A stretch of 60,008 bases of DNA from an uncultured Cryomorphaceae bacterium (lineage in GTDB: Bacteria; Bacteroidota; Bacteroidia; Flavobacteriales; Schleiferiaceae): positions 1 through 60,008 of the forward strand of contig CAJWFD010000011.1 of assembly GCA_913031435.1 (NCBI GenBank), given 5' to 3'. Below the pieces are notes generated by a model. That model did no database searches and was not told the origin of the DNA. It was given only the letters and a program-made list of their open reading frames with translations. Positions 1 to 60,008 of the stretch are shown piece by piece. Each line of letters begins with the position of its first letter. Position 1 is the first letter of the stretch. A program made the position numbers and the translations under genes.

Positions 1-46
1 TTGGTTAGACTAATGTTAAGCTATTATATCAAACCTAAGCGAATAG

Positions 47-70
47 CCTCTTCTTCGGAAGAGGTTTTTT
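47..70 (+). terminator. Rho-independent terminator of an upstream gene
   Basis: A perfect 7-bp stem (47-53 pairing with 58-64) closes a TTCG tetraloop and is followed by six T residues (65-70). It ends a transcript entering from the left of the window. It also shows that the open frame running from base 1 cannot all be coding, so the first gene starts after it. Confidence 0.8.
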
Positions 71-81
71 TAATATTTAAT

Positions 82-687
82 ATGAATCAAAAAATTAAAA
101 TAATGAAACGAAATGTATTTCTACTATTATTTAGTATTTGCGCCTTATCTGTTAGCGCTCAACAAAAAGACCTTCAATATCCTTTAGGCGATTTCAGATT
201 GTCTATAAATGCTTCTTTCATGGGTAGGTATATGGGACAGAGCACCCCTGGAACAACTACATCAATAGGAGGTAGCATATATGTTTCGTATAAAAAACTA
301 TTAATCGGCCACACTGTGATTAGTGGCGGACCAATAAGTCAAGAATACGTAATGGATGACCGTTATGATATAAGTCAAGAATACGACATGGATTTAAATA
401 TAGGAAGCATTGGATATGAAGTTTCAAAAGATTTGTTCTTAAAAGCCGGGTTTGGTGTTTATAACCAGCGTGGTGAAACAACCGCTTCTAATCGCGCTGA
501 TTGCGTTTTTCCTCTGTTTGTAAAATATAATGTATCGATGCTAACACCTTCATTTGGTGTGCTTTATATGAATAGACCTTATCACTATACCATTGGTTTA
601 GACATAGCCGCTCCCACAAGGTTAAGAGTCCCTTCGCCTACTAGACTGGCCCCTTTAATGTTACTTAGTTTAGGTTTTAATCTGTAG
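82..687 (+). CDS. Putative outer-membrane protein, function unknown
   Basis: I do not recognise the family. From the ATG at 82 the protein has about 201 residues and begins with a Sec signal peptide whose likely cleavage site is after SVSA, just before QQKD. The mature part alternates short hydrophobic and polar stretches rich in Gly, Tyr and Ser (for example GSIGYEVSKDLFLKAGFGVY), ends in FNL and has no long hydrophobic segment, as in small Bacteroidota outer-membrane beta-barrels. The ATG at 103 is an equally possible start because A-rich sequence precedes it. The terminator at 47-70 excludes starts further upstream. The region is AT-rich and accessory in character. Confidence 0.6.
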   Translation: MNQKIKIMKRNVFLLLFSICALSVSAQQKDLQYPLGDFRLSINASFMGRYMGQSTPGTTTSIGGSIYVSYKKLLIGHTVISGGPISQEYVMDDRYDISQEYDMDLNIGSIGYEVSKDLFLKAGFGVYNQRGETTASNRADCVFPLFVKYNVSMLTPSFGVLYMNRPYHYTIGLDIAAPTRLRVPSPTRLAPLMLLSLGFNL

Positions 688-741
688 TTCTTAACTACTT
701 TTTCTTTTACAGTAACGAGGTAATTCCCGAACATTTTTGAT

Positions 742-1239
742 ATGAATCAAAAAATGAAATTAATAACTCTACTTTTTATTGCAACAGTATTTACTGTTCA
801 GACAAAAGCACAAAATAGTGCTTCAAGTATTTTAGAGAATGCATTGATTAAAGCCAAAGCTGAAAACAAGAATGTTTTTTTAAAATATAGCGCTTCTTGG
901 TGTGGTTGGTGCAAGAAATTAGATGAGCAAATGAAAAATGATAGTTGTAAATCATTCTTCGATTCCAATTATGTGATTGTAACCTTAGTTGTTAACGAAT
1001 CAAAGAAGAATAGGCATCTTGAAAATCCTGGAGCAACTGATTTTCTACGAAAACATAAAGGTGAAGACAAAGGATTACCCTTCTGGGTTATTCTTGACAA
1101 TACTGGAGTTTTGATTGAAAAAGGGCGTGGATATCCAGGTGGATGGAGATTGCGACGCTTTATTACCAGTCTGAAAAAGACTTCAAATCTTACTGAGGAA
1201 AATCTTAATATAATCGAGGAGATATTTCTATTAAAATAG
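742..1239 (+). CDS. Secreted thioredoxin-like protein
   Basis: 165 residues with an N-terminal signal peptide (cleavage near TKA-QNS) followed by one thioredoxin fold. The active-site motif is SWCGWCKK, with the redox cysteines at 54 and 57, and the later GLPFWVILD stretch supplies the cis-proline region of the fold. Periplasmic proteins of this type act as thiol-disulfide reductases; the substrate is not evident. The N-terminus (MNQKMK) closely resembles that of the preceding gene (MNQKIK), including the A-rich leader, so the ATG at 757 is an alternative start. The pattern CATTTTTG just before 742 is one base off a Bacteroidota -7 element and would favour 757. No operon partner is obvious. 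Confidence 0.8.
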   Translation: MNQKMKLITLLFIATVFTVQTKAQNSASSILENALIKAKAENKNVFLKYSASWCGWCKKLDEQMKNDSCKSFFDSNYVIVTLVVNESKKNRHLENPGATDFLRKHKGEDKGLPFWVILDNTGVLIEKGRGYPGGWRLRRFITSLKKTSNLTEENLNIIEEIFLLK

Positions 1240-1342
1240 CATCATTCAAATTAACGTTTTACAACACCGAAGAAAATTAATTGCTTTTTTATGGATGTAA
1301 TGCAGTTGGACTGAGAGAGGCAGATATGCCTATCTTAGAAGT

Positions 1343-2665
1343 ATGAAAAAACTCTTTTTCCTATTCTCACTATTGCTTTTGAATGTTCATTTTACCTCTT
1401 GTAATCAAGGGGATAGATTAGAGGATGTTCCATTTTATTTAGCGGAAAACGGAATTACTGTAAAGGCAAAGGATTCTGTTCTTGTTCGGACTCAGGCTAT
1501 GCTCAACGGTATAACTTATACCTTGGTTAATGACAGCTTAATACAAGAGATTAGAGCTCAGGGGTGGAATGATAATTCTTTTATCAATGACTCCTGTCAA
1601 ATAGTTACAACATCAGTAACAGATATGTCGGAATTGTTCTCTGATGCAACCGGATTCAATCAAGATATTGGCAGTTGGGATGTAAGCAACGTGACTAATA
1701 TGAGCTATATGTTTGGAGGTGCAAACGTATTCAATCGAGACATCGGTAGTTGGGATGTGAGCAACGTGACTAATATGCGTTGGATGTTTAATAGTACATC
1801 ATTCAATCAGGACATTGGCAGTTGGGATGTGAGTAATGTGGATGATATGGGGCAGATGTTTAGTACAAGCCCATTCAATCAGGATATTGGCGGTTGGGAC
1901 GTAAGTAATGTGACAAAAATGGGTTATATGTTCAGTGATGCTAGTTCATTCAATCAGGACATTGGCAGTTGGGACGTGAGCAATGTACATAGGATGTCTG
2001 GAATGTTCTTTGATGCCAAATCATTCAATAAAGACATTAGTAATTGGGATTTTAGCAACGAGACTGACATGCGGCATATGTTCAATGGTGCAAGCTTATT
2101 TAATCAAGATGTCAGTATTTGGGGTGTGGCAAATAATCGAGAGAATAGTACAACTTATGATTCTTTATCATATCAAATAATAACTACTCCCTGGAGTGAA
2201 ATATCAGGATTTGACGAGGCGATGGGTTCAGAAATAAAATATTCAAAGGATGGCAAATCGTTTCAATTTGTTGGGGATATTAATGATGAATTTGAATTTG
2301 TCGGAATAGTTCAGAATTTTATAATTCTTAGTTACGGAGGTATGAGTTCAGCAGAATCGAGTGACCCTTTCTGGATTTTTGATTTAGAAAATCAAAAATT
2401 TGTTTTTGAGAGCGAATATCATGGCGGGCTTAGAATAGTTAATTCTGAAATTGAGTATGTCCAAGTAGTTTATAATCCATATGAATCTTATGACTCAACA
2501 TTCATTAAAAAGGCTTCTAACTGGTTACCCAAATGTTCAGATGAAATAGAAAAATTACGAATTAAATATCCTGGAAGTATTGGGTATACGGAAAAAATTA
2601 TTTTTGACGTCTCTACTCTAAAGGCGAAAGGGACAGGTGTTTACGAATGCCAATATTTTCAATAA
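1343..2665 (+). CDS. BspA-like (DUF285) lipoprotein, paralog 1
   Basis: 440 residues. A lipoprotein signal peptide ends at a lipobox with Cys20 (FTSC). A short conserved head domain (about 29-94) is followed by seven tandem DUF285/BspA units of 24-25 residues (95-267) built on [16 protein letters not shown]. The C-terminal domain (about 268-440) has no recognisable family. DUF285 proteins in Bacteroidota and Mycoplasma are surface proteins, often implicated in adhesion, but no specific ligand can be read here. The head and repeats are nearly the same as in the next gene while the C-terminal domains are unrelated. The sequence just before the start (ATATGCCTATCTT-GAAGT with one varying base) is also duplicated before paralog 2. 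Confidence 0.85.
1625..2143 (+). repeat. Seven tandem DUF285 coding repeats
   Basis: Direct repeats of 72-75 bp encode units of 25, 25, 24, 24, 25, 25 and 25 residues. The conserved core is [13 protein letters not shown]. The last two units ([13 protein letters not shown] and [13 protein letters not shown]) are clearly more diverged than the others. Confidence 0.85.
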
Positions 2666-2763
2666 TAATGAATAAAACATAGCTCTCTCCAAGTATCGTT
2701 GACTTATCTCAGAGGCTTAGAGGTTCAACAGCTATATATTGTTGATATGCCTATCTTGGAAGT

Positions 2764-4329
2764 ATGAAAAATTTCGTTTTACTCTTCTCACTATTGCTTT
2801 TAACTTCTTGTAATCAAGGGGATGTTCCATTTTATTTAGCGGAAAACGGAATTACTATAAAAGCAAAGGATTCTGTTTTTGTTGGGGATCAGGCTATGAT
2901 CAACGGTATAACTTATACCTTGGTTAATGATAGCTTAATACAAGAGATTAGAGCTCAGGGGTGGAGTGATAATTCTTTTATCAATGACTCCTGTCAAATA
3001 GTTACATCATTAGTGACGGATATGTTTAATCTATTCGATGACGCAAGCTCATTCAATCAAGATATTGGCAGTTGGGATGTGAGCAACGTGACTAATATGA
3101 GCTATACGTTCCGAGGTGCAAACGTATTCAATCAAGATATTGGGAATTGGGATGTTAGCAACGTGACTAATATGAATCATATGTTCGGTGGCAGCGAGGT
3201 GAACCTCAGGGTGCACGGCAGCGCAAGCGCATTCAATCAAAACATTAGTAATTGGGATATGAGTAATGTTAATGATATGACTGGGATGTTCAGTTACGCA
3301 ACCTCATTCAATCAAGACATTGGAAATTGGGATGTCAGCAATGTGACCAATATGTCTAGTTTGTTCTATAATGCTAGTTCATTCAATCAAGATATTGGTA
3401 GTTGGGATGTGAGTAATATCACTTATATGGGAGAGATTTTCTGTAAAGCAAGTTCATTCAATCAAGATATTGGCAGTTGGAATGTGAGCAACGTGACTAA
3501 TATGAATTATATGTTCTACAGAGCAAGTTCATTCAATCAAGACATTGGTAGTTGGGACGTTAGTAATGTGATGGGAATGGTTAGTATTTTCGATGGTGCA
3601 ATTTTATTCAATCAAGACATAAGTGGTTGGGATATCAGTAACGTGAATGATTGGGGTAATTATGGGTTTTCTGCGAATATACCGCAGGAGATGAAAAATA
3701 TTTTCCCCAAAATATTCATTGATTTCTCAGAGAAAGCGCACATAGTTCATACGGCATACTCAGCCTCTGATGGGTATAAAGTTCTCATTTCTTCAGAGCA
3801 ATTTATTCCTGAGGGATTTGATAGCCTTTTTACTAAAAGAGAGGGTGAATTAAGAGATTATATTTTGGATAACTATGACACGATTTCTAAAAAACAACTG
3901 GCTCAAGAAAACCATGACTTTAAAAGTGCGGATTCAAACAGTCAATATAATTCTTGGACTCAATATTTTGAGGGTGGTATATCCCAGACATCTACAACAA
4001 GTTCGGTTTATTTCGACTATGGTGAAGACGAAACTGGTTATCTAGTTTATGGCGATTATGGGAGGGGTGAAGAGATTTTTCAATTCCCTAAAATCCCAAC
4101 CGAAATGGCAAAATTATTAGTAGCAAGATTTTATCCTGCGGATAGCAAACCAATTAGCTACGAAAGTTTTGATAACGCCTGGTATGAAACTAAAACTAAT
4201 GGGACGGTAACCATTAGTTATCAGTGTCCGAATTGGGATGATAAACCATATGAACAACGATATCAAATAATTCAAGATGAATTATACACGACAATCAAGA
4301 TTGTTAATGGTTATGCTATCCCAATGTGA
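2764..4329 (+). CDS. BspA-like (DUF285) lipoprotein, paralog 2
   Basis: 521 residues: lipoprotein signal with Cys16 (LLTSC), a head domain (about 21-86) almost identical to paralog 1, eight DUF285 units (87-296) and a C-terminal domain (about 297-521) with no counterpart in paralog 1. The C-terminal part contains [13 protein letters not shown] and a Gly/Tyr/Asp-rich segment ([16 protein letters not shown]). I do not recognise its fold. Unit 3 is 35 rather than 25 residues because of a 30-bp GC-rich in-frame insertion (3193-3222). The gene follows paralog 1 by 98 bp with a partly duplicated upstream region, which points to a tandem gene duplication followed by exchange or divergence of the C-terminus. 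Confidence 0.85.
3022..3651 (+). repeat. Eight tandem DUF285 coding repeats
   Basis: Repeats of 75 bp encoding 25-residue units with core [16 protein letters not shown]. The third unit is extended to 105 bp by an insertion. Unit boundaries fall at the Met that starts each M-x-x-(M/L/I/T)-F segment. Confidence 0.85.
3193..3222 (+). repeat. 30-bp GC-rich in-frame insertion in a DUF285 unit
   Basis: Unit 3 of paralog 2 carries ten extra residues ([10 protein letters not shown]) between MFGG and ASAF. GGCAGCG occurs at both edges (3190-3196 and 3217-3223), and GAGGT-GA-ACCTC inside forms a 5-bp inverted repeat. Its base composition is far more GC-rich than the surrounding AT-rich gene. It could be a small palindromic element or a local slippage product. 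Confidence 0.6.
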
Positions 4330-4485
4330 CAAAAAGTATTGGTTCCCTAATAAGCTCTCTACTCAAGCTGCAGCAAGTAATGTGACACAGCGATAAGCAA
4401 TGTATCACTAACCTATTTGAGGGGATTAGAAGTGAAGCAGTTGGATGTGGAGGACTAATAGCCACTGACACCAGAGGTTTGGTAC

Positions 4486-4519
4486 AAAAAAAAGCACCTA
4501 CTCTTTTGAAGTAAGTGCT
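4486..4519 (-). terminator. Terminator of the tRNA-Arg transcript
   Basis: Read on the minus strand, a 10-bp stem with one G-U pair (4519-4510 with 4502-4493) is followed by a T-tract (opposite the A-run at 4486-4493). It lies directly downstream of the tRNA gene. Confidence 0.75.
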
Positions 4520-4528
4520 TTAGTCTTG

Positions 4529-4602
4529 TGACCGAGATAGGAGTCGAACCTATAACCGCTTGATTCGTAGTCAAGTACTCTATCCAGTTGAGCTACACGG
4601 CC
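4529..4602 (-). tRNA. tRNA-Arg (anticodon ACG)
   Basis: 74 nt including the discriminator A. The cloverleaf can be drawn by hand: D stem GCTC/GAGT, anticodon stem CTTGA/TCAAG closing the loop CTACGAA (anticodon ACG, Arg), five-base variable region, T stem ATAGG/CCTAT with loop TTCGACT. The acceptor stem pairs except for a T-T mismatch at position 6:67 and a G-T pair at 2:71. The 3' CCA is not encoded. The accessory BspA block lies on its 3' side. Confidence 0.93.
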
Positions 4603-4623
4603 ATCATTTCCCTTACGGGAGTG

Positions 4624-4655
4624 CAAATATAGAAGAAAAGCCACTCGTTATACAA
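4624..4655 (-). promoter_or_regulatory. Promoter of tRNA-Arg (TTG-N21-TATATTTG)
   Basis: On the minus strand TTG (4655-4653), a 21-base spacer and TATATTTG (4631-4624) match the Bacteroidota housekeeping promoter exactly. The -7 element ends 21 bases before the tRNA 5' end. Confidence 0.7.
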
Positions 4656-4728
4656 GGGATCAGGGCTTTTTTAAATGATTATTTTAAGCCTGGCTAAGCC
4701 TTATTATCAGAACGCTTACTTGAATGTA

Positions 4729-4998
4729 CTATTGGATTTCAACAGTGAGGCCTACATCAGACATCAAGCTGGCCTTAGATTTTAATTTCTCAAATGGACC
4801 TGTTAAGACCTGGCACTTTCCTTTATAATGGGTGATCCAAGCGCATTGCTCAGCCTGCTCCTCCGAATGCTCACAAACGGAACAAAGTACATCTATAACA
4901 AAATCAAAAGAATTCTCTTCGTCATTGAATAATATCAAGGAATGCTCTTTCTCAAGCACCGTCTGCGACTCCCTTAAAACCTCTTCCTTAGTATCCAT
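4729..4998 (-). CDS. clpS: ATP-dependent Clp protease adaptor ClpS
   Basis: 89 residues, the usual size. ClpS binds N-degron substrates (bulky hydrophobic N-termini) and delivers them to the ClpA/ClpC-ClpP protease in the cytoplasm. The core is recognisable: LILFNDEENSFDFVIDVL (21-38), where Asn25-Asp26 correspond to the substrate-pocket Asn-Asp of E. coli ClpS, and His57 in THYKGKC corresponds to the pocket histidine. The short polar N-terminus is typical. The Clp ATPase is not in the window. A -7 element (5003-5010) ends only 4 bases before the ATG, so the mRNA may be leaderless. Confidence 0.9.
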   Translation of the reverse strand: MDTKEEVLRESQTVLEKEHSLILFNDEENSFDFVIDVLCSVCEHSEEQAEQCAWITHYKGKCQVLTGPFEKLKSKASLMSDVGLTVEIQ

Positions 4999-5002
4999 AC
5001 CT

Positions 5003-5029
5003 CAAAAGTATTACATAATAAGCATCCAA
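5003..5029 (-). promoter_or_regulatory. Probable clpS promoter
   Basis: Minus-strand TACTTTTG (5010-5003) is a perfect TAnnTTTG -7 element, with a TTG 16 bases upstream (5029-5027), slightly closer than the usual 17-23. The element is so close to the clpS ATG (4998) that the transcript would start at or near the start codon. Confidence 0.5.
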
Positions 5030-5071
5030 TCCACTAGTATCTCTGGTAGTTTTAACGATTAAGTAATAAGA

Positions 5072-8000
5072 CTATTCTTCTATGCCGAATCTACGTTTTA
5101 GGAGCATTACTTTCCCTTTACCGGCAAGATTGTAAGTGAAGGCAGCCTGATTTTTTTTAGCAGCAATGCTTCGATCTTTGGTTTTTTTTGCAAGAATAGC
5201 ATCATTGAAAGCATCGTCACTACTTCGAATACTCATGACTATTCCCTTAAAACTCATATAAATATAATCAGTTCCGTTGTCTAAATAAATAATGAACTCG
5301 CTACCTCTACGGCGTTCCTTGAACTCTATGAGCCCATTTACTTTCGCAAATACGGGGACATTGTAAATGTTTTGAATTATAGCATCTCCCTCACCGATAA
5401 AGCTTTTGTAGCGACTGTTGTATTCGAGATCTACGGCACTAAGTACTAGACTTTTCCGCATCTCTTTTGGAAACTTACCTTCCACTTCATGGGTAGCTAT
5501 CTCCTCTAAAAACTTACCACCAGATTTTTGGCCCATTAATGCATATATACCCTGACTATATGCTTCATCATCAGATCTCGAGGAACCACTTCCGTCCGCG
5601 AATAACTGAGCCACTGCTTCCCATGCATCTTTATCTAATGGAGCGTCTATGGTCCATACTGCATCTATCGAAATATCATCTTTATTCAGGTCATGACGCA
5701 CAGCACCTCCCATAGTAGTCGTCACTGCTCCCGATTTCTCCATCACATTTACTTTACCCGTTCCGTACAAATCGCAATCATAATTGTGGAAGACTAAGTA
5801 GGGATCTGGTAATGTGAAATCTCTGAGTTTCTCAACCGTAGTAATCACGTAACCATTTTCTTCATGGTCAAAGAAAAGCACACCGTTAGCGGAGAGCATT
5901 TCTATATCAGCACGATCTGCATACTTAGAGAGGAAATTACTATGTCCTCCTAAGCTATCCTGAGAGATATAGATACCATTAAACGTGTTGTCGCGTAGCT
6001 TTGTTGGGTCGTTTTCGGGCAGCTCGATCACGATGTCTGTCGGATCAATGAAACTGGCTATATCATACCACGTCGTCTGTAAATTTCTACACTCATTTTG
6101 AATGAGAATAGAGCCTTTAAAAAACATAGGTTTTTGATCAGCAATCAGCTTTACGCCACCGCGATATCCAAAGTAGGGACTTAAGAAGAAATCATCTTTC
6201 TCCTCCAGTGTCGCCAAACCAATCGTAGTTCCAGCTGTATCTGGCTTGATACTTTCGAACTTAATTGGCAACGTACTTCCTTCTTCATCGACATAGTCAT
6301 ACATCCCTATGGCAGTGTAGCTGTATTTACCCCGAATACGTGTCGTAGCGTCATAAAAACTATGAAGCTTACTGTAGCGATTGGCCTGAATAATTGAACG
6401 CTCTAAAGGATCCATGTTTGCGTTCATGCGGATCACTACATATCCGCTATCCGGTAGCACGCGTGAATCAGCTACTTCAATTTCGGACACCTCAAACGCC
6501 TCAAGAACGCTTTGTGATAACGCAAATCTCGCATAACCAGCTGTGAAATCTAAACTGTCCTGAAGAGGATGCGTACTTACCATATAAGCCTCGCCTTCAG
6601 TATTGTGCTTAACATCTACGGTCGCTTTTTTCATGTCCCATAGTGCATGGTCCATGTAAGCCAGGTATTGGTTGGCCGGGAATTCTATAGTACTGTAGGT
6701 GTCAATTTTATCGAAAATCCCTTGCTGCTTTTCAAAGTCAACCTCTGCAGTCGAATTTAGCATTTGAAAAGCCCATTGCTCTTCAGAAAGACTTGTCTTT
6801 ACCCTGAAGTCTTGATCAGAAGAAACAAAGGAACGGTGGAAGAATTCGTAACCTTCCTGTTCACTAATGTGTTTTGCCGTCGAATAACGCAACTCACCTG
6901 TCCCGAAAAGTCCCTGCGTACCATACGTTAATTCACCCTGGGCTACGACGTTCTGTGAGCCGTACATATCAAACGGCACTTTCCTACTTCGTGCTTTAAT
7001 GAAATTAGAATAAGGAACCCAATTAAAGGGGTTGTCCACTCCCGAAGAAGAGGGATAGCCATTTCCGTTTGTATTTTCAGTAATCACAAACGTGCTGGCC
7101 CTTCCTGAAGCTTCATCTGGAAAGAACAAAATATCAGGACTGGTAACGATACTTTCTAAATAGTTAATGGTTCCATTTGCATGTAACCCCTGGTTTGATA
7201 GATCCAAGGTCCCTGTATAGATTCCCGTATTTTTATAAGTGGGAGCACCAGGCATAGTCGTAGAAAACCCCAGGGAGTAATCTGGCATCACACTCAAAGG
7301 TTGTCTAAAAACAGGGAATATATCTGCACTTTGGAAGGTCGCATCGAATAGTATACCGTCGGTGGTAGTATTATCTAAGGAATCGATAGTAAAGGGCTCT
7401 AAGGCCATGAAAAATCTCGACCTATCGTAGATTCCATTATGAATTTTACGATCATCGTAATACACATAGGAATTATTCAAGGCCTCGAAAATAGGATACT
7501 CAGGGTAGTACTTACGAGACGATTTATTGTCCGACATATCTATGAGCAACTGGCCCTGTAAGTCCTGTAGGACAGTTTGTACATCGACTAATGCCGCGCG
7601 TTCACCAGGCGTTGGGTTAAACTCCTTAACCTTGAAACGCATGGAGTCAATCTTCGGCATATCTACCTTAAACGAAGTATAATCGAACGTGTGATTTTCA
7701 CCCCAATAACTAAATAAACCCGCATTAATACGGCCATCAAACTTGAAATCCATCCCCTTTTGAACGGTGATTTTTCCACCACGCGGAAATAAATTTACCT
7801 GTTGGGAATCACTTACAGCGATGCGTGAAATTCCAGCAATATCCATTTCATAATTTAATAAGCTCACCTGGGCATTGTTGCCTTGAGGAATACGAGAAAC
7901 AAATTGAATAACATCATAATCTCGTTCTCCTTGCCAGTTCTGTAGATATTCAAAAAGTTTGTCGGTCAGTGTGATGGTTTGTGCATCAACATCAAAATCT

Positions 8001-9460
8001 ACAAACCCCTGAATGGCCATCTCAAACAAAAAACGTTCTCCCTGCTCCTTAGGCATTCGGAGTGCATAAGTCAGCTCACGTAGGGGCATACTTTCATATC
8101 CATAAGAGTAGGCCGCGTCACGCAACTCTATCAATGGGTGTGTCTGCTGCAAACCGGCTATCTGCTCCATTCTAGTGATTCGGAAGTATTGACGACTTTC
8201 AAATACGGCTGCCTGCTCTGATCCCAAATTTAAATTTCGGAAATTCAATAAGGGTGTGTTTTGGTTCCAAACTAATTGGTCTACATTAATGTCCATCGCA
8301 TGGTAAGAATCCGTAAACGATGAAAGTCCTAAACCAGTTTTATATCTTATGATTCTTACTTGACCAACGCGAGGATCGTAACGCATTTCACAATACGGAT
8401 GAAAAATACTATCAGCGCCCAAATGGGCAGTGACCCCCACCCTCTTGGAAGAAAGTAAGCTGTCCTTGAAAGCAAATCTCCCACTCTTTAAGGTAATGAT
8501 GGTATCACCTTTATAAGTGAACTGTACCCTCGCCATGGCGCTATCCGGTGCAAGTCCATAAAACTGAGATCCCACCACACCTAGACCTCCTCTAAAATGC
8601 ACTTGAGGGTAAACATTAGGTAAAAGGAAATTATTTTTATAGCTCGAGAATCTGGGGAATTCAGCATTCTTTACAGCACGTGCACTTAACCTTTCCTCAA
8701 ACAACCCAACGATTGGTGCATCATAGAGCTCTGGTGCATGTAAAATTGCCGTGTCCGCCCTGAAGTAACCTTGTTTCACGTCGAGCTCCCATGCATCGAG
8801 TTCTGCAAAGAGTAGATCTTCAGACTTACCAACCCTGCCCCAAAACACCGTACCTCCCATGGCCTTTAAGATCGCTTGCTCAGGGAAAAAGCGAGCTGCT
8901 GTTGTCATGATTATGGTACTGTCTGACTTATAAATACCTATAATATCTCCTTCATCTATGGTAAATACCGGTTGGCCATCTTCAAAGTTCAAAGACCACA
9001 GACTGTAGGGTGCCTTCCATACAAGTCCACTATTCTCAGCAAAATAATGCTTGACCTCGTTAAGGTGAAATTGATGAATATATTTTTTGACTTTAGAAGA
9101 TGGATTCCTTTTTGCATATCCATTTAAGTGCTCGATCAGGCTACCTAAAGTCGAATATTCTTCATTTTCACTAACGAATGAAATCAATCTAAAGAGTTCT
9201 TCCCAATGCTTTGGATCAGAAATTCTTTTACGAATAAGGTGGTTGCTAAGGGCCAGCCAATGTTCTTCTGAATCTGCATCTATAGCAAACTGCATAGCAG
9301 GCAGTAGTGAATCTTGAAATAATGATTTTTGATCTTTACTTAGCTCTATGAGCTGGACGAATTCCTCTGTGAAAAAATCAATGGAAGAGAACCGAGTTAC
9401 CTTTTGCCCAAGTACGGGCAGTGATAGTAATAATACCAAAAGCAACCCTAATCTTTTCAT
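5072..9460 (-). CDS. Giant secreted protein of unknown function (1462 aa)
   Basis: I do not recognise this protein. It has a clear Sec signal peptide (MKRLGLLLVLLLSLPVLGQK), an alpha-helical region to about residue 150 (short helices rich in Leu/Glu/Lys), then more than 1200 residues that look almost entirely beta-structured. Recurring patterns there include short strands ending in Gly/Asp turns and phrases such as FDGRINAGLFSYWG and FKGSILIQNE, which suggest a long repetitive beta-solenoid or stacked jelly-roll. It has no transmembrane barrel signature, no C-terminal sorting domain and no catalytic motif. The ATG lies one base after the prmA stop, so it is probably translated from the same operon mRNA. 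An envelope or periplasmic structural role is inference only. Confidence 0.8.
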   Translation of the reverse strand: MKRLGLLLVLLLSLPVLGQKVTRFSSIDFFTEEFVQLIELSKDQKSLFQDSLLPAMQFAIDADSEEHWLALSNHLIRKRISDPKHWEELFRLISFVSENEEYSTLGSLIEHLNGYAKRNPSSKVKKYIHQFHLNEVKHYFAENSGLVWKAPYSLWSLNFEDGQPVFTIDEGDIIGIYKSDSTIIMTTAARFFPEQAILKAMGGTVFWGRVGKSEDLLFAELDAWELDVKQGYFRADTAILHAPELYDAPIVGLFEERLSARAVKNAEFPRFSSYKNNFLLPNVYPQVHFRGGLGVVGSQFYGLAPDSAMARVQFTYKGDTIITLKSGRFAFKDSLLSSKRVGVTAHLGADSIFHPYCEMRYDPRVGQVRIIRYKTGLGLSSFTDSYHAMDINVDQLVWNQNTPLLNFRNLNLGSEQAAVFESRQYFRITRMEQIAGLQQTHPLIELRDAAYSYGYESMPLRELTYALRMPKEQGERFLFEMAIQGFVDFDVDAQTITLTDKLFEYLQNWQGERDYDVIQFVSRIPQGNNAQVSLLNYEMDIAGISRIAVSDSQQVNLFPRGGKITVQKGMDFKFDGRINAGLFSYWGENHTFDYTSFKVDMPKIDSMRFKVKEFNPTPGERAALVDVQTVLQDLQGQLLIDMSDNKSSRKYYPEYPIFEALNNSYVYYDDRKIHNGIYDRSRFFMALEPFTIDSLDNTTTDGILFDATFQSADIFPVFRQPLSVMPDYSLGFSTTMPGAPTYKNTGIYTGTLDLSNQGLHANGTINYLESIVTSPDILFFPDEASGRASTFVITENTNGNGYPSSSGVDNPFNWVPYSNFIKARSRKVPFDMYGSQNVVAQGELTYGTQGLFGTGELRYSTAKHISEQEGYEFFHRSFVSSDQDFRVKTSLSEEQWAFQMLNSTAEVDFEKQQGIFDKIDTYSTIEFPANQYLAYMDHALWDMKKATVDVKHNTEGEAYMVSTHPLQDSLDFTAGYARFALSQSVLEAFEVSEIEVADSRVLPDSGYVVIRMNANMDPLERSIIQANRYSKLHSFYDATTRIRGKYSYTAIGMYDYVDEEGSTLPIKFESIKPDTAGTTIGLATLEEKDDFFLSPYFGYRGGVKLIADQKPMFFKGSILIQNECRNLQTTWYDIASFIDPTDIVIELPENDPTKLRDNTFNGIYISQDSLGGHSNFLSKYADRADIEMLSANGVLFFDHEENGYVITTVEKLRDFTLPDPYLVFHNYDCDLYGTGKVNVMEKSGAVTTTMGGAVRHDLNKDDISIDAVWTIDAPLDKDAWEAVAQLFADGSGSSRSDDEAYSQGIYALMGQKSGGKFLEEIATHEVEGKFPKEMRKSLVLSAVDLEYNSRYKSFIGEGDAIIQNIYNVPVFAKVNGLIEFKERRRGSEFIIYLDNGTDYIYMSFKGIVMSIRSSDDAFNDAILAKKTKDRSIAAKKNQAAFTYNLAGKGKVMLLKRRFGIEE

Positions 9461-9461
9461 T

Positions 9462-10292
9462 TTACTTGGTCATTTTAATGCTGCGCCACTGTTCTCGAGA
9501 TTTAACCCCATGATAGGTCAGTCCTGCTAATTCAGCAGCCTCACGCAAAGCAGGTATATTCTCCTCATAAAATCCGCTGAAGAAAATGGTTCCTCCCGAA
9601 GATAATGCAGAAGCATAGCTCTTCATGTCAGCCAACAAGACATTTAAATTAATGTTAGCACATATTACCTCGTAGATATCTGACAAAGCACCAGCACCTC
9701 CAACCTCAGCAGTCATTTCTACATTATTTCGCTGCGCATTTTCTAAGGTGTTTTCAATACACCAAGTATCGATATCAATTCCATGTATCGCAGCGGCGCC
9801 ACGCATACCTGCGAGAATACCTAAAATTCCTGTACCACAACCCATATCAAGCACTTTCAGTCCTTCTGTTGGTGTTTCCAGTAGCCATTGAATCATCATG
9901 TGCGTGGTTTGGTGGTGACCCGTACCAAACGACATTTTAGGCTCAATGAGCATAGGATATTGATACCCTGTTTTATTCTCGTGAAATGGTGCTCGGATAT
10001 AAACTACACCGTCTACATCAATGGGGTCGAAGTTTTTCTCCCACTCTGAGTTCCAATTTACTTGCGCAATTTCTTTCACACCATACGTGCATACAGCACC
10101 TTCCCAAACCAGAGCCTCATCCATCGCAATTTTGGAATAGTCTTCCTTAACGATATATGCGTTAAAGCCATCCACAGTCTCTGAAAAGCTCTCAAATCCG
10201 ACGGCACCAAGCTGAGCAATGAATAAATCTCTAAAGGGCTCTAAAGGTGATACCTTCGCGGCAATTTCAATATAAATGGGAGTTTGTGACAT
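9462..10292 (-). CDS. prmA: Ribosomal protein L11 methyltransferase
   Basis: 276 residues. PrmA trimethylates ribosomal protein L11 using S-adenosylmethionine. The N-terminal substrate-recognition domain is followed by MSFGTGHHQTT (120-130), a PrmA signature, and the SAM-binding motif VLDMGCGTGILG (148-159); ANINLNVL is the family motif IV. The start codon overlaps the tpiA stop (TAATG), so the two are translationally coupled. Association with tpiA is common in Bacteroidota and carries no clear functional message. Confidence 0.93.
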   Translation of the reverse strand: MSQTPIYIEIAAKVSPLEPFRDLFIAQLGAVGFESFSETVDGFNAYIVKEDYSKIAMDEALVWEGAVCTYGVKEIAQVNWNSEWEKNFDPIDVDGVVYIRAPFHENKTGYQYPMLIEPKMSFGTGHHQTTHMMIQWLLETPTEGLKVLDMGCGTGILGILAGMRGAAAIHGIDIDTWCIENTLENAQRNNVEMTAEVGGAGALSDIYEVICANINLNVLLADMKSYASALSSGGTIFFSGFYEENIPALREAAELAGLTYHGVKSREQWRSIKMTK

Positions 10293-11062
10293 TATGCCTT
10301 CGTTCTAGCTTCAATAATTGCTGTAAAATCTGCAACATTCAACGAAGCTCCACCGATCAATCCGCCATCTATATCTGCCTTTGCAAAAAGCTCCGGTGCA
10401 TTACCTGGTTTGCAAGAACCACCATATAAAATAGTTACGTTATCTGCCGTTTCTGTATCAAATCTCTCTGACAACCAGCCGCGTATTCCAGCGTGTACAT
10501 CCTGAGCTTGTTCAGGCGATGCCGTTTCTCCTGTACCTATCGCCCATATCGGCTCATACGCAAGAATAATATTGTCCATATCCTCAGAAATGAATCCCTC
10601 TAAACCTGCTATACATTGTGCCAAAATGACCTCCATGAATTTACCACTTTGACGCTCTTCAAGGGTTTCACCCACACAGTAAATAGCTGCCAATTCGTTG
10701 TTTAATGCCTGACTGATCTTTGCATTACAAGCTTCATTTGTTTCACCGAAATACTGACGGCGTTCACTATGACCAATGATGATTGCATCAATATCTAGCG
10801 AAGCGAGCATAGGAGCACTAACCTCACCGGTGTATGCGCCATTTTCCTCTTCATGACAGTTCTGTGCAGCCACGGCGATAAACGCATTATCCACTAAGGA
10901 TTCTACGACATCACTCAAATACAAAGAAGGTGGAGTGATAATAACTCCAGTTTCGCCAACTACCTCTTCGGTTAAGACAGACTTTAATCCTTCTACCAAT
11001 TCCATAGCTTCATGGAATGTTGTATTCATTTTCCAATTTCCGGCGACAATTCTTCTTCTCAT
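10292..11062 (-). CDS. tpiA: Triosephosphate isomerase
   Basis: 256 residues, full length. It interconverts dihydroxyacetone phosphate and glyceraldehyde 3-phosphate in glycolysis and gluconeogenesis. All active-site elements are visible: Asn9/Lys11 (GNWKMN), catalytic His98 (IIGHSERR), catalytic Glu170 (AYEPIWAIGTG) and the phosphate-binding YGGSCKPGN. It sits in a minus-strand run with the permease upstream (28 bp) and prmA downstream (1-bp overlap). Confidence 0.97.
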   Translation of the reverse strand: MRRRIVAGNWKMNTTFHEAMELVEGLKSVLTEEVVGETGVIITPPSLYLSDVVESLVDNAFIAVAAQNCHEEENGAYTGEVSAPMLASLDIDAIIIGHSERRQYFGETNEACNAKISQALNNELAAIYCVGETLEERQSGKFMEVILAQCIAGLEGFISEDMDNIILAYEPIWAIGTGETASPEQAQDVHAGIRGWLSERFDTETADNVTILYGGSCKPGNAPELFAKADIDGGLIGGASLNVADFTAIIEARTKA

Positions 11063-11090
11063 TTCCTTTTATGTTTGTTAAAAATCTATT

Positions 11091-12098
11091 CTAAAATAAT
11101 TCAGACCTTACCCTAGGATCTAGCCAAGCGTAGAGGACGTCCACGAGGGTAGTTAATAAGACGAAAATAAAGGCTATGACGAGCACACACCCCATGGTTA
11201 TGGGCAAATCTCGGGTATTTAATGCTTCAACCAATAGTTTTCCCATCCCATTCCAACCAAAAATAATCTCTACAAACACCGCTCCAGCAAGTAGTGAAGC
11301 AAACCAACCTGAAATGGTGGTAATGATAGGGTTAGACGCGACGGGTAAGATATGTCTTAAAAGTACTTTTCGCTCGGGTAGTCCCTTTGCCCTAGCAGTC
11401 CGAACAAAATCCTTGGCACTCACCTCTAAAATACTTTTTCGCGTTAATTGGACGATCACTCCAACCGGCCGAATACCTAAAGTAAGGGCAGGTAAAATTA
11501 GATTCTTAAGACTAAGGGACTGTTCCCCTGTGTAGTCATCCACAGTAAACAAAGAACCTGTTAGATTCAACCCGGTATATGGGCCTAAGAGAAAAGCAAA
11601 AATCCACGCAAACAGAACCGCAGTGAAAAATGATGGAAGACTCATACCTATCGAGCTAGTCGCTAAAAGAAAACCATCCAATTTAGTGCCTTCATAATAT
11701 GCCGCAATGGTACCCAGAAACATTCCTACCAAAACAGCAAAACTTATAGAAACTGCAGCTAATAAAGCGGTATTCGGAAAAGTACTCGAAATCAAATGCC
11801 CTACACGCTGGCCTTGACGCTGGTAACTTTCTCCAAAATCTGGAGTTTTAAAACGGAGACCAGTTTGCCATCCTATCGGGGAAACGCGGTGCAGGTAGTT
11901 TACATATTGAATATGTACGGGTTGATCTAAACCATATTTCGCACGAACTGCAGCAAGCGCTTCAGGGTCTTCTCGTTTTCCAAGCATCATCTGGGCACTA
12001 TCTCCCGGTACTATAGTAAACAAAAAGAAAATCAAGGTAGCCACTCCCCATAGCGTAAGAAGGCCTAATCCTGTTTTCTGAAGTGCAAATCGAATCAA
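11091..12098 (-). CDS. ABC transporter permease, DppB/OppB type
   Basis: 335 residues. The N-terminal segment, FFLFTIVPGDSAQMMLG, is the classic start of oligopeptide/dipeptide/nickel permeases of the OppB family, and the EAA-like loop (RTARAKGLPERKVLLRH) contacts the ATPase. About six membrane helices can be seen. Such permeases work as heterodimers with an OppC partner plus two ATPases and a binding protein. None of these partners is in the window, so this gene is an orphan here. Its start overlaps the upstream gene by 4 bases (ATGA), so the pair is coupled. Confidence 0.9.
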   Translation of the reverse strand: MIRFALQKTGLGLLTLWGVATLIFFLFTIVPGDSAQMMLGKREDPEALAAVRAKYGLDQPVHIQYVNYLHRVSPIGWQTGLRFKTPDFGESYQRQGQRVGHLISSTFPNTALLAAVSISFAVLVGMFLGTIAAYYEGTKLDGFLLATSSIGMSLPSFFTAVLFAWIFAFLLGPYTGLNLTGSLFTVDDYTGEQSLSLKNLILPALTLGIRPVGVIVQLTRKSILEVSAKDFVRTARAKGLPERKVLLRHILPVASNPIITTISGWFASLLAGAVFVEIIFGWNGMGKLLVEALNTRDLPITMGCVLVIAFIFVLLTTLVDVLYAWLDPRVRSELF

Positions 12099-13210
12099 TG
12101 TGGGCTATCGTTATAATGGTATTTATGAGCTACAACACCCTTTCTAAGAACTACCCAACCAGGATTAGATCTTACCATTGTCTTAAGAGTTGTCTCATCT
12201 GTAAAAGCAAAAGGTGCATCAGTAGGGAGTCCTAAAGCATGTAATTCTTCTGGCATAGAAGCAGACATTACTAGATAAGGGGTTCCCGCTAACGACAGGT
12301 CATTAACGGTGGGTAATACGTTAGCCCAACCTTTTTCATTCGTTTTAGCTCGGTTATATGCGACTAGCAACCAGACTTCGTCTAAATTCAAAATACTATC
12401 CGTCCAATCGCCATAATCACTCATTATACTAAAATCATGTACAGGAGGTTCATAGCCCTCACTCACTTTTGTCGTCCGGGATAAATCCGCAAGCATGGTC
12501 CAATCCGTCTTTTCCCACCATTTTTGATCTATGTATGTTTTAGATGTTATTTCCTGGCGCTGTCCCGCAGCATTTTCCATGGTGTAGACCACCTCGTATT
12601 GGGGAGGCTCGAGACCAAGCTCCTCAGCGGGCTTCATTCCTTCCGCTATACTCAATCCTTCTGCATAGGGACGAAAGTCCTCTACGGGCAAATGATTGAT
12701 CACGTGATAACTAAACCATGCACACAAAACGGGTATGGCTACAAGATTGATTTGGACAAGAAGCTTGGGCCAACCACTGAAAATTCTACTTTCACCCCAC
12801 CACAATACTAGAATTAGTATCGATAGAATAACATCTTTGTAAAAACTCTCCCATGGCTTGAGTGGTATTGCGTCGCCAAAGCAACCGCAGTCCGTTACCT
12901 GGTTAAAATATGCGCTCCAAAAAGTCAAAAAGGTAAAGAACCCAATCATTGCGCTCAGCAGTATCAACACCCATCTTTTCCAAAAACCCAAAAGCAATGC
13001 GGCGCCTAATAAAACTTCAACAATCACCAAAATAATTGCCAACGGCAAAGCAAGTGGCTCTAAAAAAGGTAAGTTCAACACTTCCGAACTAAAGTATTCT
13101 TCAAGCTTAAAACTAAAACCTACAGGATCGTTCATCTTGACCAGGCCTGAGAATATAAACAGTCCACCGACAAGGAATTGAGTAAGTCTAGTTAGAAATG
13201 ATTTGAACAT
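12095..13210 (-). CDS. BT_3928-like DoxX/MauE family membrane protein
   Basis: 371 residues. The N-terminal half is a four-helix DoxX/MauE-like membrane domain (about 8-130) with the cysteine pair in TDCGCFGD (Cys108, Cys110). A further helix follows, then a periplasmic C-terminal domain (about 190-371) with a possible thioredoxin-like pattern near the end (LSLAGTPYLVMSASMP). The family is widespread in Bacteroidota and usually sits between DUF1599 and tpiA genes, as here. A role in envelope redox or disulfide chemistry is possible but unproven. It overlaps the permease by 4 bases and follows DUF1599 by 12. Confidence 0.8.
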   Translation of the reverse strand: MFKSFLTRLTQFLVGGLFIFSGLVKMNDPVGFSFKLEEYFSSEVLNLPFLEPLALPLAIILVIVEVLLGAALLLGFWKRWVLILLSAMIGFFTFLTFWSAYFNQVTDCGCFGDAIPLKPWESFYKDVILSILILVLWWGESRIFSGWPKLLVQINLVAIPVLCAWFSYHVINHLPVEDFRPYAEGLSIAEGMKPAEELGLEPPQYEVVYTMENAAGQRQEITSKTYIDQKWWEKTDWTMLADLSRTTKVSEGYEPPVHDFSIMSDYGDWTDSILNLDEVWLLVAYNRAKTNEKGWANVLPTVNDLSLAGTPYLVMSASMPEELHALGLPTDAPFAFTDETTLKTMVRSNPGWVVLRKGVVAHKYHYNDSPH

Positions 13211-13222
13211 AAAGTAATTTTA

Positions 13223-13765
13223 TTAATTGGATTTCTCCATAAACATGATTAGAGCAAATACGCTGTAGTTCACCATGTCTAAATAGTTGGCTTCCAGCCC
13301 TTCGCTTACTAAGGTCCTTCCTTGATTGTCCTCAATCTGCTTTACGCGCAAGAGTTTTTGAATAATCAAGTCCGTAAAACTTGAAACACGCATGTCCCTC
13401 CAAGCTTCTCCGTAGTCGTGATTTTTACGCAACATGAGGTCTTTCGCCTCCTCTACTTTCTCGAGATAGGCATCACTGGCTTGCTTCCAATCCATATCTG
13501 GTTGTTCAGCGACACCCCGTTCAAGCTGAATAAGTGCCATAATACTATAATTCAGTATACCTATAAATTCTCCCTCTAAAGGGTCATCTACCAGTTGCGC
13601 TCCTTTTTGCTCAATACTTCTTAGGCGTTGCGCCTTGATAAATATCTGGTCAGTAAGGGACGGCAGGCGTAAGATGCGCCATGCAGTTCCGTAGTCTTTT
13701 CCTTTTTTTTCAAAGAGGCCGTGACATTTAGATAGTACGACATCGAATTGGTCAGCTGTATTCAT
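13223..13765 (-). CDS. Tandem DUF1599 protein
   Basis: 180 residues made of two homologous halves (about 8-84 and 100-176). Each contains K-(K/N)-x-DYG-x-AWR, a following (S/T)-(L/F)-TD-x-I and ending in NYS-x-x-ALI. This is DUF1599, which Pfam, as I recall, lists as a nucleotide-modification-associated domain. The biochemical activity is not established. The repeat with conserved Asp, Tyr, Trp, Arg in both halves suggests a two-fold symmetric binding or catalytic unit. It is the first gene of the minus-strand run down to the giant protein. Its 5' end overlaps the folP promoter on the other strand. Confidence 0.85.
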   Translation of the reverse strand: MNTADQFDVVLSKCHGLFEKKGKDYGTAWRILRLPSLTDQIFIKAQRLRSIEQKGAQLVDDPLEGEFIGILNYSIMALIQLERGVAEQPDMDWKQASDAYLEKVEEAKDLMLRKNHDYGEAWRDMRVSSFTDLIIQKLLRVKQIEDNQGRTLVSEGLEANYLDMVNYSVFALIMFMEKSN

Positions 13766-13777
13766 TTGTTAGCTTTG
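13748..13777 (+). promoter_or_regulatory. folP promoter (TTG-N19-TAGCTTTG)
   Basis: TTG at 13748-13750, a 19-base spacer and TAGCTTTG at 13770-13777 match the Bacteroidota consensus exactly. The -7 element ends 25 bases before the folP ATG. The -33 element lies inside the first codons of the divergent DUF1599 gene. Confidence 0.75.
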
Positions 13778-13802
13778 CTTCTATAACGAAGATACGGAGA
13801 CA

Positions 13803-14681
13803 ATGCCTGAGTTTTTACTGAAGGTCCAAGGGACAATTCACACCTTATCCACACCCTGGGTAATGGGGATATTAAATATCACACCAGACTCCTTTTTTAC
13901 AGGGAGCCGATTCTCTGCCCCGGATGACGCGGCCCGAGAGGCTAGAGCCATGCTTAAAGAAGGTGCTAAAATTATAGATATTGGTGCTTTCTCATCACGG
14001 CCAGGTGCTGATTTGGTGTCAGAAGAAGAAGAATGGGACCGACTAAAAGAGGTCATTCCTGCCGTTGCACAGGTCATGACCGAATTTCCAAACACCTTCA
14101 TTTCAGTAGACACTTTCCGTTCAGTCATTGCAGACAAGGCTATAAATGCTGGTGCCCATATGATTAATGACATTAGTGGAGGAAATTTAGATCCACAGAT
14201 CTATGCGACCGCTGCACAACACAAATGCCCTTACATTATGATGCACATGCAGGGAAACCCTGCTAACATGCAAAAGAACCCGAGTTATCAAAATGTGACT
14301 ACAGACATTGTTAAATTCTTCAGCGAGAAACTACCGTTGATTCACGAGTTGGGAGTTCACGACACCATCATTGATGTAGGGTTTGGTTTCGGGAAGACTC
14401 TAGAAGATAACTTCCAGTTGCTGCGTGAACTCAAAGCATTTCAGCTTCTAGGTCGTCCAATTCTAACGGGTATATCACGAAAAAGCATGGTTTACAAGCC
14501 TTTGGAGAGTAGCGCAGCGCAAAGTATAAATGGAACTACTGCCCTACACATGGCGGCACTCCAAGGAGGAGCACAGATACTGCGCGTACATGACGTGAAA
14601 GAAGCCACAGAAACTGTTACCTTGTTTACTCATTTAATGCCGCAAGGCATAGACCATCTACTGCCTATATGGGAGCGCTAA
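13803..14681 (+). CDS. folP: Dihydropteroate synthase
   Basis: 292 residues. It condenses p-aminobenzoate with dihydropterin pyrophosphate in folate synthesis and is the sulfonamide target. Visible signatures: GILNITPDSF (22-31), IIDIGAFSSRPGA, VDTFRSVI, MINDISGG, DVGFGFGKT and GISRKS. All are intact. The preceding promoter (13748-13777) fixes the start. Its last 13 bases overlap cdaA, a folP-cdaA pairing that is common in this phylum. Confidence 0.96.
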   Translation: MPEFLLKVQGTIHTLSTPWVMGILNITPDSFFTGSRFSAPDDAAREARAMLKEGAKIIDIGAFSSRPGADLVSEEEEWDRLKEVIPAVAQVMTEFPNTFISVDTFRSVIADKAINAGAHMINDISGGNLDPQIYATAAQHKCPYIMMHMQGNPANMQKNPSYQNVTTDIVKFFSEKLPLIHELGVHDTIIDVGFGFGKTLEDNFQLLRELKAFQLLGRPILTGISRKSMVYKPLESSAAQSINGTTALHMAALQGGAQILRVHDVKEATETVTLFTHLMPQGIDHLLPIWER

Positions 14682-15442
14682 ACTTTGGGATACTTGATGC
14701 CTTAGACATTCTGATTGCAGCCTTTTTGCTTTATCAGATTTATCGTTTGTTACGCGGGACTTCGGCGATACGAATTCTTTTAGGAATGGTCGCTATATAC
14801 CTATTATACAGCTTAGTTCAACTCTTGGAAATGCGTCTGCTTAGTGAGATTCTAGGTTCATTTATGGGAGCTGGCCTTATTATCTTAATCATCGTATTTC
14901 AACAAGAGATCCGTAAGTTTCTGCTCGTTATTGGATCCGCTACCTTTTCCAGAAGAAAAGGAATACGAAATATGCTGAACATGAGTACTACGGAGGGAAC
15001 AGATAAGCGCACAATTGACGCGATTGTAGGAGCTGCAGCAGCGTTTGCAGAAGATAAAGTAGGTGCCTTGATCGTTATTGAACGTAGAGATCCCTTGGGG
15101 AGTTTTGCCGGAACAGGGCACCATATAGATGGTGCTTTGAGTCGAATTCTACTAGAAAGTATCTTCTTTAAAAATGCACCCTTACATGATGGTGCTACCA
15201 TAGTTTCTAAGAATAAAATCATTGCCTCGGGCGCAGTATTACCCTTAAGCGAGAGCAGTGATTTACCTTCAAAATTTGGACTTCGTCATCGTGCGGCAGC
15301 CGGTATTTCGGAACGTACGGACGCATTGGCGCTTGCCGTTTCAGAGGAAAATGGAAAAATTCATATCTTCTATGAAGGTGAATTTGAGCTGGTAAGTCAG
15401 GAAGAATTGAGTGCTAAAATGGCCAAACTAATTCAGGGATAG
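14669..15442 (+). CDS. cdaA: Diadenylate cyclase CdaA
   Basis: 257 residues. Three N-terminal membrane helices (about 8-80) are followed by the DisA_N cyclase domain, which makes c-di-AMP from two ATP. The catalytic motifs DGA (174-176, in PLHDGATIV) and RHR (206-208, in LRHRAAAGISE) are both present. The product is a second messenger that controls osmotic balance and cell-wall homeostasis. No c-di-AMP phosphodiesterase or receptor lies nearby. The start overlaps folP by 13 bases, so the pair is co-transcribed. Confidence 0.95.
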   Translation: MGALNFGILDALDILIAAFLLYQIYRLLRGTSAIRILLGMVAIYLLYSLVQLLEMRLLSEILGSFMGAGLIILIIVFQQEIRKFLLVIGSATFSRRKGIRNMLNMSTTEGTDKRTIDAIVGAAAAFAEDKVGALIVIERRDPLGSFAGTGHHIDGALSRILLESIFFKNAPLHDGATIVSKNKIIASGAVLPLSESSDLPSKFGLRHRAAAGISERTDALALAVSEENGKIHIFYEGEFELVSQEELSAKMAKLIQG

Positions 15443-15655
15443 ATCAGCCCACAGGAGTAGCAGTTTCTCTAATTTCTCAATAACAAAGTAGACCCAGTCA
15501 AAAATCTGATTGACCCATAGCACCGCCACATGTGGCATAGCATCACCCAGCAGCATAAAAGGAACGCTCATCCAAATACTAACTGTTAGCAAAGGAACGG
15601 GGGGTGTAGGGCCATCTATTAAAATTGGCCCCTGGGCGTAAACACTGCAAATAAT
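15428..15655 (-). pseudogene. Possible comEC remnant
   Basis: Between the cdaA stop and the SpoIID-like stop the minus strand holds about 75 codons without a stop, but no ATG near its upstream end. The translation is strongly hydrophobic with amphipathic helices: VPLLTVSIWMSVPFMLLG, then WVNQIFDWVYFVIEKLEKL and a final DLSLN. The order and spacing resemble the last membrane helices of the ComEC Competence domain of Flavobacteriia, where comEC often sits near lpxB (from memory). No other part of ComEC is present. It may be a decayed fragment or a chance frame. An internal ATG start is also possible. Confidence 0.3.
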
Positions 15656-15663
15656 GTGAATAA

Positions 15664-16812
15664 CTACAGGTTGTCAACTACCGTAAAGGAAAGGTCCTTG
15701 AAATAAAAATCTAAAATCTCTTTCCAAGTAAATCCTGAGGAGCCCATGTACATCGCACCCTGTTGTGACATACCTACCCCATGGCCAAACCCGTAGCCGT
15801 TAACAACCACAGTCTCACCCTCCAACAAGGGAGAAACAAACCCACTCTTCCATTTAAAGTGACGACGTACTGTTTCCAATTTAAAAGACTGTTCATTGAT
15901 TTGCCAGTGTGACGACCTTGTGGAGTTTATGGATTTAAAATAGGTGCTCCACTCTTCAGCTTCCATAGAAACTCCTTGCGTACTCCAATACGCCGACCAG
16001 TCCGAGAGTAAGATGCGCTGCTGCCATTCATAGCGGCTCCCTTTCTTCGAAAAAGGGTCTATTACGGCACGACAATAGGGCAATTCTTTAGACCATACTA
16101 CATGAGGTAGCGTAGTCATTCCCCCAGAATTAGAATGATAGAAACCTATAATAGGTTTGTTATCATAAGTAGCGATCGAGTCTCTCGTGGCCAATACCGC
16201 AGATTGAATAATGCTGGCATTTTTCCCATGTGGCACACCTTTAAAGGCTTGAGAACTTTGATCGTCTTTCACGTGATATCCGTCTTTAGCATGTTTACTC
16301 AAGTTTGTTAACAACCACGTTCTAGAAAGCACTGCTTGGGCCTGGTGGTAAGCTGGCTCGGGAGATAATCCTCCTTCCGCTTCGACCACGCCAGCGATAT
16401 AGTTAGAGATAGGAACTTTCACAATAGCTTCTAGATAAATAAGAAAAGGACGAATGGTTAATTGGCCCATATAGGGGCGTTCTCTCGTCCATTTTTTACC
16501 ATGCATAACGCGCATTACTATAGTATCATCCGTAGAAATAACAATAGAATCACAAGCAGCCCTATTCAATCGTAAATCGCCTCTAAACGTATAAAGGGGA
16601 TGCACATCATCTATTCCATACTCCATAGAAAAAACGCTATCAGGAGTATAGGCTACCAAAGTATATGAGCCACTTTTAACCTTTACCTGAGCGCGACCAT
16701 ATTCTTGCTCAGCAAAAGTCAACACGCGTGGACCAGACTTATAGGCCTTTATGGATTGTCCTTGAACAGTCAGTAGCGATAACAGTGCTAATAATATACA
16801 GGTTAACTTCAT
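15664..16812 (-). CDS. SpoIID/LytB-like secreted protein
   Basis: 382 residues with a signal peptide (cleaved near VQG-QS). The SpoIID domain cleaves glycan strands of denuded peptidoglycan as a lytic transglycosylase. Its catalytic glutamate matches Glu146 (GVVEAEGG), followed by the family region AQAVLSRTWL, and the C-terminal signature GFGHGVGMSQQGAM (341-354) is complete. SpoIID proteins in non-sporulating Gram-negative bacteria probably act in wall remodelling or division. The start overlaps the lpxB stop by 4 bases, which links it to the surE-lpxB operon. Confidence 0.9.
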   Translation of the reverse strand: MKLTCILLALLSLLTVQGQSIKAYKSGPRVLTFAEQEYGRAQVKVKSGSYTLVAYTPDSVFSMEYGIDDVHPLYTFRGDLRLNRAACDSIVISTDDTIVMRVMHGKKWTRERPYMGQLTIRPFLIYLEAIVKVPISNYIAGVVEAEGGLSPEPAYHQAQAVLSRTWLLTNLSKHAKDGYHVKDDQSSQAFKGVPHGKNASIIQSAVLATRDSIATYDNKPIIGFYHSNSGGMTTLPHVVWSKELPYCRAVIDPFSKKGSRYEWQQRILLSDWSAYWSTQGVSMEAEEWSTYFKSINSTRSSHWQINEQSFKLETVRRHFKWKSGFVSPLLEGETVVVNGYGFGHGVGMSQQGAMYMGSSGFTWKEILDFYFKDLSFTVVDNL

Positions 16813-17879
16813 CTAGACGAAAGTACAAGTTCTGAAATAAGACCAACGGCATCCTGTTCCAAGGTCTGTGCTCCAAGCATCGTGTCCAAGCGGTGATAAT
16901 GGTCCAATTGTTCTTCACCACGCCCTCTAATGAGTGCCTTTAATACATCTACGCTGACTTGTTCTTGTAATAACTCTGGGACAGCTTCCTGATCTAAAAT
17001 AAGATTCGGTAAGGAGAAAAATGGCACCTTAACAAACCTCCTAGCAATAGCTAAGGAGATCGGATTAGCCTTATAAACTACCGCTTGTGGAATTCCTAAC
17101 AGTGCTATTTCGAGAGAAGCCGTGCCACTGCATGTCAGTGCAAAGCAAGCTGAGGTGGCTACTTCTAATAATGGAGCATCTATTACCTCAACATTTTTCG
17201 GTATCGAAATCATAGGCCAGGATGCTAATACTGATGCCGCTCGAACTACTTTAAAGCGATACGCTGGCAGCGCCGCTGCTAATTCACAGAATACCGGTAA
17301 CAATCTTTGTACCTCTTGATTTCGTGACCCTGGCAAAAGCACAACTTCCTTCGACTCCGCAGCATATCCAGTTTTACCCGCATAACGCTCCGCCAAGGGA
17401 TTACCTACATAATGTAGCGCATGACCTTTTGCAGCGTACCAAGACTCTTCAAAAGGTAAAATGCTTAAAATAAGATCTGTTGACGCGCTGAGTTTCCTTA
17501 ATCTACCTTGTTTCCATGCCCATACCTTGGGCGGGATAAAGTAGACCACCTTCATTCCACGCGCTTGAGCCCATTCTGCTATTCGAAGGTTAAATCCTGG
17601 GAAATCCACGAGAATTAACACGTCAGGCTCAAATTCAGTGATATGTCGCTTTACCTGGCGAAACTGCTCACGAATAATACGCGCCTTTAAAACGACTTCT
17701 ATGAAGCCCATAATAGGATTAGCCGGAAGGTTAAAAAGAAGCTCCACCCCTTCTTTTTGCATATGTACGCCTCCCCAACCTGAATGAACCGTTTTAGGAT
17801 GCGCTTTTTGAATAGCTTGAACTAAAGATGCCGCTTGGACATCACCTGATGGCTCACCTGCTATCCAGAAAATTCGCAT
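16809..17879 (-). CDS. lpxB: Lipid-A-disaccharide synthase
   Basis: 356 residues from the ATG at 17879. LpxB joins UDP-2,3-diacylglucosamine and lipid X to form the lipid A disaccharide at the inner membrane. The GT-B (GT19) signatures are GEPSGD (8-13), PNPIMGFIEV-like NPIMGFIEV, VYFIPPKVWAWKQGR and LLPGSRNQEV. The frame is open further upstream, but the ATG at 17879 shares its A with the stop of the preceding gene (TAATG) and gives the normal MRIFWIAGEPSGD start, so it is preferred. Confidence 0.95.
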   Translation of the reverse strand: MRIFWIAGEPSGDVQAASLVQAIQKAHPKTVHSGWGGVHMQKEGVELLFNLPANPIMGFIEVVLKARIIREQFRQVKRHITEFEPDVLILVDFPGFNLRIAEWAQARGMKVVYFIPPKVWAWKQGRLRKLSASTDLILSILPFEESWYAAKGHALHYVGNPLAERYAGKTGYAAESKEVVLLPGSRNQEVQRLLPVFCELAAALPAYRFKVVRAASVLASWPMISIPKNVEVIDAPLLEVATSACFALTCSGTASLEIALLGIPQAVVYKANPISLAIARRFVKVPFFSLPNLILDQEAVPELLQEQVSVDVLKALIRGRGEEQLDHYHRLDTMLGAQTLEQDAVGLISELVLSSR

Positions 17880-18178
17880 TAATTTAGGATGAATTGGAAG
17901 TAGATGACACCAGCAACACTTGGTAGACAAGACAGCATAATTCCCCTTGCAACGCGATCTTTATCAAAATTTAATGCCGTGAAAAACAATACTGCATTAA
18001 TTACAATTCCGAAAGTGATGGCACGCATGACTATCAATCTCCAAGCAGGGTTGGTCACATCGCCGACTTCTTTTAACACAGGATAAGTTTCCATTGCCAC
18101 CGCGAGGGAGAACAATGGAGCACCGATACCCACAAAAAATCCAGCGATGTAATCTATTAATCTATTTTTTTTCCTCAA
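17879..18178 (-). CDS. Small membrane protein between surE and lpxB
   Basis: 99 residues with three likely membrane helices (about 10-28, 48-68 and 80-97) and a positively charged N-terminus (MRKKNRL). I do not recognise a named family. It overlaps surE by 17 bases and abuts lpxB by TAATG, so the three are translated together. The position suggests an envelope or lipid A related accessory role, but this is only inference. Confidence 0.75.
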   Translation of the reverse strand: MRKKNRLIDYIAGFFVGIGAPLFSLAVAMETYPVLKEVGDVTNPAWRLIVMRAITFGIVINAVLFFTALNFDKDRVARGIMLSCLPSVAGVIYFQFILN

Positions 18179-18941
18179 AATCCCATTGATTAAGTGTGGC
18201 TAAAGCGCGATGCGCTGTTAAATCTACCGTGATAGGAACCACACTGATATAGCCTTGATCTAACGCAGCGATATCAGTGTCGTCACTATGGTCATAATTT
18301 TCAAATTTCCCGGTCAACCAATAATAAGGCCTACCAAAGGGATCAATACGAGCATCAAATTCTTCTACCCAATTTCCAATAGCCATTCGACAAACACGTA
18401 TACCTCTGTAAGGCGCCTTGGCAGCCTCTGGAACATTTACGTTCAGACAAACTCCCTGAGGCATACCGCGCAATATCACTTGTTGAATGATAGTTCGTAT
18501 GTGTTGACGTCCTGCTTCGAACGATGCCTCCCACGAAAACTCGCACAAACTAAACCCGATTGCAGGAATACGTTCTAACGCTCCCTCCACAGCAGCACCC
18601 ATTGTACCCGAATAAATGACATTAACTGAAGCATTAGAACCATGGTTGATACCACTAAGAATCAAGTCAGGTCTTCTAGGAAGAATCTTATTAACTGCCA
18701 ATTTCACACAATCTGCTGGCGTTCCAGTGACCTTAAATTCATTTTGAGGACCTTCTGAGTGTACTTCAGAGCAACGCAAGCTAACGTCTAAGGAGATTGC
18801 ATGTCCCTTTCCACTTTGTGGCCCATCAGGTGCTACTACCCATACTTCACCAAACTCATTCGCTATTTCTATCAAGAAACGAATCCCAGGTGCGACAATA
18901 CTGTCATCATTGGTTATTAGAATAAGAGGCTTTTCTGTCAT
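18162..18941 (-). CDS. surE: 5'/3'-nucleotidase SurE
   Basis: 259 residues. SurE is a metal-dependent phosphatase of nucleoside monophosphates and short polyphosphates in the cytoplasm. Metal ligands match Asp12-Asp13 (TNDDS), Ser43 (PQSGKGHAIS) and Asn99 (LSGINHGSN). The residue after the aspartate pair is Ser, where most SurE proteins have Gly (NDDG). It heads the run surE, membrane protein, lpxB, SpoIID. A -7 element at 18961-18968 precedes it. Confidence 0.95.
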   Translation of the reverse strand: MTEKPLILITNDDSIVAPGIRFLIEIANEFGEVWVVAPDGPQSGKGHAISLDVSLRCSEVHSEGPQNEFKVTGTPADCVKLAVNKILPRRPDLILSGINHGSNASVNVIYSGTMGAAVEGALERIPAIGFSLCEFSWEASFEAGRQHIRTIIQQVILRGMPQGVCLNVNVPEAAKAPYRGIRVCRMAIGNWVEEFDARIDPFGRPYYWLTGKFENYDHSDDTDIAALDQGYISVVPITVDLTAHRALATLNQWDFEEKK

Positions 18942-18960
18942 GTTATTGCGACGTTTCTGT

Positions 18961-18968
18961 CAAAGTTA
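18961..18968 (-). promoter_or_regulatory. surE -7 promoter element
   Basis: Minus-strand TAACTTTG ends 19 bases before the surE ATG and matches TAnnTTTG. No clear TTG is seen at the -33 distance. Confidence 0.5.
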
Positions 18969-19032
18969 CGGACCGAATGGCCATAGGCATACATTTTGTT
19001 CCTTTGTTTAACGATAACTTTATAACAAGCTT

Positions 19033-19710
19033 ATGTTTCTACTGATCATTGTTTTCATCATAACGGGCCTCGTAGTTCAGAAAAGACTAAAATCTAAATT
19101 CAAAAAATATAGTAAGGAAGCCCTTTTGAACGGCTTGTCCGGAGCAGAAATCGCCGAGAAAATGCTCAACGATCATGGTATACATGACGTACGCATTGAA
19201 AGTGTTGCAGGAAAGCTTACTGACCACTATAATCCGGCAAATAAGACTGTTAACCTAAGTCCTGAAGTATATGGGGGCAGAAGTATTTCTGCAGCGGCAG
19301 TCGCAGCACATGAAGTAGGTCATGCCGTACAGCATGCCACTGGATATAAATGGTTAGAAATGCGTTCACAATTGGTGCCTGTCGCTCAGCTCAGCGGAAA
19401 AATCATGAATATCGTTCTTTGGTCCATGATCCTTGGAATGAGCTTCTTAAAGATTTTCGACATGAATACCGTTATTTGGATCTTGATTGCTGCGCAAGCT
19501 GCAATAACGTTTGTGTCTATCGTTACACTACCCGTTGAATATGATGCCTCAAACCGAGCATTACTATGGCTCACTTCCTCTGGGACAGTTACCGAACCAG
19601 AACATGATAAAGCAAAAGACGCTCTCACATGGGCAGCCAGAACTTACTTAGTAGCCGCATTGGCATCCTTAACGCAACTCGCTTACTACTTCTCTCTTTT
19701 AAGAGATTAA
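19033..19710 (+). CDS. Membrane zinc metallopeptidase, YugP family
   Basis: 225 residues. One N-terminal helix, the zinc motif HEVGH (93-97, in AAHEVGHAVQ) and two or three further hydrophobic segments fit the Zn_peptidase_2 / YugP family. Substrates are unknown. A third zinc ligand is probably the Glu in LPVEYDASNRA, by family analogy. It is a single-gene unit on the plus strand, followed by a strong bidirectional terminator. Confidence 0.9.
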   Translation: MFLLIIVFIITGLVVQKRLKSKFKKYSKEALLNGLSGAEIAEKMLNDHGIHDVRIESVAGKLTDHYNPANKTVNLSPEVYGGRSISAAAVAAHEVGHAVQHATGYKWLEMRSQLVPVAQLSGKIMNIVLWSMILGMSFLKIFDMNTVIWILIAAQAAITFVSIVTLPVEYDASNRALLWLTSSGTVTEPEHDKAKDALTWAARTYLVAALASLTQLAYYFSLLRD

Positions 19711-19751
19711 CCTAAAAGCGCTAATCCGCAACTGGAGACTCTTTAAATAAA

Positions 19752-19780
19752 AAAAACCCGCACCATTGGTGCGGGTTTTT
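19752..19780. terminator. Bidirectional terminator
   Basis: A 13-bp perfect stem (19752-19764 with 19768-19780; core ACCCGCACC) with a 3-base loop and A/T tracts on both sides. It serves the YugP gene from the left and the 72-residue gene from the right. Confidence 0.9.
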
Positions 19781-19803
19781 CAGTTTCAAAAGGTGGAGAA
19801 AAA

Positions 19804-20022
19804 TTACTTCTCTACTTTATATCCTAACGACTGTAAGTAAGCAATTTTTTCATCTACGAATGATTGCTGACGAGAGGTGATCTCCTTTTCAATAGACTTT
19901 TTTAAGCCTGAAAGCTCTGTTTCACTCAGTTTACCTAAAAATTGAGTGGCAAATAATGACTTTAAAGTACCATTGTTGTTTTGATTTTCGCGGAATATTT
20001 CCACTAATGCCTTTGGCTTCAT
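19804..20022 (-). CDS. Small conserved protein of unknown function (72 aa)
   Basis: 72 residues, charged and mostly alpha-helical (SETELSGLKKSIEKEITSRQQ), with no signal peptide and no recognisable motif. It has its own promoter-like element (20076-20083), an A/T-rich leader of about 50 bases and a strong terminator, so it appears to be an independently expressed gene. Confidence 0.7.
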   Translation of the reverse strand: MKPKALVEIFRENQNNNGTLKSLFATQFLGKLSETELSGLKKSIEKEITSRQQSFVDEKIAYLQSLGYKVEK

Positions 20023-20075
20023 TTTGATAGAAATTAAGTTTATGATTAACGAACATTAACTTATTGGATGGTCAT

Positions 20076-20083
20076 CAAATTTA
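20076..20083 (-). promoter_or_regulatory. -7 promoter element of the 72-aa gene
   Basis: Minus-strand TAAATTTG fits TAnnTTTG. It lies 53 bases upstream of the ATG, leaving a long AT-rich leader. No convincing TTG at the expected distance. Confidence 0.4.
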
Positions 20084-20129
20084 TCAAATAATTTTGTAAT
20101 AAAAAAAATGACTGTTTTAAACCTAAATT

Positions 20130-20846
20130 TTACTGAAGATCTTTGAGGTTTTTAACACCTATATGACGCACTGAAATAAGAGGCTCTGCATACTTAGCAC
20201 CTATCACTCTACCCCAGTCCATAGCTCTTGCAGCAATAGAATCAAAAAAATCTTTACTAGCTATCACCGTATTAGGCTCTGTACTATTTGGGTCAAAAAA
20301 TTGTGATTTATGGGCTCTAACACTTTCCATTTTCTGCAAAAAACCGTCAGATATGTCTACTACAAGATTAGGCTCAAGGTTATAAAACTGTAAGTACCTG
20401 TACATAGTTTGAGGACGCCATGGCGCGAGAGAAACCCCATTATCGTACAGCTCAATTTTATTTAAACCCGCTAAAAAACAAGCTTCTTCTATTAATTTTG
20501 ATGCACGACCATGATCTGGGTGACGATCAGTAGGAGCATTCATCAAAACAATGTCTGGTTGATATTTTCGAATGATTTTGGCAACTTTTAATTGGCTTTC
20601 ATGATCATAAGAAATTTGACCATCAGGCATGGCCATGTTTAAGCGAATTTTACAGCCTAAAATATCAGCAGCCACACGTGCCTCTTCTTCACGGATTTCA
20701 GCGTTACCTCTGGTACCCATTTCCCCCCGCGTTAGATCAACTATTCCAGTAGCATCTCCAGCATTCGCATGCGTGGCTAATAAACCGCCTGCACCCAACT
20801 CGACATCATCAGGATGTGCACCAAAAGCTAAAATATTCAGTTTCAT
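20130..20846 (-). CDS. bshB1: Bacillithiol biosynthesis deacetylase BshB1
   Basis: 238 residues. It removes the acetyl group from GlcNAc-malate in bacillithiol synthesis. The PIG-L/LmbE-fold metal site is visible as AHPDDVELG (His11, Asp14) plus DRHPDHGRAS. Length and the run LTRGEMGTRG are typical of BshB1 rather than of the general LmbE family. It implies that this organism uses bacillithiol as its low-molecular thiol. bshA and bshC are not in the window. The glutathione peroxidase-like gene lies 6 bp upstream on the same strand. Confidence 0.93.
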   Translation of the reverse strand: MKLNILAFGAHPDDVELGAGGLLATHANAGDATGIVDLTRGEMGTRGNAEIREEEARVAADILGCKIRLNMAMPDGQISYDHESQLKVAKIIRKYQPDIVLMNAPTDRHPDHGRASKLIEEACFLAGLNKIELYDNGVSLAPWRPQTMYRYLQFYNLEPNLVVDISDGFLQKMESVRAHKSQFFDPNSTEPNTVIASKDFFDSIAARAMDWGRVIGAKYAEPLISVRHIGVKNLKDLQ

Positions 20847-20852
20847 TATCTT

Positions 20853-21446
20853 CTATTTTCCTTGAGCGAAATTAGTAACTTCTTTACTCATCGGACGCAC
20901 TCTTGAACCCAGGTGACTCACCCAATTACCTTCACTGTCGACTAAAAATTTGTTGAAGTTCCATGATACATTCGCGTCATCCACGCCGTTTTGAGCAGCA
21001 TTGCTCAACCACTGGTATACTGGATGTCCATTATCGCCATCGGTACTTACTTTACCCATCATCTGAAAGGTAACACCGTAGTTTTTACTGCAAAAACTCT
21101 TGATTTCTAACTCGGACCCTGGCTCTTGACCACCAAAATCGTTAGATGGGAAACCAATAATCACAAATTCATCACTTCCATAAGTCGCGTGCAGCTCCTG
21201 CAAACCTTCATATTGAGAAGTGTACCCGCACTTTGAAGCCACATTAACGAGGAGCACTCTTTTTCCTTTGAGTGTTGAGAAGTCAAAGATTTGGCCATCA
21301 ATAGTAGTGGCGGATAGGTCATGAAAAGATGTTTTTTCCATCGGAATAGATATTTCGTTCGTTTGATTTGATGTGCTATTTGCCAATTCTCCGGTTGAAG
21401 ATCCAGTGCAAGCTGCCAATAAAGCTGTAAAAAGTAAGTATTTCAT
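20853..21446 (-). CDS. Glutathione peroxidase-like lipoprotein
   Basis: 197 residues. A short lipoprotein signal (LLAAC, Cys13) and an Asn/Ser/Thr linker precede a thiol-peroxidase domain of the glutathione peroxidase family. The peroxidatic Cys73 lies in ASKCGYTSQY, and the catalytic Gln (GFPSNDFGGQEPG) and Trp-Asn (SWNFNKF) are present. KSFCSKNYGVTF has a second cysteine that may resolve it. It reduces hydroperoxides in the periplasm, with thioredoxin-like or bacillithiol-derived electrons as possible donors. It is transcribed with bshB1. Confidence 0.92.
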   Translation of the reverse strand: MKYLLFTALLAACTGSSTGELANSTSNQTNEISIPMEKTSFHDLSATTIDGQIFDFSTLKGKRVLLVNVASKCGYTSQYEGLQELHATYGSDEFVIIGFPSNDFGGQEPGSELEIKSFCSKNYGVTFQMMGKVSTDGDNGHPVYQWLSNAAQNGVDDANVSWNFNKFLVDSEGNWVSHLGSRVRPMSKEVTNFAQGK

Positions 21447-21503
21447 AAAACGGTTCTTAACGTAGTTTTTAAGTAAACACCATGTTTAACATATAGTTTA
21501 CCA

Positions 21504-21511
21504 TATTTTTG
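21504..21511 (+). promoter_or_regulatory. -7 promoter element of the ccm operon
   Basis: TATTTTTG matches TAnnTTTG. It ends only 2 bases before an ATG at 21514, which therefore cannot be the real start, and 20 bases before the ATG at 21532. Confidence 0.55.
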
Positions 21512-21531
21512 CAATGTCAATAGAATATTAC

Positions 21532-22185
21532 ATGTCAAAGATAAGGCCATTAATAACAAGATTTTTTCAGCAAGAACTGAGAAATTCAAACGCGCTCTTT
21601 TCACTCGGCCTATATTTATTGGGCATTACATATCTCATCTATTTATTGGGAGGAAACAATGCTGCAGACAGTACTTGGAATACATTGTTGTGGGTGGTTG
21701 TTTTTTTTGGTACCGTTAGTCAAGCCAGTAGAAGTTTTGATTTCGAAAGCGGTGATTACTTCTTTTACTTTCAAACCTTAATAGGTCCGGGACCAACCAT
21801 TATTGCGAAATTGGTCTTCAACGCTACCTATATGAGCGTACTTTCTTTTCTCACTTGGGGGCTTTTTTCAGTTTTTTATGGCAACACTGTCTTCAGTCCA
21901 TTACTATTTGCTGCTGGTTTACTATTAGGATGTATGGGTTTTAGTGTGGTACTCACACTGACCAATGGCATTGCACAGCGCACGAATGGAAACGCCACAT
22001 TAAGCACCGTATTAGCTATTCCTTTGCTCTTTCCTATTTTAAAGTTAACGAGTGCGCTGAACGTTCAAGCAATGGTTGGGGTTCCCTTCATCGACGTGCT
22101 TGATTTATTAGGTGCTTTAGCGGCATTAGATATTGCAATTGGGCTTCTCGCCTACCTTCTCTTTCCTTATCTTTGGCAGGATTAA
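21532..22185 (+). CDS. ccmB: Haem exporter membrane subunit CcmB
   Basis: 217 residues, six hydrophobic segments. With CcmA and CcmC it forms the ABC complex that releases holo-CcmE during cytochrome c maturation. Family features include FQQELRNSNALFSLGLYLLG at the N-terminus and QASRSFDFESGDYFFYFQTL. The start at 21532 is chosen because the promoter -7 element lies at 21504-21511 and excludes the earlier in-frame ATG. The ATPase subunit CcmA is not adjacent. First gene of a plus-strand run reaching to maf. Confidence 0.88.
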   Translation: MSKIRPLITRFFQQELRNSNALFSLGLYLLGITYLIYLLGGNNAADSTWNTLLWVVVFFGTVSQASRSFDFESGDYFFYFQTLIGPGPTIIAKLVFNATYMSVLSFLTWGLFSVFYGNTVFSPLLFAAGLLLGCMGFSVVLTLTNGIAQRTNGNATLSTVLAIPLLFPILKLTSALNVQAMVGVPFIDVLDLLGALAALDIAIGLLAYLLFPYLWQD

Positions 22186-22193
22186 ACACAACT

Positions 22194-22841
22194 ATGAAAG
22201 GACGCATTTATAAGTTCACCGGACTGGCCTTAGTGCTTTACAGCCTCGTGTATGGATTATTGACCTCCATACCCGACTTACCTATTCTTGAGCAGAGTAT
22301 TAGAAATTTATTCTATCATGTAAGTATGTGGTTTGCCATGGTAGCAATGATGGGAGGGAGTTTCGGTTACGCCATCTCTTTTTTATCAAAGGAGGACCTC
22401 CATAAAGACCATAGAAGCGTTGCGCTTGCGCAAACAGGAATGTTGTTTGCAACTCTTGGTCTTGCCACAGGAATGATATGGGCTAAATACACTTGGGGAG
22501 CCTGGTGGACGAACGACCCCAAGCTTAATGGCAGTGCTGTAACAATGCTAATATACTTAGCTTATTTTGTGCTAAGGAATGCGATGACTGACGGTAGAAA
22601 ACGTGCTCGTATAAGTGCCGTATACAATATTTTTGCCTTTATTATGATGATTGTATTTATTGGGATCTTACCACGAATGACAGACAGCTTACACCCTGGA
22701 AATGGGGGTAACCCTGGCTTTAACTCGTATGACTTAGACAACAGACTACGATTGGTATTCTATCCGGCAGTAATTGGTTGGATATTGGTGGGAACTTGGA
22801 TCGCCTCATTGCGTTATAGATTAAGAAAACTAGAATCATGA
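22194..22841 (+). CDS. ccmC: Haem-handling membrane protein CcmC
   Basis: 215 residues from the ATG at 22194, 9 bases after the ccmB stop; an upstream in-frame TTG would overlap ccmB and is less likely. Six membrane helices. The tryptophan-rich haem motif of the family appears as WGAWWTNDPKLNGSAV, with His104-like flanking histidines (LFYHVSMWFAM). CcmC presents haem to CcmE at the outer face of the inner membrane. Confidence 0.9.
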   Translation: MKGRIYKFTGLALVLYSLVYGLLTSIPDLPILEQSIRNLFYHVSMWFAMVAMMGGSFGYAISFLSKEDLHKDHRSVALAQTGMLFATLGLATGMIWAKYTWGAWWTNDPKLNGSAVTMLIYLAYFVLRNAMTDGRKRARISAVYNIFAFIMMIVFIGILPRMTDSLHPGNGGNPGFNSYDLDNRLRLVFYPAVIGWILVGTWIASLRYRLRKLES

Positions 22842-23026
22842 GAAAAAATATTGCTTCATTAGCGGCACTTGCTCCTTTCAGTGCCTTTGCACAAACTGAT
22901 AACATCATGTATTCAGAAGGTAAGATCTATGTAGTCATCGCTGTTGTTGCGATCATCTTTATAGGTTTAGCAGTCTTTCTTATGGGAATGGACAAAAGAA
23001 TTAAAAAACTCGAAAATGAAAAATAG
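22838..23026 (+). CDS. ccmD: CcmD-like small membrane protein
   Basis: 62 residues: an N-terminal hydrophobic segment ending FAQT (signal-like), then one membrane helix (about 30-48) and a short basic/acidic tail (KRIKKLENEK). Size, topology and position between ccmC and ccmE fit the Bacteroidota CcmD family, which helps release holo-CcmE from the CcmABC complex. It overlaps ccmC by 4 bases and ccmE by 11. Confidence 0.8.
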   Translation: MRKNIASLAALAPFSAFAQTDNIMYSEGKIYVVIAVVAIIFIGLAVFLMGMDKRIKKLENEK

Positions 23027-23411
23027 CCAAATCGCAATCATCATTGCGATCGCCGTACTTATTGGCTATACGCTTGTACGTCTAGGTAACAGTTCAACTT
23101 ACAGCAATTTTGAGCAAGCAACTGCATCGCTGGGGGTAAAGACGACCGTAATTGGTTACCTGGATACGGACCAGCCTATGGACTTCAATCCAAAAACCAT
23201 CACGTTAACCTTTACAGCAAAAGATAAAAAAGGAAACGAAAGTATGGTGGTGTATCACCAACCTAAGCCACAAGATTTTGAGCGATCTGAAGAGATCACA
23301 ATGACTGGATACGCTTCAGACAGTGCCTTTATCGCTACGGATATTTTAATGAAATGTCCTTCTAAATATAACGAGGAGAACGAAGTTCAATCTGACAAAA
23401 TTTACAAATAG
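23016..23411 (+). CDS. ccmE: Cytochrome c maturation haem chaperone CcmE, Cys variant
   Basis: 131 residues: one N-terminal anchor helix (about 5-22) and a periplasmic OB fold. Classic CcmE binds haem through the His of HxxxY. Here the corresponding site is LMKCPSKY, so Cys114 replaces His and Tyr118 is kept (CxxxY). A cysteine CcmE is known from some delta-proteobacteria and archaea that lack CcmG/CcmH. It transfers haem to CcmF. Its start overlaps ccmD by 11 bases, with ccmF 5 bases downstream. Confidence 0.88.
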   Translation: MKNSQIAIIIAIAVLIGYTLVRLGNSSTYSNFEQATASLGVKTTVIGYLDTDQPMDFNPKTITLTFTAKDKKGNESMVVYHQPKPQDFERSEEITMTGYASDSAFIATDILMKCPSKYNEENEVQSDKIYK

Positions 23412-23416
23412 CACCT

Positions 23417-25828
23417 ATGCAATACGTTGGTGAACACATTTGGGCAGCAGACCTTGGAAGAGGATTAACTGCCCTTTCTTTTGTTTTCGCTCTATTATCC
23501 ACTTTGGCCTACTATTTAAAAGGTGACCAATGGAAATTACTGGGACGACTCGCTTTTAGAATACATGCGATTTCACTCTTCGGGTTGATTGGGACATTGT
23601 TCTATATCATGGCCCATCATTATTTTGAGTTTGACTATGTATGGAAGCATACCTCTTTAGATCTTCCACCACAGTACTTGTTTTCTGCCTTTTGGGAGGG
23701 ACAGGAAGGATCCTTTTTACTTTGGATGTTTTGGAATGCCATTTTAGGTTATATTTTGACCTACAGTGCTAAAAAATTTGAGGGGCCAGTGGTAGGCGTG
23801 TTTGCTGCTGTACAAGCATTTTTAGTCAGTATGATCTTAGGAGTCTACCTAGGTGATATGCATATAGGCTACAGTCCGTTCATATTAGTTCGTGAACTTG
23901 CTGAGAACGTAGGATTGCCCTGGACACAATTCGCTGATTACCTAGAAAGGTTTCCTAATTTCGCTGACGGAACAGGTCTAAACCCATTGCTTCAAAATTA
24001 CTGGATGACCATTCATCCACCTACCCTTTTCTTAGGCTTTGCCTCCACATTAGTACCCTTTAGTTATGCAATAGCAGGATTACTGCGTAAGGATTACAAG
24101 ACCTGGATAAAGAGTGCCTTAGTGTGGAGTTTCTTCTCTGTAGGCATACTTGGCGTAGGTATACTCATGGGAGGTGCTTGGGCGTATGAAGCATTGAGTT
24201 TTGGTGGATTTTGGGCATGGGACCCCGTTGAGAACACTTCGTTAGTTCCATGGCTAACTATGGTAGCTGGCGCTCACCTACTGCTGATCCAGCGCAACAA
24301 AGGAGGTGTCATTCCAGCAGCACTTTTCCTACTTATTCTAACCTTCTTACTGGTTCTGTACTCCACCTTCCTGACGCGCTCCGGAGTACTAGGAGATAGC
24401 TCTGTGCATGCCTTTGTAGACTTAGGACTGAGTGGACAACTTCTTATCTATTTACTCTTCTTTACGATTGGAAGTCTTACTTTATTCTTGGCCCGTTACA
24501 AAGGGTTACCCAAAAAAGTAAAGGAGGATCGCATGGACAGCAGAGAATTTTGGATGTTCATAGGAGCACTTATTTTACTGATTAGCGGTTTACAAATCAC
24601 GTTAAGTACTTCTTATCCCGTTTTTAATAAGTTGTTTGGTCCTGACGGACTCATCACACTTTATGATCAAGACAAAGTTTTAATTGACCCAATTGAGCAT
24701 TATAACGCTATACAGGTTCCATTCGCGATCATTATTGTCCTTCTTATCGGAGCAGGTCAATTTTTATCTTACCACCGCACTACAACAACGCAATTCTTCA
24801 AACGTCAAATTCTTACCTTGATTTTGACGACTATTTTCGCAGGAATCAGTGCTTGGATACTCGACATGTGGAATCCAATGTATGTGACACTGCTCTGGTG
24901 CTCTTACTATGCCGTGATCGCTAACCTAGAGTTTTGGATCCGCTGGGCCAAAGGAAACTGGAGTATCGCAGGATCTACAGTAGCCCATATAGGTTTTGGG
25001 TTGATAGTTGCAGGCTCATTGGTCTCAAACGCTAACAAAGATGTCATCTCCCAAAACAAAACCTTCATTCATGAGGAATTTCCTGCGAACGAGAACCTAC
25101 TGATACATCAGGGCGACACTGTAGAGCTGGGTGATTATTGGGTGAGTTGGACGGAACAGCGTGAAGAAGGTTATTACCAGAGATATGTTTTAGAGTTTTT
25201 CAAGGAAGACGAAGACCATAGTGGGGAATTAAAACCAGCGTTTATTCTCTCCCCAAGTATTCAAATGAATGAACGAATGGGCAATGTTGCAGAGCCTTCC
25301 ACAAGACACTTCCTTACCAAAGACATTTACACCCATGTTACCTATGCGGATATGCGTTCCATGGAAGAGAAAGGTACAGAGGAATGGAAGAATGCTTTTG
25401 ATATTGAACTGGCAACAGGAGACACGCACTTCTTATACGGTAAGTATCAAGTTCGCTTAGACACTTTGGTAGTTGAAGCTCCTCAGGGAGACGGTAATCT
25501 CAAATACGCAGTACTAGGCGCTGGGCTAAGCGTAACCACCATGGAGGATAGTACCTACAAAATCATGCCTATTTATGCTGTTCAGGGAGATGAGGGTCAA
25601 CATGTAGATGCCGAAATAAAAGAACTCGGATTGAAATTTAGTTTTGATCGTATTAATTATGAGTCCAACAGACCTGTAATTACTGCTAGTGAACATATTG
25701 AAGCTGAGGAACCTTTCATTCTAATTAAAGCAGAGGTTTTTCCTTGGATCAATCTTCTTTGGATAGGCTCATTATTGATGGCTCTAGGAACTGTTATCGC
25801 TGTCACCACTAGATTAAGGGGCAAATAA
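23417..25828 (+). CDS. ccmF: Haem lyase CcmF
   Basis: 803 residues, longer than the about 650 of E. coli CcmF. About fourteen membrane helices are followed by a large periplasmic domain (about 530-770). The haem-handling WWD domain is GGFWAWDPVENTSLVPWL (263-280), and MTIHPPTLFLG (197-207) supplies a conserved ligand His. CcmF attaches haem to the CXXCH of apocytochromes. With no CcmG/H in the operon, cysteine reduction must be provided from elsewhere. Confidence 0.95.
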   Translation: MQYVGEHIWAADLGRGLTALSFVFALLSTLAYYLKGDQWKLLGRLAFRIHAISLFGLIGTLFYIMAHHYFEFDYVWKHTSLDLPPQYLFSAFWEGQEGSFLLWMFWNAILGYILTYSAKKFEGPVVGVFAAVQAFLVSMILGVYLGDMHIGYSPFILVRELAENVGLPWTQFADYLERFPNFADGTGLNPLLQNYWMTIHPPTLFLGFASTLVPFSYAIAGLLRKDYKTWIKSALVWSFFSVGILGVGILMGGAWAYEALSFGGFWAWDPVENTSLVPWLTMVAGAHLLLIQRNKGGVIPAALFLLILTFLLVLYSTFLTRSGVLGDSSVHAFVDLGLSGQLLIYLLFFTIGSLTLFLARYKGLPKKVKEDRMDSREFWMFIGALILLISGLQITLSTSYPVFNKLFGPDGLITLYDQDKVLIDPIEHYNAIQVPFAIIIVLLIGAGQFLSYHRTTTTQFFKRQILTLILTTIFAGISAWILDMWNPMYVTLLWCSYYAVIANLEFWIRWAKGNWSIAGSTVAHIGFGLIVAGSLVSNANKDVISQNKTFIHEEFPANENLLIHQGDTVELGDYWVSWTEQREEGYYQRYVLEFFKEDEDHSGELKPAFILSPSIQMNERMGNVAEPSTRHFLTKDIYTHVTYADMRSMEEKGTEEWKNAFDIELATGDTHFLYGKYQVRLDTLVVEAPQGDGNLKYAVLGAGLSVTTMEDSTYKIMPIYAVQGDEGQHVDAEIKELGLKFSFDRINYESNRPVITASEHIEAEEPFILIKAEVFPWINLLWIGSLLMALGTVIAVTTRLRGK

Positions 25829-25829
25829 C

Positions 25830-26513
25830 ATGAAGGTAGCTCTCATAGGAAAAGGTAACTTAGGTCACCACCTCTATGAAGGCTTGTGTTCTCATGTAGC
25901 ACTGGAATGGTATGGAAGAGACTATCCACGAACTATTGATGCAGATCTGATACTAATCGCGGTACCTGATAAGGAGGTATTCGAAGTTTGTCATTCTTTT
26001 AAAGACAAACTTATCGCTCATACCGCTGGCTCAGTGAAACTACCGGATACTTCTAGGGCAGCTGTTTTTTATCCCCTTTACAGTTTTTCTAAGGGACAAG
26101 AGGTGGATTGGTCAAAAGTGCCATTATTGCTTGAAACAGCGAGGAAAGAGGATGAAGTTTTATTAAATGAATTGGCACAACTGCTAACCTCTAAGATCTT
26201 TTGGATTACTAGTGAAAAGCGTGAAAAGCTACATGTGGCGGCTGTGCTGGTAAATAATTTTACAAACCACTTGTATACCCTAGCCAGTGACCATTGTACG
26301 GCATATGAATTACCTTTTGACGTACTACATCCTATCATGAAGCAAGGTCCAGAGAAAGCTATAGAGTCCACTCCACTAAAAGCTCAGACTGGGCCAGCAA
26401 CACGTGGGGATCAGAACACAATGGACCAACACCTTTCGCAGCTTGAAAATGACGAGTTACGAGAACTATATGTATTGATGAGCAACAGCATAAAAAAAAG
26501 AGATGAACTATAA
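25830..26513 (+). CDS. Rossmann-like/DUF2520 protein
   Basis: 227 residues. The N-terminal GKGNLGHH (8-15) is a dinucleotide-binding glycine loop, and DLILIAVPDKEV completes a Rossmann half. The C-terminal helical domain (about 120-227) carries NNFTNHLYTLA, as in DUF2520 proteins related to ProC/6-phosphogluconate-type dehydrogenases. The substrate is unknown. It starts 1 base after ccmF and overlaps kdsC by 11, so it lies inside the operon. Confidence 0.82.
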   Translation: MKVALIGKGNLGHHLYEGLCSHVALEWYGRDYPRTIDADLILIAVPDKEVFEVCHSFKDKLIAHTAGSVKLPDTSRAAVFYPLYSFSKGQEVDWSKVPLLLETARKEDEVLLNELAQLLTSKIFWITSEKREKLHVAAVLVNNFTNHLYTLASDHCTAYELPFDVLHPIMKQGPEKAIESTPLKAQTGPATRGDQNTMDQHLSQLENDELRELYVLMSNSIKKRDEL

Positions 26514-27021
26514 AGAGAAGTTTAAGCACATTACTACCGTTGTTTTTGACGTAGACGGTGTACTTACAAACGGAACAGTTCTTTTGATTCCAGGCGCACA
26601 GGCCGTTCGGAATATGCATAGTAAAGACGGATATGCCCTACAACTCGCGGTACGAAATGGGATTCGTATAGCCATTATAACGGGTGGAAATAGTGAAGAT
26701 GTTCGAGAACGTCTTGCTGAAATGGGAATCAAAGACATCTACATGCGTGCATCAACTAAAATGGATGCCTACGAAGATCTAAAAATGTGCTATGATCTCA
26801 CAGATCATGAGATCCTGTATATGGGTGATGACTTACCAGACTATGATGTGATGAAAGCCGTAGGACTGTCCTGTGCACCTCAGGACGCTGCCCCGGAAAT
26901 TAAATCAATATCAGATTATGTCAGTCCTGTTAACGGTGGAGAAGGCTGCGTTAGAGATGTATTGGAACAGTTATTAAAAACCCACGATAAATGGGGTCGT
27001 CCTGAAGATCGAACATGGTAA
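26503..27021 (+). CDS. kdsC: 3-deoxy-D-manno-octulosonate 8-phosphate phosphatase (KdsC type)
   Basis: 172 residues, HAD fold without a cap. It hydrolyses Kdo-8-phosphate to Kdo for lipopolysaccharide. Catalytic Asp16 and Asp18 lie in VVFDVDGVLTNG, the Thr in ITGGNS and the Mg ligands in MGDDLPD. The short tetramer-forming length supports KdsC over other HAD proteins. Overlaps the Rossmann gene upstream by 11 bases and maf downstream by 7. Confidence 0.9.
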   Translation: MNYKEKFKHITTVVFDVDGVLTNGTVLLIPGAQAVRNMHSKDGYALQLAVRNGIRIAIITGGNSEDVRERLAEMGIKDIYMRASTKMDAYEDLKMCYDLTDHEILYMGDDLPDYDVMKAVGLSCAPQDAAPEIKSISDYVSPVNGGEGCVRDVLEQLLKTHDKWGRPEDRTW

Positions 27022-27614
27022 AAACTACTAAGCCACTTCAATTAAAACGATCCTTAGTTCTAGGATCTAAAAGTCCACGTAGAGCGCAGCTCCTCTCTGA
27101 TCTGGGCTTCGACTTCAGGATTGAGGTCACGGATACCGATGAGAATGCACCCGGAAATCTCAATGGAGAGGAAACTGCCGTTTGGATTTCTGAACAAAAA
27201 GCAAAAGCCCTTCAACTACTCTTGTCTGATGATGAATTAGGCATTACCTCTGATACGGAAGTTTGGCTTAACAACAGAAGGTTTGGCAAGGCAGCTAACG
27301 CAGATCAAGCAAGAGAAATGTTACAGGCTTTAAGTGGTAAAACACATCAAGTCATTACGGGGCTATCGCTTGTAACCGACGCAAAGATCACCTCCTACTG
27401 CAGCGTAGTACAAGTGCACTTCGCCGTGCTTCCATCATGGGCTATAGAACACTATATTTCCACATTTGAACCCTATGACAAAGCAGGAGCCTACGGTATT
27501 CAAGAATGGATAGGACAGACATTTATACACACCATTGAAGGAGAATACAATGCAGTTGTGGGACTACCTACATCCACCCTGTTCAAAGCGCTCGAGCCGT
27601 ACTTTAAGGCATAA
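27015..27614 (+). CDS. maf: Maf family nucleoside triphosphate pyrophosphatase
   Basis: 199 residues. The signature SKSPRRAQLL (18-27) and SDTEVWLNNRRFGKA, together with SGKTHQVITGLSL, place it in the Maf family, which hydrolyses non-canonical or modified dTTP/UTP/CTP to monophosphates. It is the last gene of the ccm-kdsC operon and is followed by a hairpin shared with ilvE. Confidence 0.93.
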   Translation: MVKTTKPLQLKRSLVLGSKSPRRAQLLSDLGFDFRIEVTDTDENAPGNLNGEETAVWISEQKAKALQLLLSDDELGITSDTEVWLNNRRFGKAANADQAREMLQALSGKTHQVITGLSLVTDAKITSYCSVVQVHFAVLPSWAIEHYISTFEPYDKAGAYGIQEWIGQTFIHTIEGEYNAVVGLPTSTLFKALEPYFKA

Positions 27615-27647
27615 AAAAAGCCGAAACCATGGCCTCAGCTTTTTTTA
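27613..27647. terminator. Convergent terminator between maf and ilvE
   Basis: A hairpin (27620-27628 with 27632-27640) flanked by an A-run (27613-27619) and a T-run (27641-27646). With G-T pairs it folds better when read on the minus strand, so it mainly ends ilvE, but the flanking tracts allow it to act in both directions. Confidence 0.75.
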
Positions 27648-27661
27648 TATGTTTCAATAGA

Positions 27662-28720
27662 TTACTTGGAAGATATGGGAAGGTCCATCATCCAACCGTA
27701 ACAATCTTCGGAACGTCCCATTCTAATGTCAGTAAGTAACTTTTTAATATCCATTGCCTTTCCATTTTCAGGAACCGGAATAGAAAAGTTCTCACCGTTA
27801 TATCCAATAGTGTCAATTTGACTTACCACTGCAGCAGTTCCCATTCCAAAGGCCTCTTGAAGCTTTCCTTCACGAGCTGCCATTACCAGTTCTTCCACTG
27901 TAATTGGACGCTCCTCTAAAGGCCAACCTTGATCTTTAATCAATTGAATTATGGATCGTCTGGTTACTCCTGCTAAAATTCGATCTGTCAAAGGAGGAGT
28001 TAAGAATACACCATCAACTAGAAGCATCAGGTTCATTGTTCCACTTTCCTCTATATACTTATGCTCTTTATGATCTGTCCAGATGACTTGGTTATATCCT
28101 TCTTCTATCGCCTTAGAGGTCGGGTAAAAAGCGCCACCATAATTTCCGGCTGCCTTGGTATATCCTATGCCACCGCTCGCAGCTCTAGAAAACTCTTGCT
28201 CAATCTTAACTTTTACCGACCCGTTGTAGTATGGGCCTACAGGCGAAGTGATAATACAAAAAGTGTAGTCATCACTTTGACGTGCTGCAATAAATTCAGA
28301 AGATGCAAATACAAATGGACGGATGTATAAACTGTGATCTTCCGTTTTAGGAATCCATGCTTGGTCCAACTCTAGAAGCTTAGACAACCCTTCCATAAAA
28401 ACATGCTCAGGTATCTGTGGTATCATCAATCGCTCAGCACTTTTGTTCAACCTTGCAAAGTTGTCCAAGGGACGGAACATACTTACGGCACCGTTGTCCT
28501 TTCTGTAGGCTTTCATCCCTTCAAATGCACTCTGACCATAATGAAGAGCATGAAGTCCGTAAGAAAACTCCAGTTGACCATAAGGACGGATTTCCGGCTC
28601 CTGCCATGCTCCATTTTTAAAATGACAAACGAGCATGTGATCAGACATGTTTTTACCAAAAGGAAGATTGTTAAAATCTATATCCTTTAGGCGGCTTTGT
28701 TGTGTCATTTCAACTTTCAT
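27662..28720 (-). CDS. ilvE: Branched-chain amino acid aminotransferase
   Basis: 352 residues from the ATG at 28720. A fold-type IV PLP enzyme that transaminates leucine, isoleucine and valine with 2-oxoglutarate. The PLP lysine is Lys189 (GYTKAAGNYGG), and EESGTMNLM is the cofactor-binding motif. The frame is open 15 codons further upstream, but those codons include the -7 element TACATTTG (28745-28752), so the start at 28720 is preferred. Single gene, with the terminator at 27613-27647 just beyond it. Confidence 0.95.
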   Translation of the reverse strand: MKVEMTQQSRLKDIDFNNLPFGKNMSDHMLVCHFKNGAWQEPEIRPYGQLEFSYGLHALHYGQSAFEGMKAYRKDNGAVSMFRPLDNFARLNKSAERLMIPQIPEHVFMEGLSKLLELDQAWIPKTEDHSLYIRPFVFASSEFIAARQSDDYTFCIITSPVGPYYNGSVKVKIEQEFSRAASGGIGYTKAAGNYGGAFYPTSKAIEEGYNQVIWTDHKEHKYIEESGTMNLMLLVDGVFLTPPLTDRILAGVTRRSIIQLIKDQGWPLEERPITVEELVMAAREGKLQEAFGMGTAAVVSQIDTIGYNGENFSIPVPENGKAMDIKKLLTDIRMGRSEDCYGWMMDLPISSK

Positions 28721-28744
28721 AGGCAATACTATTTTTTCGGAGCA

Positions 28745-28752
28745 CAAATGTA
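28745..28752 (-). promoter_or_regulatory. ilvE -7 promoter element
   Basis: Minus-strand TACATTTG matches TAnnTTTG and ends 24 bases before the chosen ATG. It lies inside the longer open frame, which argues against the upstream start. No TTG is seen at -33. Confidence 0.55.
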
Positions 28753-28827
28753 CTAATTTTGACATTGAGAAAAAGAATCATTCCGCGCTGTGAAAACAGA
28801 GAACTTTAATTTTAATCAAATCCTCCC

Positions 28828-29349
28828 ATGAACCGCCACATACTTTTTAGCTTTATTACAATCGGATTATTTTCTTGTCAAAATGGTACCGTAGATTCGG
28901 AAAACATCCTAGAGTCTCAAGCATCAGAAACTGAATATATTAGCTTCGGGGATAGTACTTTTGCAACGGACCAGACTATGACTGCTGCAGATCTAGTAAC
29001 CGCATTTAAAACTGGTGCATCAGATACTGTTTTCGCAACAGTGGCAGGGCCTATTACAAAGGTATGTACCACAAAAGGTTGTTGGATGTCAACGGAAATC
29101 GACTCGAATACTAATCTTTTCGTAGACTACGATTACGAATTTTTACTTCCTACCAACAGTAAGGACCAAGAAATGGTCATGACAGGATACGCGTATTGGG
29201 ATAGCACAACAGTAGCTGAACTCAAGCATTACGCGCAGGATATAGGAGCGAGTGAAGAAGAAATAGCTTCTATTATAGATGCTACAGGTGAGGTGAAGTT
29301 CAAAGCTAAAGGTGTTAAGGTTGTAATACCTGCTTCAAATGAAGAGTAA
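28828..29349 (+). CDS. DUF4920 lipoprotein
   Basis: 173 residues. The lipobox LFSC (Cys17) marks a lipoprotein. The C-terminal two-thirds are the DUF4920 domain of Bacteroidota, recognised by ATVAGPITKVCTTKGCWM with the Cys pair in KVCTTKGCW and by the OB-like pattern that follows. Its function is unknown; the paired cysteines suggest metal or redox involvement. The 3' end overlaps the next gene by 11 bases, so they are translated together. Confidence 0.82.
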   Translation: MNRHILFSFITIGLFSCQNGTVDSENILESQASETEYISFGDSTFATDQTMTAADLVTAFKTGASDTVFATVAGPITKVCTTKGCWMSTEIDSNTNLFVDYDYEFLLPTNSKDQEMVMTGYAYWDSTTVAELKHYAQDIGASEEEIASIIDATGEVKFKAKGVKVVIPASNEE

Positions 29350-29779
29350 GCTTATTATTCTTTCGTTACTACTTTCTATGATTTACGCATGCACCCCAAC
29401 GCAGGGTTCGCCTGACGTAGTAGCGCCAGTTTGGTCACCGAAAGTAGATCAACCTAGTGAATTGGCTGTGATTATGAGGGCTATTCATCAAGAGGGTATA
29501 GAGCGCAAGGCAAGCCTCGAGAAAGGGATGCTAAGCACCGCTAATTCTTCCTTAATATTCAATATGATTACTGCCCAGCCCACAGAACCTCACATGGTAG
29601 GCCCTGCTTTTGAGCCACATGCGCAGGGCTTTATATATTCCTACAGTGAAATTGCCTCAGCTACTTCAGTACCTGCACAAATAGAAGCGCACAACAACCT
29701 AGTGAAAAGCTGCGTGGCTTGTCACATGAACTTTTGCCAAGGTCCTATTTCAAGGATTGAAAAACTCTACATTCATTAA
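29339..29779 (+). CDS. Small lipoprotein with a c-type haem motif
   Basis: 146 residues. Lipobox IYAC (Cys18) precedes a helical domain ending in SCVACH (Cys125, Cys128, His129), a CXXCH haem-c attachment site near the C-terminus. A methionine or histidine elsewhere would supply the second axial ligand (for example Met130 or His50). A mono-haem cytochrome with the haem at the C-terminal end is unlike ordinary class I cytochromes c and closer to class II helical bundles. It overlaps the DUF4920 gene and mnmD by single codons. Confidence 0.8.
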   Translation: MKSKLIILSLLLSMIYACTPTQGSPDVVAPVWSPKVDQPSELAVIMRAIHQEGIERKASLEKGMLSTANSSLIFNMITAQPTEPHMVGPAFEPHAQGFIYSYSEIASATSVPAQIEAHNNLVKSCVACHMNFCQGPISRIEKLYIH

Positions 29780-30429
29780 TGGCTAAGGCGAGTCCAAGGC
29801 ACATCAAGACTTCCTCGGATGGAAGCCTGACGCTTTGGGTTCCGGAATTAGACGAATACTATCATAGTATTCATGGAGCACTTACCGAAAGCCAGCATGT
29901 CTTCATCAATGCTGGATTAAAAGCAATGGAACTTACAGAGGTTCGTGTTTTAGAAGTTGGATTAGGAACAGCTCTAAACGCTAGGCTAACCTTAGAACAA
30001 AAAGGGAGTACTCAAATTCATTACACAGCACTTGAGAAATTTCCGTTAACAACTAAAGAAATTGATCTGTTAGATCTTTCCAGTCTAGAGCAGCAAGGAT
30101 CTATCCTTCGTTGCCCTCCCTTTGTACCCACTGAGCTTATTCCTGGGTTTCATTTTGAATTAATGACCACTGATCTCAGACGCTTTGAGAGCGAAGAATT
30201 TAGCTTTGATCTTATCTATTTTGATGCCTTTGCTCCAAGCGCACAGCCTGAGCTCTGGACTGATGAAATCTTCGAAAAGATGTTTAAAATTTTAGCGGTA
30301 GATGGCTGTCTGGTTACCTACTGTGCAAAAGGAGTCGTAAAACGATCTATGAAGGCTGCGGGTTTTGAGGTAGAACGGCTCCCAGGACCTCCAAGAAAAC
30401 GAGAAATGACGCGCGCATGGAAAAGATGA
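29779..30429 (+). CDS. mnmD: tRNA (mnm5s2U34)-methyltransferase MnmD
   Basis: 216 residues, the methyltransferase half of MnmC as a stand-alone protein. It methylates the wobble uridine of certain tRNAs with SAM. Evidence: LEVGLGTALNARLT (SAM loop), DLIYFDAFAPSAQPELWT (catalytic/SAM region) and the final PGPPRKREMTRA, all typical of MnmD. It is coupled by TAATG to the cytochrome-like gene and overlaps the NUDIX gene by 13 bases. Confidence 0.92.
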   Translation: MAKASPRHIKTSSDGSLTLWVPELDEYYHSIHGALTESQHVFINAGLKAMELTEVRVLEVGLGTALNARLTLEQKGSTQIHYTALEKFPLTTKEIDLLDLSSLEQQGSILRCPPFVPTELIPGFHFELMTTDLRRFESEEFSFDLIYFDAFAPSAQPELWTDEIFEKMFKILAVDGCLVTYCAKGVVKRSMKAAGFEVERLPGPPRKREMTRAWKR

Positions 30430-30863
30430 TAAAGTTCAATGCCCGTTGTTACGCTTTGATTGTATCCAATCAAGGAAGATTGTTGGTCATGAAGGAACGC
30501 TGGCAAGGCGTCAATCTGCAAAAACTTCCCGGAGGAGGACTAGAATTAGGTGAGGGTCTCATAGCGTGTATAAACCGTGAAATAAAGGAGGAATTTAAGC
30601 TTTGGTCACCACTAGAATGGTCATTTTTTTATATTCCTACCCATGCGTTTTCCTCCAGATTTAAACCCAACGAACAACTGCTTCTGAATTATTTTAAGGC
30701 CAATAGCACAGTACTAGAGGACGAGTGGGCGATTATAGATAATGATCCAAACTTACAAGAAATGATGTGGCTGCCACTCGAAGCAGAACAAGCAACATGG
30801 TTTACACTCGAGTCAGATCGCACCGCTTTCTTAAAGCTTGTAAGCCTACAAACCCAACCTTAA
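30417..30863 (+). CDS. NUDIX hydrolase
   Basis: 148 residues. The NUDIX box is GGLELGEGLIACINREIKEEF, slightly off consensus because the Gly after REUxEE is replaced (EEFKL in place of EExGU). Substrates of such small NUDIX proteins are varied nucleoside diphosphate derivatives and cannot be inferred. The start overlaps mnmD, and the gene ends tail to tail with an 18-bp overlap with the minus-strand gene. Confidence 0.85.
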   Translation: MEKMIKFNARCYALIVSNQGRLLVMKERWQGVNLQKLPGGGLELGEGLIACINREIKEEFKLWSPLEWSFFYIPTHAFSSRFKPNEQLLLNYFKANSTVLEDEWAIIDNDPNLQEMMWLPLEAEQATWFTLESDRTAFLKLVSLQTQP

Positions 30864-31415
30864 ACCCACGACTTCAGTGAGTTTCTTGTAGAGTTGCTCC
30901 GGTTTTTTAGTTCGCCAATTCCATTGATCTAGCTCGCCACCGAGTACAAAGAATTGGTCCAAACCATAGGAGTTCAACTCATCCACCACATGGGGTCTTA
31001 AATTCAAGAACGTCATCCATCCGTTTGGTACTTCTTCTAACCATTCTTCATAGTAGTCCGTTATGTCTGCATGAAAATTAAGGATGTTCTCTCCAATTAA
31101 TATGAACTTATCTATTCCTAAGGGCACCATTTCGTCAACAATATCCCGTTTGACTCGCATCACATCGTTGTGGACCGCATCGTTCCATTCTCCTAAAAAC
31201 TCTATAACACAGTATCCAGCAGAATAATCAACAAATAGAATCTTCAGGACCAATGTCTCACACCCAATATTATCCCATTGAGGATGCACAACATGATTAA
31301 AAATTCGATCCGTAAATTCCACTTCACTATTAAAGTAACCATACATTGGGCTTTGAGGATCTTCGCTGGCAATATAGAGATGTCGCCAATTATAATAAGG
31401 TTCAATGGTATGCAT
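30846..31415 (-). CDS. Conserved protein of unknown function (189 aa)
   Basis: 189 residues with no signal peptide or membrane helix. It is rich in Trp, Tyr, Asp and Glu (for example TDYYEEWLEEVPNGWMTFLN and GGELDQWNWRTKKPE), which suggests a soluble alpha/beta protein. The first line, EPYYNWRHLYIASEDPQSP, and KILFVDYSAGYCVIEFLGEWN recall a conserved Bacteroidota hypothetical protein, but I cannot name it. It is a single gene on the minus strand, converging with the NUDIX gene. Confidence 0.65.
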   Translation of the reverse strand: MHTIEPYYNWRHLYIASEDPQSPMYGYFNSEVEFTDRIFNHVVHPQWDNIGCETLVLKILFVDYSAGYCVIEFLGEWNDAVHNDVMRVKRDIVDEMVPLGIDKFILIGENILNFHADITDYYEEWLEEVPNGWMTFLNLRPHVVDELNSYGLDQFFVLGGELDQWNWRTKKPEQLYKKLTEVVGLRLGL

Positions 31416-31497
31416 AAAAGTCTATCCAGAAATATTCTTGTCCAAGTCTAACAAAATTAAGCTAGGGTTGTTAGTTTAACATCCATAAAAATAACAA

Positions 31498-32403
31498 ATG
31501 GCAACATTCACAATTACAGGTGCAACAGGATCAGTAGGTAAGGCAATTGTAGCCCAATTACTATCTGAAAAACACCATGTTCGCGTTCTCTCTACAAGAC
31601 AAAATCTTGAATGGAAAGGCGTGAAAACCTATTATTGGAACCCCGCACAAGGAGAGATTGACCTCGCATCTTTAGAAGGTACCGATCATCTCATACATTT
31701 AGCAGGTACAACGGTCTCGAAGCGCTGGACCGCCAAGTACAAGCAGTCTATAAACGACTCCAGAGTATACACTTCTCAAACACTCATAGACGCTTTACAA
31801 AAACTAGAAAAGGCTCCGTCCTCCTGCGTATCAGCTAGTGCCATTGGATTCTACGGATCCGACTTTGAACGTACTATGGTAGAAGGTGATTTGCCAGCAG
31901 ATGATTTTTTAGCTACAGTAACACGGAATTGGGAACAATACACACGCAAACTTGGAAACGATAAAAGACGTAGCATTCAGCTGCGTATAGGAATCGTCTT
32001 GGACAAAGGTGCCGGCGTATTAGGTGAATTAGTCCCATTAGCGAAAGCGGGCATAGCATCCCCGCTTGGAAGCGGAAAACAATGGTCCAGCTGGATTCAC
32101 ATAAAGGACCTAGCACGTATGTTTATCCATGCAGCAACATCAACGAATATAGCATCTGGCCCATATAATGCGATAGGCCCAAACCCCGCTACGAACAAAG
32201 ACTTAACAAAGACTATATGTAAAGTCCTTAGCCGCCCAATGCTTCTCCCTTCCGTTCCTGGTTTTGTACTAAGATTATTCTTAGGAGAAATGGCTACGCT
32301 CGCTTTAATGAGTCAAAAGGTGAGTAATAAAAAGATACTCAAGACTGGGTTTGCATTTGAATTTGAAAACCTAGAAGATGCATTGCGAGATGTCTTGAAA
32401 TAA
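31498..32403 (+). CDS. TIGR01777 family NAD-dependent epimerase-like oxidoreductase
   Basis: 301 residues. An extended SDR with a nucleotide loop GATGSVGKAI (8-17), a long middle segment including SASAIGFYGSDFE with the active-site Tyr region, and a C-terminal DUF1731 domain (PSVPGFVLRLFLGEMATLAL). The reaction is unknown; relatives have been linked to cell division inhibitor and epimerase annotations without proof. Followed directly by a strong terminator. Confidence 0.88.
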   Translation: MATFTITGATGSVGKAIVAQLLSEKHHVRVLSTRQNLEWKGVKTYYWNPAQGEIDLASLEGTDHLIHLAGTTVSKRWTAKYKQSINDSRVYTSQTLIDALQKLEKAPSSCVSASAIGFYGSDFERTMVEGDLPADDFLATVTRNWEQYTRKLGNDKRRSIQLRIGIVLDKGAGVLGELVPLAKAGIASPLGSGKQWSSWIHIKDLARMFIHAATSTNIASGPYNAIGPNPATNKDLTKTICKVLSRPMLLPSVPGFVLRLFLGEMATLALMSQKVSNKKILKTGFAFEFENLEDALRDVLK

Positions 32404-32429
32404 AAAAGCCCCGCTAAGGCGGGGCTTTT
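32404..32429. terminator. Terminator after the TIGR01777 gene
   Basis: AAAAGCCCCGC and GCGGGGCTTTT form an 11-bp perfect stem with loop TAAG. The A/T tracts on both sides let it end both the plus-strand oxidoreductase and the minus-strand YceI gene. Confidence 0.9.
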
Positions 32430-32448
32430 CCAAATAAACTTCATTAAG

Positions 32449-33126
32449 CTAAGCCTTTGTAGCTTTTACTGAAATAGTCAGCTCAATGCTATGGTCTATT
32501 AAATTATCCTTCAAAGATTCTGCAATAGAAGAATCATCTCTGTTGTGAAAATTCACACCCCATAACGTACGATCAATAGAGAAGGTAGGCGCATCAAAAG
32601 AGACTGAGCCATTTTCAACCGATATGCGCGCTGGAAACTCTATACTGTTCGTCACGCCTCTCAGAGTAAGGTTACCCGACACAATCGTGTTTAGTCCGTC
32701 TTCCGCAGCAGAATCAGTATTGAGCGTGTAATTCACCTCAGTGATCTCAAATAATGCAGTAGGGAAACTATCTACGAAAAAGAAATCGGCATCTCTTAAA
32801 TGCCCTAATAAAGACTCTCTTTTTCGGTCACGTAAATCAGTAACATCCATTTTATTGAGGTCTATCAGAATAGCACCACCTACAAGCTCATCGTCAGTTA
32901 TCGCAAAATAGCTTTTTCCTAGACCCATAGTTCCATTGTGAGAGTCACCCGTGTAGGTCTTGAACCCTTTCCATTCTACCACAGATTCTGCATCTAAAAC
33001 TACTTTTTCTGCATCCGCTAAAGCGTTTACTTCCTGAGCCTCACCTGTTGTGGCCTGGTTTGCTTTTTCTCCGCCGCAACTTACCGTTAGGAAACCTACA
33101 GCCGCTATTATTGCTATTTTCTTCAT
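32449..33126 (-). CDS. YceI-family lipoprotein
   Basis: 225 residues. The lipobox VSC (near Cys17) is followed by an acidic/Gln linker and a YceI domain (about 45-222): SVVEWKGFK, HNGTMGLGKSYF and SIDRTLWGVNFHNRDD are typical. YceI proteins are beta-barrel lipocalin-like and bind isoprenoid lipids. The gene has its own -7 element (33151-33158) and converges on the TIGR01777 gene. Confidence 0.92.
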   Translation of the reverse strand: MKKIAIIAAVGFLTVSCGGEKANQATTGEAQEVNALADAEKVVLDAESVVEWKGFKTYTGDSHNGTMGLGKSYFAITDDELVGGAILIDLNKMDVTDLRDRKRESLLGHLRDADFFFVDSFPTALFEITEVNYTLNTDSAAEDGLNTIVSGNLTLRGVTNSIEFPARISVENGSVSFDAPTFSIDRTLWGVNFHNRDDSSIAESLKDNLIDHSIELTISVKATKA

Positions 33127-33150
33127 TTTCGTTAATTATTTAATTTGATA

Positions 33151-33158
33151 CAAAAGTA
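33151..33158 (-). promoter_or_regulatory. -7 promoter element of the YceI gene
   Basis: Minus-strand TACTTTTG matches TAnnTTTG and ends 24 bases before the ATG at 33126. Confidence 0.55.
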
Positions 33159-33275
33159 AGTGAACTATTGAGCATCTAAATTGATACCTACAAAGATTTA
33201 TTTAAAATATCAACCATCTTGAAAAGTCAAAGCTAAGTCCGTTGTCAAACAGTACTGTTTTGCCACAACGGTTTA

Positions 33276-34442
33276 CTAATAGAGTTTTCGCCGAAGCCTC
33301 AACGCTAAAATACTCACGACTAAAGCAATGCTGCCAGCCAATATATACGGATAACTGTAATGAAATCCATATGCAGCTCCACCAATAGCAGGCCCAAGGA
33401 CTCTAGCAAGTGAGCCTACACTTTGATTCGTACCTAGGATTTTCCCTTGTGCATCATCAGGCGCATAAGTAGTCAGTAATGTACTTACCGTAGGTGTTAA
33501 TAGTGCATTTCCAAACGACAATAACGTCATAGAAACTAATTCTAAGTAAAACTTATCTGTAGGCACAAAAGGCATGCTAAAGAGTCCCATAGAAACGAGA
33601 ATCGTTCCAAAAAAAAGTAAGTTTTTTTCACCAAACCATGTGTTGAAATACCCAATCAATCCACCTTGTATAATTACAGCAAGTACCCCTATATAGGCAA
33701 AAGTATAACCAATATGGAGTTCACTCAATCCAAAATGCTCTGCCCACAATAAGGTGGAGGTAATTTGCATCATACTAAACCCCAAGACATAGACAAAATT
33801 GATCGTAAATAGAGCGTTTATCTCAGGAACAGCACGGAATTGAATGATGTCTTTGAAAGGGTTTGGAAACAACTGTACTGTAGTGCTCTTGACTTTTAAG
33901 GTCTCATCAAGGAAGAACCAAGCTAGAACTAGATTCAACGCACCCAAGGCAGCGGCAAAGTACCCCACCCCAGCTACTCCGTAGAACTCATTAACTATAC
34001 CACCTATTGATGGCCCAAAAATAAATCCTAGTCCAAAGGCAGCACCGATAATTCCAAATGCCTTTGTTCTTTTTTCTGCGGGAACCACGTCACTTATATA
34101 CGCTTGAGCCACACTAAGGTTAGCAGCACCAAAGCCCTTCAATAATCTTGTGGCGAACAACAACCAGAGTACCGTAGCGTTTGCAAAGAGAATGTAAGCG
34201 ACGATCATGATAGAAATACTAATGAGCATAATGGGCCTACGACCGTATCGATCACTTAGACCTCCCCAAAAACTCGCGAAAATAAACTGCATGATGCTAA
34301 ATGAAGCTCCCAATAAACCAACCATTGCATCCGTTGCGCCTAACGTTTTGGCATATATCGGAAGAATTGGAATGATGAGTCCAAAACCCATTAAATCCAG
34401 GAATATGGTCAGAAATAATACGACAAGAGCCTTATTCTTCAT
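33276..34442 (-). CDS. Major facilitator transporter, TetA-like (TCR/DHA1)
   Basis: 388 residues, about twelve membrane helices. The motif A loop FWGGLSDRYGRRPIML between helices 2 and 3 and the N-terminal LDLMGFGLIIPILPIY are characteristic of the Tet-type drug exporters. The substrate cannot be told from sequence; resistance is not implied. It is the last gene of the mpl-pyrR-pyrB-rnz run; its start overlaps the rnz stop by 11 bases. Confidence 0.88.
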   Translation of the reverse strand: MKNKALVVLFLTIFLDLMGFGLIIPILPIYAKTLGATDAMVGLLGASFSIMQFIFASFWGGLSDRYGRRPIMLISISIMIVAYILFANATVLWLLFATRLLKGFGAANLSVAQAYISDVVPAEKRTKAFGIIGAAFGLGFIFGPSIGGIVNEFYGVAGVGYFAAALGALNLVLAWFFLDETLKVKSTTVQLFPNPFKDIIQFRAVPEINALFTINFVYVLGFSMMQITSTLLWAEHFGLSELHIGYTFAYIGVLAVIIQGGLIGYFNTWFGEKNLLFFGTILVSMGLFSMPFVPTDKFYLELVSMTLLSFGNALLTPTVSTLLTTYAPDDAQGKILGTNQSVGSLARVLGPAIGGAAYGFHYSYPYILAGSIALVVSILALRLRRKLY

Positions 34443-35397
34443 GTTCAGTAGTATGGCGAAGTGAAACGACTTCTATTCCTTGCTCCGTAAGCTTATAACG
34501 GTGTAGTTCTTTTGCTCGATACACTTTTGGAAACACCTCTGCCGCCTCGACTTCAAACTGTGAAAAATCTTTATAGCGAGCACTATAGTGTCCTATCAAC
34601 AACCAATCAACCTTCGCTTGTTTTGCTACCCTTCCAGCCTCTTTCGCAGTACTGTGCATAGTTTGCTTTGCCCGTTCTGCTTTATCCTCACAAAAAGTGC
34701 TCTCATGGTACAACAGACTCACCCCTTTCACATATTGAGCAGTCTCAGGTACATACATCGTATCTGAGGCAAAGGCATAGCTCAATGGTTTTGGAGGGGC
34801 ATAAGTAATGTATTCGTTTAATACCACCTTACCGTCGTCATCTGTCCAATCTCTTCCTTCCTTAATCCAATGGTAATCGCAAATAGGAATACTGAGCTCA
34901 TCTGCTTTAGCCTTGTTCAGTCCTCTCTTTAGCGGCTTTTCTTTAAATAAAAATCCAGTTGTAGCTATTCTGTGTTTTAATGGAAATGTTGAAATAGTAT
35001 AGGAGTCAGTGTCTACCAATACTTGGGGAACCTTATGCTGCGTAATAACGAATGAAATAGGATATGCTGTGAACGTTCCGGCTGCCCTAAACTGAGTTAG
35101 CACTATGTCTTTAAGCTTTGGCGGACCATAAACGGTCAACGGCGTGGTTCTTCCCAGTAGGTGAAAACTGCTCAGCAAGCCTACTAACCCAAAAAAATGA
35201 TCACCATGTAAATGAGAGATGAAAATGTGATTTATTCGTGAGAATTTCGTCTTAGATCTTCTCAATTGCTTTTGAGCCCCTTCACCACAATCTATTAGGA
35301 AGAAGTGATCCCGCATTTTCAACAATTGGGATGTGGTATAGCTATTGGACGTTGGTGTCGCACTAGCCGCACCTAAAACGACCAACTCTAAACTCAT
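34432..35397 (-). CDS. rnz: Ribonuclease Z
   Basis: 321 residues. A metallo-beta-lactamase fold endonuclease that matures tRNA 3' ends. The zinc motif HLHGDH (62-67), then SDTMYVPETAQ with the aspartate ligand and LLIGHYSARY with a histidine ligand are in place. The second half carries the typical AKEAGRVAKQAKV. It overlaps pyrB by 4 bases. Confidence 0.95.
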   Translation of the reverse strand: MSLELVVLGAASATPTSNSYTTSQLLKMRDHFFLIDCGEGAQKQLRRSKTKFSRINHIFISHLHGDHFFGLVGLLSSFHLLGRTTPLTVYGPPKLKDIVLTQFRAAGTFTAYPISFVITQHKVPQVLVDTDSYTISTFPLKHRIATTGFLFKEKPLKRGLNKAKADELSIPICDYHWIKEGRDWTDDDGKVVLNEYITYAPPKPLSYAFASDTMYVPETAQYVKGVSLLYHESTFCEDKAERAKQTMHSTAKEAGRVAKQAKVDWLLIGHYSARYKDFSQFEVEAAEVFPKVYRAKELHRYKLTEQGIEVVSLRHTTEHEE

Positions 35398-36335
35398 TTA
35401 CCGTTATTCAGTTTGCGTTTTTCAGCCAGTAAATAAAGTACTGCCATTCTAATTGCTACTCCGTTTTGAACTTGATCCAGAATAACAGAATGCTTACTAT
35501 CAGCAACCTCTGAAGTGATTTCGACACCTCTATTTATAGGACCTGGATGCATGATGACGATAGGCTTCTCCAATGCATCGAGATGATCCATTGTAAGTCC
35601 GTACTGTGCTCTATATTCTGCTATGGAAGGAAAGTGATTTATGTCCTGACGCTCATGTTGAACGCGCAACATATTCGCTACATCGCACCATTCAATAGCT
35701 GTCTGAAGATTATGTTCTATGCGAACACCTAGGGTATGCATGTGCTTCGGGACTAATGTGGTTGGGCCACATACCATGACTTCAGCACCCATTTTCTTCA
35801 GTAACAAAACGTTTGACAAAGCAACACGGCTGTGCACTATATCCCCTATAATGGCCACTTTCGTACCCTTTAAGGTACCTAAGGCTTCTCTAATTGAAAA
35901 AGCATCTAATAAGGCCTGAGTAGGGTGCTCGTGAGCTCCGTCTCCCGCATTTACAATAGACGCATCAACATGCTGGGCGAGAAACTCACCTGCGCCCGGA
36001 TTTGGATGTCTCATGACCACCATATCCACCTTCATCGCTAATATATTATTAACGGTATCTATCAACGTCTCTCCCTTTTTAACAGAGGAAGAAGCAGCGG
36101 AGAAATTAATAACATCTGCACTTAAACGCTTTTCTGCCAATTCAAAGGACAAACGAGTCCTGGTTGAATTCTCGAAAAATAAGTTTGCAATAGTGATATC
36201 GCGAAGTGTTGGAACTTTTTTAATCGGTCGGTTAATGACCTCTTTAAACTGAGTAGCCGTATCGAGAATAAGCTGGATATCCTCCGCATTAAGGTGTTTA
36301 ATGCCCAGCAAATGATTCACAGATAATTCGCTCAT
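35394..36335 (-). CDS. pyrB: Aspartate carbamoyltransferase catalytic subunit
   Basis: 313 residues. It forms carbamoyl-aspartate in pyrimidine synthesis. The carbamoyl-phosphate site FFENSTRTR (53-61) and the family segments HPTQALLD, GDIVHSRV and MHPGPINRG are intact. No regulatory subunit PyrI lies nearby. It overlaps pyrR and rnz by 4 bases each. Confidence 0.96.
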   Translation of the reverse strand: MSELSVNHLLGIKHLNAEDIQLILDTATQFKEVINRPIKKVPTLRDITIANLFFENSTRTRLSFELAEKRLSADVINFSAASSSVKKGETLIDTVNNILAMKVDMVVMRHPNPGAGEFLAQHVDASIVNAGDGAHEHPTQALLDAFSIREALGTLKGTKVAIIGDIVHSRVALSNVLLLKKMGAEVMVCGPTTLVPKHMHTLGVRIEHNLQTAIEWCDVANMLRVQHERQDINHFPSIAEYRAQYGLTMDHLDALEKPIVIMHPGPINRGVEITSEVADSKHSVILDQVQNGVAIRMAVLYLLAEKRKLNNGK

Positions 36336-36880
36336 GAATTCGGTTCAGTTATTAGTACAGCATCGCGACCATCTACCTCTTCCCAAAGTACCTCAACACG
36401 TTGTGAGGCTATAGAGTCAACTTGACGTCCCTTATAATCTGGTTGTATGGGTAAATCGCGAGAAAATCTTCTATCAATAAGCGTGAGCAACTCCATTTTA
36501 GCAGGTCTTCCATAACTCAGAATAGCATCCATAGCAGCACGGATACTTCTACCTGTATAGAGAACATCGTCAATAAAAACTAATTTCTGATCCTCTACCA
36601 AATGATCGATACGGGTCGTATTAGCCTGAAGATGTTCGCCTGTTCTTCGACGAAAATCATCACGGTAAAAGGTAATGTCTAATGCCCCAGTACGAATGCC
36701 TTCTACACCATATCCTTCTTCCAGTAATCTAACCAAGCGATCTAAAACCTGAACTCCCCTGGGCTGAAGGCCCACGAGTATAGTGTTTGTAAAATCACCA
36801 TGATTTTCAATCAACTTACAACACAACCTGTTTAGGGCGATGTTCAGTTCTCTTGCATCAATGATTTCACGTTTAATCAT
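36332..36880 (-). CDS. pyrR: Pyrimidine operon regulator / uracil phosphoribosyltransferase PyrR
   Basis: 182 residues. The PRPP-binding loop VFIDDVLYTGRSIRAAMDA marks the type I phosphoribosyltransferase fold. PyrR can bind pyr mRNA and, in Bacillus, cause attenuation, and also has weak uracil phosphoribosyltransferase activity. It lies directly before pyrB with 4-bp overlap. Only 14 bp separate it from mpl, and I see no attenuator hairpin there, so attenuation at this position is not supported. Confidence 0.93.
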   Translation of the reverse strand: MIKREIIDARELNIALNRLCCKLIENHGDFTNTILVGLQPRGVQVLDRLVRLLEEGYGVEGIRTGALDITFYRDDFRRRTGEHLQANTTRIDHLVEDQKLVFIDDVLYTGRSIRAAMDAILSYGRPAKMELLTLIDRRFSRDLPIQPDYKGRQVDSIASQRVEVLWEEVDGRDAVLITEPNS

Positions 36881-36894
36881 AATGGCAAATTTAC

Positions 36895-38235
36895 TTATTT
36901 ATATGACGTGAAAATGTCTTCCAAATCAATCCCCCCAAAATTTCCACTACTCATCAAGACCACTGCAGAATTTTCGGCAGGATCAGAAAGTGCAACGGAC
37001 AGTTCCTCTGGAGTATCAAACACACGAACTCCCGGACCAAAGGCTTCAAGAACAGATTTCTTAGAGAGCTCTGGTAATTTTTTATGTGCAACAGCGTCTG
37101 GACTGTAATAAACCCAGGCATCGTGAGCGGGATCCATGACTCCCTTGTATTGCGGTAAAAATTCGGGATTCAAACTGGAAAACGTATGCAGCTCAAGAAC
37201 TGCGCGTACTTTACCAAACTGATCTGCAAGTGCTTTCACAGCTGCACCTACCTTGGATGGAGCGTGAGCAAAGTCTCTAAACACCTTTACCTGACCTTCA
37301 AGTATGGGCTGCATTCGATTTTGAGCTCCTGCAAAAGATACTATTGCATCATAGAATTCATGCTCTTGAACTCCCATCTCTAAACAAACCCAACGAGCAG
37401 CTTCTAGATTGCTTAAGTTATGTGCTCCAAAGACCTGAAGAGGCACCATACCCTCTGCTGTATCTATATAGGTAATACTATTCTCAATAGAATATTCCGG
37501 AAGGCTGTAGGGAAATCGTTTTACCTTAGCATCACTTTGCTCGACTAATTCTTTTAATACCTGATCCCGCTCATTGTATATGAGTGCGCCACCGGGCTCA
37601 ATAGTGTCCAAGTATATTTTAAATTGTTCCAAGTAACTCTCAAAGGTTGGAAACACATTAATGTGGTCCCAAGCTATACCCGTAATAACGGTGATATTAG
37701 GACGATAAAGATGAAATTTCGGCCTTAGATCTATGGGAGAACTGAGGTATTCATCACCTTCCATCACCATGAATTCAGAGCCACTCTCCATCTCCACCAT
37801 ACAGTCAAAGCCTTCTAATTGGGCACCTACCATATAGTTCGTAGGAACACCTGCGTGCTGCATAACGTGCAACACCATGGCAGTAGTTGTGGTTTTCCCA
37901 TGAGAACCTGCGATCACTACCCGTGTCATTTCTTTTGAAATCTCATACAGAAACTCCGGGTAACTGAATATATTCAATCCCAACTCTTGAGCCCTTAGTA
38001 ATTCAGGGTTGTCCTTGCGAGCATGCATACCTAGTATGATTGCGTCCAATTGATCATCAATTCTGGAGGACTCCCATCCATCAGAAGATGGAAGCAAACC
38101 TTTGGCGAAAAGTCGACTTCTTGATGGTTCAAAAATCTGGTCATCCGAACCAGTTACTTGATGCTTCCCATTGTGCAGCGCAATCGCGAGATTGTGCATC
38201 GCTGATCCGCCTATGGCTATAAAATGAATTCTCAT
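36895..38235 (-). CDS. mpl: UDP-N-acetylmuramate:L-alanyl-gamma-D-glutamyl-meso-diaminopimelate ligase
   Basis: 446 residues, peptidoglycan recycling. It joins the recycled murein tripeptide to UDP-MurNAc. The N-terminal loop FIAIGGSAMHNLA (5-17; MurC-like proteins have GIGG.GM), the ATP loop GSHGKTTTT (110-118) and EGDEYLSS support the Mpl assignment, as do the length and the AFGPGVRVFDT end. First part of the pyr-rnz run; the unknown secreted protein ends 6 bp upstream. Confidence 0.94.
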   Translation of the reverse strand: MRIHFIAIGGSAMHNLAIALHNGKHQVTGSDDQIFEPSRSRLFAKGLLPSSDGWESSRIDDQLDAIILGMHARKDNPELLRAQELGLNIFSYPEFLYEISKEMTRVVIAGSHGKTTTTAMVLHVMQHAGVPTNYMVGAQLEGFDCMVEMESGSEFMVMEGDEYLSSPIDLRPKFHLYRPNITVITGIAWDHINVFPTFESYLEQFKIYLDTIEPGGALIYNERDQVLKELVEQSDAKVKRFPYSLPEYSIENSITYIDTAEGMVPLQVFGAHNLSNLEAARWVCLEMGVQEHEFYDAIVSFAGAQNRMQPILEGQVKVFRDFAHAPSKVGAAVKALADQFGKVRAVLELHTFSSLNPEFLPQYKGVMDPAHDAWVYYSPDAVAHKKLPELSKKSVLEAFGPGVRVFDTPEELSVALSDPAENSAVVLMSSGNFGGIDLEDIFTSYK

Positions 38236-38241
38236 CTATGG

Positions 38242-39807
38242 TTACTTATCAAAGTACAAATTTCCGAATCTTATCCTAGATCCACGCAAAGAGAGTAGCA
38301 CTGCTCCATCGCGTCCGTCGTCTGCAAGTCGAGACGACCTTGGAGATACTCGGAATTTCTGCTTCTTGTTTCTGTTCAATAAGGTGTAGGTCATCTGGGC
38401 GTCGTGCGATACACTAACCATTACAAGGTTGCCATTTTTGGCATTTGTGATGGTCCTTAAGGGTTTCTTACCCCAGCGCTTGGCGTTTTTTCTATGGTCA
38501 TTGTATACGAAGTGTAAGCCCTCTTCATTCATTAGAAAGGTATATCCCAAATAATAGCCCCCATCATTCATTGAAGTTTGGCGCTTTGGTATGTGGGCAT
38601 ACCAGTCCACTTCACCATCTTTATCAATACTTAAAACAACTATATCGTTGTAATAATAGTAGTAGTTAGTGGTCGTGGCTCCACGACTATTCTGAGTGGT
38701 TACAACACGTACGTCATAATCTTCCGCAATCACATAAGCCCCGCCATCTGGTCGAGGCATAAATTGTCTAAAGACGAAATTCCTGCGAATGCCTCTTCCC
38801 TTAAACAGTCTATACCTATTAAATTGAGCAACAAATTCTTCAGAAAAAGAACTCAAGCTAGAGCTCGTGACTTCTCCTTTTTCTTGATCTACCGCCAAGT
38901 ATAAAGAACCATCCATATCGTAATAATTACGTTTGCCGTAGAACCCAGAAATGGACATCTGATTGTCTTTTAAATCACACTGAATTCCCAGGCTATGAAC
39001 AGAAACATCTGTCAATCCCAAATCAAATTCGGTAATTTTATTGTGATCGCCAGATTGAATTCTCATCAGTTTATAATCGAGATTCCGACTGGAAATAAGG
39101 CTGATATTAGAATTACTGTCATAGACACTGAGGATAAAAACATCTCCGGAATTTGTGACATCAAAATCCATTATTCTAAAGTTTCGGTCTCTGTAAGTAA
39201 GTTCTATGTCCGCGTTCCATTGTTCCTCTAGATTTTCGTCATAAATACGCACATAGAAATTCTCACTACCTCTAATCTTAAAAGGCGGGTTTGTGAAAAT
39301 GGCAATTTTAGATTTATCCTCGCTCAACTTGATCGCAAATTCTCCTTGCGACCTACGACGAGAATCCATAGTTTCAACAAGCATAGGCTCACTAAGTGAA
39401 GCCAAGGTGTCTAATGTTCTGACCAATAAATTTCGAACATCACGCTGACGATCGTAACTCTCATAAAATAAATACTGAACATTTTCGATGATTACGCTAC
39501 TCTTGTAATCAACACGCTTGCCTTCCCATTCCCACTTTGGATTTTTAAGAAGCCACTCCTCAGTGAGGGTGCTTCTATTATAGTACGCAAAATACTCGTC
39601 TCTAGAACCGGAAAGAAGAGACGAGGTTGCAGGCCGATAGGTGTAAAATCCTGTCTCACCGACCTGTAGTAAGCGATCAAATTTCGCACTTCTAGCGCTG
39701 TATTCAGGACTCCATTCCAGTATTGGATATGAACTCTGCGCGGATAGAATGGTTATACTTGTAAACAAGCTTACTACAACCCAGGTTGTTTTGTTCATCA
39801 TTTTCAT
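38242..39807 (-). CDS. Secreted protein of unknown function (521 aa)
   Basis: 521 residues from the ATG at 39807; an in-frame TTG four codons upstream is unlikely to be used. An N-terminal signal peptide (MMNKTTWVVVSLFTSITILS) is followed by a long beta-rich region with repeats of the form Y/F-x-Asp-x-x-x-D, suggesting a beta-propeller-like array: LEEQWNADIEL, GDVFILSVYDSNSN, GGAYVIAEDYDVRVV, and DKDGEVDWYAHIPK. I do not recognise the family. It is the first gene of the minus run leading to mpl. Confidence 0.75.
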   Translation of the reverse strand: MKMMNKTTWVVVSLFTSITILSAQSSYPILEWSPEYSARSAKFDRLLQVGETGFYTYRPATSSLLSGSRDEYFAYYNRSTLTEEWLLKNPKWEWEGKRVDYKSSVIIENVQYLFYESYDRQRDVRNLLVRTLDTLASLSEPMLVETMDSRRRSQGEFAIKLSEDKSKIAIFTNPPFKIRGSENFYVRIYDENLEEQWNADIELTYRDRNFRIMDFDVTNSGDVFILSVYDSNSNISLISSRNLDYKLMRIQSGDHNKITEFDLGLTDVSVHSLGIQCDLKDNQMSISGFYGKRNYYDMDGSLYLAVDQEKGEVTSSSLSSFSEEFVAQFNRYRLFKGRGIRRNFVFRQFMPRPDGGAYVIAEDYDVRVVTTQNSRGATTTNYYYYYNDIVVLSIDKDGEVDWYAHIPKRQTSMNDGGYYLGYTFLMNEEGLHFVYNDHRKNAKRWGKKPLRTITNAKNGNLVMVSVSHDAQMTYTLLNRNKKQKFRVSPRSSRLADDGRDGAVLLSLRGSRIRFGNLYFDK

Positions 39808-39880
39808 AGAAAACGGCAAAGTTTTTGTAGTTTAAACTAGAGTACGGAAGATACATCACCCCTGTTAAATAAAACCTCAA

Positions 39881-40633
39881 ATGAATCGATTTCTATCCAC
39901 TTTACTGTTGCTCATTCTAACCATTGCGCAAGCGGATGCACAGGCAGTAGTGGTTAGAAAACGTGAACTAAACACAAGTAGTTCCTCAGGAAATTTATCA
40001 ACTCAAGTCTCGCCCTCGATGACAAACAGTTCCATGAGCGGAATCTATTACAGCAGGTACAACCATTCTATAAAACTCAATCCAACTGCGTTAATTGCCG
40101 GAGATGTCCCGATCTCCTACGAACGAAAGGTTTCAGATTATTTCACCGTTGAAGGCGGGGTAGGGTTAACCACTTTTAATCTTACCGAAGATCTAATTCG
40201 TGGCTACAGCGCACGTCCTGATGGTGAAACAGTCAGTAAGGTGTCGTATAGCGCCCTGCTTAATGCGAAGATTTTCCCGGAAGGAAATGCGTTTCAAGAT
40301 GGCTATTACATCGCCTTTAACCTCAACCACAGAAACTACGCTCAAAACTTTGAATTAGCCATGCCTGGGGCGATTGATAGCACGTTTAACGAAACCTTTC
40401 AATGGTCGGATCTGGGTTTTACCCTGGGGTACCAAAGTAGACCGTCAGAGCGAATGATATTGGATTGGTTCATAGGAGCGGGCATACGTCAGAAGACTAG
40501 AAAGATCAACGAATATGTAGATACATTCGACCCTATAAGTGGCTATTATATAGGACAATACGTGCTCAACGAAAGTAGAAATACAACCCCAGCAATTCTT
40601 GGCGGAGTAAAAATTAGTATTCTTTTTAGGTAG
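39881..40633 (+). CDS. Putative outer-membrane beta-barrel protein
   Basis: 250 residues with a signal peptide (cleaved near ADA-QAV). The mature part alternates polar and aromatic residues in short strands (GGVGLTTFNLTED, YIAFNLNHRNYAQNF, LGFTLGYQS), ends in LFR, and resembles small Bacteroidota porin-like proteins. No function can be stated. Divergent from the 521-residue secreted protein, with 73 bp between starts. Followed by a strong terminator. Confidence 0.75.
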   Translation: MNRFLSTLLLLILTIAQADAQAVVVRKRELNTSSSSGNLSTQVSPSMTNSSMSGIYYSRYNHSIKLNPTALIAGDVPISYERKVSDYFTVEGGVGLTTFNLTEDLIRGYSARPDGETVSKVSYSALLNAKIFPEGNAFQDGYYIAFNLNHRNYAQNFELAMPGAIDSTFNETFQWSDLGFTLGYQSRPSERMILDWFIGAGIRQKTRKINEYVDTFDPISGYYIGQYVLNESRNTTPAILGGVKISILFR

Positions 40634-40651
40634 AGGACACTGCAAGAAAAC

Positions 40652-40690
40652 AAAAAGCCCCTTGTAAATGTAAATTACAAGGGGCTTTTT
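40652..40690. terminator. Strong bidirectional terminator
   Basis: 16-bp perfect stem (40652-40667 with 40675-40690) including AGCCCCTTGTAA, loop of seven bases and T-tract on both sides. Ends the barrel gene and the converging MbnP-like gene. Confidence 0.92.
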
Positions 40691-40715
40691 GTTTATGCGC
40701 TAAGGCCACAAGTAT

Positions 40716-41402
40716 TTACTGAATTTCAACCGCCATGGCTAAAATGAGAGTTTCCGTTACTTTCTCGGCGATTGCATAAGTATCTACTCCAGCATGAGTG
40801 AATAACTCATCTTTTAGACTCAAACCTGATAAAAGTAAATTCAGGTCAATTTTTATGATTACATGATCACCTGGTCTAATTTCTTGCTCAAATAATATCG
40901 TTCGGTAAAGACTATTTGTCCCTGTATGCCAAACTAAAAAATCATCATCTACTCCAATACTACCCATAGAGTTTACCCTTCCATCGACCTTGATAAATCT
41001 ATACTTTGACGCCCAAGACCAATACATTGCATTTGCACTAGAAAGTGGATGACTGGTAGGGAACGTTGTAGGATCCATTGAATTCTGAACAGTATCTAAA
41101 CCTAACCCAAAAGACAACATGGATACTTTTCGTGGAAGCGAGATGGTATAATTTAAACTTGAACTATCCATTGCGTTAATAAAAAGAACTTCCTCTGCAA
41201 CGGTATTTCCTAAGGTGAGATTATTGAGGTATAAATGAAATAAATCAAATTGGACTGCAGTGTCACCTTTGAAGATCTCGTCACCAACCAGATGAGGGAT
41301 GTTATCATAGTTGAGCTGAACTTCGAGAGAAACATTCTTTTTTTGCGTACCACAAGACACGACTAAAAAAGAGGCAAATACAAGAATAATAAATGATCTC
41401 AT
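40716..41402 (-). CDS. MbnP-like lipoprotein
   Basis: 228 residues with the lipobox VSC (Cys17). The domain matches the MbnP family, known from methanobactin loci as copper-binding lipoproteins whose tryptophan is modified by MbnH. The signature region PLSSANAMYWSWASKYRFIK keeps the WSW pair. No MbnH/MauG gene is near. It follows the second MbnP-like gene by 2 bases and converges on the terminator at 40652-40690. Confidence 0.8.
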   Translation of the reverse strand: MRSFIILVFASFLVVSCGTQKKNVSLEVQLNYDNIPHLVGDEIFKGDTAVQFDLFHLYLNNLTLGNTVAEEVLFINAMDSSSLNYTISLPRKVSMLSFGLGLDTVQNSMDPTTFPTSHPLSSANAMYWSWASKYRFIKVDGRVNSMGSIGVDDDFLVWHTGTNSLYRTILFEQEIRPGDHVIIKIDLNLLLSGLSLKDELFTHAGVDTYAIAEKVTETLILAMAVEIQ

Positions 41403-41404
41403 AA

Positions 41405-42166
41405 CTACAACTTGAAGATAAATTCGCTCTCTAAATTATTTTTTAAAATATTAGCTAAACCTATATCTGCACTACTCGCTGGATCTGAGTAGATCTCTGG
41501 CATTTGGGAAGGTTGTAAGCCCAGAAATAGTTTGTCGACATCTAAGTTAATCACGAAGAATACATCCAAGTTAGACCCCACACTAAAGTTTCTTTTTTCG
41601 GAGCGTTCTATAACCATGTCCTGTGATGTTATTCGCCAAGTAAAGGTACTCTTAGGGGATGTGAATACGGTATCTAAAGCATCAAAGACTCGGCCCTCCA
41701 TTTGGAAAAAGCTGTGCCCCAAATCTGGGCCATTCCACAATACACCACTACCTAAAGGATTTGATTCCTCTAAATTTTCAGGTGACGTATGCGCTCTAGC
41801 GCTGTCTAGACCGATACGATAGTTCAGTCTACCGTTGTAAGATCCTGACGATAGCTGGGCTAGCTTAACCTCAGATGTTGTCAGTAAATCTATCATGGTC
41901 AGGTCATTTTCTGTTCTGGTCGTATCCTGATAATCATCACTCACAAATTCAGCACCGCTAAGTGTGATATAGATGTGGTCTATTTTAATTATATCACCAT
42001 TTATTTCAAATACTTTGCTCGTATCTATAAGGTCTCCATTGAAGTATTTGTAGGCTCTAACATAAATATTTCTATCATCTAATGCCGTTGGATCTACAAC
42101 TGGAATAGCAGTCTCACATGCGGAGAACAACATTCCTAAAATCATACATAAAACTAATTTTCTCAT
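41405..42166 (-). CDS. Second MbnP-like lipoprotein, diverged
   Basis: 253 residues. Lipobox FSAC (Cys17). The same domain plan as the next gene: NGDIIKIDHIYITLSGAEF, FRIGLD-like YRIGLDSARAHTS and PLGSGVLWNGPDLGHSFFQMEG, where the WSW of the partner is lost. Probably a diverged copy with a changed metal site. Its start overlaps the acyltransferase by 4 bases, so the three are one operon. Confidence 0.7.
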   Translation of the reverse strand: MRKLVLCMILGMLFSACETAIPVVDPTALDDRNIYVRAYKYFNGDLIDTSKVFEINGDIIKIDHIYITLSGAEFVSDDYQDTTRTENDLTMIDLLTTSEVKLAQLSSGSYNGRLNYRIGLDSARAHTSPENLEESNPLGSGVLWNGPDLGHSFFQMEGRVFDALDTVFTSPKSTFTWRITSQDMVIERSEKRNFSVGSNLDVFFVINLDVDKLFLGLQPSQMPEIYSDPASSADIGLANILKNNLESEFIFKL

Positions 42167-42927
42167 TCTTCTTTTATTTTCAAAAACTCTGGCGCTTGTT
42201 CAATAGCCACCATTATTTGGTCTAACAAATCATCGTTCCCTTTGGAGAAGTCTAAATCTAAAGGATCTTTAAAGGTAATATTTAACAAGTTACCGGTGCT
42301 CTTCACAAACATACCCGTTTTGTCGAATGCTCGACGAAAACCATTGATTACCACGGGAACGACCACTGGATTCAATTCCCTTATCAAATGTACTGTTCCT
42401 CTTCTACCCTTCACAAAAGGGCGCGTGGTTCCTTGCGGAAAAGTGATGGTCCAACCCGTTTCCATAGCCATTTTTATGTTCGCGATATCCTTAGGGTCTA
42501 CGGATCTGTTGACGTTTTTTCCAGCTTCTCTCCAGGTCCGCTTAATACTGACGGAACCAGCGTACTGCATGAGTTTAGGGAGAAATCCTTTTTTCATGGT
42601 CTCAGAGGCCGCAACGAAAAAGATGTTCATTTTCGGCCTTAACAACGAAAACAGTGGTACCCTATTATAAACACCGTTTTTAGCAGCATTGAATACGTGG
42701 TACATCGCACTCACATCAGCGAAGTACGTTTGATGGTTAGAAACGAATAAGACTCCCTTCTCAGGAAGGTCTTTAAGCTTATCTGCACCAACGATTTGAA
42801 CACTATTAAGACGAAAGAATCGATACCACGTAACTAAACCAAAAACAGAAATTACACTCCGCTTTATGAGTAAATTATAGCCGAAACTGTCTTTTTTAAA
42901 TGGGTTGAGTGTCATCCGAATTTTCAT
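42163..42927 (-). CDS. 1-acyl-glycerol-3-phosphate acyltransferase-like protein
   Basis: 254 residues, PlsC domain. Block I is SNHQTYFAD, in which His65 and Asp71 are separated by five residues instead of the usual four (HX4D). Block III is FPQGTTRPF, in place of FPEGTRS. The pattern is shared by a Bacteroidota subgroup, to my memory. It would acylate lysophosphatidate or another lipid acceptor at the inner membrane. It heads the MbnP-like pair. Confidence 0.85.
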   Translation of the reverse strand: MKIRMTLNPFKKDSFGYNLLIKRSVISVFGLVTWYRFFRLNSVQIVGADKLKDLPEKGVLFVSNHQTYFADVSAMYHVFNAAKNGVYNRVPLFSLLRPKMNIFFVAASETMKKGFLPKLMQYAGSVSIKRTWREAGKNVNRSVDPKDIANIKMAMETGWTITFPQGTTRPFVKGRRGTVHLIRELNPVVVPVVINGFRRAFDKTGMFVKSTGNLLNITFKDPLDLDFSKGNDDLLDQIMVAIEQAPEFLKIKEE

Positions 42928-42946
42928 GAATGTTCAAAGATAGACC

Positions 42947-43555
42947 TTATGACAATAGTGCGACCAATTCTGCTGTAATGTTAGCAGTTGCTCCCCAAAT
43001 AATTTCGTTGTTCCAATGATAGGCGGGAACGCTCATCTTTCCCATTTTCGTTGAAACCTTGGTTTTACCCTCAAGTTCTCCTGAACAAAGTGCTTTCAGT
43101 GGGATAGAAAAGGTGTACGCTACCTCCTCTGGATTAACCTTTAAGTTAGGTAAGTGTCTCGCAAAGCTAACGAACGGGTAAACCACAAAATTCGAAGGAG
43201 GTATATAGCACTCAGAAAGACTTTTTATCACCTCTATATCTTGATTTTTCAATCCCACCTCTTCCTCAGCCTCACGAAGCGCAGTATGCTTAAAATTAAC
43301 ATCGAAAGATTCTTGCTTACCCCCTGGAAAACTTATCTGACCTCCATGAGTACCGTTATAATCCGGTCTTTTCATAAAAAGTAACTCCAAATCAACAGGC
43401 CCCTGAAACACATGCAAAAGAACCGCCGCCTTTTGGGCATTATTAAGTTTAGCAGCGTTAGGCACAATGAACTTTCTATACCATGGCATCATTTTACTAT
43501 GCCTTAGTCCGTTCACTTCCTTGTCCCTTATTTTTAAAAACTCTTCTTGGGTCAT
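42947..43555 (-). CDS. NUDIX hydrolase, CoA-pyrophosphatase type
   Basis: 202 residues. The complete NUDIX box GGKQESFDVNFKHTALREAEEEVGL occupies the middle, preceded by GGQISFPGGK, the UPF0035/NudL-like element of CoA diphosphatases. This supports CoA pyrophosphatase activity. It lies 19 bp upstream of the PlsC gene, in the same minus-strand run, and its start is divergent from oxyR. Confidence 0.9.
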   Translation of the reverse strand: MTQEEFLKIRDKEVNGLRHSKMMPWYRKFIVPNAAKLNNAQKAAVLLHVFQGPVDLELLFMKRPDYNGTHGGQISFPGGKQESFDVNFKHTALREAEEEVGLKNQDIEVIKSLSECYIPPSNFVVYPFVSFARHLPNLKVNPEEVAYTFSIPLKALCSGELEGKTKVSTKMGKMSVPAYHWNNEIIWGATANITAELVALLS

Positions 43556-43600
43556 TCATTAAAAATACCGAAGATGTATGGGCTAAACGGAAACTACGAG

Positions 43601-43608
43601 TATTTTTG
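43601..43608 (+). promoter_or_regulatory. Possible oxyR -7 promoter element
   Basis: TATTTTTG matches TAnnTTTG and lies 31 bases upstream of the oxyR ATG. No TTG at -33 is seen. A second, one-base-off element (ATACTTTG) ends 7 bases before the start. Confidence 0.4.
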
Positions 43609-43639
43609 TTATCTATCAACAATCATACTTTGATAATAA

Positions 43640-44566
43640 ATGACTATAACTCAATATAAGTACATTGTGGCCGTGGATAATCACCGTCATTTTGCCCGAG
43701 CTGCAGAGGCTTGTTTTGTAACTCAACCTACACTGAGCATGCAAATTCATAAACTTGAAGAAGAACTAGACATCCTAGTTTTTGATCGGTCAAAGCACCC
43801 TATAGTCCCGACACCACTCGGTGAAAAATTATTACTTCAGGCACGAAAGGTCATTTATGAGTCCGATGTTCTCCAAAATATGGCGAAACAAATCAAAGGT
43901 ACCTTTGAAGGAGATCTGCGATTAGCTGTTATTCCTACCGTCGCACCAAGTTTGCTTCCGAGATTTATTCCGGAATTCACTAAACAATATCCAAAGATTA
44001 GACTGCACGTGCAGGAAATGAAAACAGACGAGATGATAGATGCGCTTCGTCAAGATAAGATAGATGTTGGCATCGCCGCAACACCACTAGAGGAAAGAGG
44101 TATTATTGAAAGAGCCCTGTACTGTGAGCCTTTCATGGCATTCGTTCCTGAGTATCATGAAATGACGAAAGACAAATTTCTCCTGGCCTCTGAAATTAAT
44201 TCCAAAGAACTGCTTCTATTAAATGAAGGCCATTGTTTTAGAAATAGTGTATTAAAATTATGCCAAGGACAATCAGATAGAAACCAAACATTAAATATTG
44301 AAAGTGGGAATTTTGATACATTGGTAAAGTTAGCCTACCGCGGAATGGGAATGACGCTACTTCCCTACCTTACCGCGATAGACCTACCAGATCAATACCG
44401 GAGATTCATTAAGCCCATCGCAGAACCTACTCCTAGTCGCGAGATTAGTATTCTACATTCTAGAACACAATTAAAACTAGAATGGATACAGGCACTGGAG
44501 ACCCTGATTCTAGGACATCTTCCTGAGAAAGTACTACAGGCGCCTGAAAAGGTGGTTAAGCCATAA
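43640..44566 (+). CDS. oxyR: Peroxide-sensing LysR regulator OxyR
   Basis: 308 residues. LysR helix-turn-helix near 18-37 (FARAAEACFVTQPTLSMQIH). The redox cysteines are at 199 and 208 in EGHCFRNSVLKLCQ, the same numbers and nine-residue spacing as E. coli OxyR, so peroxide sensing by disulfide formation is very likely. No catalase or peroxidase gene is directly adjacent. Its end overlaps the DASS transporter tail by 11 bases. Confidence 0.93.
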   Translation: MTITQYKYIVAVDNHRHFARAAEACFVTQPTLSMQIHKLEEELDILVFDRSKHPIVPTPLGEKLLLQARKVIYESDVLQNMAKQIKGTFEGDLRLAVIPTVAPSLLPRFIPEFTKQYPKIRLHVQEMKTDEMIDALRQDKIDVGIAATPLEERGIIERALYCEPFMAFVPEYHEMTKDKFLLASEINSKELLLLNEGHCFRNSVLKLCQGQSDRNQTLNIESGNFDTLVKLAYRGMGMTLLPYLTAIDLPDQYRRFIKPIAEPTPSREISILHSRTQLKLEWIQALETLILGHLPEKVLQAPEKVVKP

Positions 44567-45959
44567 GGCTCATGACATAACCCATAAGAACCAACACGAT
44601 TACAGAGATTACATTCATCACAATACCGCGGGACACCATGTAAGGAATGGTCAGTTTCCCAGTAGAAAAAACAATAGCGTTCGGAGGTGTGGCCATGGGC
44701 AGCATAAAAGCACAACTCGCGCCAAGTACCAGTGGAATACTGATTAATTCCATGGAGAAACCGAAAGCGATACTAATGGTTAATACCAGTGGTAATAACG
44801 CACTTACTAAGGCCATATTACTTAATAATTCTGTAGCAAACACACCGAGCACAGCCATCACTATTAACCAGAAAAGTAGCGATACGTCACCAAAGCTCTG
44901 AAGTGATGTACTTAATTGATCAAACCACGTACTATCTTGGAGTGTTCCTGCTAATGCCAGACCTCCTCCGAACAAGAGTAAGATTCCCCATGGAAGCTTG
45001 GTTGTATCACTCCAATCTAAAAGTGCTTTTTTAGATCCTGTGCCCACTGAAAATAAAAGCAATGCAGCCATTAACGATATACCTGTATCCGTCCAATTAA
45101 GTTCTGTAAATACTTGTCCTAAATAAGGACGGACAATCCAAAGCACAGCAGTCGAAACGAAAATAATTCCCACTTTTTTTTGTTCCACATTCAACGGACC
45201 AAGCTTGGTCCATTCCTCTTTAAGCCAAATAGACGTTTGATATTCCTGCTCCTCACTTAATTCTGAATCCGATAGCCCGCGGCGGAGTACGAAAAAAGCA
45301 GTAATGCCTAATATAAAAGTTGCCGTCAAGCCAATAGGTAACCATTCAACAAATCCAATTTCACGATCGAGTCGTTCACTCAGAAATCCTGCGAAAATCA
45401 AATTCGGCGGCGTACCTATAAGGGTAGCCATACCACCAATATTAGCCGACCAAGCGATACTCAACAAAATAGGTCGAGAAAGAGACGCTGATTTTTTTTT
45501 CGGCAACACTGCTAAAACGCTCGTGGCAATAGGGAGCATCATTATAGACGTTGCCGTATTAGATATCCACATGGACATAAACCCTGTACTTATCATGAAC
45601 CCTGCTAATAAACCATAGTCCTGCGTACCTGTTTTATTTAAAATCCATAACGCAATTCTATAGTGCAGGGCTGTTTTTTCCAAAGCCAAGGCCAATACAA
45701 AGCCCCCAAAGAACAAATACACCAAAGGATGGGCATAAAATGCACCCATTGATTTAGCATCTGCTATACTTAGCAAGGGAAACATTAAAAGAGGTAATAG
45801 CGCTGTCACTGCTAAATTTACGGTTTCGGTCATCCACCAAAGCAACATCCAAACGGCTACTCCAAGTAACCAAAATTCAGATTCAAACTGACCCCAAGCG
45901 GCAAAAATAATTGCAACTACAGGGCCTAAGAGACGGATGATACGTGTACTTTTGTTCAT
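44556..45959 (-). CDS. DASS/SLC13 sodium-coupled anion symporter
   Basis: 467 residues from the ATG at 45959 (the open frame continues further upstream over rdgB but is not coding). The family motifs are SNTATSIMMLP and GTPPNLIFAGFL in the first half and LSNMALVSALLP and ATPPNAIVFSTGK in the second, an inverted-repeat arrangement of about eleven helices. Substrates of the family are di- and tricarboxylates or sulfate. Divergent from rdgB with 13 bp between the start codons. Confidence 0.9.
   Translation of the reverse strand: MNKSTRIIRLLGPVVAIIFAAWGQFESEFWLLGVAVWMLLWWMTETVNLAVTALLPLLMFPLLSIADAKSMGAFYAHPLVYLFFGGFVLALALEKTALHYRIALWILNKTGTQDYGLLAGFMISTGFMSMWISNTATSIMMLPIATSVLAVLPKKKSASLSRPILLSIAWSANIGGMATLIGTPPNLIFAGFLSERLDREIGFVEWLPIGLTATFILGITAFFVLRRGLSDSELSEEQEYQTSIWLKEEWTKLGPLNVEQKKVGIIFVSTAVLWIVRPYLGQVFTELNWTDTGISLMAALLLFSVGTGSKKALLDWSDTTKLPWGILLLFGGGLALAGTLQDSTWFDQLSTSLQSFGDVSLLFWLIVMAVLGVFATELLSNMALVSALLPLVLTISIAFGFSMELISIPLVLGASCAFMLPMATPPNAIVFSTGKLTIPYMVSRGIVMNVISVIVLVLMGYVMSLMA
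45947..45954 (+). promoter_or_regulatory. rdgB -7 promoter element
   Basis: TACTTTTG matches TAnnTTTG and ends 18 bases before the rdgB ATG (45973). It lies within the first codons of the divergent transporter. No TTG at -33. Confidence 0.5.
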
Positions 45960-45972
45960 GAAAATAGCTGAT

Positions 45973-46545
45973 ATGAAATTGATTTTTGCCACACATAATC
46001 CTGGTAAGTTACAAGAGGTAAAGGAATTATTGGCTCCAAAATATGAGGTAATTGGCTTAACCGAGTTAAATGACCACGAAGACATTCCTGAAAATGAATC
46101 CACACTGGAAGGCAACGCACTTGTTAAAGCCCGTGCTATATGGGAGAAATACCAGTTACCGTGCTTTTCTGATGACACAGGTCTAGAAATCGATGCGCTA
46201 CATGGCGCACCTGGTGTGTTCAGTGCACGTTATGGAGGAAAAGAAAAAGATGCAGAGTTAAATATGGCTAAAGTGCTTGCCGAGTTATCAGAGGTCGATT
46301 CCAGAACGGCACAGTTTAGAACGTCCATTGCATTAATTCTTGACGGACAAGAGCACCTGTTCCATGGCATTGCAAAAGGCACCATACGTAGAAAAAGATC
46401 TGGTGTAGATGGGTTTGGATATGATCCTATTTTTCAACCTGATGGCTACCAGACAACTTTTGCTGAAATGAGTAATTCAGATAAAAATAAAATAAGCCAC
46501 AGAGCTTTGGCCATAGAGGCACTGGTACAATTTCTCGCAGATTAA
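45973..46545 (+). CDS. rdgB: Non-canonical purine NTP pyrophosphatase RdgB/HAM1
   Basis: 190 residues from ATG 45973. It hydrolyses dITP, XTP and other damaged nucleotides to monophosphates. THNPGKLQEVKELL at the N-terminus, FSDDTGLEIDALHGAPGVFSARY in the middle and KNKISHRALA at the end are the family landmarks. The promoter position and homology exclude the ATG at 45937. Confidence 0.95.
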   Translation: MKLIFATHNPGKLQEVKELLAPKYEVIGLTELNDHEDIPENESTLEGNALVKARAIWEKYQLPCFSDDTGLEIDALHGAPGVFSARYGGKEKDAELNMAKVLAELSEVDSRTAQFRTSIALILDGQEHLFHGIAKGTIRRKRSGVDGFGYDPIFQPDGYQTTFAEMSNSDKNKISHRALAIEALVQFLAD

Positions 46546-46556
46546 GTAAGCGATCC

Positions 46557-47108
46557 TTACTCGTTGTCTAGATCCTCTAATCGAGAGAAAAAGCTAAAAT
46601 TTACATTACCATAGCGACGCTGCTCCACAAAACCTGGTAAATGACTGAGGTCCGTCTCATCGCTGTGTTCTATGACGGCAGTACCATCTGGGGACAGTAG
46701 ACTGCGCTCAATAATACTTCGAGCTAAGTCCTCGTAAAACTCATAATCATAAGGTGGATCGGCAAAAACGATGTCATAAGACGCGGAATTGCGCTGGACC
46801 CATTTTAAACAATCCGCTTGTACCGTCTGAATCTCAATACCTAATTCCTTAGAAGTTTTATATATAAACCTTATACAATCCTTGCTAATGTCCACTGCAG
46901 TTAAAGCTAAGGCACCCCTAGATGCGAATTCATAGCATATATTACCTGTACCGGCAAATAAATCCACAATCCTAAGGTCTTCAAAATAGAATCGATTGCT
47001 TAGAATATTAAATAGTCCTTCTTTACCAAAATCTGTAGTTGGACGCGTCGGAAGGTTTTTTGGCGCAACGATGCGCTTCCCACGCCATTTTCCACTTACT
47101 ATTCTCAT
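46557..47108 (-). CDS. rsmD: 16S rRNA (guanine966-N2)-methyltransferase RsmD
   Basis: 183 residues from ATG 47108. It methylates G966 of 16S rRNA. MRIVSGKWRGKRI, LPTRPTTDFGKEGLFNIL, the SAM motif IVDLFAGTGNICYEF and catalytic DPPYDYEFYEDL are clear. The start overlaps the DUF3822 stop by 4 bases; the longer frame upstream is rejected. Confidence 0.94.
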   Translation of the reverse strand: MRIVSGKWRGKRIVAPKNLPTRPTTDFGKEGLFNILSNRFYFEDLRIVDLFAGTGNICYEFASRGALALTAVDISKDCIRFIYKTSKELGIEIQTVQADCLKWVQRNSASYDIVFADPPYDYEFYEDLARSIIERSLLSPDGTAVIEHSDETDLSHLPGFVEQRRYGNVNFSFFSRLEDLDNE

Positions 47109-47902
47109 AATCTTAAAAGTGTCGCAAAAGCGGTAGCATCCCATGGTCCAAAAGCACTACTCTTTTGCCCCCATTCTTTGCTCTTAAATAAATTTACAGA
47201 ACCAAAATATGATGAAATGAACTCTAAATATTCAGCAGCATCTAAACCGCTTAGTTCTACATGCACGGATTTCCTGTCCCAATTCAGCTGTTCCGAAACA
47301 TTCCCAATGTGGTATAAGAGCTCGTCTTTGTTCTCACATGGAAATGAATTTACCAATTCCCATTTCTTACCCTGTCCAGCCATGATCAAAACAGCGGAAC
47401 CATACAAATGAATCCACATTTTAGGCGTTGAGCTCAGGGTTATACGCTCCATTTGAACCAACCAATTATGACGAATTTCCAACCCAACAGTTTTTAATTG
47501 TGCCAAAATCACCGGATCGACAAGGGCATGAACCTCCATGGAAAGGGCTTTACTGTGAAAAATTGAGTTTGCTTGGGCTCCCAAAACATGAGTAGTCCAC
47601 TCCGTGTTATCACTTCTAAATTCGGCAGGTAGAATAACCGCTAAAGGTGCCTCCACGGCTACAATTATTTGTTTGGGTCTTACCGGAAAAGAAACTAGTA
47701 AATCATCAATCGCCGTAGATGTAAGTTCTTTACTGGGTATAAATCCAGATAGGTAGAGCTGTCTAGTGGTTTTATTTCGTACCAAAAAAGAAAGTCCATC
47801 CTGCTCAAGCAGAATGGACAATGCGCTATCCTCGGCCTTCGCATTTTGGAAGGCTGGGTCTATGTTATTCTGCTTTGCAGTAAGAGTTCTCGTAGTTACC
47901 AC
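47105..47902 (-). CDS. DUF3822 family protein
   Basis: 265 residues. This family is found in Bacteroidota next to rsmD, as here. LSFLVRNKTTRQLYLSGF and a later WIHLYGSAVLIMAGQGKKWELVNSFPC are typical; the fold recalls an actin-like ATPase half (FtsA/PilM type). Function unknown. The GTG start overlaps the preceding membrane protein by 38 bases. Confidence 0.82.
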   Translation of the reverse strand: MVTTRTLTAKQNNIDPAFQNAKAEDSALSILLEQDGLSFLVRNKTTRQLYLSGFIPSKELTSTAIDDLLVSFPVRPKQIIVAVEAPLAVILPAEFRSDNTEWTTHVLGAQANSIFHSKALSMEVHALVDPVILAQLKTVGLEIRHNWLVQMERITLSSTPKMWIHLYGSAVLIMAGQGKKWELVNSFPCENKDELLYHIGNVSEQLNWDRKSVHVELSGLDAAEYLEFISSYFGSVNLFKSKEWGQKSSAFGPWDATAFATLLRL

Positions 47903-48497
47903 TAATTGTAGGTTCAGTTAAGGAGCCAATAGTCAAGGTCTTGCTTGCATCTTTGCTATAAGCCTGTGGGAAATCCTTAGCAATATCCGCAAAAATTACG
48001 TCGTATCCAGCAGTAACCTCGAAGGTCGCTACATCTACACCATTTTTCGTGATTTCACTAGCATCCATGGCAAACGTAGAGTCTGTCCCTGATATTTTCA
48101 TTAAATTACTTGCATTAAAGCCTTCTCCAAAAAGCTGCATTCCAACTTGCTCTTGTCCCAGAACACGAATAATAACAGAGTCTTTACTCATATCCTTCTG
48201 GTAAACTCTGTCGTAATACATGAAATTAGTATCCTTACGTTCGATAATACTGATGTAACCAGTATCTACAAACCCTACCAATTCTTTTATAGACGAACAA
48301 AAAGCTCCGTTTTCACTTTTGTAGGCCAATTGAGCCTCGCGAATACTTTCTAACTGTTCTGTGACATCACACAATCTCACACGCTCAATGCGCTGAAATT
48401 TAATAGGTTGCATGATGCTTTTGTAAATGCGTGTCGTTAAAAACGCTGAGAGTAGAATAAGAACTACTTTAATTCCGAGTTGTACCTTTGAATTCAT
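47865..48497 (-). CDS. Membrane-anchored protein of unknown function
   Basis: 210 residues: one N-terminal helix (about 8-27) and a periplasmic or extracellular domain with LCDVTEQLESIREAQLAY and KSENGAFCSSIKEL that resembles pseudopilin-like proteins. Two cysteines (in RLCDV and GAFCS) might form a disulfide. I cannot name it. Upstream of DUF3822 in one operon, divergent from the RecD-like helicase. Confidence 0.75.
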   Translation of the reverse strand: MNSKVQLGIKVVLILLSAFLTTRIYKSIMQPIKFQRIERVRLCDVTEQLESIREAQLAYKSENGAFCSSIKELVGFVDTGYISIIERKDTNFMYYDRVYQKDMSKDSVIIRVLGQEQVGMQLFGEGFNASNLMKISGTDSTFAMDASEITKNGVDVATFEVTAGYDVIFADIAKDFPQAYSKDASKTLTIGSLTEPTISGNYENSYCKAE

Positions 48498-48542
48498 GAG
48501 CTAAATCATCATTAATGCGCTCAAAACTACAATAATTTTCAA

Positions 48543-49964
48543 TTGCTCGCACCTCAAAGCACATACTCTGACTTAAAAGGTTTTTTTCCCTTTGATCCCA
48601 CTGCGGATCAAGATGAATTATTACGTAAACTCGCCGTCTATCTGAGTATCAAACGCATGATGCCTGAGCTCTTGATAATCAAGGGATTTGCAGGGACTGG
48701 AAAAACTACCGTGTTAAGAAGTGTCGTATCCGCTCACAAAAAACACCACAGAAAAATCATTCTTATGGCCCCTACCGGTCGCGCAGCAAAGGTTATTAGT
48801 GGTGCGACAGGGAGTAACGCATATACCATTCACCGGAGTTTATACCGTCCAAAAGCAGGAAGTGGTGGCTCAGCAAGTTTTGTCCTAGCAAGTAATCCAC
48901 ACAAGAACACAACGTTTGTGGTTGATGAAGCTGGTTTGGTTGCTACTAAGAATGACGCAACTCTAGGTGGAAATTCACTCCTTGAAGATTTATTACAATT
49001 CGTTTTCACAGACCCTTCTAATGGATTGATTTTAGTGGGAGATCCAGCGCAGTTACCACCCGTAGGTCAACCTAAAAGTCCTGCCTTGGATGTAAACTAT
49101 TTTATAAGTACAGGAATAAATGCGACAGAACATACACTACGAATGGTCGTTCGTCAAGCATTAGATAGTTTTATCCTTAAAAATGCCACTTCCCTGCGGA
49201 AACTAATTGAAGAGGAATCTTCTAAAGCCCCATTGTTCGAAACTGGGTCCGATTTTATCAAAATAGAAGATGGACATCATTTACAAGAGGTATTTGAGCA
49301 ACTATACAGCTCTAACAGCCAAGGAAATACGATGATTGTTAGAAGCAATAAAAAAGCGAATAGCTATAACCAGGGTATTAGGGGTCGCATTAAATTTCAA
49401 GAAGATCAAATATCCGCAGGTGATCAGTTCATGGTGGTAAAGAATAATTACTTCTGGCTTCCTCAAGAGAGTGCTATGGGTTTTATTGCCAATGGAGAAA
49501 TTGGGCAAATTCGATCGATAAGAAATATTCATGAACGCTATGGCCTTACCTACTGCGAGGCAACTGTAGTTTTTGAAGACTATCCCAAACAAAGTGCTAT
49601 TGACGTTTTGCTCAATCTGACCACATTAACCTCTGAAGGACCGGCCCTATCAAGTGTGCAGAGTAACACGTTGTACGAGCAAATGATGGCTAAATTTGCT
49701 TATCTGAAAACGAAGGGTAAAATGTACGAAGCAGTTAAGAATGATCCATACTTCAACGCATTACAGGTGAAGTTCAGTTATGTCATCACCTGTCACAAGA
49801 GCCAAGGTGGGCAATGGGAAAAAGTGATCATTGAACATCCTTATTTACCTGATGGGCCCTCACCTATATATTACAAGTGGCTGTATACGGCGATTACCAG
49901 AGCGAGTCAAACAACCTATTTAGTCGGATTCCCCGAGCAATGGTTCTCGGAAGTATCTTCGTAG
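48543..49964 (+). CDS. RecD-like DNA helicase (AAA_30 / UvrD_C_2)
   Basis: 473 residues from a TTG start at 48543. Helicase motifs: Walker A KGFAGTGKTTVLR (47-59), LMAPTGRAAKVI (motif Ia), FVVDEAGLV (Walker B), GDPAQLPPVG (motif III), and the C-terminal ATCH-type TCHKSQGGQWEKV and YTAITRAS (motifs V and VI). It is a SF1B 5'-3' helicase of the Dda/RecD2 kind, probably in recombination or repair. No ATG occurs until codon 38, which would cut into the N-terminal region. First of three plus-strand genes. Confidence 0.9.
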   Translation: MLAPQSTYSDLKGFFPFDPTADQDELLRKLAVYLSIKRMMPELLIIKGFAGTGKTTVLRSVVSAHKKHHRKIILMAPTGRAAKVISGATGSNAYTIHRSLYRPKAGSGGSASFVLASNPHKNTTFVVDEAGLVATKNDATLGGNSLLEDLLQFVFTDPSNGLILVGDPAQLPPVGQPKSPALDVNYFISTGINATEHTLRMVVRQALDSFILKNATSLRKLIEEESSKAPLFETGSDFIKIEDGHHLQEVFEQLYSSNSQGNTMIVRSNKKANSYNQGIRGRIKFQEDQISAGDQFMVVKNNYFWLPQESAMGFIANGEIGQIRSIRNIHERYGLTYCEATVVFEDYPKQSAIDVLLNLTTLTSEGPALSSVQSNTLYEQMMAKFAYLKTKGKMYEAVKNDPYFNALQVKFSYVITCHKSQGGQWEKVIIEHPYLPDGPSPIYYKWLYTAITRASQTTYLVGFPEQWFSEVSS

Positions 49965-49978
49965 TCTAATCATAGATT

Positions 49979-50533
49979 ATGAAATATCACATTGCTAAAC
50001 TGGTTTTTTTACTTGCCGGATGGAAATCAGAAGTCGCACCGGAACTAATAGAACGTGCGAAAAACACAGTAACTGTCGCTGCTCCACATACGTCAAACCA
50101 GGATTTTATTTTCTCCTTAGGACTCTTTTGGTTAATGAGGTCGCCCTTAAAGTTTTTAATTAAAGACAGTTACACAAAGTGGTACTTTTTCGGTTTTTTT
50201 ACTTGGTTAGGTGGAATTGGCGTAAGTAGAAGTCAAAGAAAAGACTTAGTCAGTTACAGTGTGGAACTATTGAAAACGACCAATTACAATCTCATGATTG
50301 CACCTGAGGGTACGAGAAATAAAGTAGACAAATGGAAAACAGGATTCTATCATATAGCCAAAGACGCTGGGGTGGACATAAGCCTGGGTTATTTAGATTA
50401 CTCACTCAAAAGAGCTGGATTACTCGCTGTACTAAATCCTGACGACTTAGAGTCTACTTTGAGTAAGATAGAAGACCTTTATGCTCCAATCCAAGCGAAA
50501 AACCCAGAGAATTACAATATTAAAATCTATTAG
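49979..50533 (+). CDS. Lysophospholipid acyltransferase-like protein
   Basis: 184 residues, short PlsC-type. Block I is PHTSNQD (HX4D) and block III is PEGTRNKVDKWKTGF, with the following segment GVDISLGYLDY. A membrane anchor at the N-terminus (MKYHIAKLVFLLAGWK). Substrates unknown. It lies between the helicase (14 bp) and the HsdR-N-like gene. Confidence 0.87.
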   Translation: MKYHIAKLVFLLAGWKSEVAPELIERAKNTVTVAAPHTSNQDFIFSLGLFWLMRSPLKFLIKDSYTKWYFFGFFTWLGGIGVSRSQRKDLVSYSVELLKTTNYNLMIAPEGTRNKVDKWKTGFYHIAKDAGVDISLGYLDYSLKRAGLLAVLNPDDLESTLSKIEDLYAPIQAKNPENYNIKIY

Positions 50534-50534
50534 A

Positions 50535-50972
50535 TTGAACACACCAAAACTTCATTTTCACGAGCAGATAGCAAGATCGATTCGCACAAGATCTAATCAA
50601 ATGCACTTAGAAATTTGGGACGTTATTAGAAAGAAGTGGATGGTTTGTACTCCCGAAGAGTGGGTTAGACAACACTGTGTAGGATATTTAATACTCCTCG
50701 GTTACAGTCCGCACCATGTACAAGTTGAAAGCGGTCTTACAACGATACACAAGAAAAAAAGAAGCGATATCATTGCGAATATCAATGGTAAAGCTCACAT
50801 ATTAGTGGAGTGCAAAGCACCGTCAGTAAAGCTTAATCAAGGTACCTTCAATCAGGCCTTTAATTATAATACAGCTGTTAACGCACCTTTCCTATGGATT
50901 ACTAATGGCATGCAGCACCTATACTGGGACTGCACAAACAATTGTCAGATTGAGGGCTTACCAGTTCTTTAG
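50535..50972 (+). CDS. Stand-alone HsdR-N-terminal nuclease-like protein
   Basis: 145 residues from the TTG at 50535. The domain is the N-terminal part of type I restriction HsdR subunits: DVIRKKWMVCTPEEWVRQH, then KKRSDIIANINGKAHILVECKAP with the Asp and Glu-x-Lys of a PD-(D/E)XK active site. There is no helicase, methylase or specificity subunit nearby, so it is not a restriction system here; its role is unknown. The ATG at 50481 in the same frame would overlap the acyltransferase by 53 bases; TTG is preferred because homologs begin with LNLP-like sequence. Confidence 0.78.
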   Translation: MNTPKLHFHEQIARSIRTRSNQMHLEIWDVIRKKWMVCTPEEWVRQHCVGYLILLGYSPHHVQVESGLTTIHKKKRSDIIANINGKAHILVECKAPSVKLNQGTFNQAFNYNTAVNAPFLWITNGMQHLYWDCTNNCQIEGLPVL

Positions 50973-51361
50973 CGCAATCTATCTAAAGAACGAACTTTCG
51001 TTTCATCCTTTTGTATATTCTTTGACGCCATAAAGGACAAGACAATAAGAAAAAAGGGAACTGCAGCACCCCAGCTGGCTTCAGCGCCATTGCCTTGAAT
51101 AAGGTAAATGATGTACCCTAAAATGATTAAACCCGTCAACATACCCATTCTAACCACGAGCAATTGACGTTTACGATTAGAATACAAAAGTATGGATCCG
51201 CTAAAAATTGCCATGCAAGCGCCAAAACCACCGAATGACTCAGCATGTGCCGTGGCAGCGTAACTCACTTCATCTAAAGAGTATAGTGGTAAAAAGAATG
51301 CAGATAAAGCGCTTAAAATAGCCGCTGCAAAGAGGTATAATGTTTGAATGCGTTGGATCAT
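50969..51361 (-). CDS. DUF4293 membrane protein
   Basis: 130 residues with four hydrophobic segments and the start MIQRIQTLYLFAAAIL, typical of DUF4293 of Bacteroidota. The end (NIQKDETKVRSLDRLR) is basic. Function unknown. It converges on the HsdR-like gene with a 4-bp overlap and is divergent from rho; in many relatives it lies next to rho, too, as I recall. Confidence 0.87.
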   Translation of the reverse strand: MIQRIQTLYLFAAAILSALSAFFLPLYSLDEVSYAATAHAESFGGFGACMAIFSGSILLYSNRKRQLLVVRMGMLTGLIILGYIIYLIQGNGAEASWGAAVPFFLIVLSFMASKNIQKDETKVRSLDRLR

Positions 51362-51502
51362 CCTGGAATTAATTTTGGTAAAGTTGAAAAAAAAAAGGCT
51401 CCCAAGGCTGCTTAAACACTAGAATCTCATTATTATTGTAAAATAAAATATCGGACGGCTCTATTCTTGAGTCGACAATTATCAAGACTATTCCTACACA
51501 AC

Positions 51503-53095
51503 ATGTTGACTGAAAAGGATTTGCAGGCTCGCAAATTGCCTGAATTAAAAGACCTCGGTGCTTCTTTGGATATTCCAAAGGCAAAGTACTTGAAAAAAGG
51601 AGAGCTCGTAGAAGCCATCCTTAAAGCAACCGGTAAAACGGATGCTGCAGGCACTGACACTCCACCATCCGCTCCAAAGCAGCAATCAACGCCTGAGGGC
51701 GCGGAACGCCGGGAACAATCTGTGGATAAAAAATTGAACACAGAATCTAGGATGCCCCAGGGTAACAAACCTAGACCTAACCCTAAGGTCCTACCCCGTC
51801 CAGAAAACGAAAGTCAGGGTGTCCATAACGCGAACTCCGATAAGGAACCTCGTTCTGATAAGGATCGCGAACGCAATGAGCGAAACCAGCGAAATCCCAA
51901 TCAAAAGAATCGAGAGGGTCAAAGCCAAAATAGAAACAACCAAAATGAAAACCGTCGTAAAAGACCAAAAGAGTTTCATTTTGAAGGGATCATAGTAAAT
52001 GAAGGTGTTTTAGAAATCATGCCTGATGGATATGGTTTCTTAAGAAGTTCAGATTACAACTACCTAAATTCTCCTGATGACATCTACGTTAGCCTAAACC
52101 AGATTAGAAGCATTGGGCTGAAGACAGGTGATACCGTAAGTGGTGAAGTTCGACCACCTAGAGAAGGTGAAAAGTACTTCCCCTTAGTAAAAGTCAACAG
52201 TATCAATGGACGCAGTCCGGAATATGTCAGAGATCGTGTTTCTTTTGAGCATTTAACTCCCCTATTCCCGAATGACAAGTATAATATTACTACACGTCAA
52301 TCTACAACTTCTACAAGAATCATAGACTTATTCTCACCTATAGGGAAGGGTCAACGTGGACTTATTGTTGCTCAGCCTAAAACAGGTAAGACAACCTTAA
52401 TGAAAGAATTGGCAAATGCTATTGCTGCAAACCATCCAGAAGCCTACATGATCGTTCTATTAATTGATGAACGTCCAGAGGAAGTAACCGACATGAGCCG
52501 TAGTGTGAATGCCGAGGTTGTCGCGTCTACCTTTGACGAAGCCGCAGACAGGCACGTTAAAGTCGCTAACATCGTACTTGAGAAAGCAAAAAGAATGGTA
52601 GAATGTGGACATGACGTCATCATTATGCTTGATTCTATTACCAGACTCGCTCGTGCCTACAACACGGTAAGCCCAGCTTCCGGAAAGATACTCTCTGGGG
52701 GAGTAGATGCAAATGCACTTCAAAAGCCAAAACGATTCTTCGGTGCTGCTCGAAACATCGAAAACGGTGGTTCGTTAACCATTCTTGCAACAGCACTTAT
52801 AGATACTGGATCTAAAATGGACGAGGTCATCTTTGAGGAATTCAAAGGAACGGGTAACATGGAAATGCAACTCGACAGAAAAATATCGAACCGTAGAATT
52901 TGGCCCGCCATCAACCTTATTGAAAGCGGTACCCGTAAGGAAGACTTGCTGCTTTCTCCGGATGTTCTACAGCGCATGTGGATCATGAGGAAATACTTGG
53001 CGGATATGACTCCTATAGAAGCTATGGAGTTCCTAAAAGAACGGATGCGTCAAACGAAAGACAACGCAGAATTCCTCATTTCGATGAATGGATAA
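51503..53095 (+). CDS. rho: Transcription termination factor Rho
   Basis: 530 residues from the ATG at 51503 (a TTG 12 codons upstream is unlikely). Rho_N SAP-like domain (1-45), an Arg/Asn/Gln-rich disordered insert (about 50-155), the RNA-binding cold-shock domain ([15 protein letters not shown]) and the RecA-type ATPase ([30 protein letters not shown]). The insert is typical of Bacteroidota Rho. Ends transcripts lacking intrinsic terminators. Followed by its own terminator. Confidence 0.96.
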
Positions 53096-53111
53096 ATTCT
53101 AGAATATGAAT

Positions 53112-53143
53112 AAAAAAAGCGGCCTTAAAGGCCGCTTTTTTTT
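53112..53143. terminator. Terminator after rho
   Basis: GCGGCC/GGCCGC stem extended by A7/T8 tracts (53112-53124 with 53130-53142), loop TTAAA. It ends rho and, read the other way, also the converging ABC exporter. Confidence 0.92.
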
Positions 53144-53166
53144 ATACTTCAATTTTAATAATCTAC

Positions 53167-54927
53167 TTACACCTCAGCGGCAAACTGCTTCTCATAAAGT
53201 CTGTAGTAGGCTCCTTTTGATTTTAAGAGTGCCTGGTGACCACCTGTTTCGACGACCACACCCTTATCTAGGACTACGATTTTATCTGCATGCTGTATCG
53301 TTGATAATCGATGGGCTATAATTACAGAGGTACGGTCTTGTGTTAACGCGATGAGTGCACGCTGAATGAGTTCTTCCGTATGTGAATCAATACTCGAAGT
53401 AGCTTCATCAAGAATAAGCACTTGAGGATCGGTGATATAAGCTCTTAAGAAGGCTAATAATTGCCGCTGTCCCGCTGAAAGCACACCGCCTCTTTCCTGT
53501 ACATTATAGTCTAAACCTTGAGGAAGTCCATCTATAAATTCTTCTATCCCTATATCATTAGCGGCCTGCATAATCTCGATATCGGTTATATGTTGGTTTC
53601 CTAATACAATATTCGACCGAACCGTATCTGAGAATAAAAAGACATCCTGAAGCACCAAGGCCATCTGCTGGCGGAGCGTATGCAAATCTAAAGATGTTAA
53701 TTCATTTCCATCAATTTGTACTGAGCCCTTAGTGTAAGGATAGAATCCCATCAGCACTGAAATAATAGTGCTTTTACCTGCACCCGTGGCACCCACAATG
53801 GCGACTGTTTCTCCAGGAGCAACGGAAAATGAGACCTCTTTCAATATGGGCTCATTCTCTTTATAATGAAAGTATACCTGATCAAAAACGATATCGCCCT
53901 CTAGCTTTCCTAAACGAATATCGCCATTGGGCTCTACCTCGTGATTACTGTCTAAGAGATTTAGGACGCGTTCAGAGGCTACCATGCCCATTTGAAGTGT
54001 GTTGAACCTATCCGCTAATTGGCGTAATGGTCGAAATAACATCCCAATAAAGATAATCATTGCCGTAAGTTCTCCGACGGTAACAGAGCCACCTACTGCA
54101 GCATTCATGCCACCGTACCAGACTGCTAAACCTATAGATATCGCGCTCAAAACCTCAATAATTGGAAAAAAAAGTGCGTAATAAAATATGCTCTCCACAT
54201 TCGCGTTTCTATGCCGGTCATTAATGGTCTTAAACTTATCGAACTCCTGTTCTTCTCTACCGAATGCCTGTACGATTGACATACCCCCTAGGTGCTCCTG
54301 AACGAAGGTGTTTAAATTTGAGACTTCATTTCTTACGCGCTGAAATGCTCCTTTTATGCCACGTTGAAACCACCTAGTAGCAATAAAAAGAACTGGAATA
54401 ATACTTAAACTAACTAAAACCAAAATGGGGTGAAAGAAGAAAAACATCGCCCCTAACATTACTAGAATTCTAAAGAGATCTCCAAAAATAACAAGTATTC
54501 CTTGAGAAAAAATTTGCGAAATAGTTTCAATATCAGAGACAACTCTTGTAACCAATTGACCTATTGGAGTTTTATCATAAAACTGTAAACGGAAAGTCTG
54601 TAACTTATCATAAAGCTCGACACGAATATCTTTAATGATGCTCTGCCCTAACCAATTTGCAGCGTACATAAATCCAAATTGGCCAATGCTTTCAATCACC
54701 AAAAGACCTACAAGCATGAACGTTAGTTTCAACAGCATGGGCGCATCATAACCTAATATTGCATCATCTATAACTTGACGGATTAAAATAGGCCGAGCGG
54801 TTCCTAGAGCACCTAACAGTACCGTGAGGATCATAGAAAAAGTAAATAGTCTCTGATAAGGTTTAGCATATCCCAATACTTTCAAAAACAACTTAAAATC
54901 AAAGGCTTTTCCGCCAACTTTGGACAT
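53167..54927 (-). CDS. ABC exporter, MsbA/LmrA-like half transporter
   Basis: 586 residues: six-helix exporter membrane domain (about 20-320) and an ATPase domain. Walker A is GATGAGKST, the signature is LSAGQRQLLAF (LSGGQ with Ala for Gly), Walker B is VLILDEATSSID, and H-loop is IIAHRLSTI. Works as a homodimer exporting lipids or drugs. It lies one base after truA and is followed by the terminator shared with rho. Confidence 0.94.
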   Translation of the reverse strand: MSKVGGKAFDFKLFLKVLGYAKPYQRLFTFSMILTVLLGALGTARPILIRQVIDDAILGYDAPMLLKLTFMLVGLLVIESIGQFGFMYAANWLGQSIIKDIRVELYDKLQTFRLQFYDKTPIGQLVTRVVSDIETISQIFSQGILVIFGDLFRILVMLGAMFFFFHPILVLVSLSIIPVLFIATRWFQRGIKGAFQRVRNEVSNLNTFVQEHLGGMSIVQAFGREEQEFDKFKTINDRHRNANVESIFYYALFFPIIEVLSAISIGLAVWYGGMNAAVGGSVTVGELTAMIIFIGMLFRPLRQLADRFNTLQMGMVASERVLNLLDSNHEVEPNGDIRLGKLEGDIVFDQVYFHYKENEPILKEVSFSVAPGETVAIVGATGAGKSTIISVLMGFYPYTKGSVQIDGNELTSLDLHTLRQQMALVLQDVFLFSDTVRSNIVLGNQHITDIEIMQAANDIGIEEFIDGLPQGLDYNVQERGGVLSAGQRQLLAFLRAYITDPQVLILDEATSSIDSHTEELIQRALIALTQDRTSVIIAHRLSTIQHADKIVVLDKGVVVETGGHQALLKSKGAYYRLYEKQFAAEV

Positions 54928-54928
54928 A

Positions 54929-55678
54929 CTAGAGATTATTGTAGGTTACGTTCATTAGATATAAGCCATGAGCAGGAGCGCTTGTTCCCATAGCTCCTCT
55001 GTTTTTTTCTTCGCATCGATCTGTAAAGTCCTCTACGGACCAATTCCCTTTTCCAACCTCATATAAAGATCCTACTACAGCGCGAACCATGTTCCTTAAA
55101 AATCTATCTGCAGTGATTTCGAATACCCATAGCTCATCCTTTTCTACCCATTCTGCTTTAGTGACATTACATAGGGTAGTTTTATTGTTTGATCCATTCT
55201 TACAGAAGCTCGCGAAGTCAGTCATTGTCAAGAGTACTGCGGCGGCCTTGTTCATTAACTTAACATTTGGCATTTCGGATACCATCCAGGCGTGATTTCT
55301 ATAAAAAGGGGATCCTTTATCGCTCATCAAATAGTCGTAGCTCCGAGAGATCGCATCAAAACGAGCATGCCAATCGCCAGCTACCTCTCGAATTTCCTTA
55401 ACATGAATAGCGGGATCTAAAAAACGATTCAGTCTATATTTTAAATGCCTTAGGTTATCTATATCTATGGCCAATTCTGGTTGCCAATCAAAATGCACAT
55501 ACATTTCCTTTGCATGAACCCCTGTATCAGTTCGTCCTGCTCCAACCGTTTCAATAGTTTGTCGAAGCAGCGTAGATAAAGCGAGATCTATATCACCCTG
55601 AGCAGTTCGCTGGCGCGGTTGACTTTGCCAACCACAAAAGGGAGCCCCATCAAAAGCTAATCTCAAGAGTGTACGCAT
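54929..55678 (-). CDS. truA: tRNA pseudouridine synthase A
   Basis: 249 residues from ATG 55678. It makes pseudouridine at positions 38-40 of tRNA. The catalytic Asp51 is in AGRTDTGVHA; FDGAPFCGWQSQ and FLRNMVR complete the family. The longer frame is rejected because its extra codons lie in the promoter region (55701-55732 ends before the ATG). Followed by the ABC exporter. Confidence 0.95.
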   Translation of the reverse strand: MRTLLRLAFDGAPFCGWQSQPRQRTAQGDIDLALSTLLRQTIETVGAGRTDTGVHAKEMYVHFDWQPELAIDIDNLRHLKYRLNRFLDPAIHVKEIREVAGDWHARFDAISRSYDYLMSDKGSPFYRNHAWMVSEMPNVKLMNKAAAVLLTMTDFASFCKNGSNNKTTLCNVTKAEWVEKDELWVFEITADRFLRNMVRAVVGSLYEVGKGNWSVEDFTDRCEEKNRGAMGTSAPAHGLYLMNVTYNNL

Positions 55679-55686
55679 TACATTTG
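55679..55686 (+). promoter_or_regulatory. -7 element of the metallophosphoesterase gene
   Basis: TACATTTG matches TAnnTTTG. It lies immediately next to the truA start on the other strand and 27 bases before the GTG start at 55714. Confidence 0.55.
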
Positions 55687-55700
55687 ATTCAAATTCAAAA

Positions 55701-55732
55701 CAAAGGTACACACGTGACTGCTAAAAGGACAA
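55701..55732 (-). promoter_or_regulatory. truA promoter (TTG-N21-TACCTTTG)
   Basis: On the minus strand TTG (55732-55730), a 21-base spacer and TACCTTTG (55708-55701) match the consensus. It runs into the first codons of the divergent phosphoesterase gene, so the two promoters interlock. Confidence 0.7.
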
Positions 55733-56253
55733 AAATCCTACTACTCTCTGATAATCATGGGCACATGGACGATCGTATCCTCGATTTCGCGAAAGGTGTC
55801 GACATGATCTGGCACGCCGGCGACATAGGATCACATGAAAGTATGGATGCCTTAGAAGCCACCGGAAAGCCAGTGATTGCTGTTTTCGGGAACATAGACG
55901 ACCATACCATGCGCTCTAGATATCCGCTGGACCAGAAATTTGTACTGAACGGCGTTAAAGTATGGATGACACATATAGGTGGATACCCTCCTAGTTATAA
56001 CCAACGTACCAGGGATTTAATCAAACGGGAACGTCCAGATTTATTTATTTGTGGCCATAGTCATATTTTAAAAGTAGTCAACGATAAAAAGATTTCTTGC
56101 CTTCATATGAATCCCGGAGGTGCTGGAGTTCAAGGTTTTCACAAGGTGCGTACCCTATTAAGATTCGATCTGGTTCAAGAAAATGAAGGCGTTAAAGGAA
56201 AAGTAGACAACCTAGAGGTCATAGAATTAGGAAAACGCGGACAACTCCTTTAA
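55714..56253 (+). CDS. Metallophosphoesterase, YfcE family
   Basis: 179 residues from the GTG at 55714. Calcineurin-like metal site: SDNHGHMD (Asp, His), WHAGDIGS, FGNIDDH, CGHSHIL and HMNPGG. It is a small single-domain YfcE/MJ0936 phosphodiesterase with unknown physiological substrate. The open frame starts at an ATG at 55669, but the -7 element at 55679-55686 lies inside it, so the GTG is preferred. Confidence 0.88.
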   Translation: MTAKRTKILLLSDNHGHMDDRILDFAKGVDMIWHAGDIGSHESMDALEATGKPVIAVFGNIDDHTMRSRYPLDQKFVLNGVKVWMTHIGGYPPSYNQRTRDLIKRERPDLFICGHSHILKVVNDKKISCLHMNPGGAGVQGFHKVRTLLRFDLVQENEGVKGKVDNLEVIELGKRGQLL

Positions 56254-56258
56254 TTTTG
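56251..56258 (+). promoter_or_regulatory. purB -7 promoter element
   Basis: TAATTTTG overlaps the stop codon of the phosphoesterase gene and ends 19 bases before the purB ATG. Confidence 0.5.
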
Positions 56259-56277
56259 TCACTTAACGGATTTTCCC

Positions 56278-57627
56278 ATGTCAACTGCATTACACGCGAT
56301 CACCCCTATTGATGGCAGATATGCCTCTAAAACAGAAGCGCTTTCCACTTACTTTTCTGAGTTCGCATTGATCAGATACCGCGTCAGAGTTGAAATTGAA
56401 TACTTCATAGCGCTTTGTCAGTCTGACTTACCTCAGCTAAAAGAAGTTTCTACGACAAGTTTTGAGCCGCTAAGAGACCTCTATCGTAATTTTACAACGG
56501 AAGATGCGCAGAAAATAAAGGACATAGAAAAAGTCACCAACCACGATGTTAAAGCGGTAGAATACTTCATCAAGGAGGCTTTCGAAAACATGGGACTCTC
56601 TCTTTTTCAAGAGTTCATCCATTTTGGATTAACATCGCAAGACATAAATAATACCTCCATACCCCTATCACTTAAGGAAGCCATGGAAAATGTTATTTAT
56701 CCTGAACTCAATCTGTTAATTAAGGCAATGGAAGCTAGCGCTCAAGCATGGGCACATATTCCACTTCTTGCTCGAACACATGGTCAACCGGCCTCTCCAA
56801 CAACTTTAGGAAAGGAATTGCAAGTCTTCACTACTCGTTTACGGATACAACTAACACAGTTAAAGTCTATCCCGCACAGCGCTAAATTTGGTGGCGCAAC
56901 AGGAAATTTCAACGCGCATGCTGTTGCCTATTCTGAGCGTGACTGGCATGCTTGGGGAGACCGCTTTGTGGAAACTCAGCTGGGACTTTCTAGAAGCTAT
57001 CCTACCACTCAAATAGAACATTACGATAATATGGCAGCTCAATTTGATGCATTCAAACGCATCAATAACATCTTTGTAGATTTTTGCCGCGATGTATGGA
57101 CCTATGTCAGTATGGACTATTTCAAACAACGGATAAAAAAGGGCGAAATTGGATCTTCAGCCATGCCCCATAAAGTCAACCCGATTGACTTTGAAAACGC
57201 CGAAGGCAATCTTGGTATAGCGAATGCCCTTTTCGAACATTTAGCAGCGAAATTACCCGTCTCTCGTTTACAAAGAGATTTAACCGACTCTACCGTTTTG
57301 CGCAATGTAGGCGTTCCATATAGCCACTTGCTCATTGCTATATCGAGCATGACTAAGGGGCTTAATAAGCTTTTAGTGAATGAGGCTAAAATCGCAAGTG
57401 ATCTTGAGGCGAATTGGGCAGTTGTGGCAGAGGCCATACAAAATATTTTACGCCGAGAAGGTTATCCTAAGCCGTATGAAGCCTTGAAAGAATTGACCCG
57501 GACAAACACGAAAATCACAGCAGAGAGTATTTCAACCTTTATTGACCAGTTATCGGTAAGGCAAGAGATTAAATTGGAGCTGAAAAACATTACCCCAAGT
57601 AATTATATTGGCCAAATGCGCTCTTAA
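56278..57627 (+). CDS. purB: Adenylosuccinate lyase
   Basis: 449 residues. It cleaves SAICAR and adenylosuccinate in purine synthesis. The fumarase/aspartase superfamily signature GSSAMPHKVNP is intact, with LTSQDINN and ARTHGQPASPTTLGKE as the other substrate motifs. Followed after 5 bp by the OB-fold-like gene. Confidence 0.96.
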   Translation: MSTALHAITPIDGRYASKTEALSTYFSEFALIRYRVRVEIEYFIALCQSDLPQLKEVSTTSFEPLRDLYRNFTTEDAQKIKDIEKVTNHDVKAVEYFIKEAFENMGLSLFQEFIHFGLTSQDINNTSIPLSLKEAMENVIYPELNLLIKAMEASAQAWAHIPLLARTHGQPASPTTLGKELQVFTTRLRIQLTQLKSIPHSAKFGGATGNFNAHAVAYSERDWHAWGDRFVETQLGLSRSYPTTQIEHYDNMAAQFDAFKRINNIFVDFCRDVWTYVSMDYFKQRIKKGEIGSSAMPHKVNPIDFENAEGNLGIANALFEHLAAKLPVSRLQRDLTDSTVLRNVGVPYSHLLIAISSMTKGLNKLLVNEAKIASDLEANWAVVAEAIQNILRREGYPKPYEALKELTRTNTKITAESISTFIDQLSVRQEIKLELKNITPSNYIGQMRS

Positions 57628-57632
57628 TCTAG

Positions 57633-58058
57633 ATGAAAAAAAACTTTATTTTCATCGCCATAGCTCTGTTTTTAATCGCTTCTTTAGTGGGGACCTACCA
57701 GTACTTTAGATCTCCTACCAAAGCAATCGAACAGGATTCTGTGTTTACAGGTGCTTCCATGGACTTTGCTCGGCAATTTCAAACCGGAATGATACACGCT
57801 AATGATATTATTCAATTAGAAGGCGAAATCATAGCACGCGAACAATACAGCTTGGAACTTATCGGAGGTGTACTCATCTCAAGAGATGATACTGAAACTC
57901 AAAAATGGCCAAAATCTGGATCACACAGCTTTAAAGCTATTTTCAATGGGGTGGAAGTAGATGATTTTTTTGGAGATACTTTATATCGATTCAATGGAGG
58001 TTTTTTGCTGGATCAAGTGAAGCTTAAACATTCTAACCAAACCAATAGCGAAGAATAG
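57633..58058 (+). CDS. Membrane-anchored OB-fold-like protein
   Basis: 141 residues: one N-terminal helix (about 5-24), then a beta-rich domain with IIQLEGEIIAREQYSLELIGG that resembles tRNA_anti-like OB-fold proteins. No catalytic residues. Transcribed after purB. Its last 78 bases overlap the end of the minus-strand UMF1 gene. Confidence 0.72.
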   Translation: MKKNFIFIAIALFLIASLVGTYQYFRSPTKAIEQDSVFTGASMDFARQFQTGMIHANDIIQLEGEIIAREQYSLELIGGVLISRDDTETQKWPKSGSHSFKAIFNGVEVDDFFGDTLYRFNGGFLLDQVKLKHSNQTNSEE

Positions 58059-59267
58059 CGTTAATGCCAATGCTGAATTTCGAAGATCCCCAGTAATGGC
58101 CTCTAAAACACCAATAGAAAACATCCCAATCGTCGTCGCCATCTTCTCCACTACATCATAAAAACTAAAGTAAGTACTGTGGTCCTCTGTTTCAGGTAAG
58201 AGTTTGCTATACGTGGACCTAGACAAACTCTGCACAGCGCCCAGAACCATACCTACTGATGCAGCGATGCCATAGAATTGGTAAGAAGTTGTAACAAAAT
58301 AAGCAGCGGCGCAGATCAGCATCCAGATACCCACCCCAATGGAGATCGCTAAAACATTACTTGTGCGCTCGCTGATTCTTGAGAAAATAGTCGCACCTAA
58401 AATAGCCACGAACTGTATCAATAATATGGTCACTATCAGTTCTGTACTCTCCATACCTAAAACCTTAGACCCAAACAATGCTGCCAAAAGAACAATCGTC
58501 TGCATCCCTGTACTGTACCAGAAAAAACCGCTCAAAAACATACGCAGCTCCTTTTGCGTTTTAAATGCTTTCCAAACCAGTAATAATTCTCGCCAAGATT
58601 TAAAAAATAATTTACCTTCAAAATAGTCCTTTACTTGGTCCTTAGGCAGTTTAGCAATAGCCGGCAATCCAAAGCCCAGCCACCACACCCCTGTAATCAA
58701 AAAGGACACTCTAGTAGCGCTACTGGCATCAGGCAAGCCGAAGAATTGGGGCATCTGTATAAGAGCAAGACAGAAAATTAGTAGCAATGCACTGCCTAAA
58801 TACCCTAATGAAAAACCTCGAGCAGAAAGCCTATCCTGCATGTTCTTAGGTGCAATGATGGGTAGGTAAGAGTTATAGAATACAAATGAACCTGTGAAAC
58901 CTAGACTCGCAAAATAAGCCAACACTAAACCAAAACCTGGATTTTGAGCCGTAAAGAAATACATCAACATCGTACTCACACCACCTAGAATCATGAATGA
59001 ATTCATGAAAATCTTTCTTCGGCCTGTCCGATCAGCCATGGCCGCAAAATAAGGACTCAGTAAACTGATCGTTAAATAAGAGGCCGCAATAACATAACTG
59101 TAGATTACTGTGTTTTTCCAATCCGCTCCAAGAAAATGAACCTTCATATCCGAATTCGTAACCTCCTCATAATAAATTGGAAGCAACACCGTACTGATGG
59201 CTAATGAGTAGACAGAATTAGCCCAATCATACATGGCCCAACCCTTTTGGGTTTTATTAAATTTCAT
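57981..59267 (-). CDS. MFS transporter, UMF1/Atg22-like
   Basis: 428 residues, twelve hydrophobic helices. The start KTQKGWAMYDWANSVYSLAI and the loop AAMADRTGRRKIFMN are the UMF1 landmarks. Substrates are unknown; yeast Atg22 exports amino acids from the vacuole. Convergent with the OB-fold gene with a 78-bp overlap at the 3' ends. Confidence 0.87.
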   Translation of the reverse strand: MKFNKTQKGWAMYDWANSVYSLAISTVLLPIYYEEVTNSDMKVHFLGADWKNTVIYSYVIAASYLTISLLSPYFAAMADRTGRRKIFMNSFMILGGVSTMLMYFFTAQNPGFGLVLAYFASLGFTGSFVFYNSYLPIIAPKNMQDRLSARGFSLGYLGSALLLIFCLALIQMPQFFGLPDASSATRVSFLITGVWWLGFGLPAIAKLPKDQVKDYFEGKLFFKSWRELLLVWKAFKTQKELRMFLSGFFWYSTGMQTIVLLAALFGSKVLGMESTELIVTILLIQFVAILGATIFSRISERTSNVLAISIGVGIWMLICAAAYFVTTSYQFYGIAASVGMVLGAVQSLSRSTYSKLLPETEDHSTYFSFYDVVEKMATTIGMFSIGVLEAITGDLRNSALALTLFFAIGLVRMFKLHLIQQKTSIESI

Positions 59268-59332
59268 ACGATGTTGAATCTACAACCACTAGCGGCATAA
59301 TATTTGATTAAATTCGTCCAAATTCAATCTAA

Positions 59333-60008
59333 ATGAAAAAATTACTACTTAGTTTAATTTTAATGAGCTTCTGCCTCGAATTAAGCGCTCAAGATATGCT
59401 GATATTTAAGGATAAAACCATCGATGAAGTAAGCATCATAGAAGTTACGCCTGACTACATCAAGTATAGAGAATTTGGAGCACCTGAGAATTCCGTAGCC
59501 TTCAGTATTGAGCGAGACTACCTCACTAAGATAGTCTTTGAATCAGGCCGTGTTATGGACCTAAGTAAAAGCATGATGGATGATTCAAGGGTATATGCAG
59601 GTCAACGAGACCGAGCCATTAAAATAGATATCGCTGGTGTAAGCGGTAACTACTCTTTTATTACATACGAACAAGCTATTGACCCCAGCAGATCATGGGA
59701 AGCCGGTATTATATTTATTGGTGCTGGATTTGGAAATAACCTTTGGGATGACGAAAATCCAATGGGTGCTGGTGTTAACATAGGTTACAAATTCAAGCGC
59801 AGTCCAAATTTCTACTCCCAAAGGATGAGATATGGACATATTTTACGTGGAGCCTATATAAAACCTAATTTATTTGTGAATCAATTTAACTATGACATGG
59901 TGGACTACAACCATCCGCCAGATCCTGTGACTTTTATGTATCCAACCTCGCGAGAAACAGCAATAGCAGGTTCACTTCAGATAGACTTTGGAAATCAATT
60001 GGTATTCT
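59333..60008 (+). CDS. Partial outer-membrane protein, cut by the window end
   Basis: At least 225 residues, open to the end of the window. Signal peptide MKKLLLSLILMSFCLELSA, then a short globular segment (DMLIFKDKTIDEVSIIEVTP) and beta-strand-rich sequence (GAGFGNNLWDDE, GAGVNIGYKFKR, GHILRGAYIKPNLFVN), as in small Bacteroidota outer-membrane barrels. The N-terminal pattern DKTIDEVSIIEVTPDYIKY resembles proteins that carry a short sensor-like beta domain before the barrel. Function unknown. The start follows an AT-rich stretch with a near-match to TAnnTTTG at 59300. Confidence 0.8.
   Translation, partial: MKKLLLSLILMSFCLELSAQDMLIFKDKTIDEVSIIEVTPDYIKYREFGAPENSVAFSIERDYLTKIVFESGRVMDLSKSMMDDSRVYAGQRDRAIKIDIAGVSGNYSFITYEQAIDPSRSWEAGIIFIGAGFGNNLWDDENPMGAGVNIGYKFKRSPNFYSQRMRYGHILRGAYIKPNLFVNQFNYDMVDYNHPPDPVTFMYPTSRETAIAGSLQIDFGNQLVF

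Follow-up and report, generated by a model that had tools for sequence, protein, structure and literature searches.

A giant, probably envelope-located exported protein retained in most sampled genomes of one Bacteroidota class

An uncultured Cryomorphaceae bacterium carries, in the window analysed here (the whole stretch of 60,008 nucleotides), a gene for a giant protein of roughly 165 kDa that appears, from its sequence, to be exported to the cell envelope and to fall outside all families tested. The gene, here called X, is under purifying selection, strong where measured, and is best explained as encoding a core, long-kept, Sec-exported envelope protein of one large Bacteroidota class. Searches of Pfam, NCBIfam, PADLOC, PHROGs and PDB sequences gave no whole-protein family for X or its orthologs; no relative was found on viral contigs, and a literature search found no paper on the protein. 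The original prediction, of a giant exported protein of unassigned function in a core operon with neither a recognisable catalytic site nor an anchor, holds up, and no confident match to a characterised family arose in the family scans. It had missed the winged-helix domain and the duplicated beta module described below.

The gene, its neighbours and its export signal

The ORF of gene X was originally placed at its exact position; its strand, the minus strand, had been left unsaid (Table 1). It runs for 1462 codons without a stop. A plus-strand reading of the same interval was rejected on account of its 71 stops. Near-complete orthologs number 84, with lengths mostly of about 1360-1500 aa. Compared over 597 residues with a 91%-identical relative, the gene gives dN = 0.046 and dS = 0.87 (ratio 0.05), and 192 of the 258 changes lie in third positions. 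The stop-free length, the orthologs and this ratio together exclude a chance ORF. One copy is present in the source genome, a 1.83-Mb draft.

Table 1. Features of the gene X region (window coordinates; residue numbers refer to the X protein).
Feature	Position	Strand	Basis or remark
tRNA-Arg(acg), last gene of the run	4528..4602	minus	
Terminator-like hairpin and T run, strong, closing the run	4491..4521	minus	
clpS-like gene, directly downstream of X	4729..4998	minus	
Gene X, exported protein, 1462 aa	5072..9460	minus	ORF, orthologs, selection
Sec signal peptide, residues 1 to about 19, Q-rule cleavage next to ..LGQ	9404..9460	minus	sequence
N-terminal helical domain, residues 24-150	9011..9391	minus	composition, low-confidence model
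Module A, residues 270-573, broken by winged helix	7742..8653	minus	self-alignment with module B
Winged-helix domain inserted in module A, residues 438-512	7925..8149	minus	profile and structure matches
Partial third copy of the module's first half, residues about 735-800	7061..7258	minus	profile self-comparison
Module B, residues 813-1017	6410..7024	minus	self-alignment with module A
Cys1124, co-conserved with Cys1229	6089..6091	minus	ortholog counts
Cys1229, co-conserved with Cys1124	5774..5776	minus	ortholog counts
Conserved C-terminal domain, residues 1335-1462	5075..5458	minus	weak match to PH-like UCH_N only
prmA (ribosomal protein L11 methyltransferase)	9462..10292	minus	Pfam PF06325; 1 bp upstream of X
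tpiA (triosephosphate isomerase)	10292..11062	minus	Pfam PF00121
ABC-type transporter permease	11091..12098	minus	Pfam PF00528
MauE/DoxX membrane protein	12095..13210	minus	Pfam PF07291, PF07681

X lies in a gene run ordered tpiA-prmA-X-clpS-tRNA-Arg, in which prmA overlaps tpiA; Pfam identifies both of these neighbours, bearing out the placement first proposed. The gene directly downstream is one that we take to be clpS-like from its characteristic ClpS sequence, not from a family scan. Orthologs often occupy the same place elsewhere in the class: prmA directly precedes X at most loci of the order, often within a doxX-permease-tpiA-prmA-X series, and prmA or tpiA adjoins X at 11 of 19 loci in the wider class. 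At 22 of 87 loci, X is followed after 5-160 bp by plsY, a same-strand gene of phospholipid synthesis (glycerol-3-phosphate acyltransferase, PF02660, checked on one copy). Four genomes of family f3 and one of family f4 have prmA and then the clpS-like gene with no X between them, and one of these five keeps doxX-permease-tpiA-prmA-clpS, which is the same gene run minus X. Strict co-inheritance of X and PrmA is not claimed, because the distances of the two proteins correlate weakly (0.30).

Elsewhere in the window, two neighbouring and similar DUF285-repeat proteins (PF03382) with lipoprotein-like N-termini are encoded on the plus strand (1343-2665 and 2764-4329). By the look of it, this pair is a recent tandem duplication.

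The signal peptide already recognised in X recurs among its relatives. A hydrophobic stretch is found at the N-terminus of 82 of the 84 orthologs and is followed by [AGS]Q in 77 of the 84, a combination that fits the Q-rule for exported Bacteroidetes proteins (PMC10653852). A lipobox is found in none of the 84, and no clear membrane-like segment was found in the ortholog sequences beyond the N-terminus. X is best described here as a protein that is probably located in the cell envelope. The two conserved cysteines are present together in 75 orthologs and both absent from nine, with no ortholog having a single one, a pattern that suggests a disulfide between Cys1124 and Cys1229.

Domain anatomy

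The helical head of the original prediction is confirmed by composition and by a low-confidence model, and has no family match. Composition also agrees with the beta-rich body proposed behind it, but the models are too poor to show the strands. AlphaFold models made with a shallow alignment (six nearest homologs) have pLDDT values of 34 and 28 and show no folded body; besides the head, the winged helix is the only better-folded part.

The presence of a winged helix within the body of X, at about residues 440-510, is well supported. The segment has the helix-helix-helix-strand-strand pattern of the winged-helix superfamily. In a PDB profile search, a profile built from 62 orthologs hits IclR and MarR structures at this position (best E = 3.5e-4), and single orthologs match many winged-helix Pfam families (best 9.3e-6). 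Foldseek, applied to the winged helix of the AlphaFold model, returns MarR and IclR with a probability of about 1, at modest E values of 0.015-0.2. In pattern, family and structure matches the domain is like the IclR and MarR winged helices (PF09339, PF22979); it differs from them in lying inside a beta module of an exported protein and in being without the IclR/MarR ligand-binding or dimerisation parts.

Family-profile self-comparison shows modules A and B to be copies. When the winged helix is cut out, the A-B score rises to 95-97, with E down to 4e-14, while 40 column-shuffled control profiles gave 14.7 +/- 2.2 (maximum 20.7). Because the score rises once the winged helix is removed, the latter is an insert in module A. 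Judged by these profile scores, a duplicated beta module within X is well supported, and what had been termed a repetitive architecture comes down to a single large internal duplication together with an incomplete third copy. The modules may possibly have a known fold. At the other end of the protein, the C-terminal 128 residues resemble PH-like UCH_N (PF16674) weakly: 4 of 41 orthologs gave a match, the best at E = 3.4e-4, and no solved structure matched this domain well.

Some orthologs depart from the usual length. Those of family f7 (L054-L058) are short, 1015-1040 aa, and all five are without the region of the conserved Cys pair; in L054, L055 and L056, for which a block-by-block map was made, the sequence does not continue past module B. 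That the f7 proteins (about 1020 aa) end just behind module B is in keeping with a domain boundary there. Most of the five are followed by a large exported-looking protein. Three long orthologs (L081-L083, 1561-1857 aa) are without the Cys pair; in two of them, L082 and L083, the 150-440 region is enlarged and the C-terminus is extended by over 120 residues with no known domain. Among the longer orthologs as a group (1555-1857 aa), no extra known domain was found.

Distribution

By single-sequence search, X turned up in 87 of the 196 genomes examined from the order and, for the class, in 244 of 295; even genomes as small as 1.1-2 Mb retain it. Orthologs outside the genus are about 20-40% identical, and the named relatives are metagenome genomes labelled mostly Flavobacteriales or Cryomorphaceae. 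A 33-row profile also gave no X in any of the genomes sampled from families f3, f6, f16, f47, f50 and f55, nor in single genomes of further families. A phylum-wide sample contained X in 10 of 247 genomes, but it is made up mainly of X-less families and so gives no phylum frequency.

Most sampled genomes of the class keep X, yet no family library names it. From their size and number, we infer that f3 and f6 correspond to Flavobacteriaceae and Weeksellaceae; absence from these and some other families may explain why X was overlooked. As a lineage-wide orphan in a housekeeping gene run, X is like other conserved hypothetical proteins of Bacteroidota. It is unlike them in being unusually large and in having a demonstrated internal duplication and insert domain.

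Possible roles in the envelope

We tentatively favour X as an envelope-biogenesis scaffold, with no catalytic part of its own in the building of the outer membrane. We infer its mechanism as a commitment, not a demonstration: X would reside in the periplasm or on the inner side of the outer membrane, its Cys1124 and Cys1229 joined in a disulfide; the long body with its repeats would act as a platform or conduit, most likely for traffic in lipids or outer-membrane components; and the winged helix would dock other proteins rather than bind DNA. Such traffic is favoured because of the plsY neighbour and, weakly, because X-less genomes more often have a second TamB gene. The plsY linkage may simply reflect the housekeeping gene run. 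As to TamB, two genes were counted in 13 of 30 X-less genomes and in 4 of 66 X-bearing ones (p = 3e-5, a hand count in which related genomes are not independent); taken by family, the figures are 5 of 10 and 4 of 36 (p = 0.015), again inflated by relatedness. The X-less genomes with this tendency belong to families f3, f6, f47, f50 and f55. The second TamB copy aside, presence of SprA, MlaD, OstA or TamB does not track X. In these bacteria TAM has been studied as a factor of outer-membrane biogenesis; F. johnsoniae cannot do without TamB and TamL, whereas TamB2 and TamL2 are dispensable, with no role known for them, and deletion of tamB2 causes no growth defect (PMC12045153). Since that deletion is harmless to growth, and since TamB, OstA, AsmA and MlaD are found both in genomes that have X and in genomes that lack it, the second-TamB count is weak evidence.

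PF04357, the TamB C-terminal domain, had no match in eleven X-bearing genomes of the order (G008, G011, G017, G022, G024, G034, G036, G043, G045, G052, G053), which belong to families f8 and f11 plus one f2 genome and several of which are 97-99% complete. TamB was reported in all 30 Bacteroidota species examined in the published survey (PMC12045153); in the genomes without a match it is either lost or too diverged.

A possible, if doubtful, alternative gives X a structural part in the envelope, as a scaffold or as a tether (for example from peptidoglycan to outer membrane), with no transport role. The same exported modular anatomy would serve such a function, and X belongs to no enzyme or transport family; however, family scans found no known peptidoglycan-binding domain in X, and the plsY linkage would be left unexplained. 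It seems unlikely that X aids the assembly or export of outer-membrane or type IX-secreted proteins. Its presumed periplasmic location and the presence of SprA in most X-bearing genomes of the order would agree with such a role, but X is absent from f3, f4 and f6 genomes that do have SprA. Because SprA occurs both with and without X, the latter does not count among the core components of type IX secretion. No NCBIfam or Pfam match to a T9SS C-terminal sorting domain was found at the C-terminus of X.

The original prediction had likened X to AsmA/TamB-like solenoids or LPS-transport jelly rolls, a likeness that found no support. Like TamB and AsmA-like proteins (PF04357, PF05170), X is very large, beta-rich and presumably periplasm-facing, and of similar length (TamB of these bacteria is mostly 1400-1700 aa); like the OstA/LptA/LptD jelly-roll proteins (PF13100), it is exported and has repeated beta segments. 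Yet Pfam gave no match to PF04357 in X or 32 orthologs, and none to the AsmA (PF05170) or OstA (PF13100) domains in X or its orthologs. Profile-profile comparison with TamB, AsmA and OstA, in which the TamB and AsmA rows were truncated at the ends of their loci, gave probabilities below 5% for every segment (about 1-2% for OstA, the jelly-roll family compared); a TamB-AsmA control was detected by the same method, mainly through a short stretch. By sequence X also has a cleavable signal peptide and no sign of the uncleaved N-terminal inner-membrane anchor. Moreover, the source genome (G000) encodes its own separate TamB, OstA_2 and AsmA-like genes, the AsmA-like one below the family cut-off, and X co-exists there with a true TamB. 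While a structural resemblance to these proteins is conceivable, that X is a hidden member of either superfamily, too diverged for sequence profiles, is quite improbable. Action on DNA in the cytoplasm through the winged helix, for all its resemblance to IclR/MarR regulators, is very hard to credit for one 75-aa domain in a 1462-aa beta-rich protein with a signal peptide in nearly all orthologs and a co-conserved Cys pair.

A bolder form of the platform or conduit reading, rather unlikely in full, would make X the founder of a new type of core machine in the envelope, with a duplicated, previously unseen beta module and a winged helix as periplasmic docking domain; this exported platform or conduit would carry out a step in outer-membrane building that X-less lineages might cover by, for example, a second TAM. 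If X does work in outer-membrane building, it would be a core envelope part absent from the usual model species.
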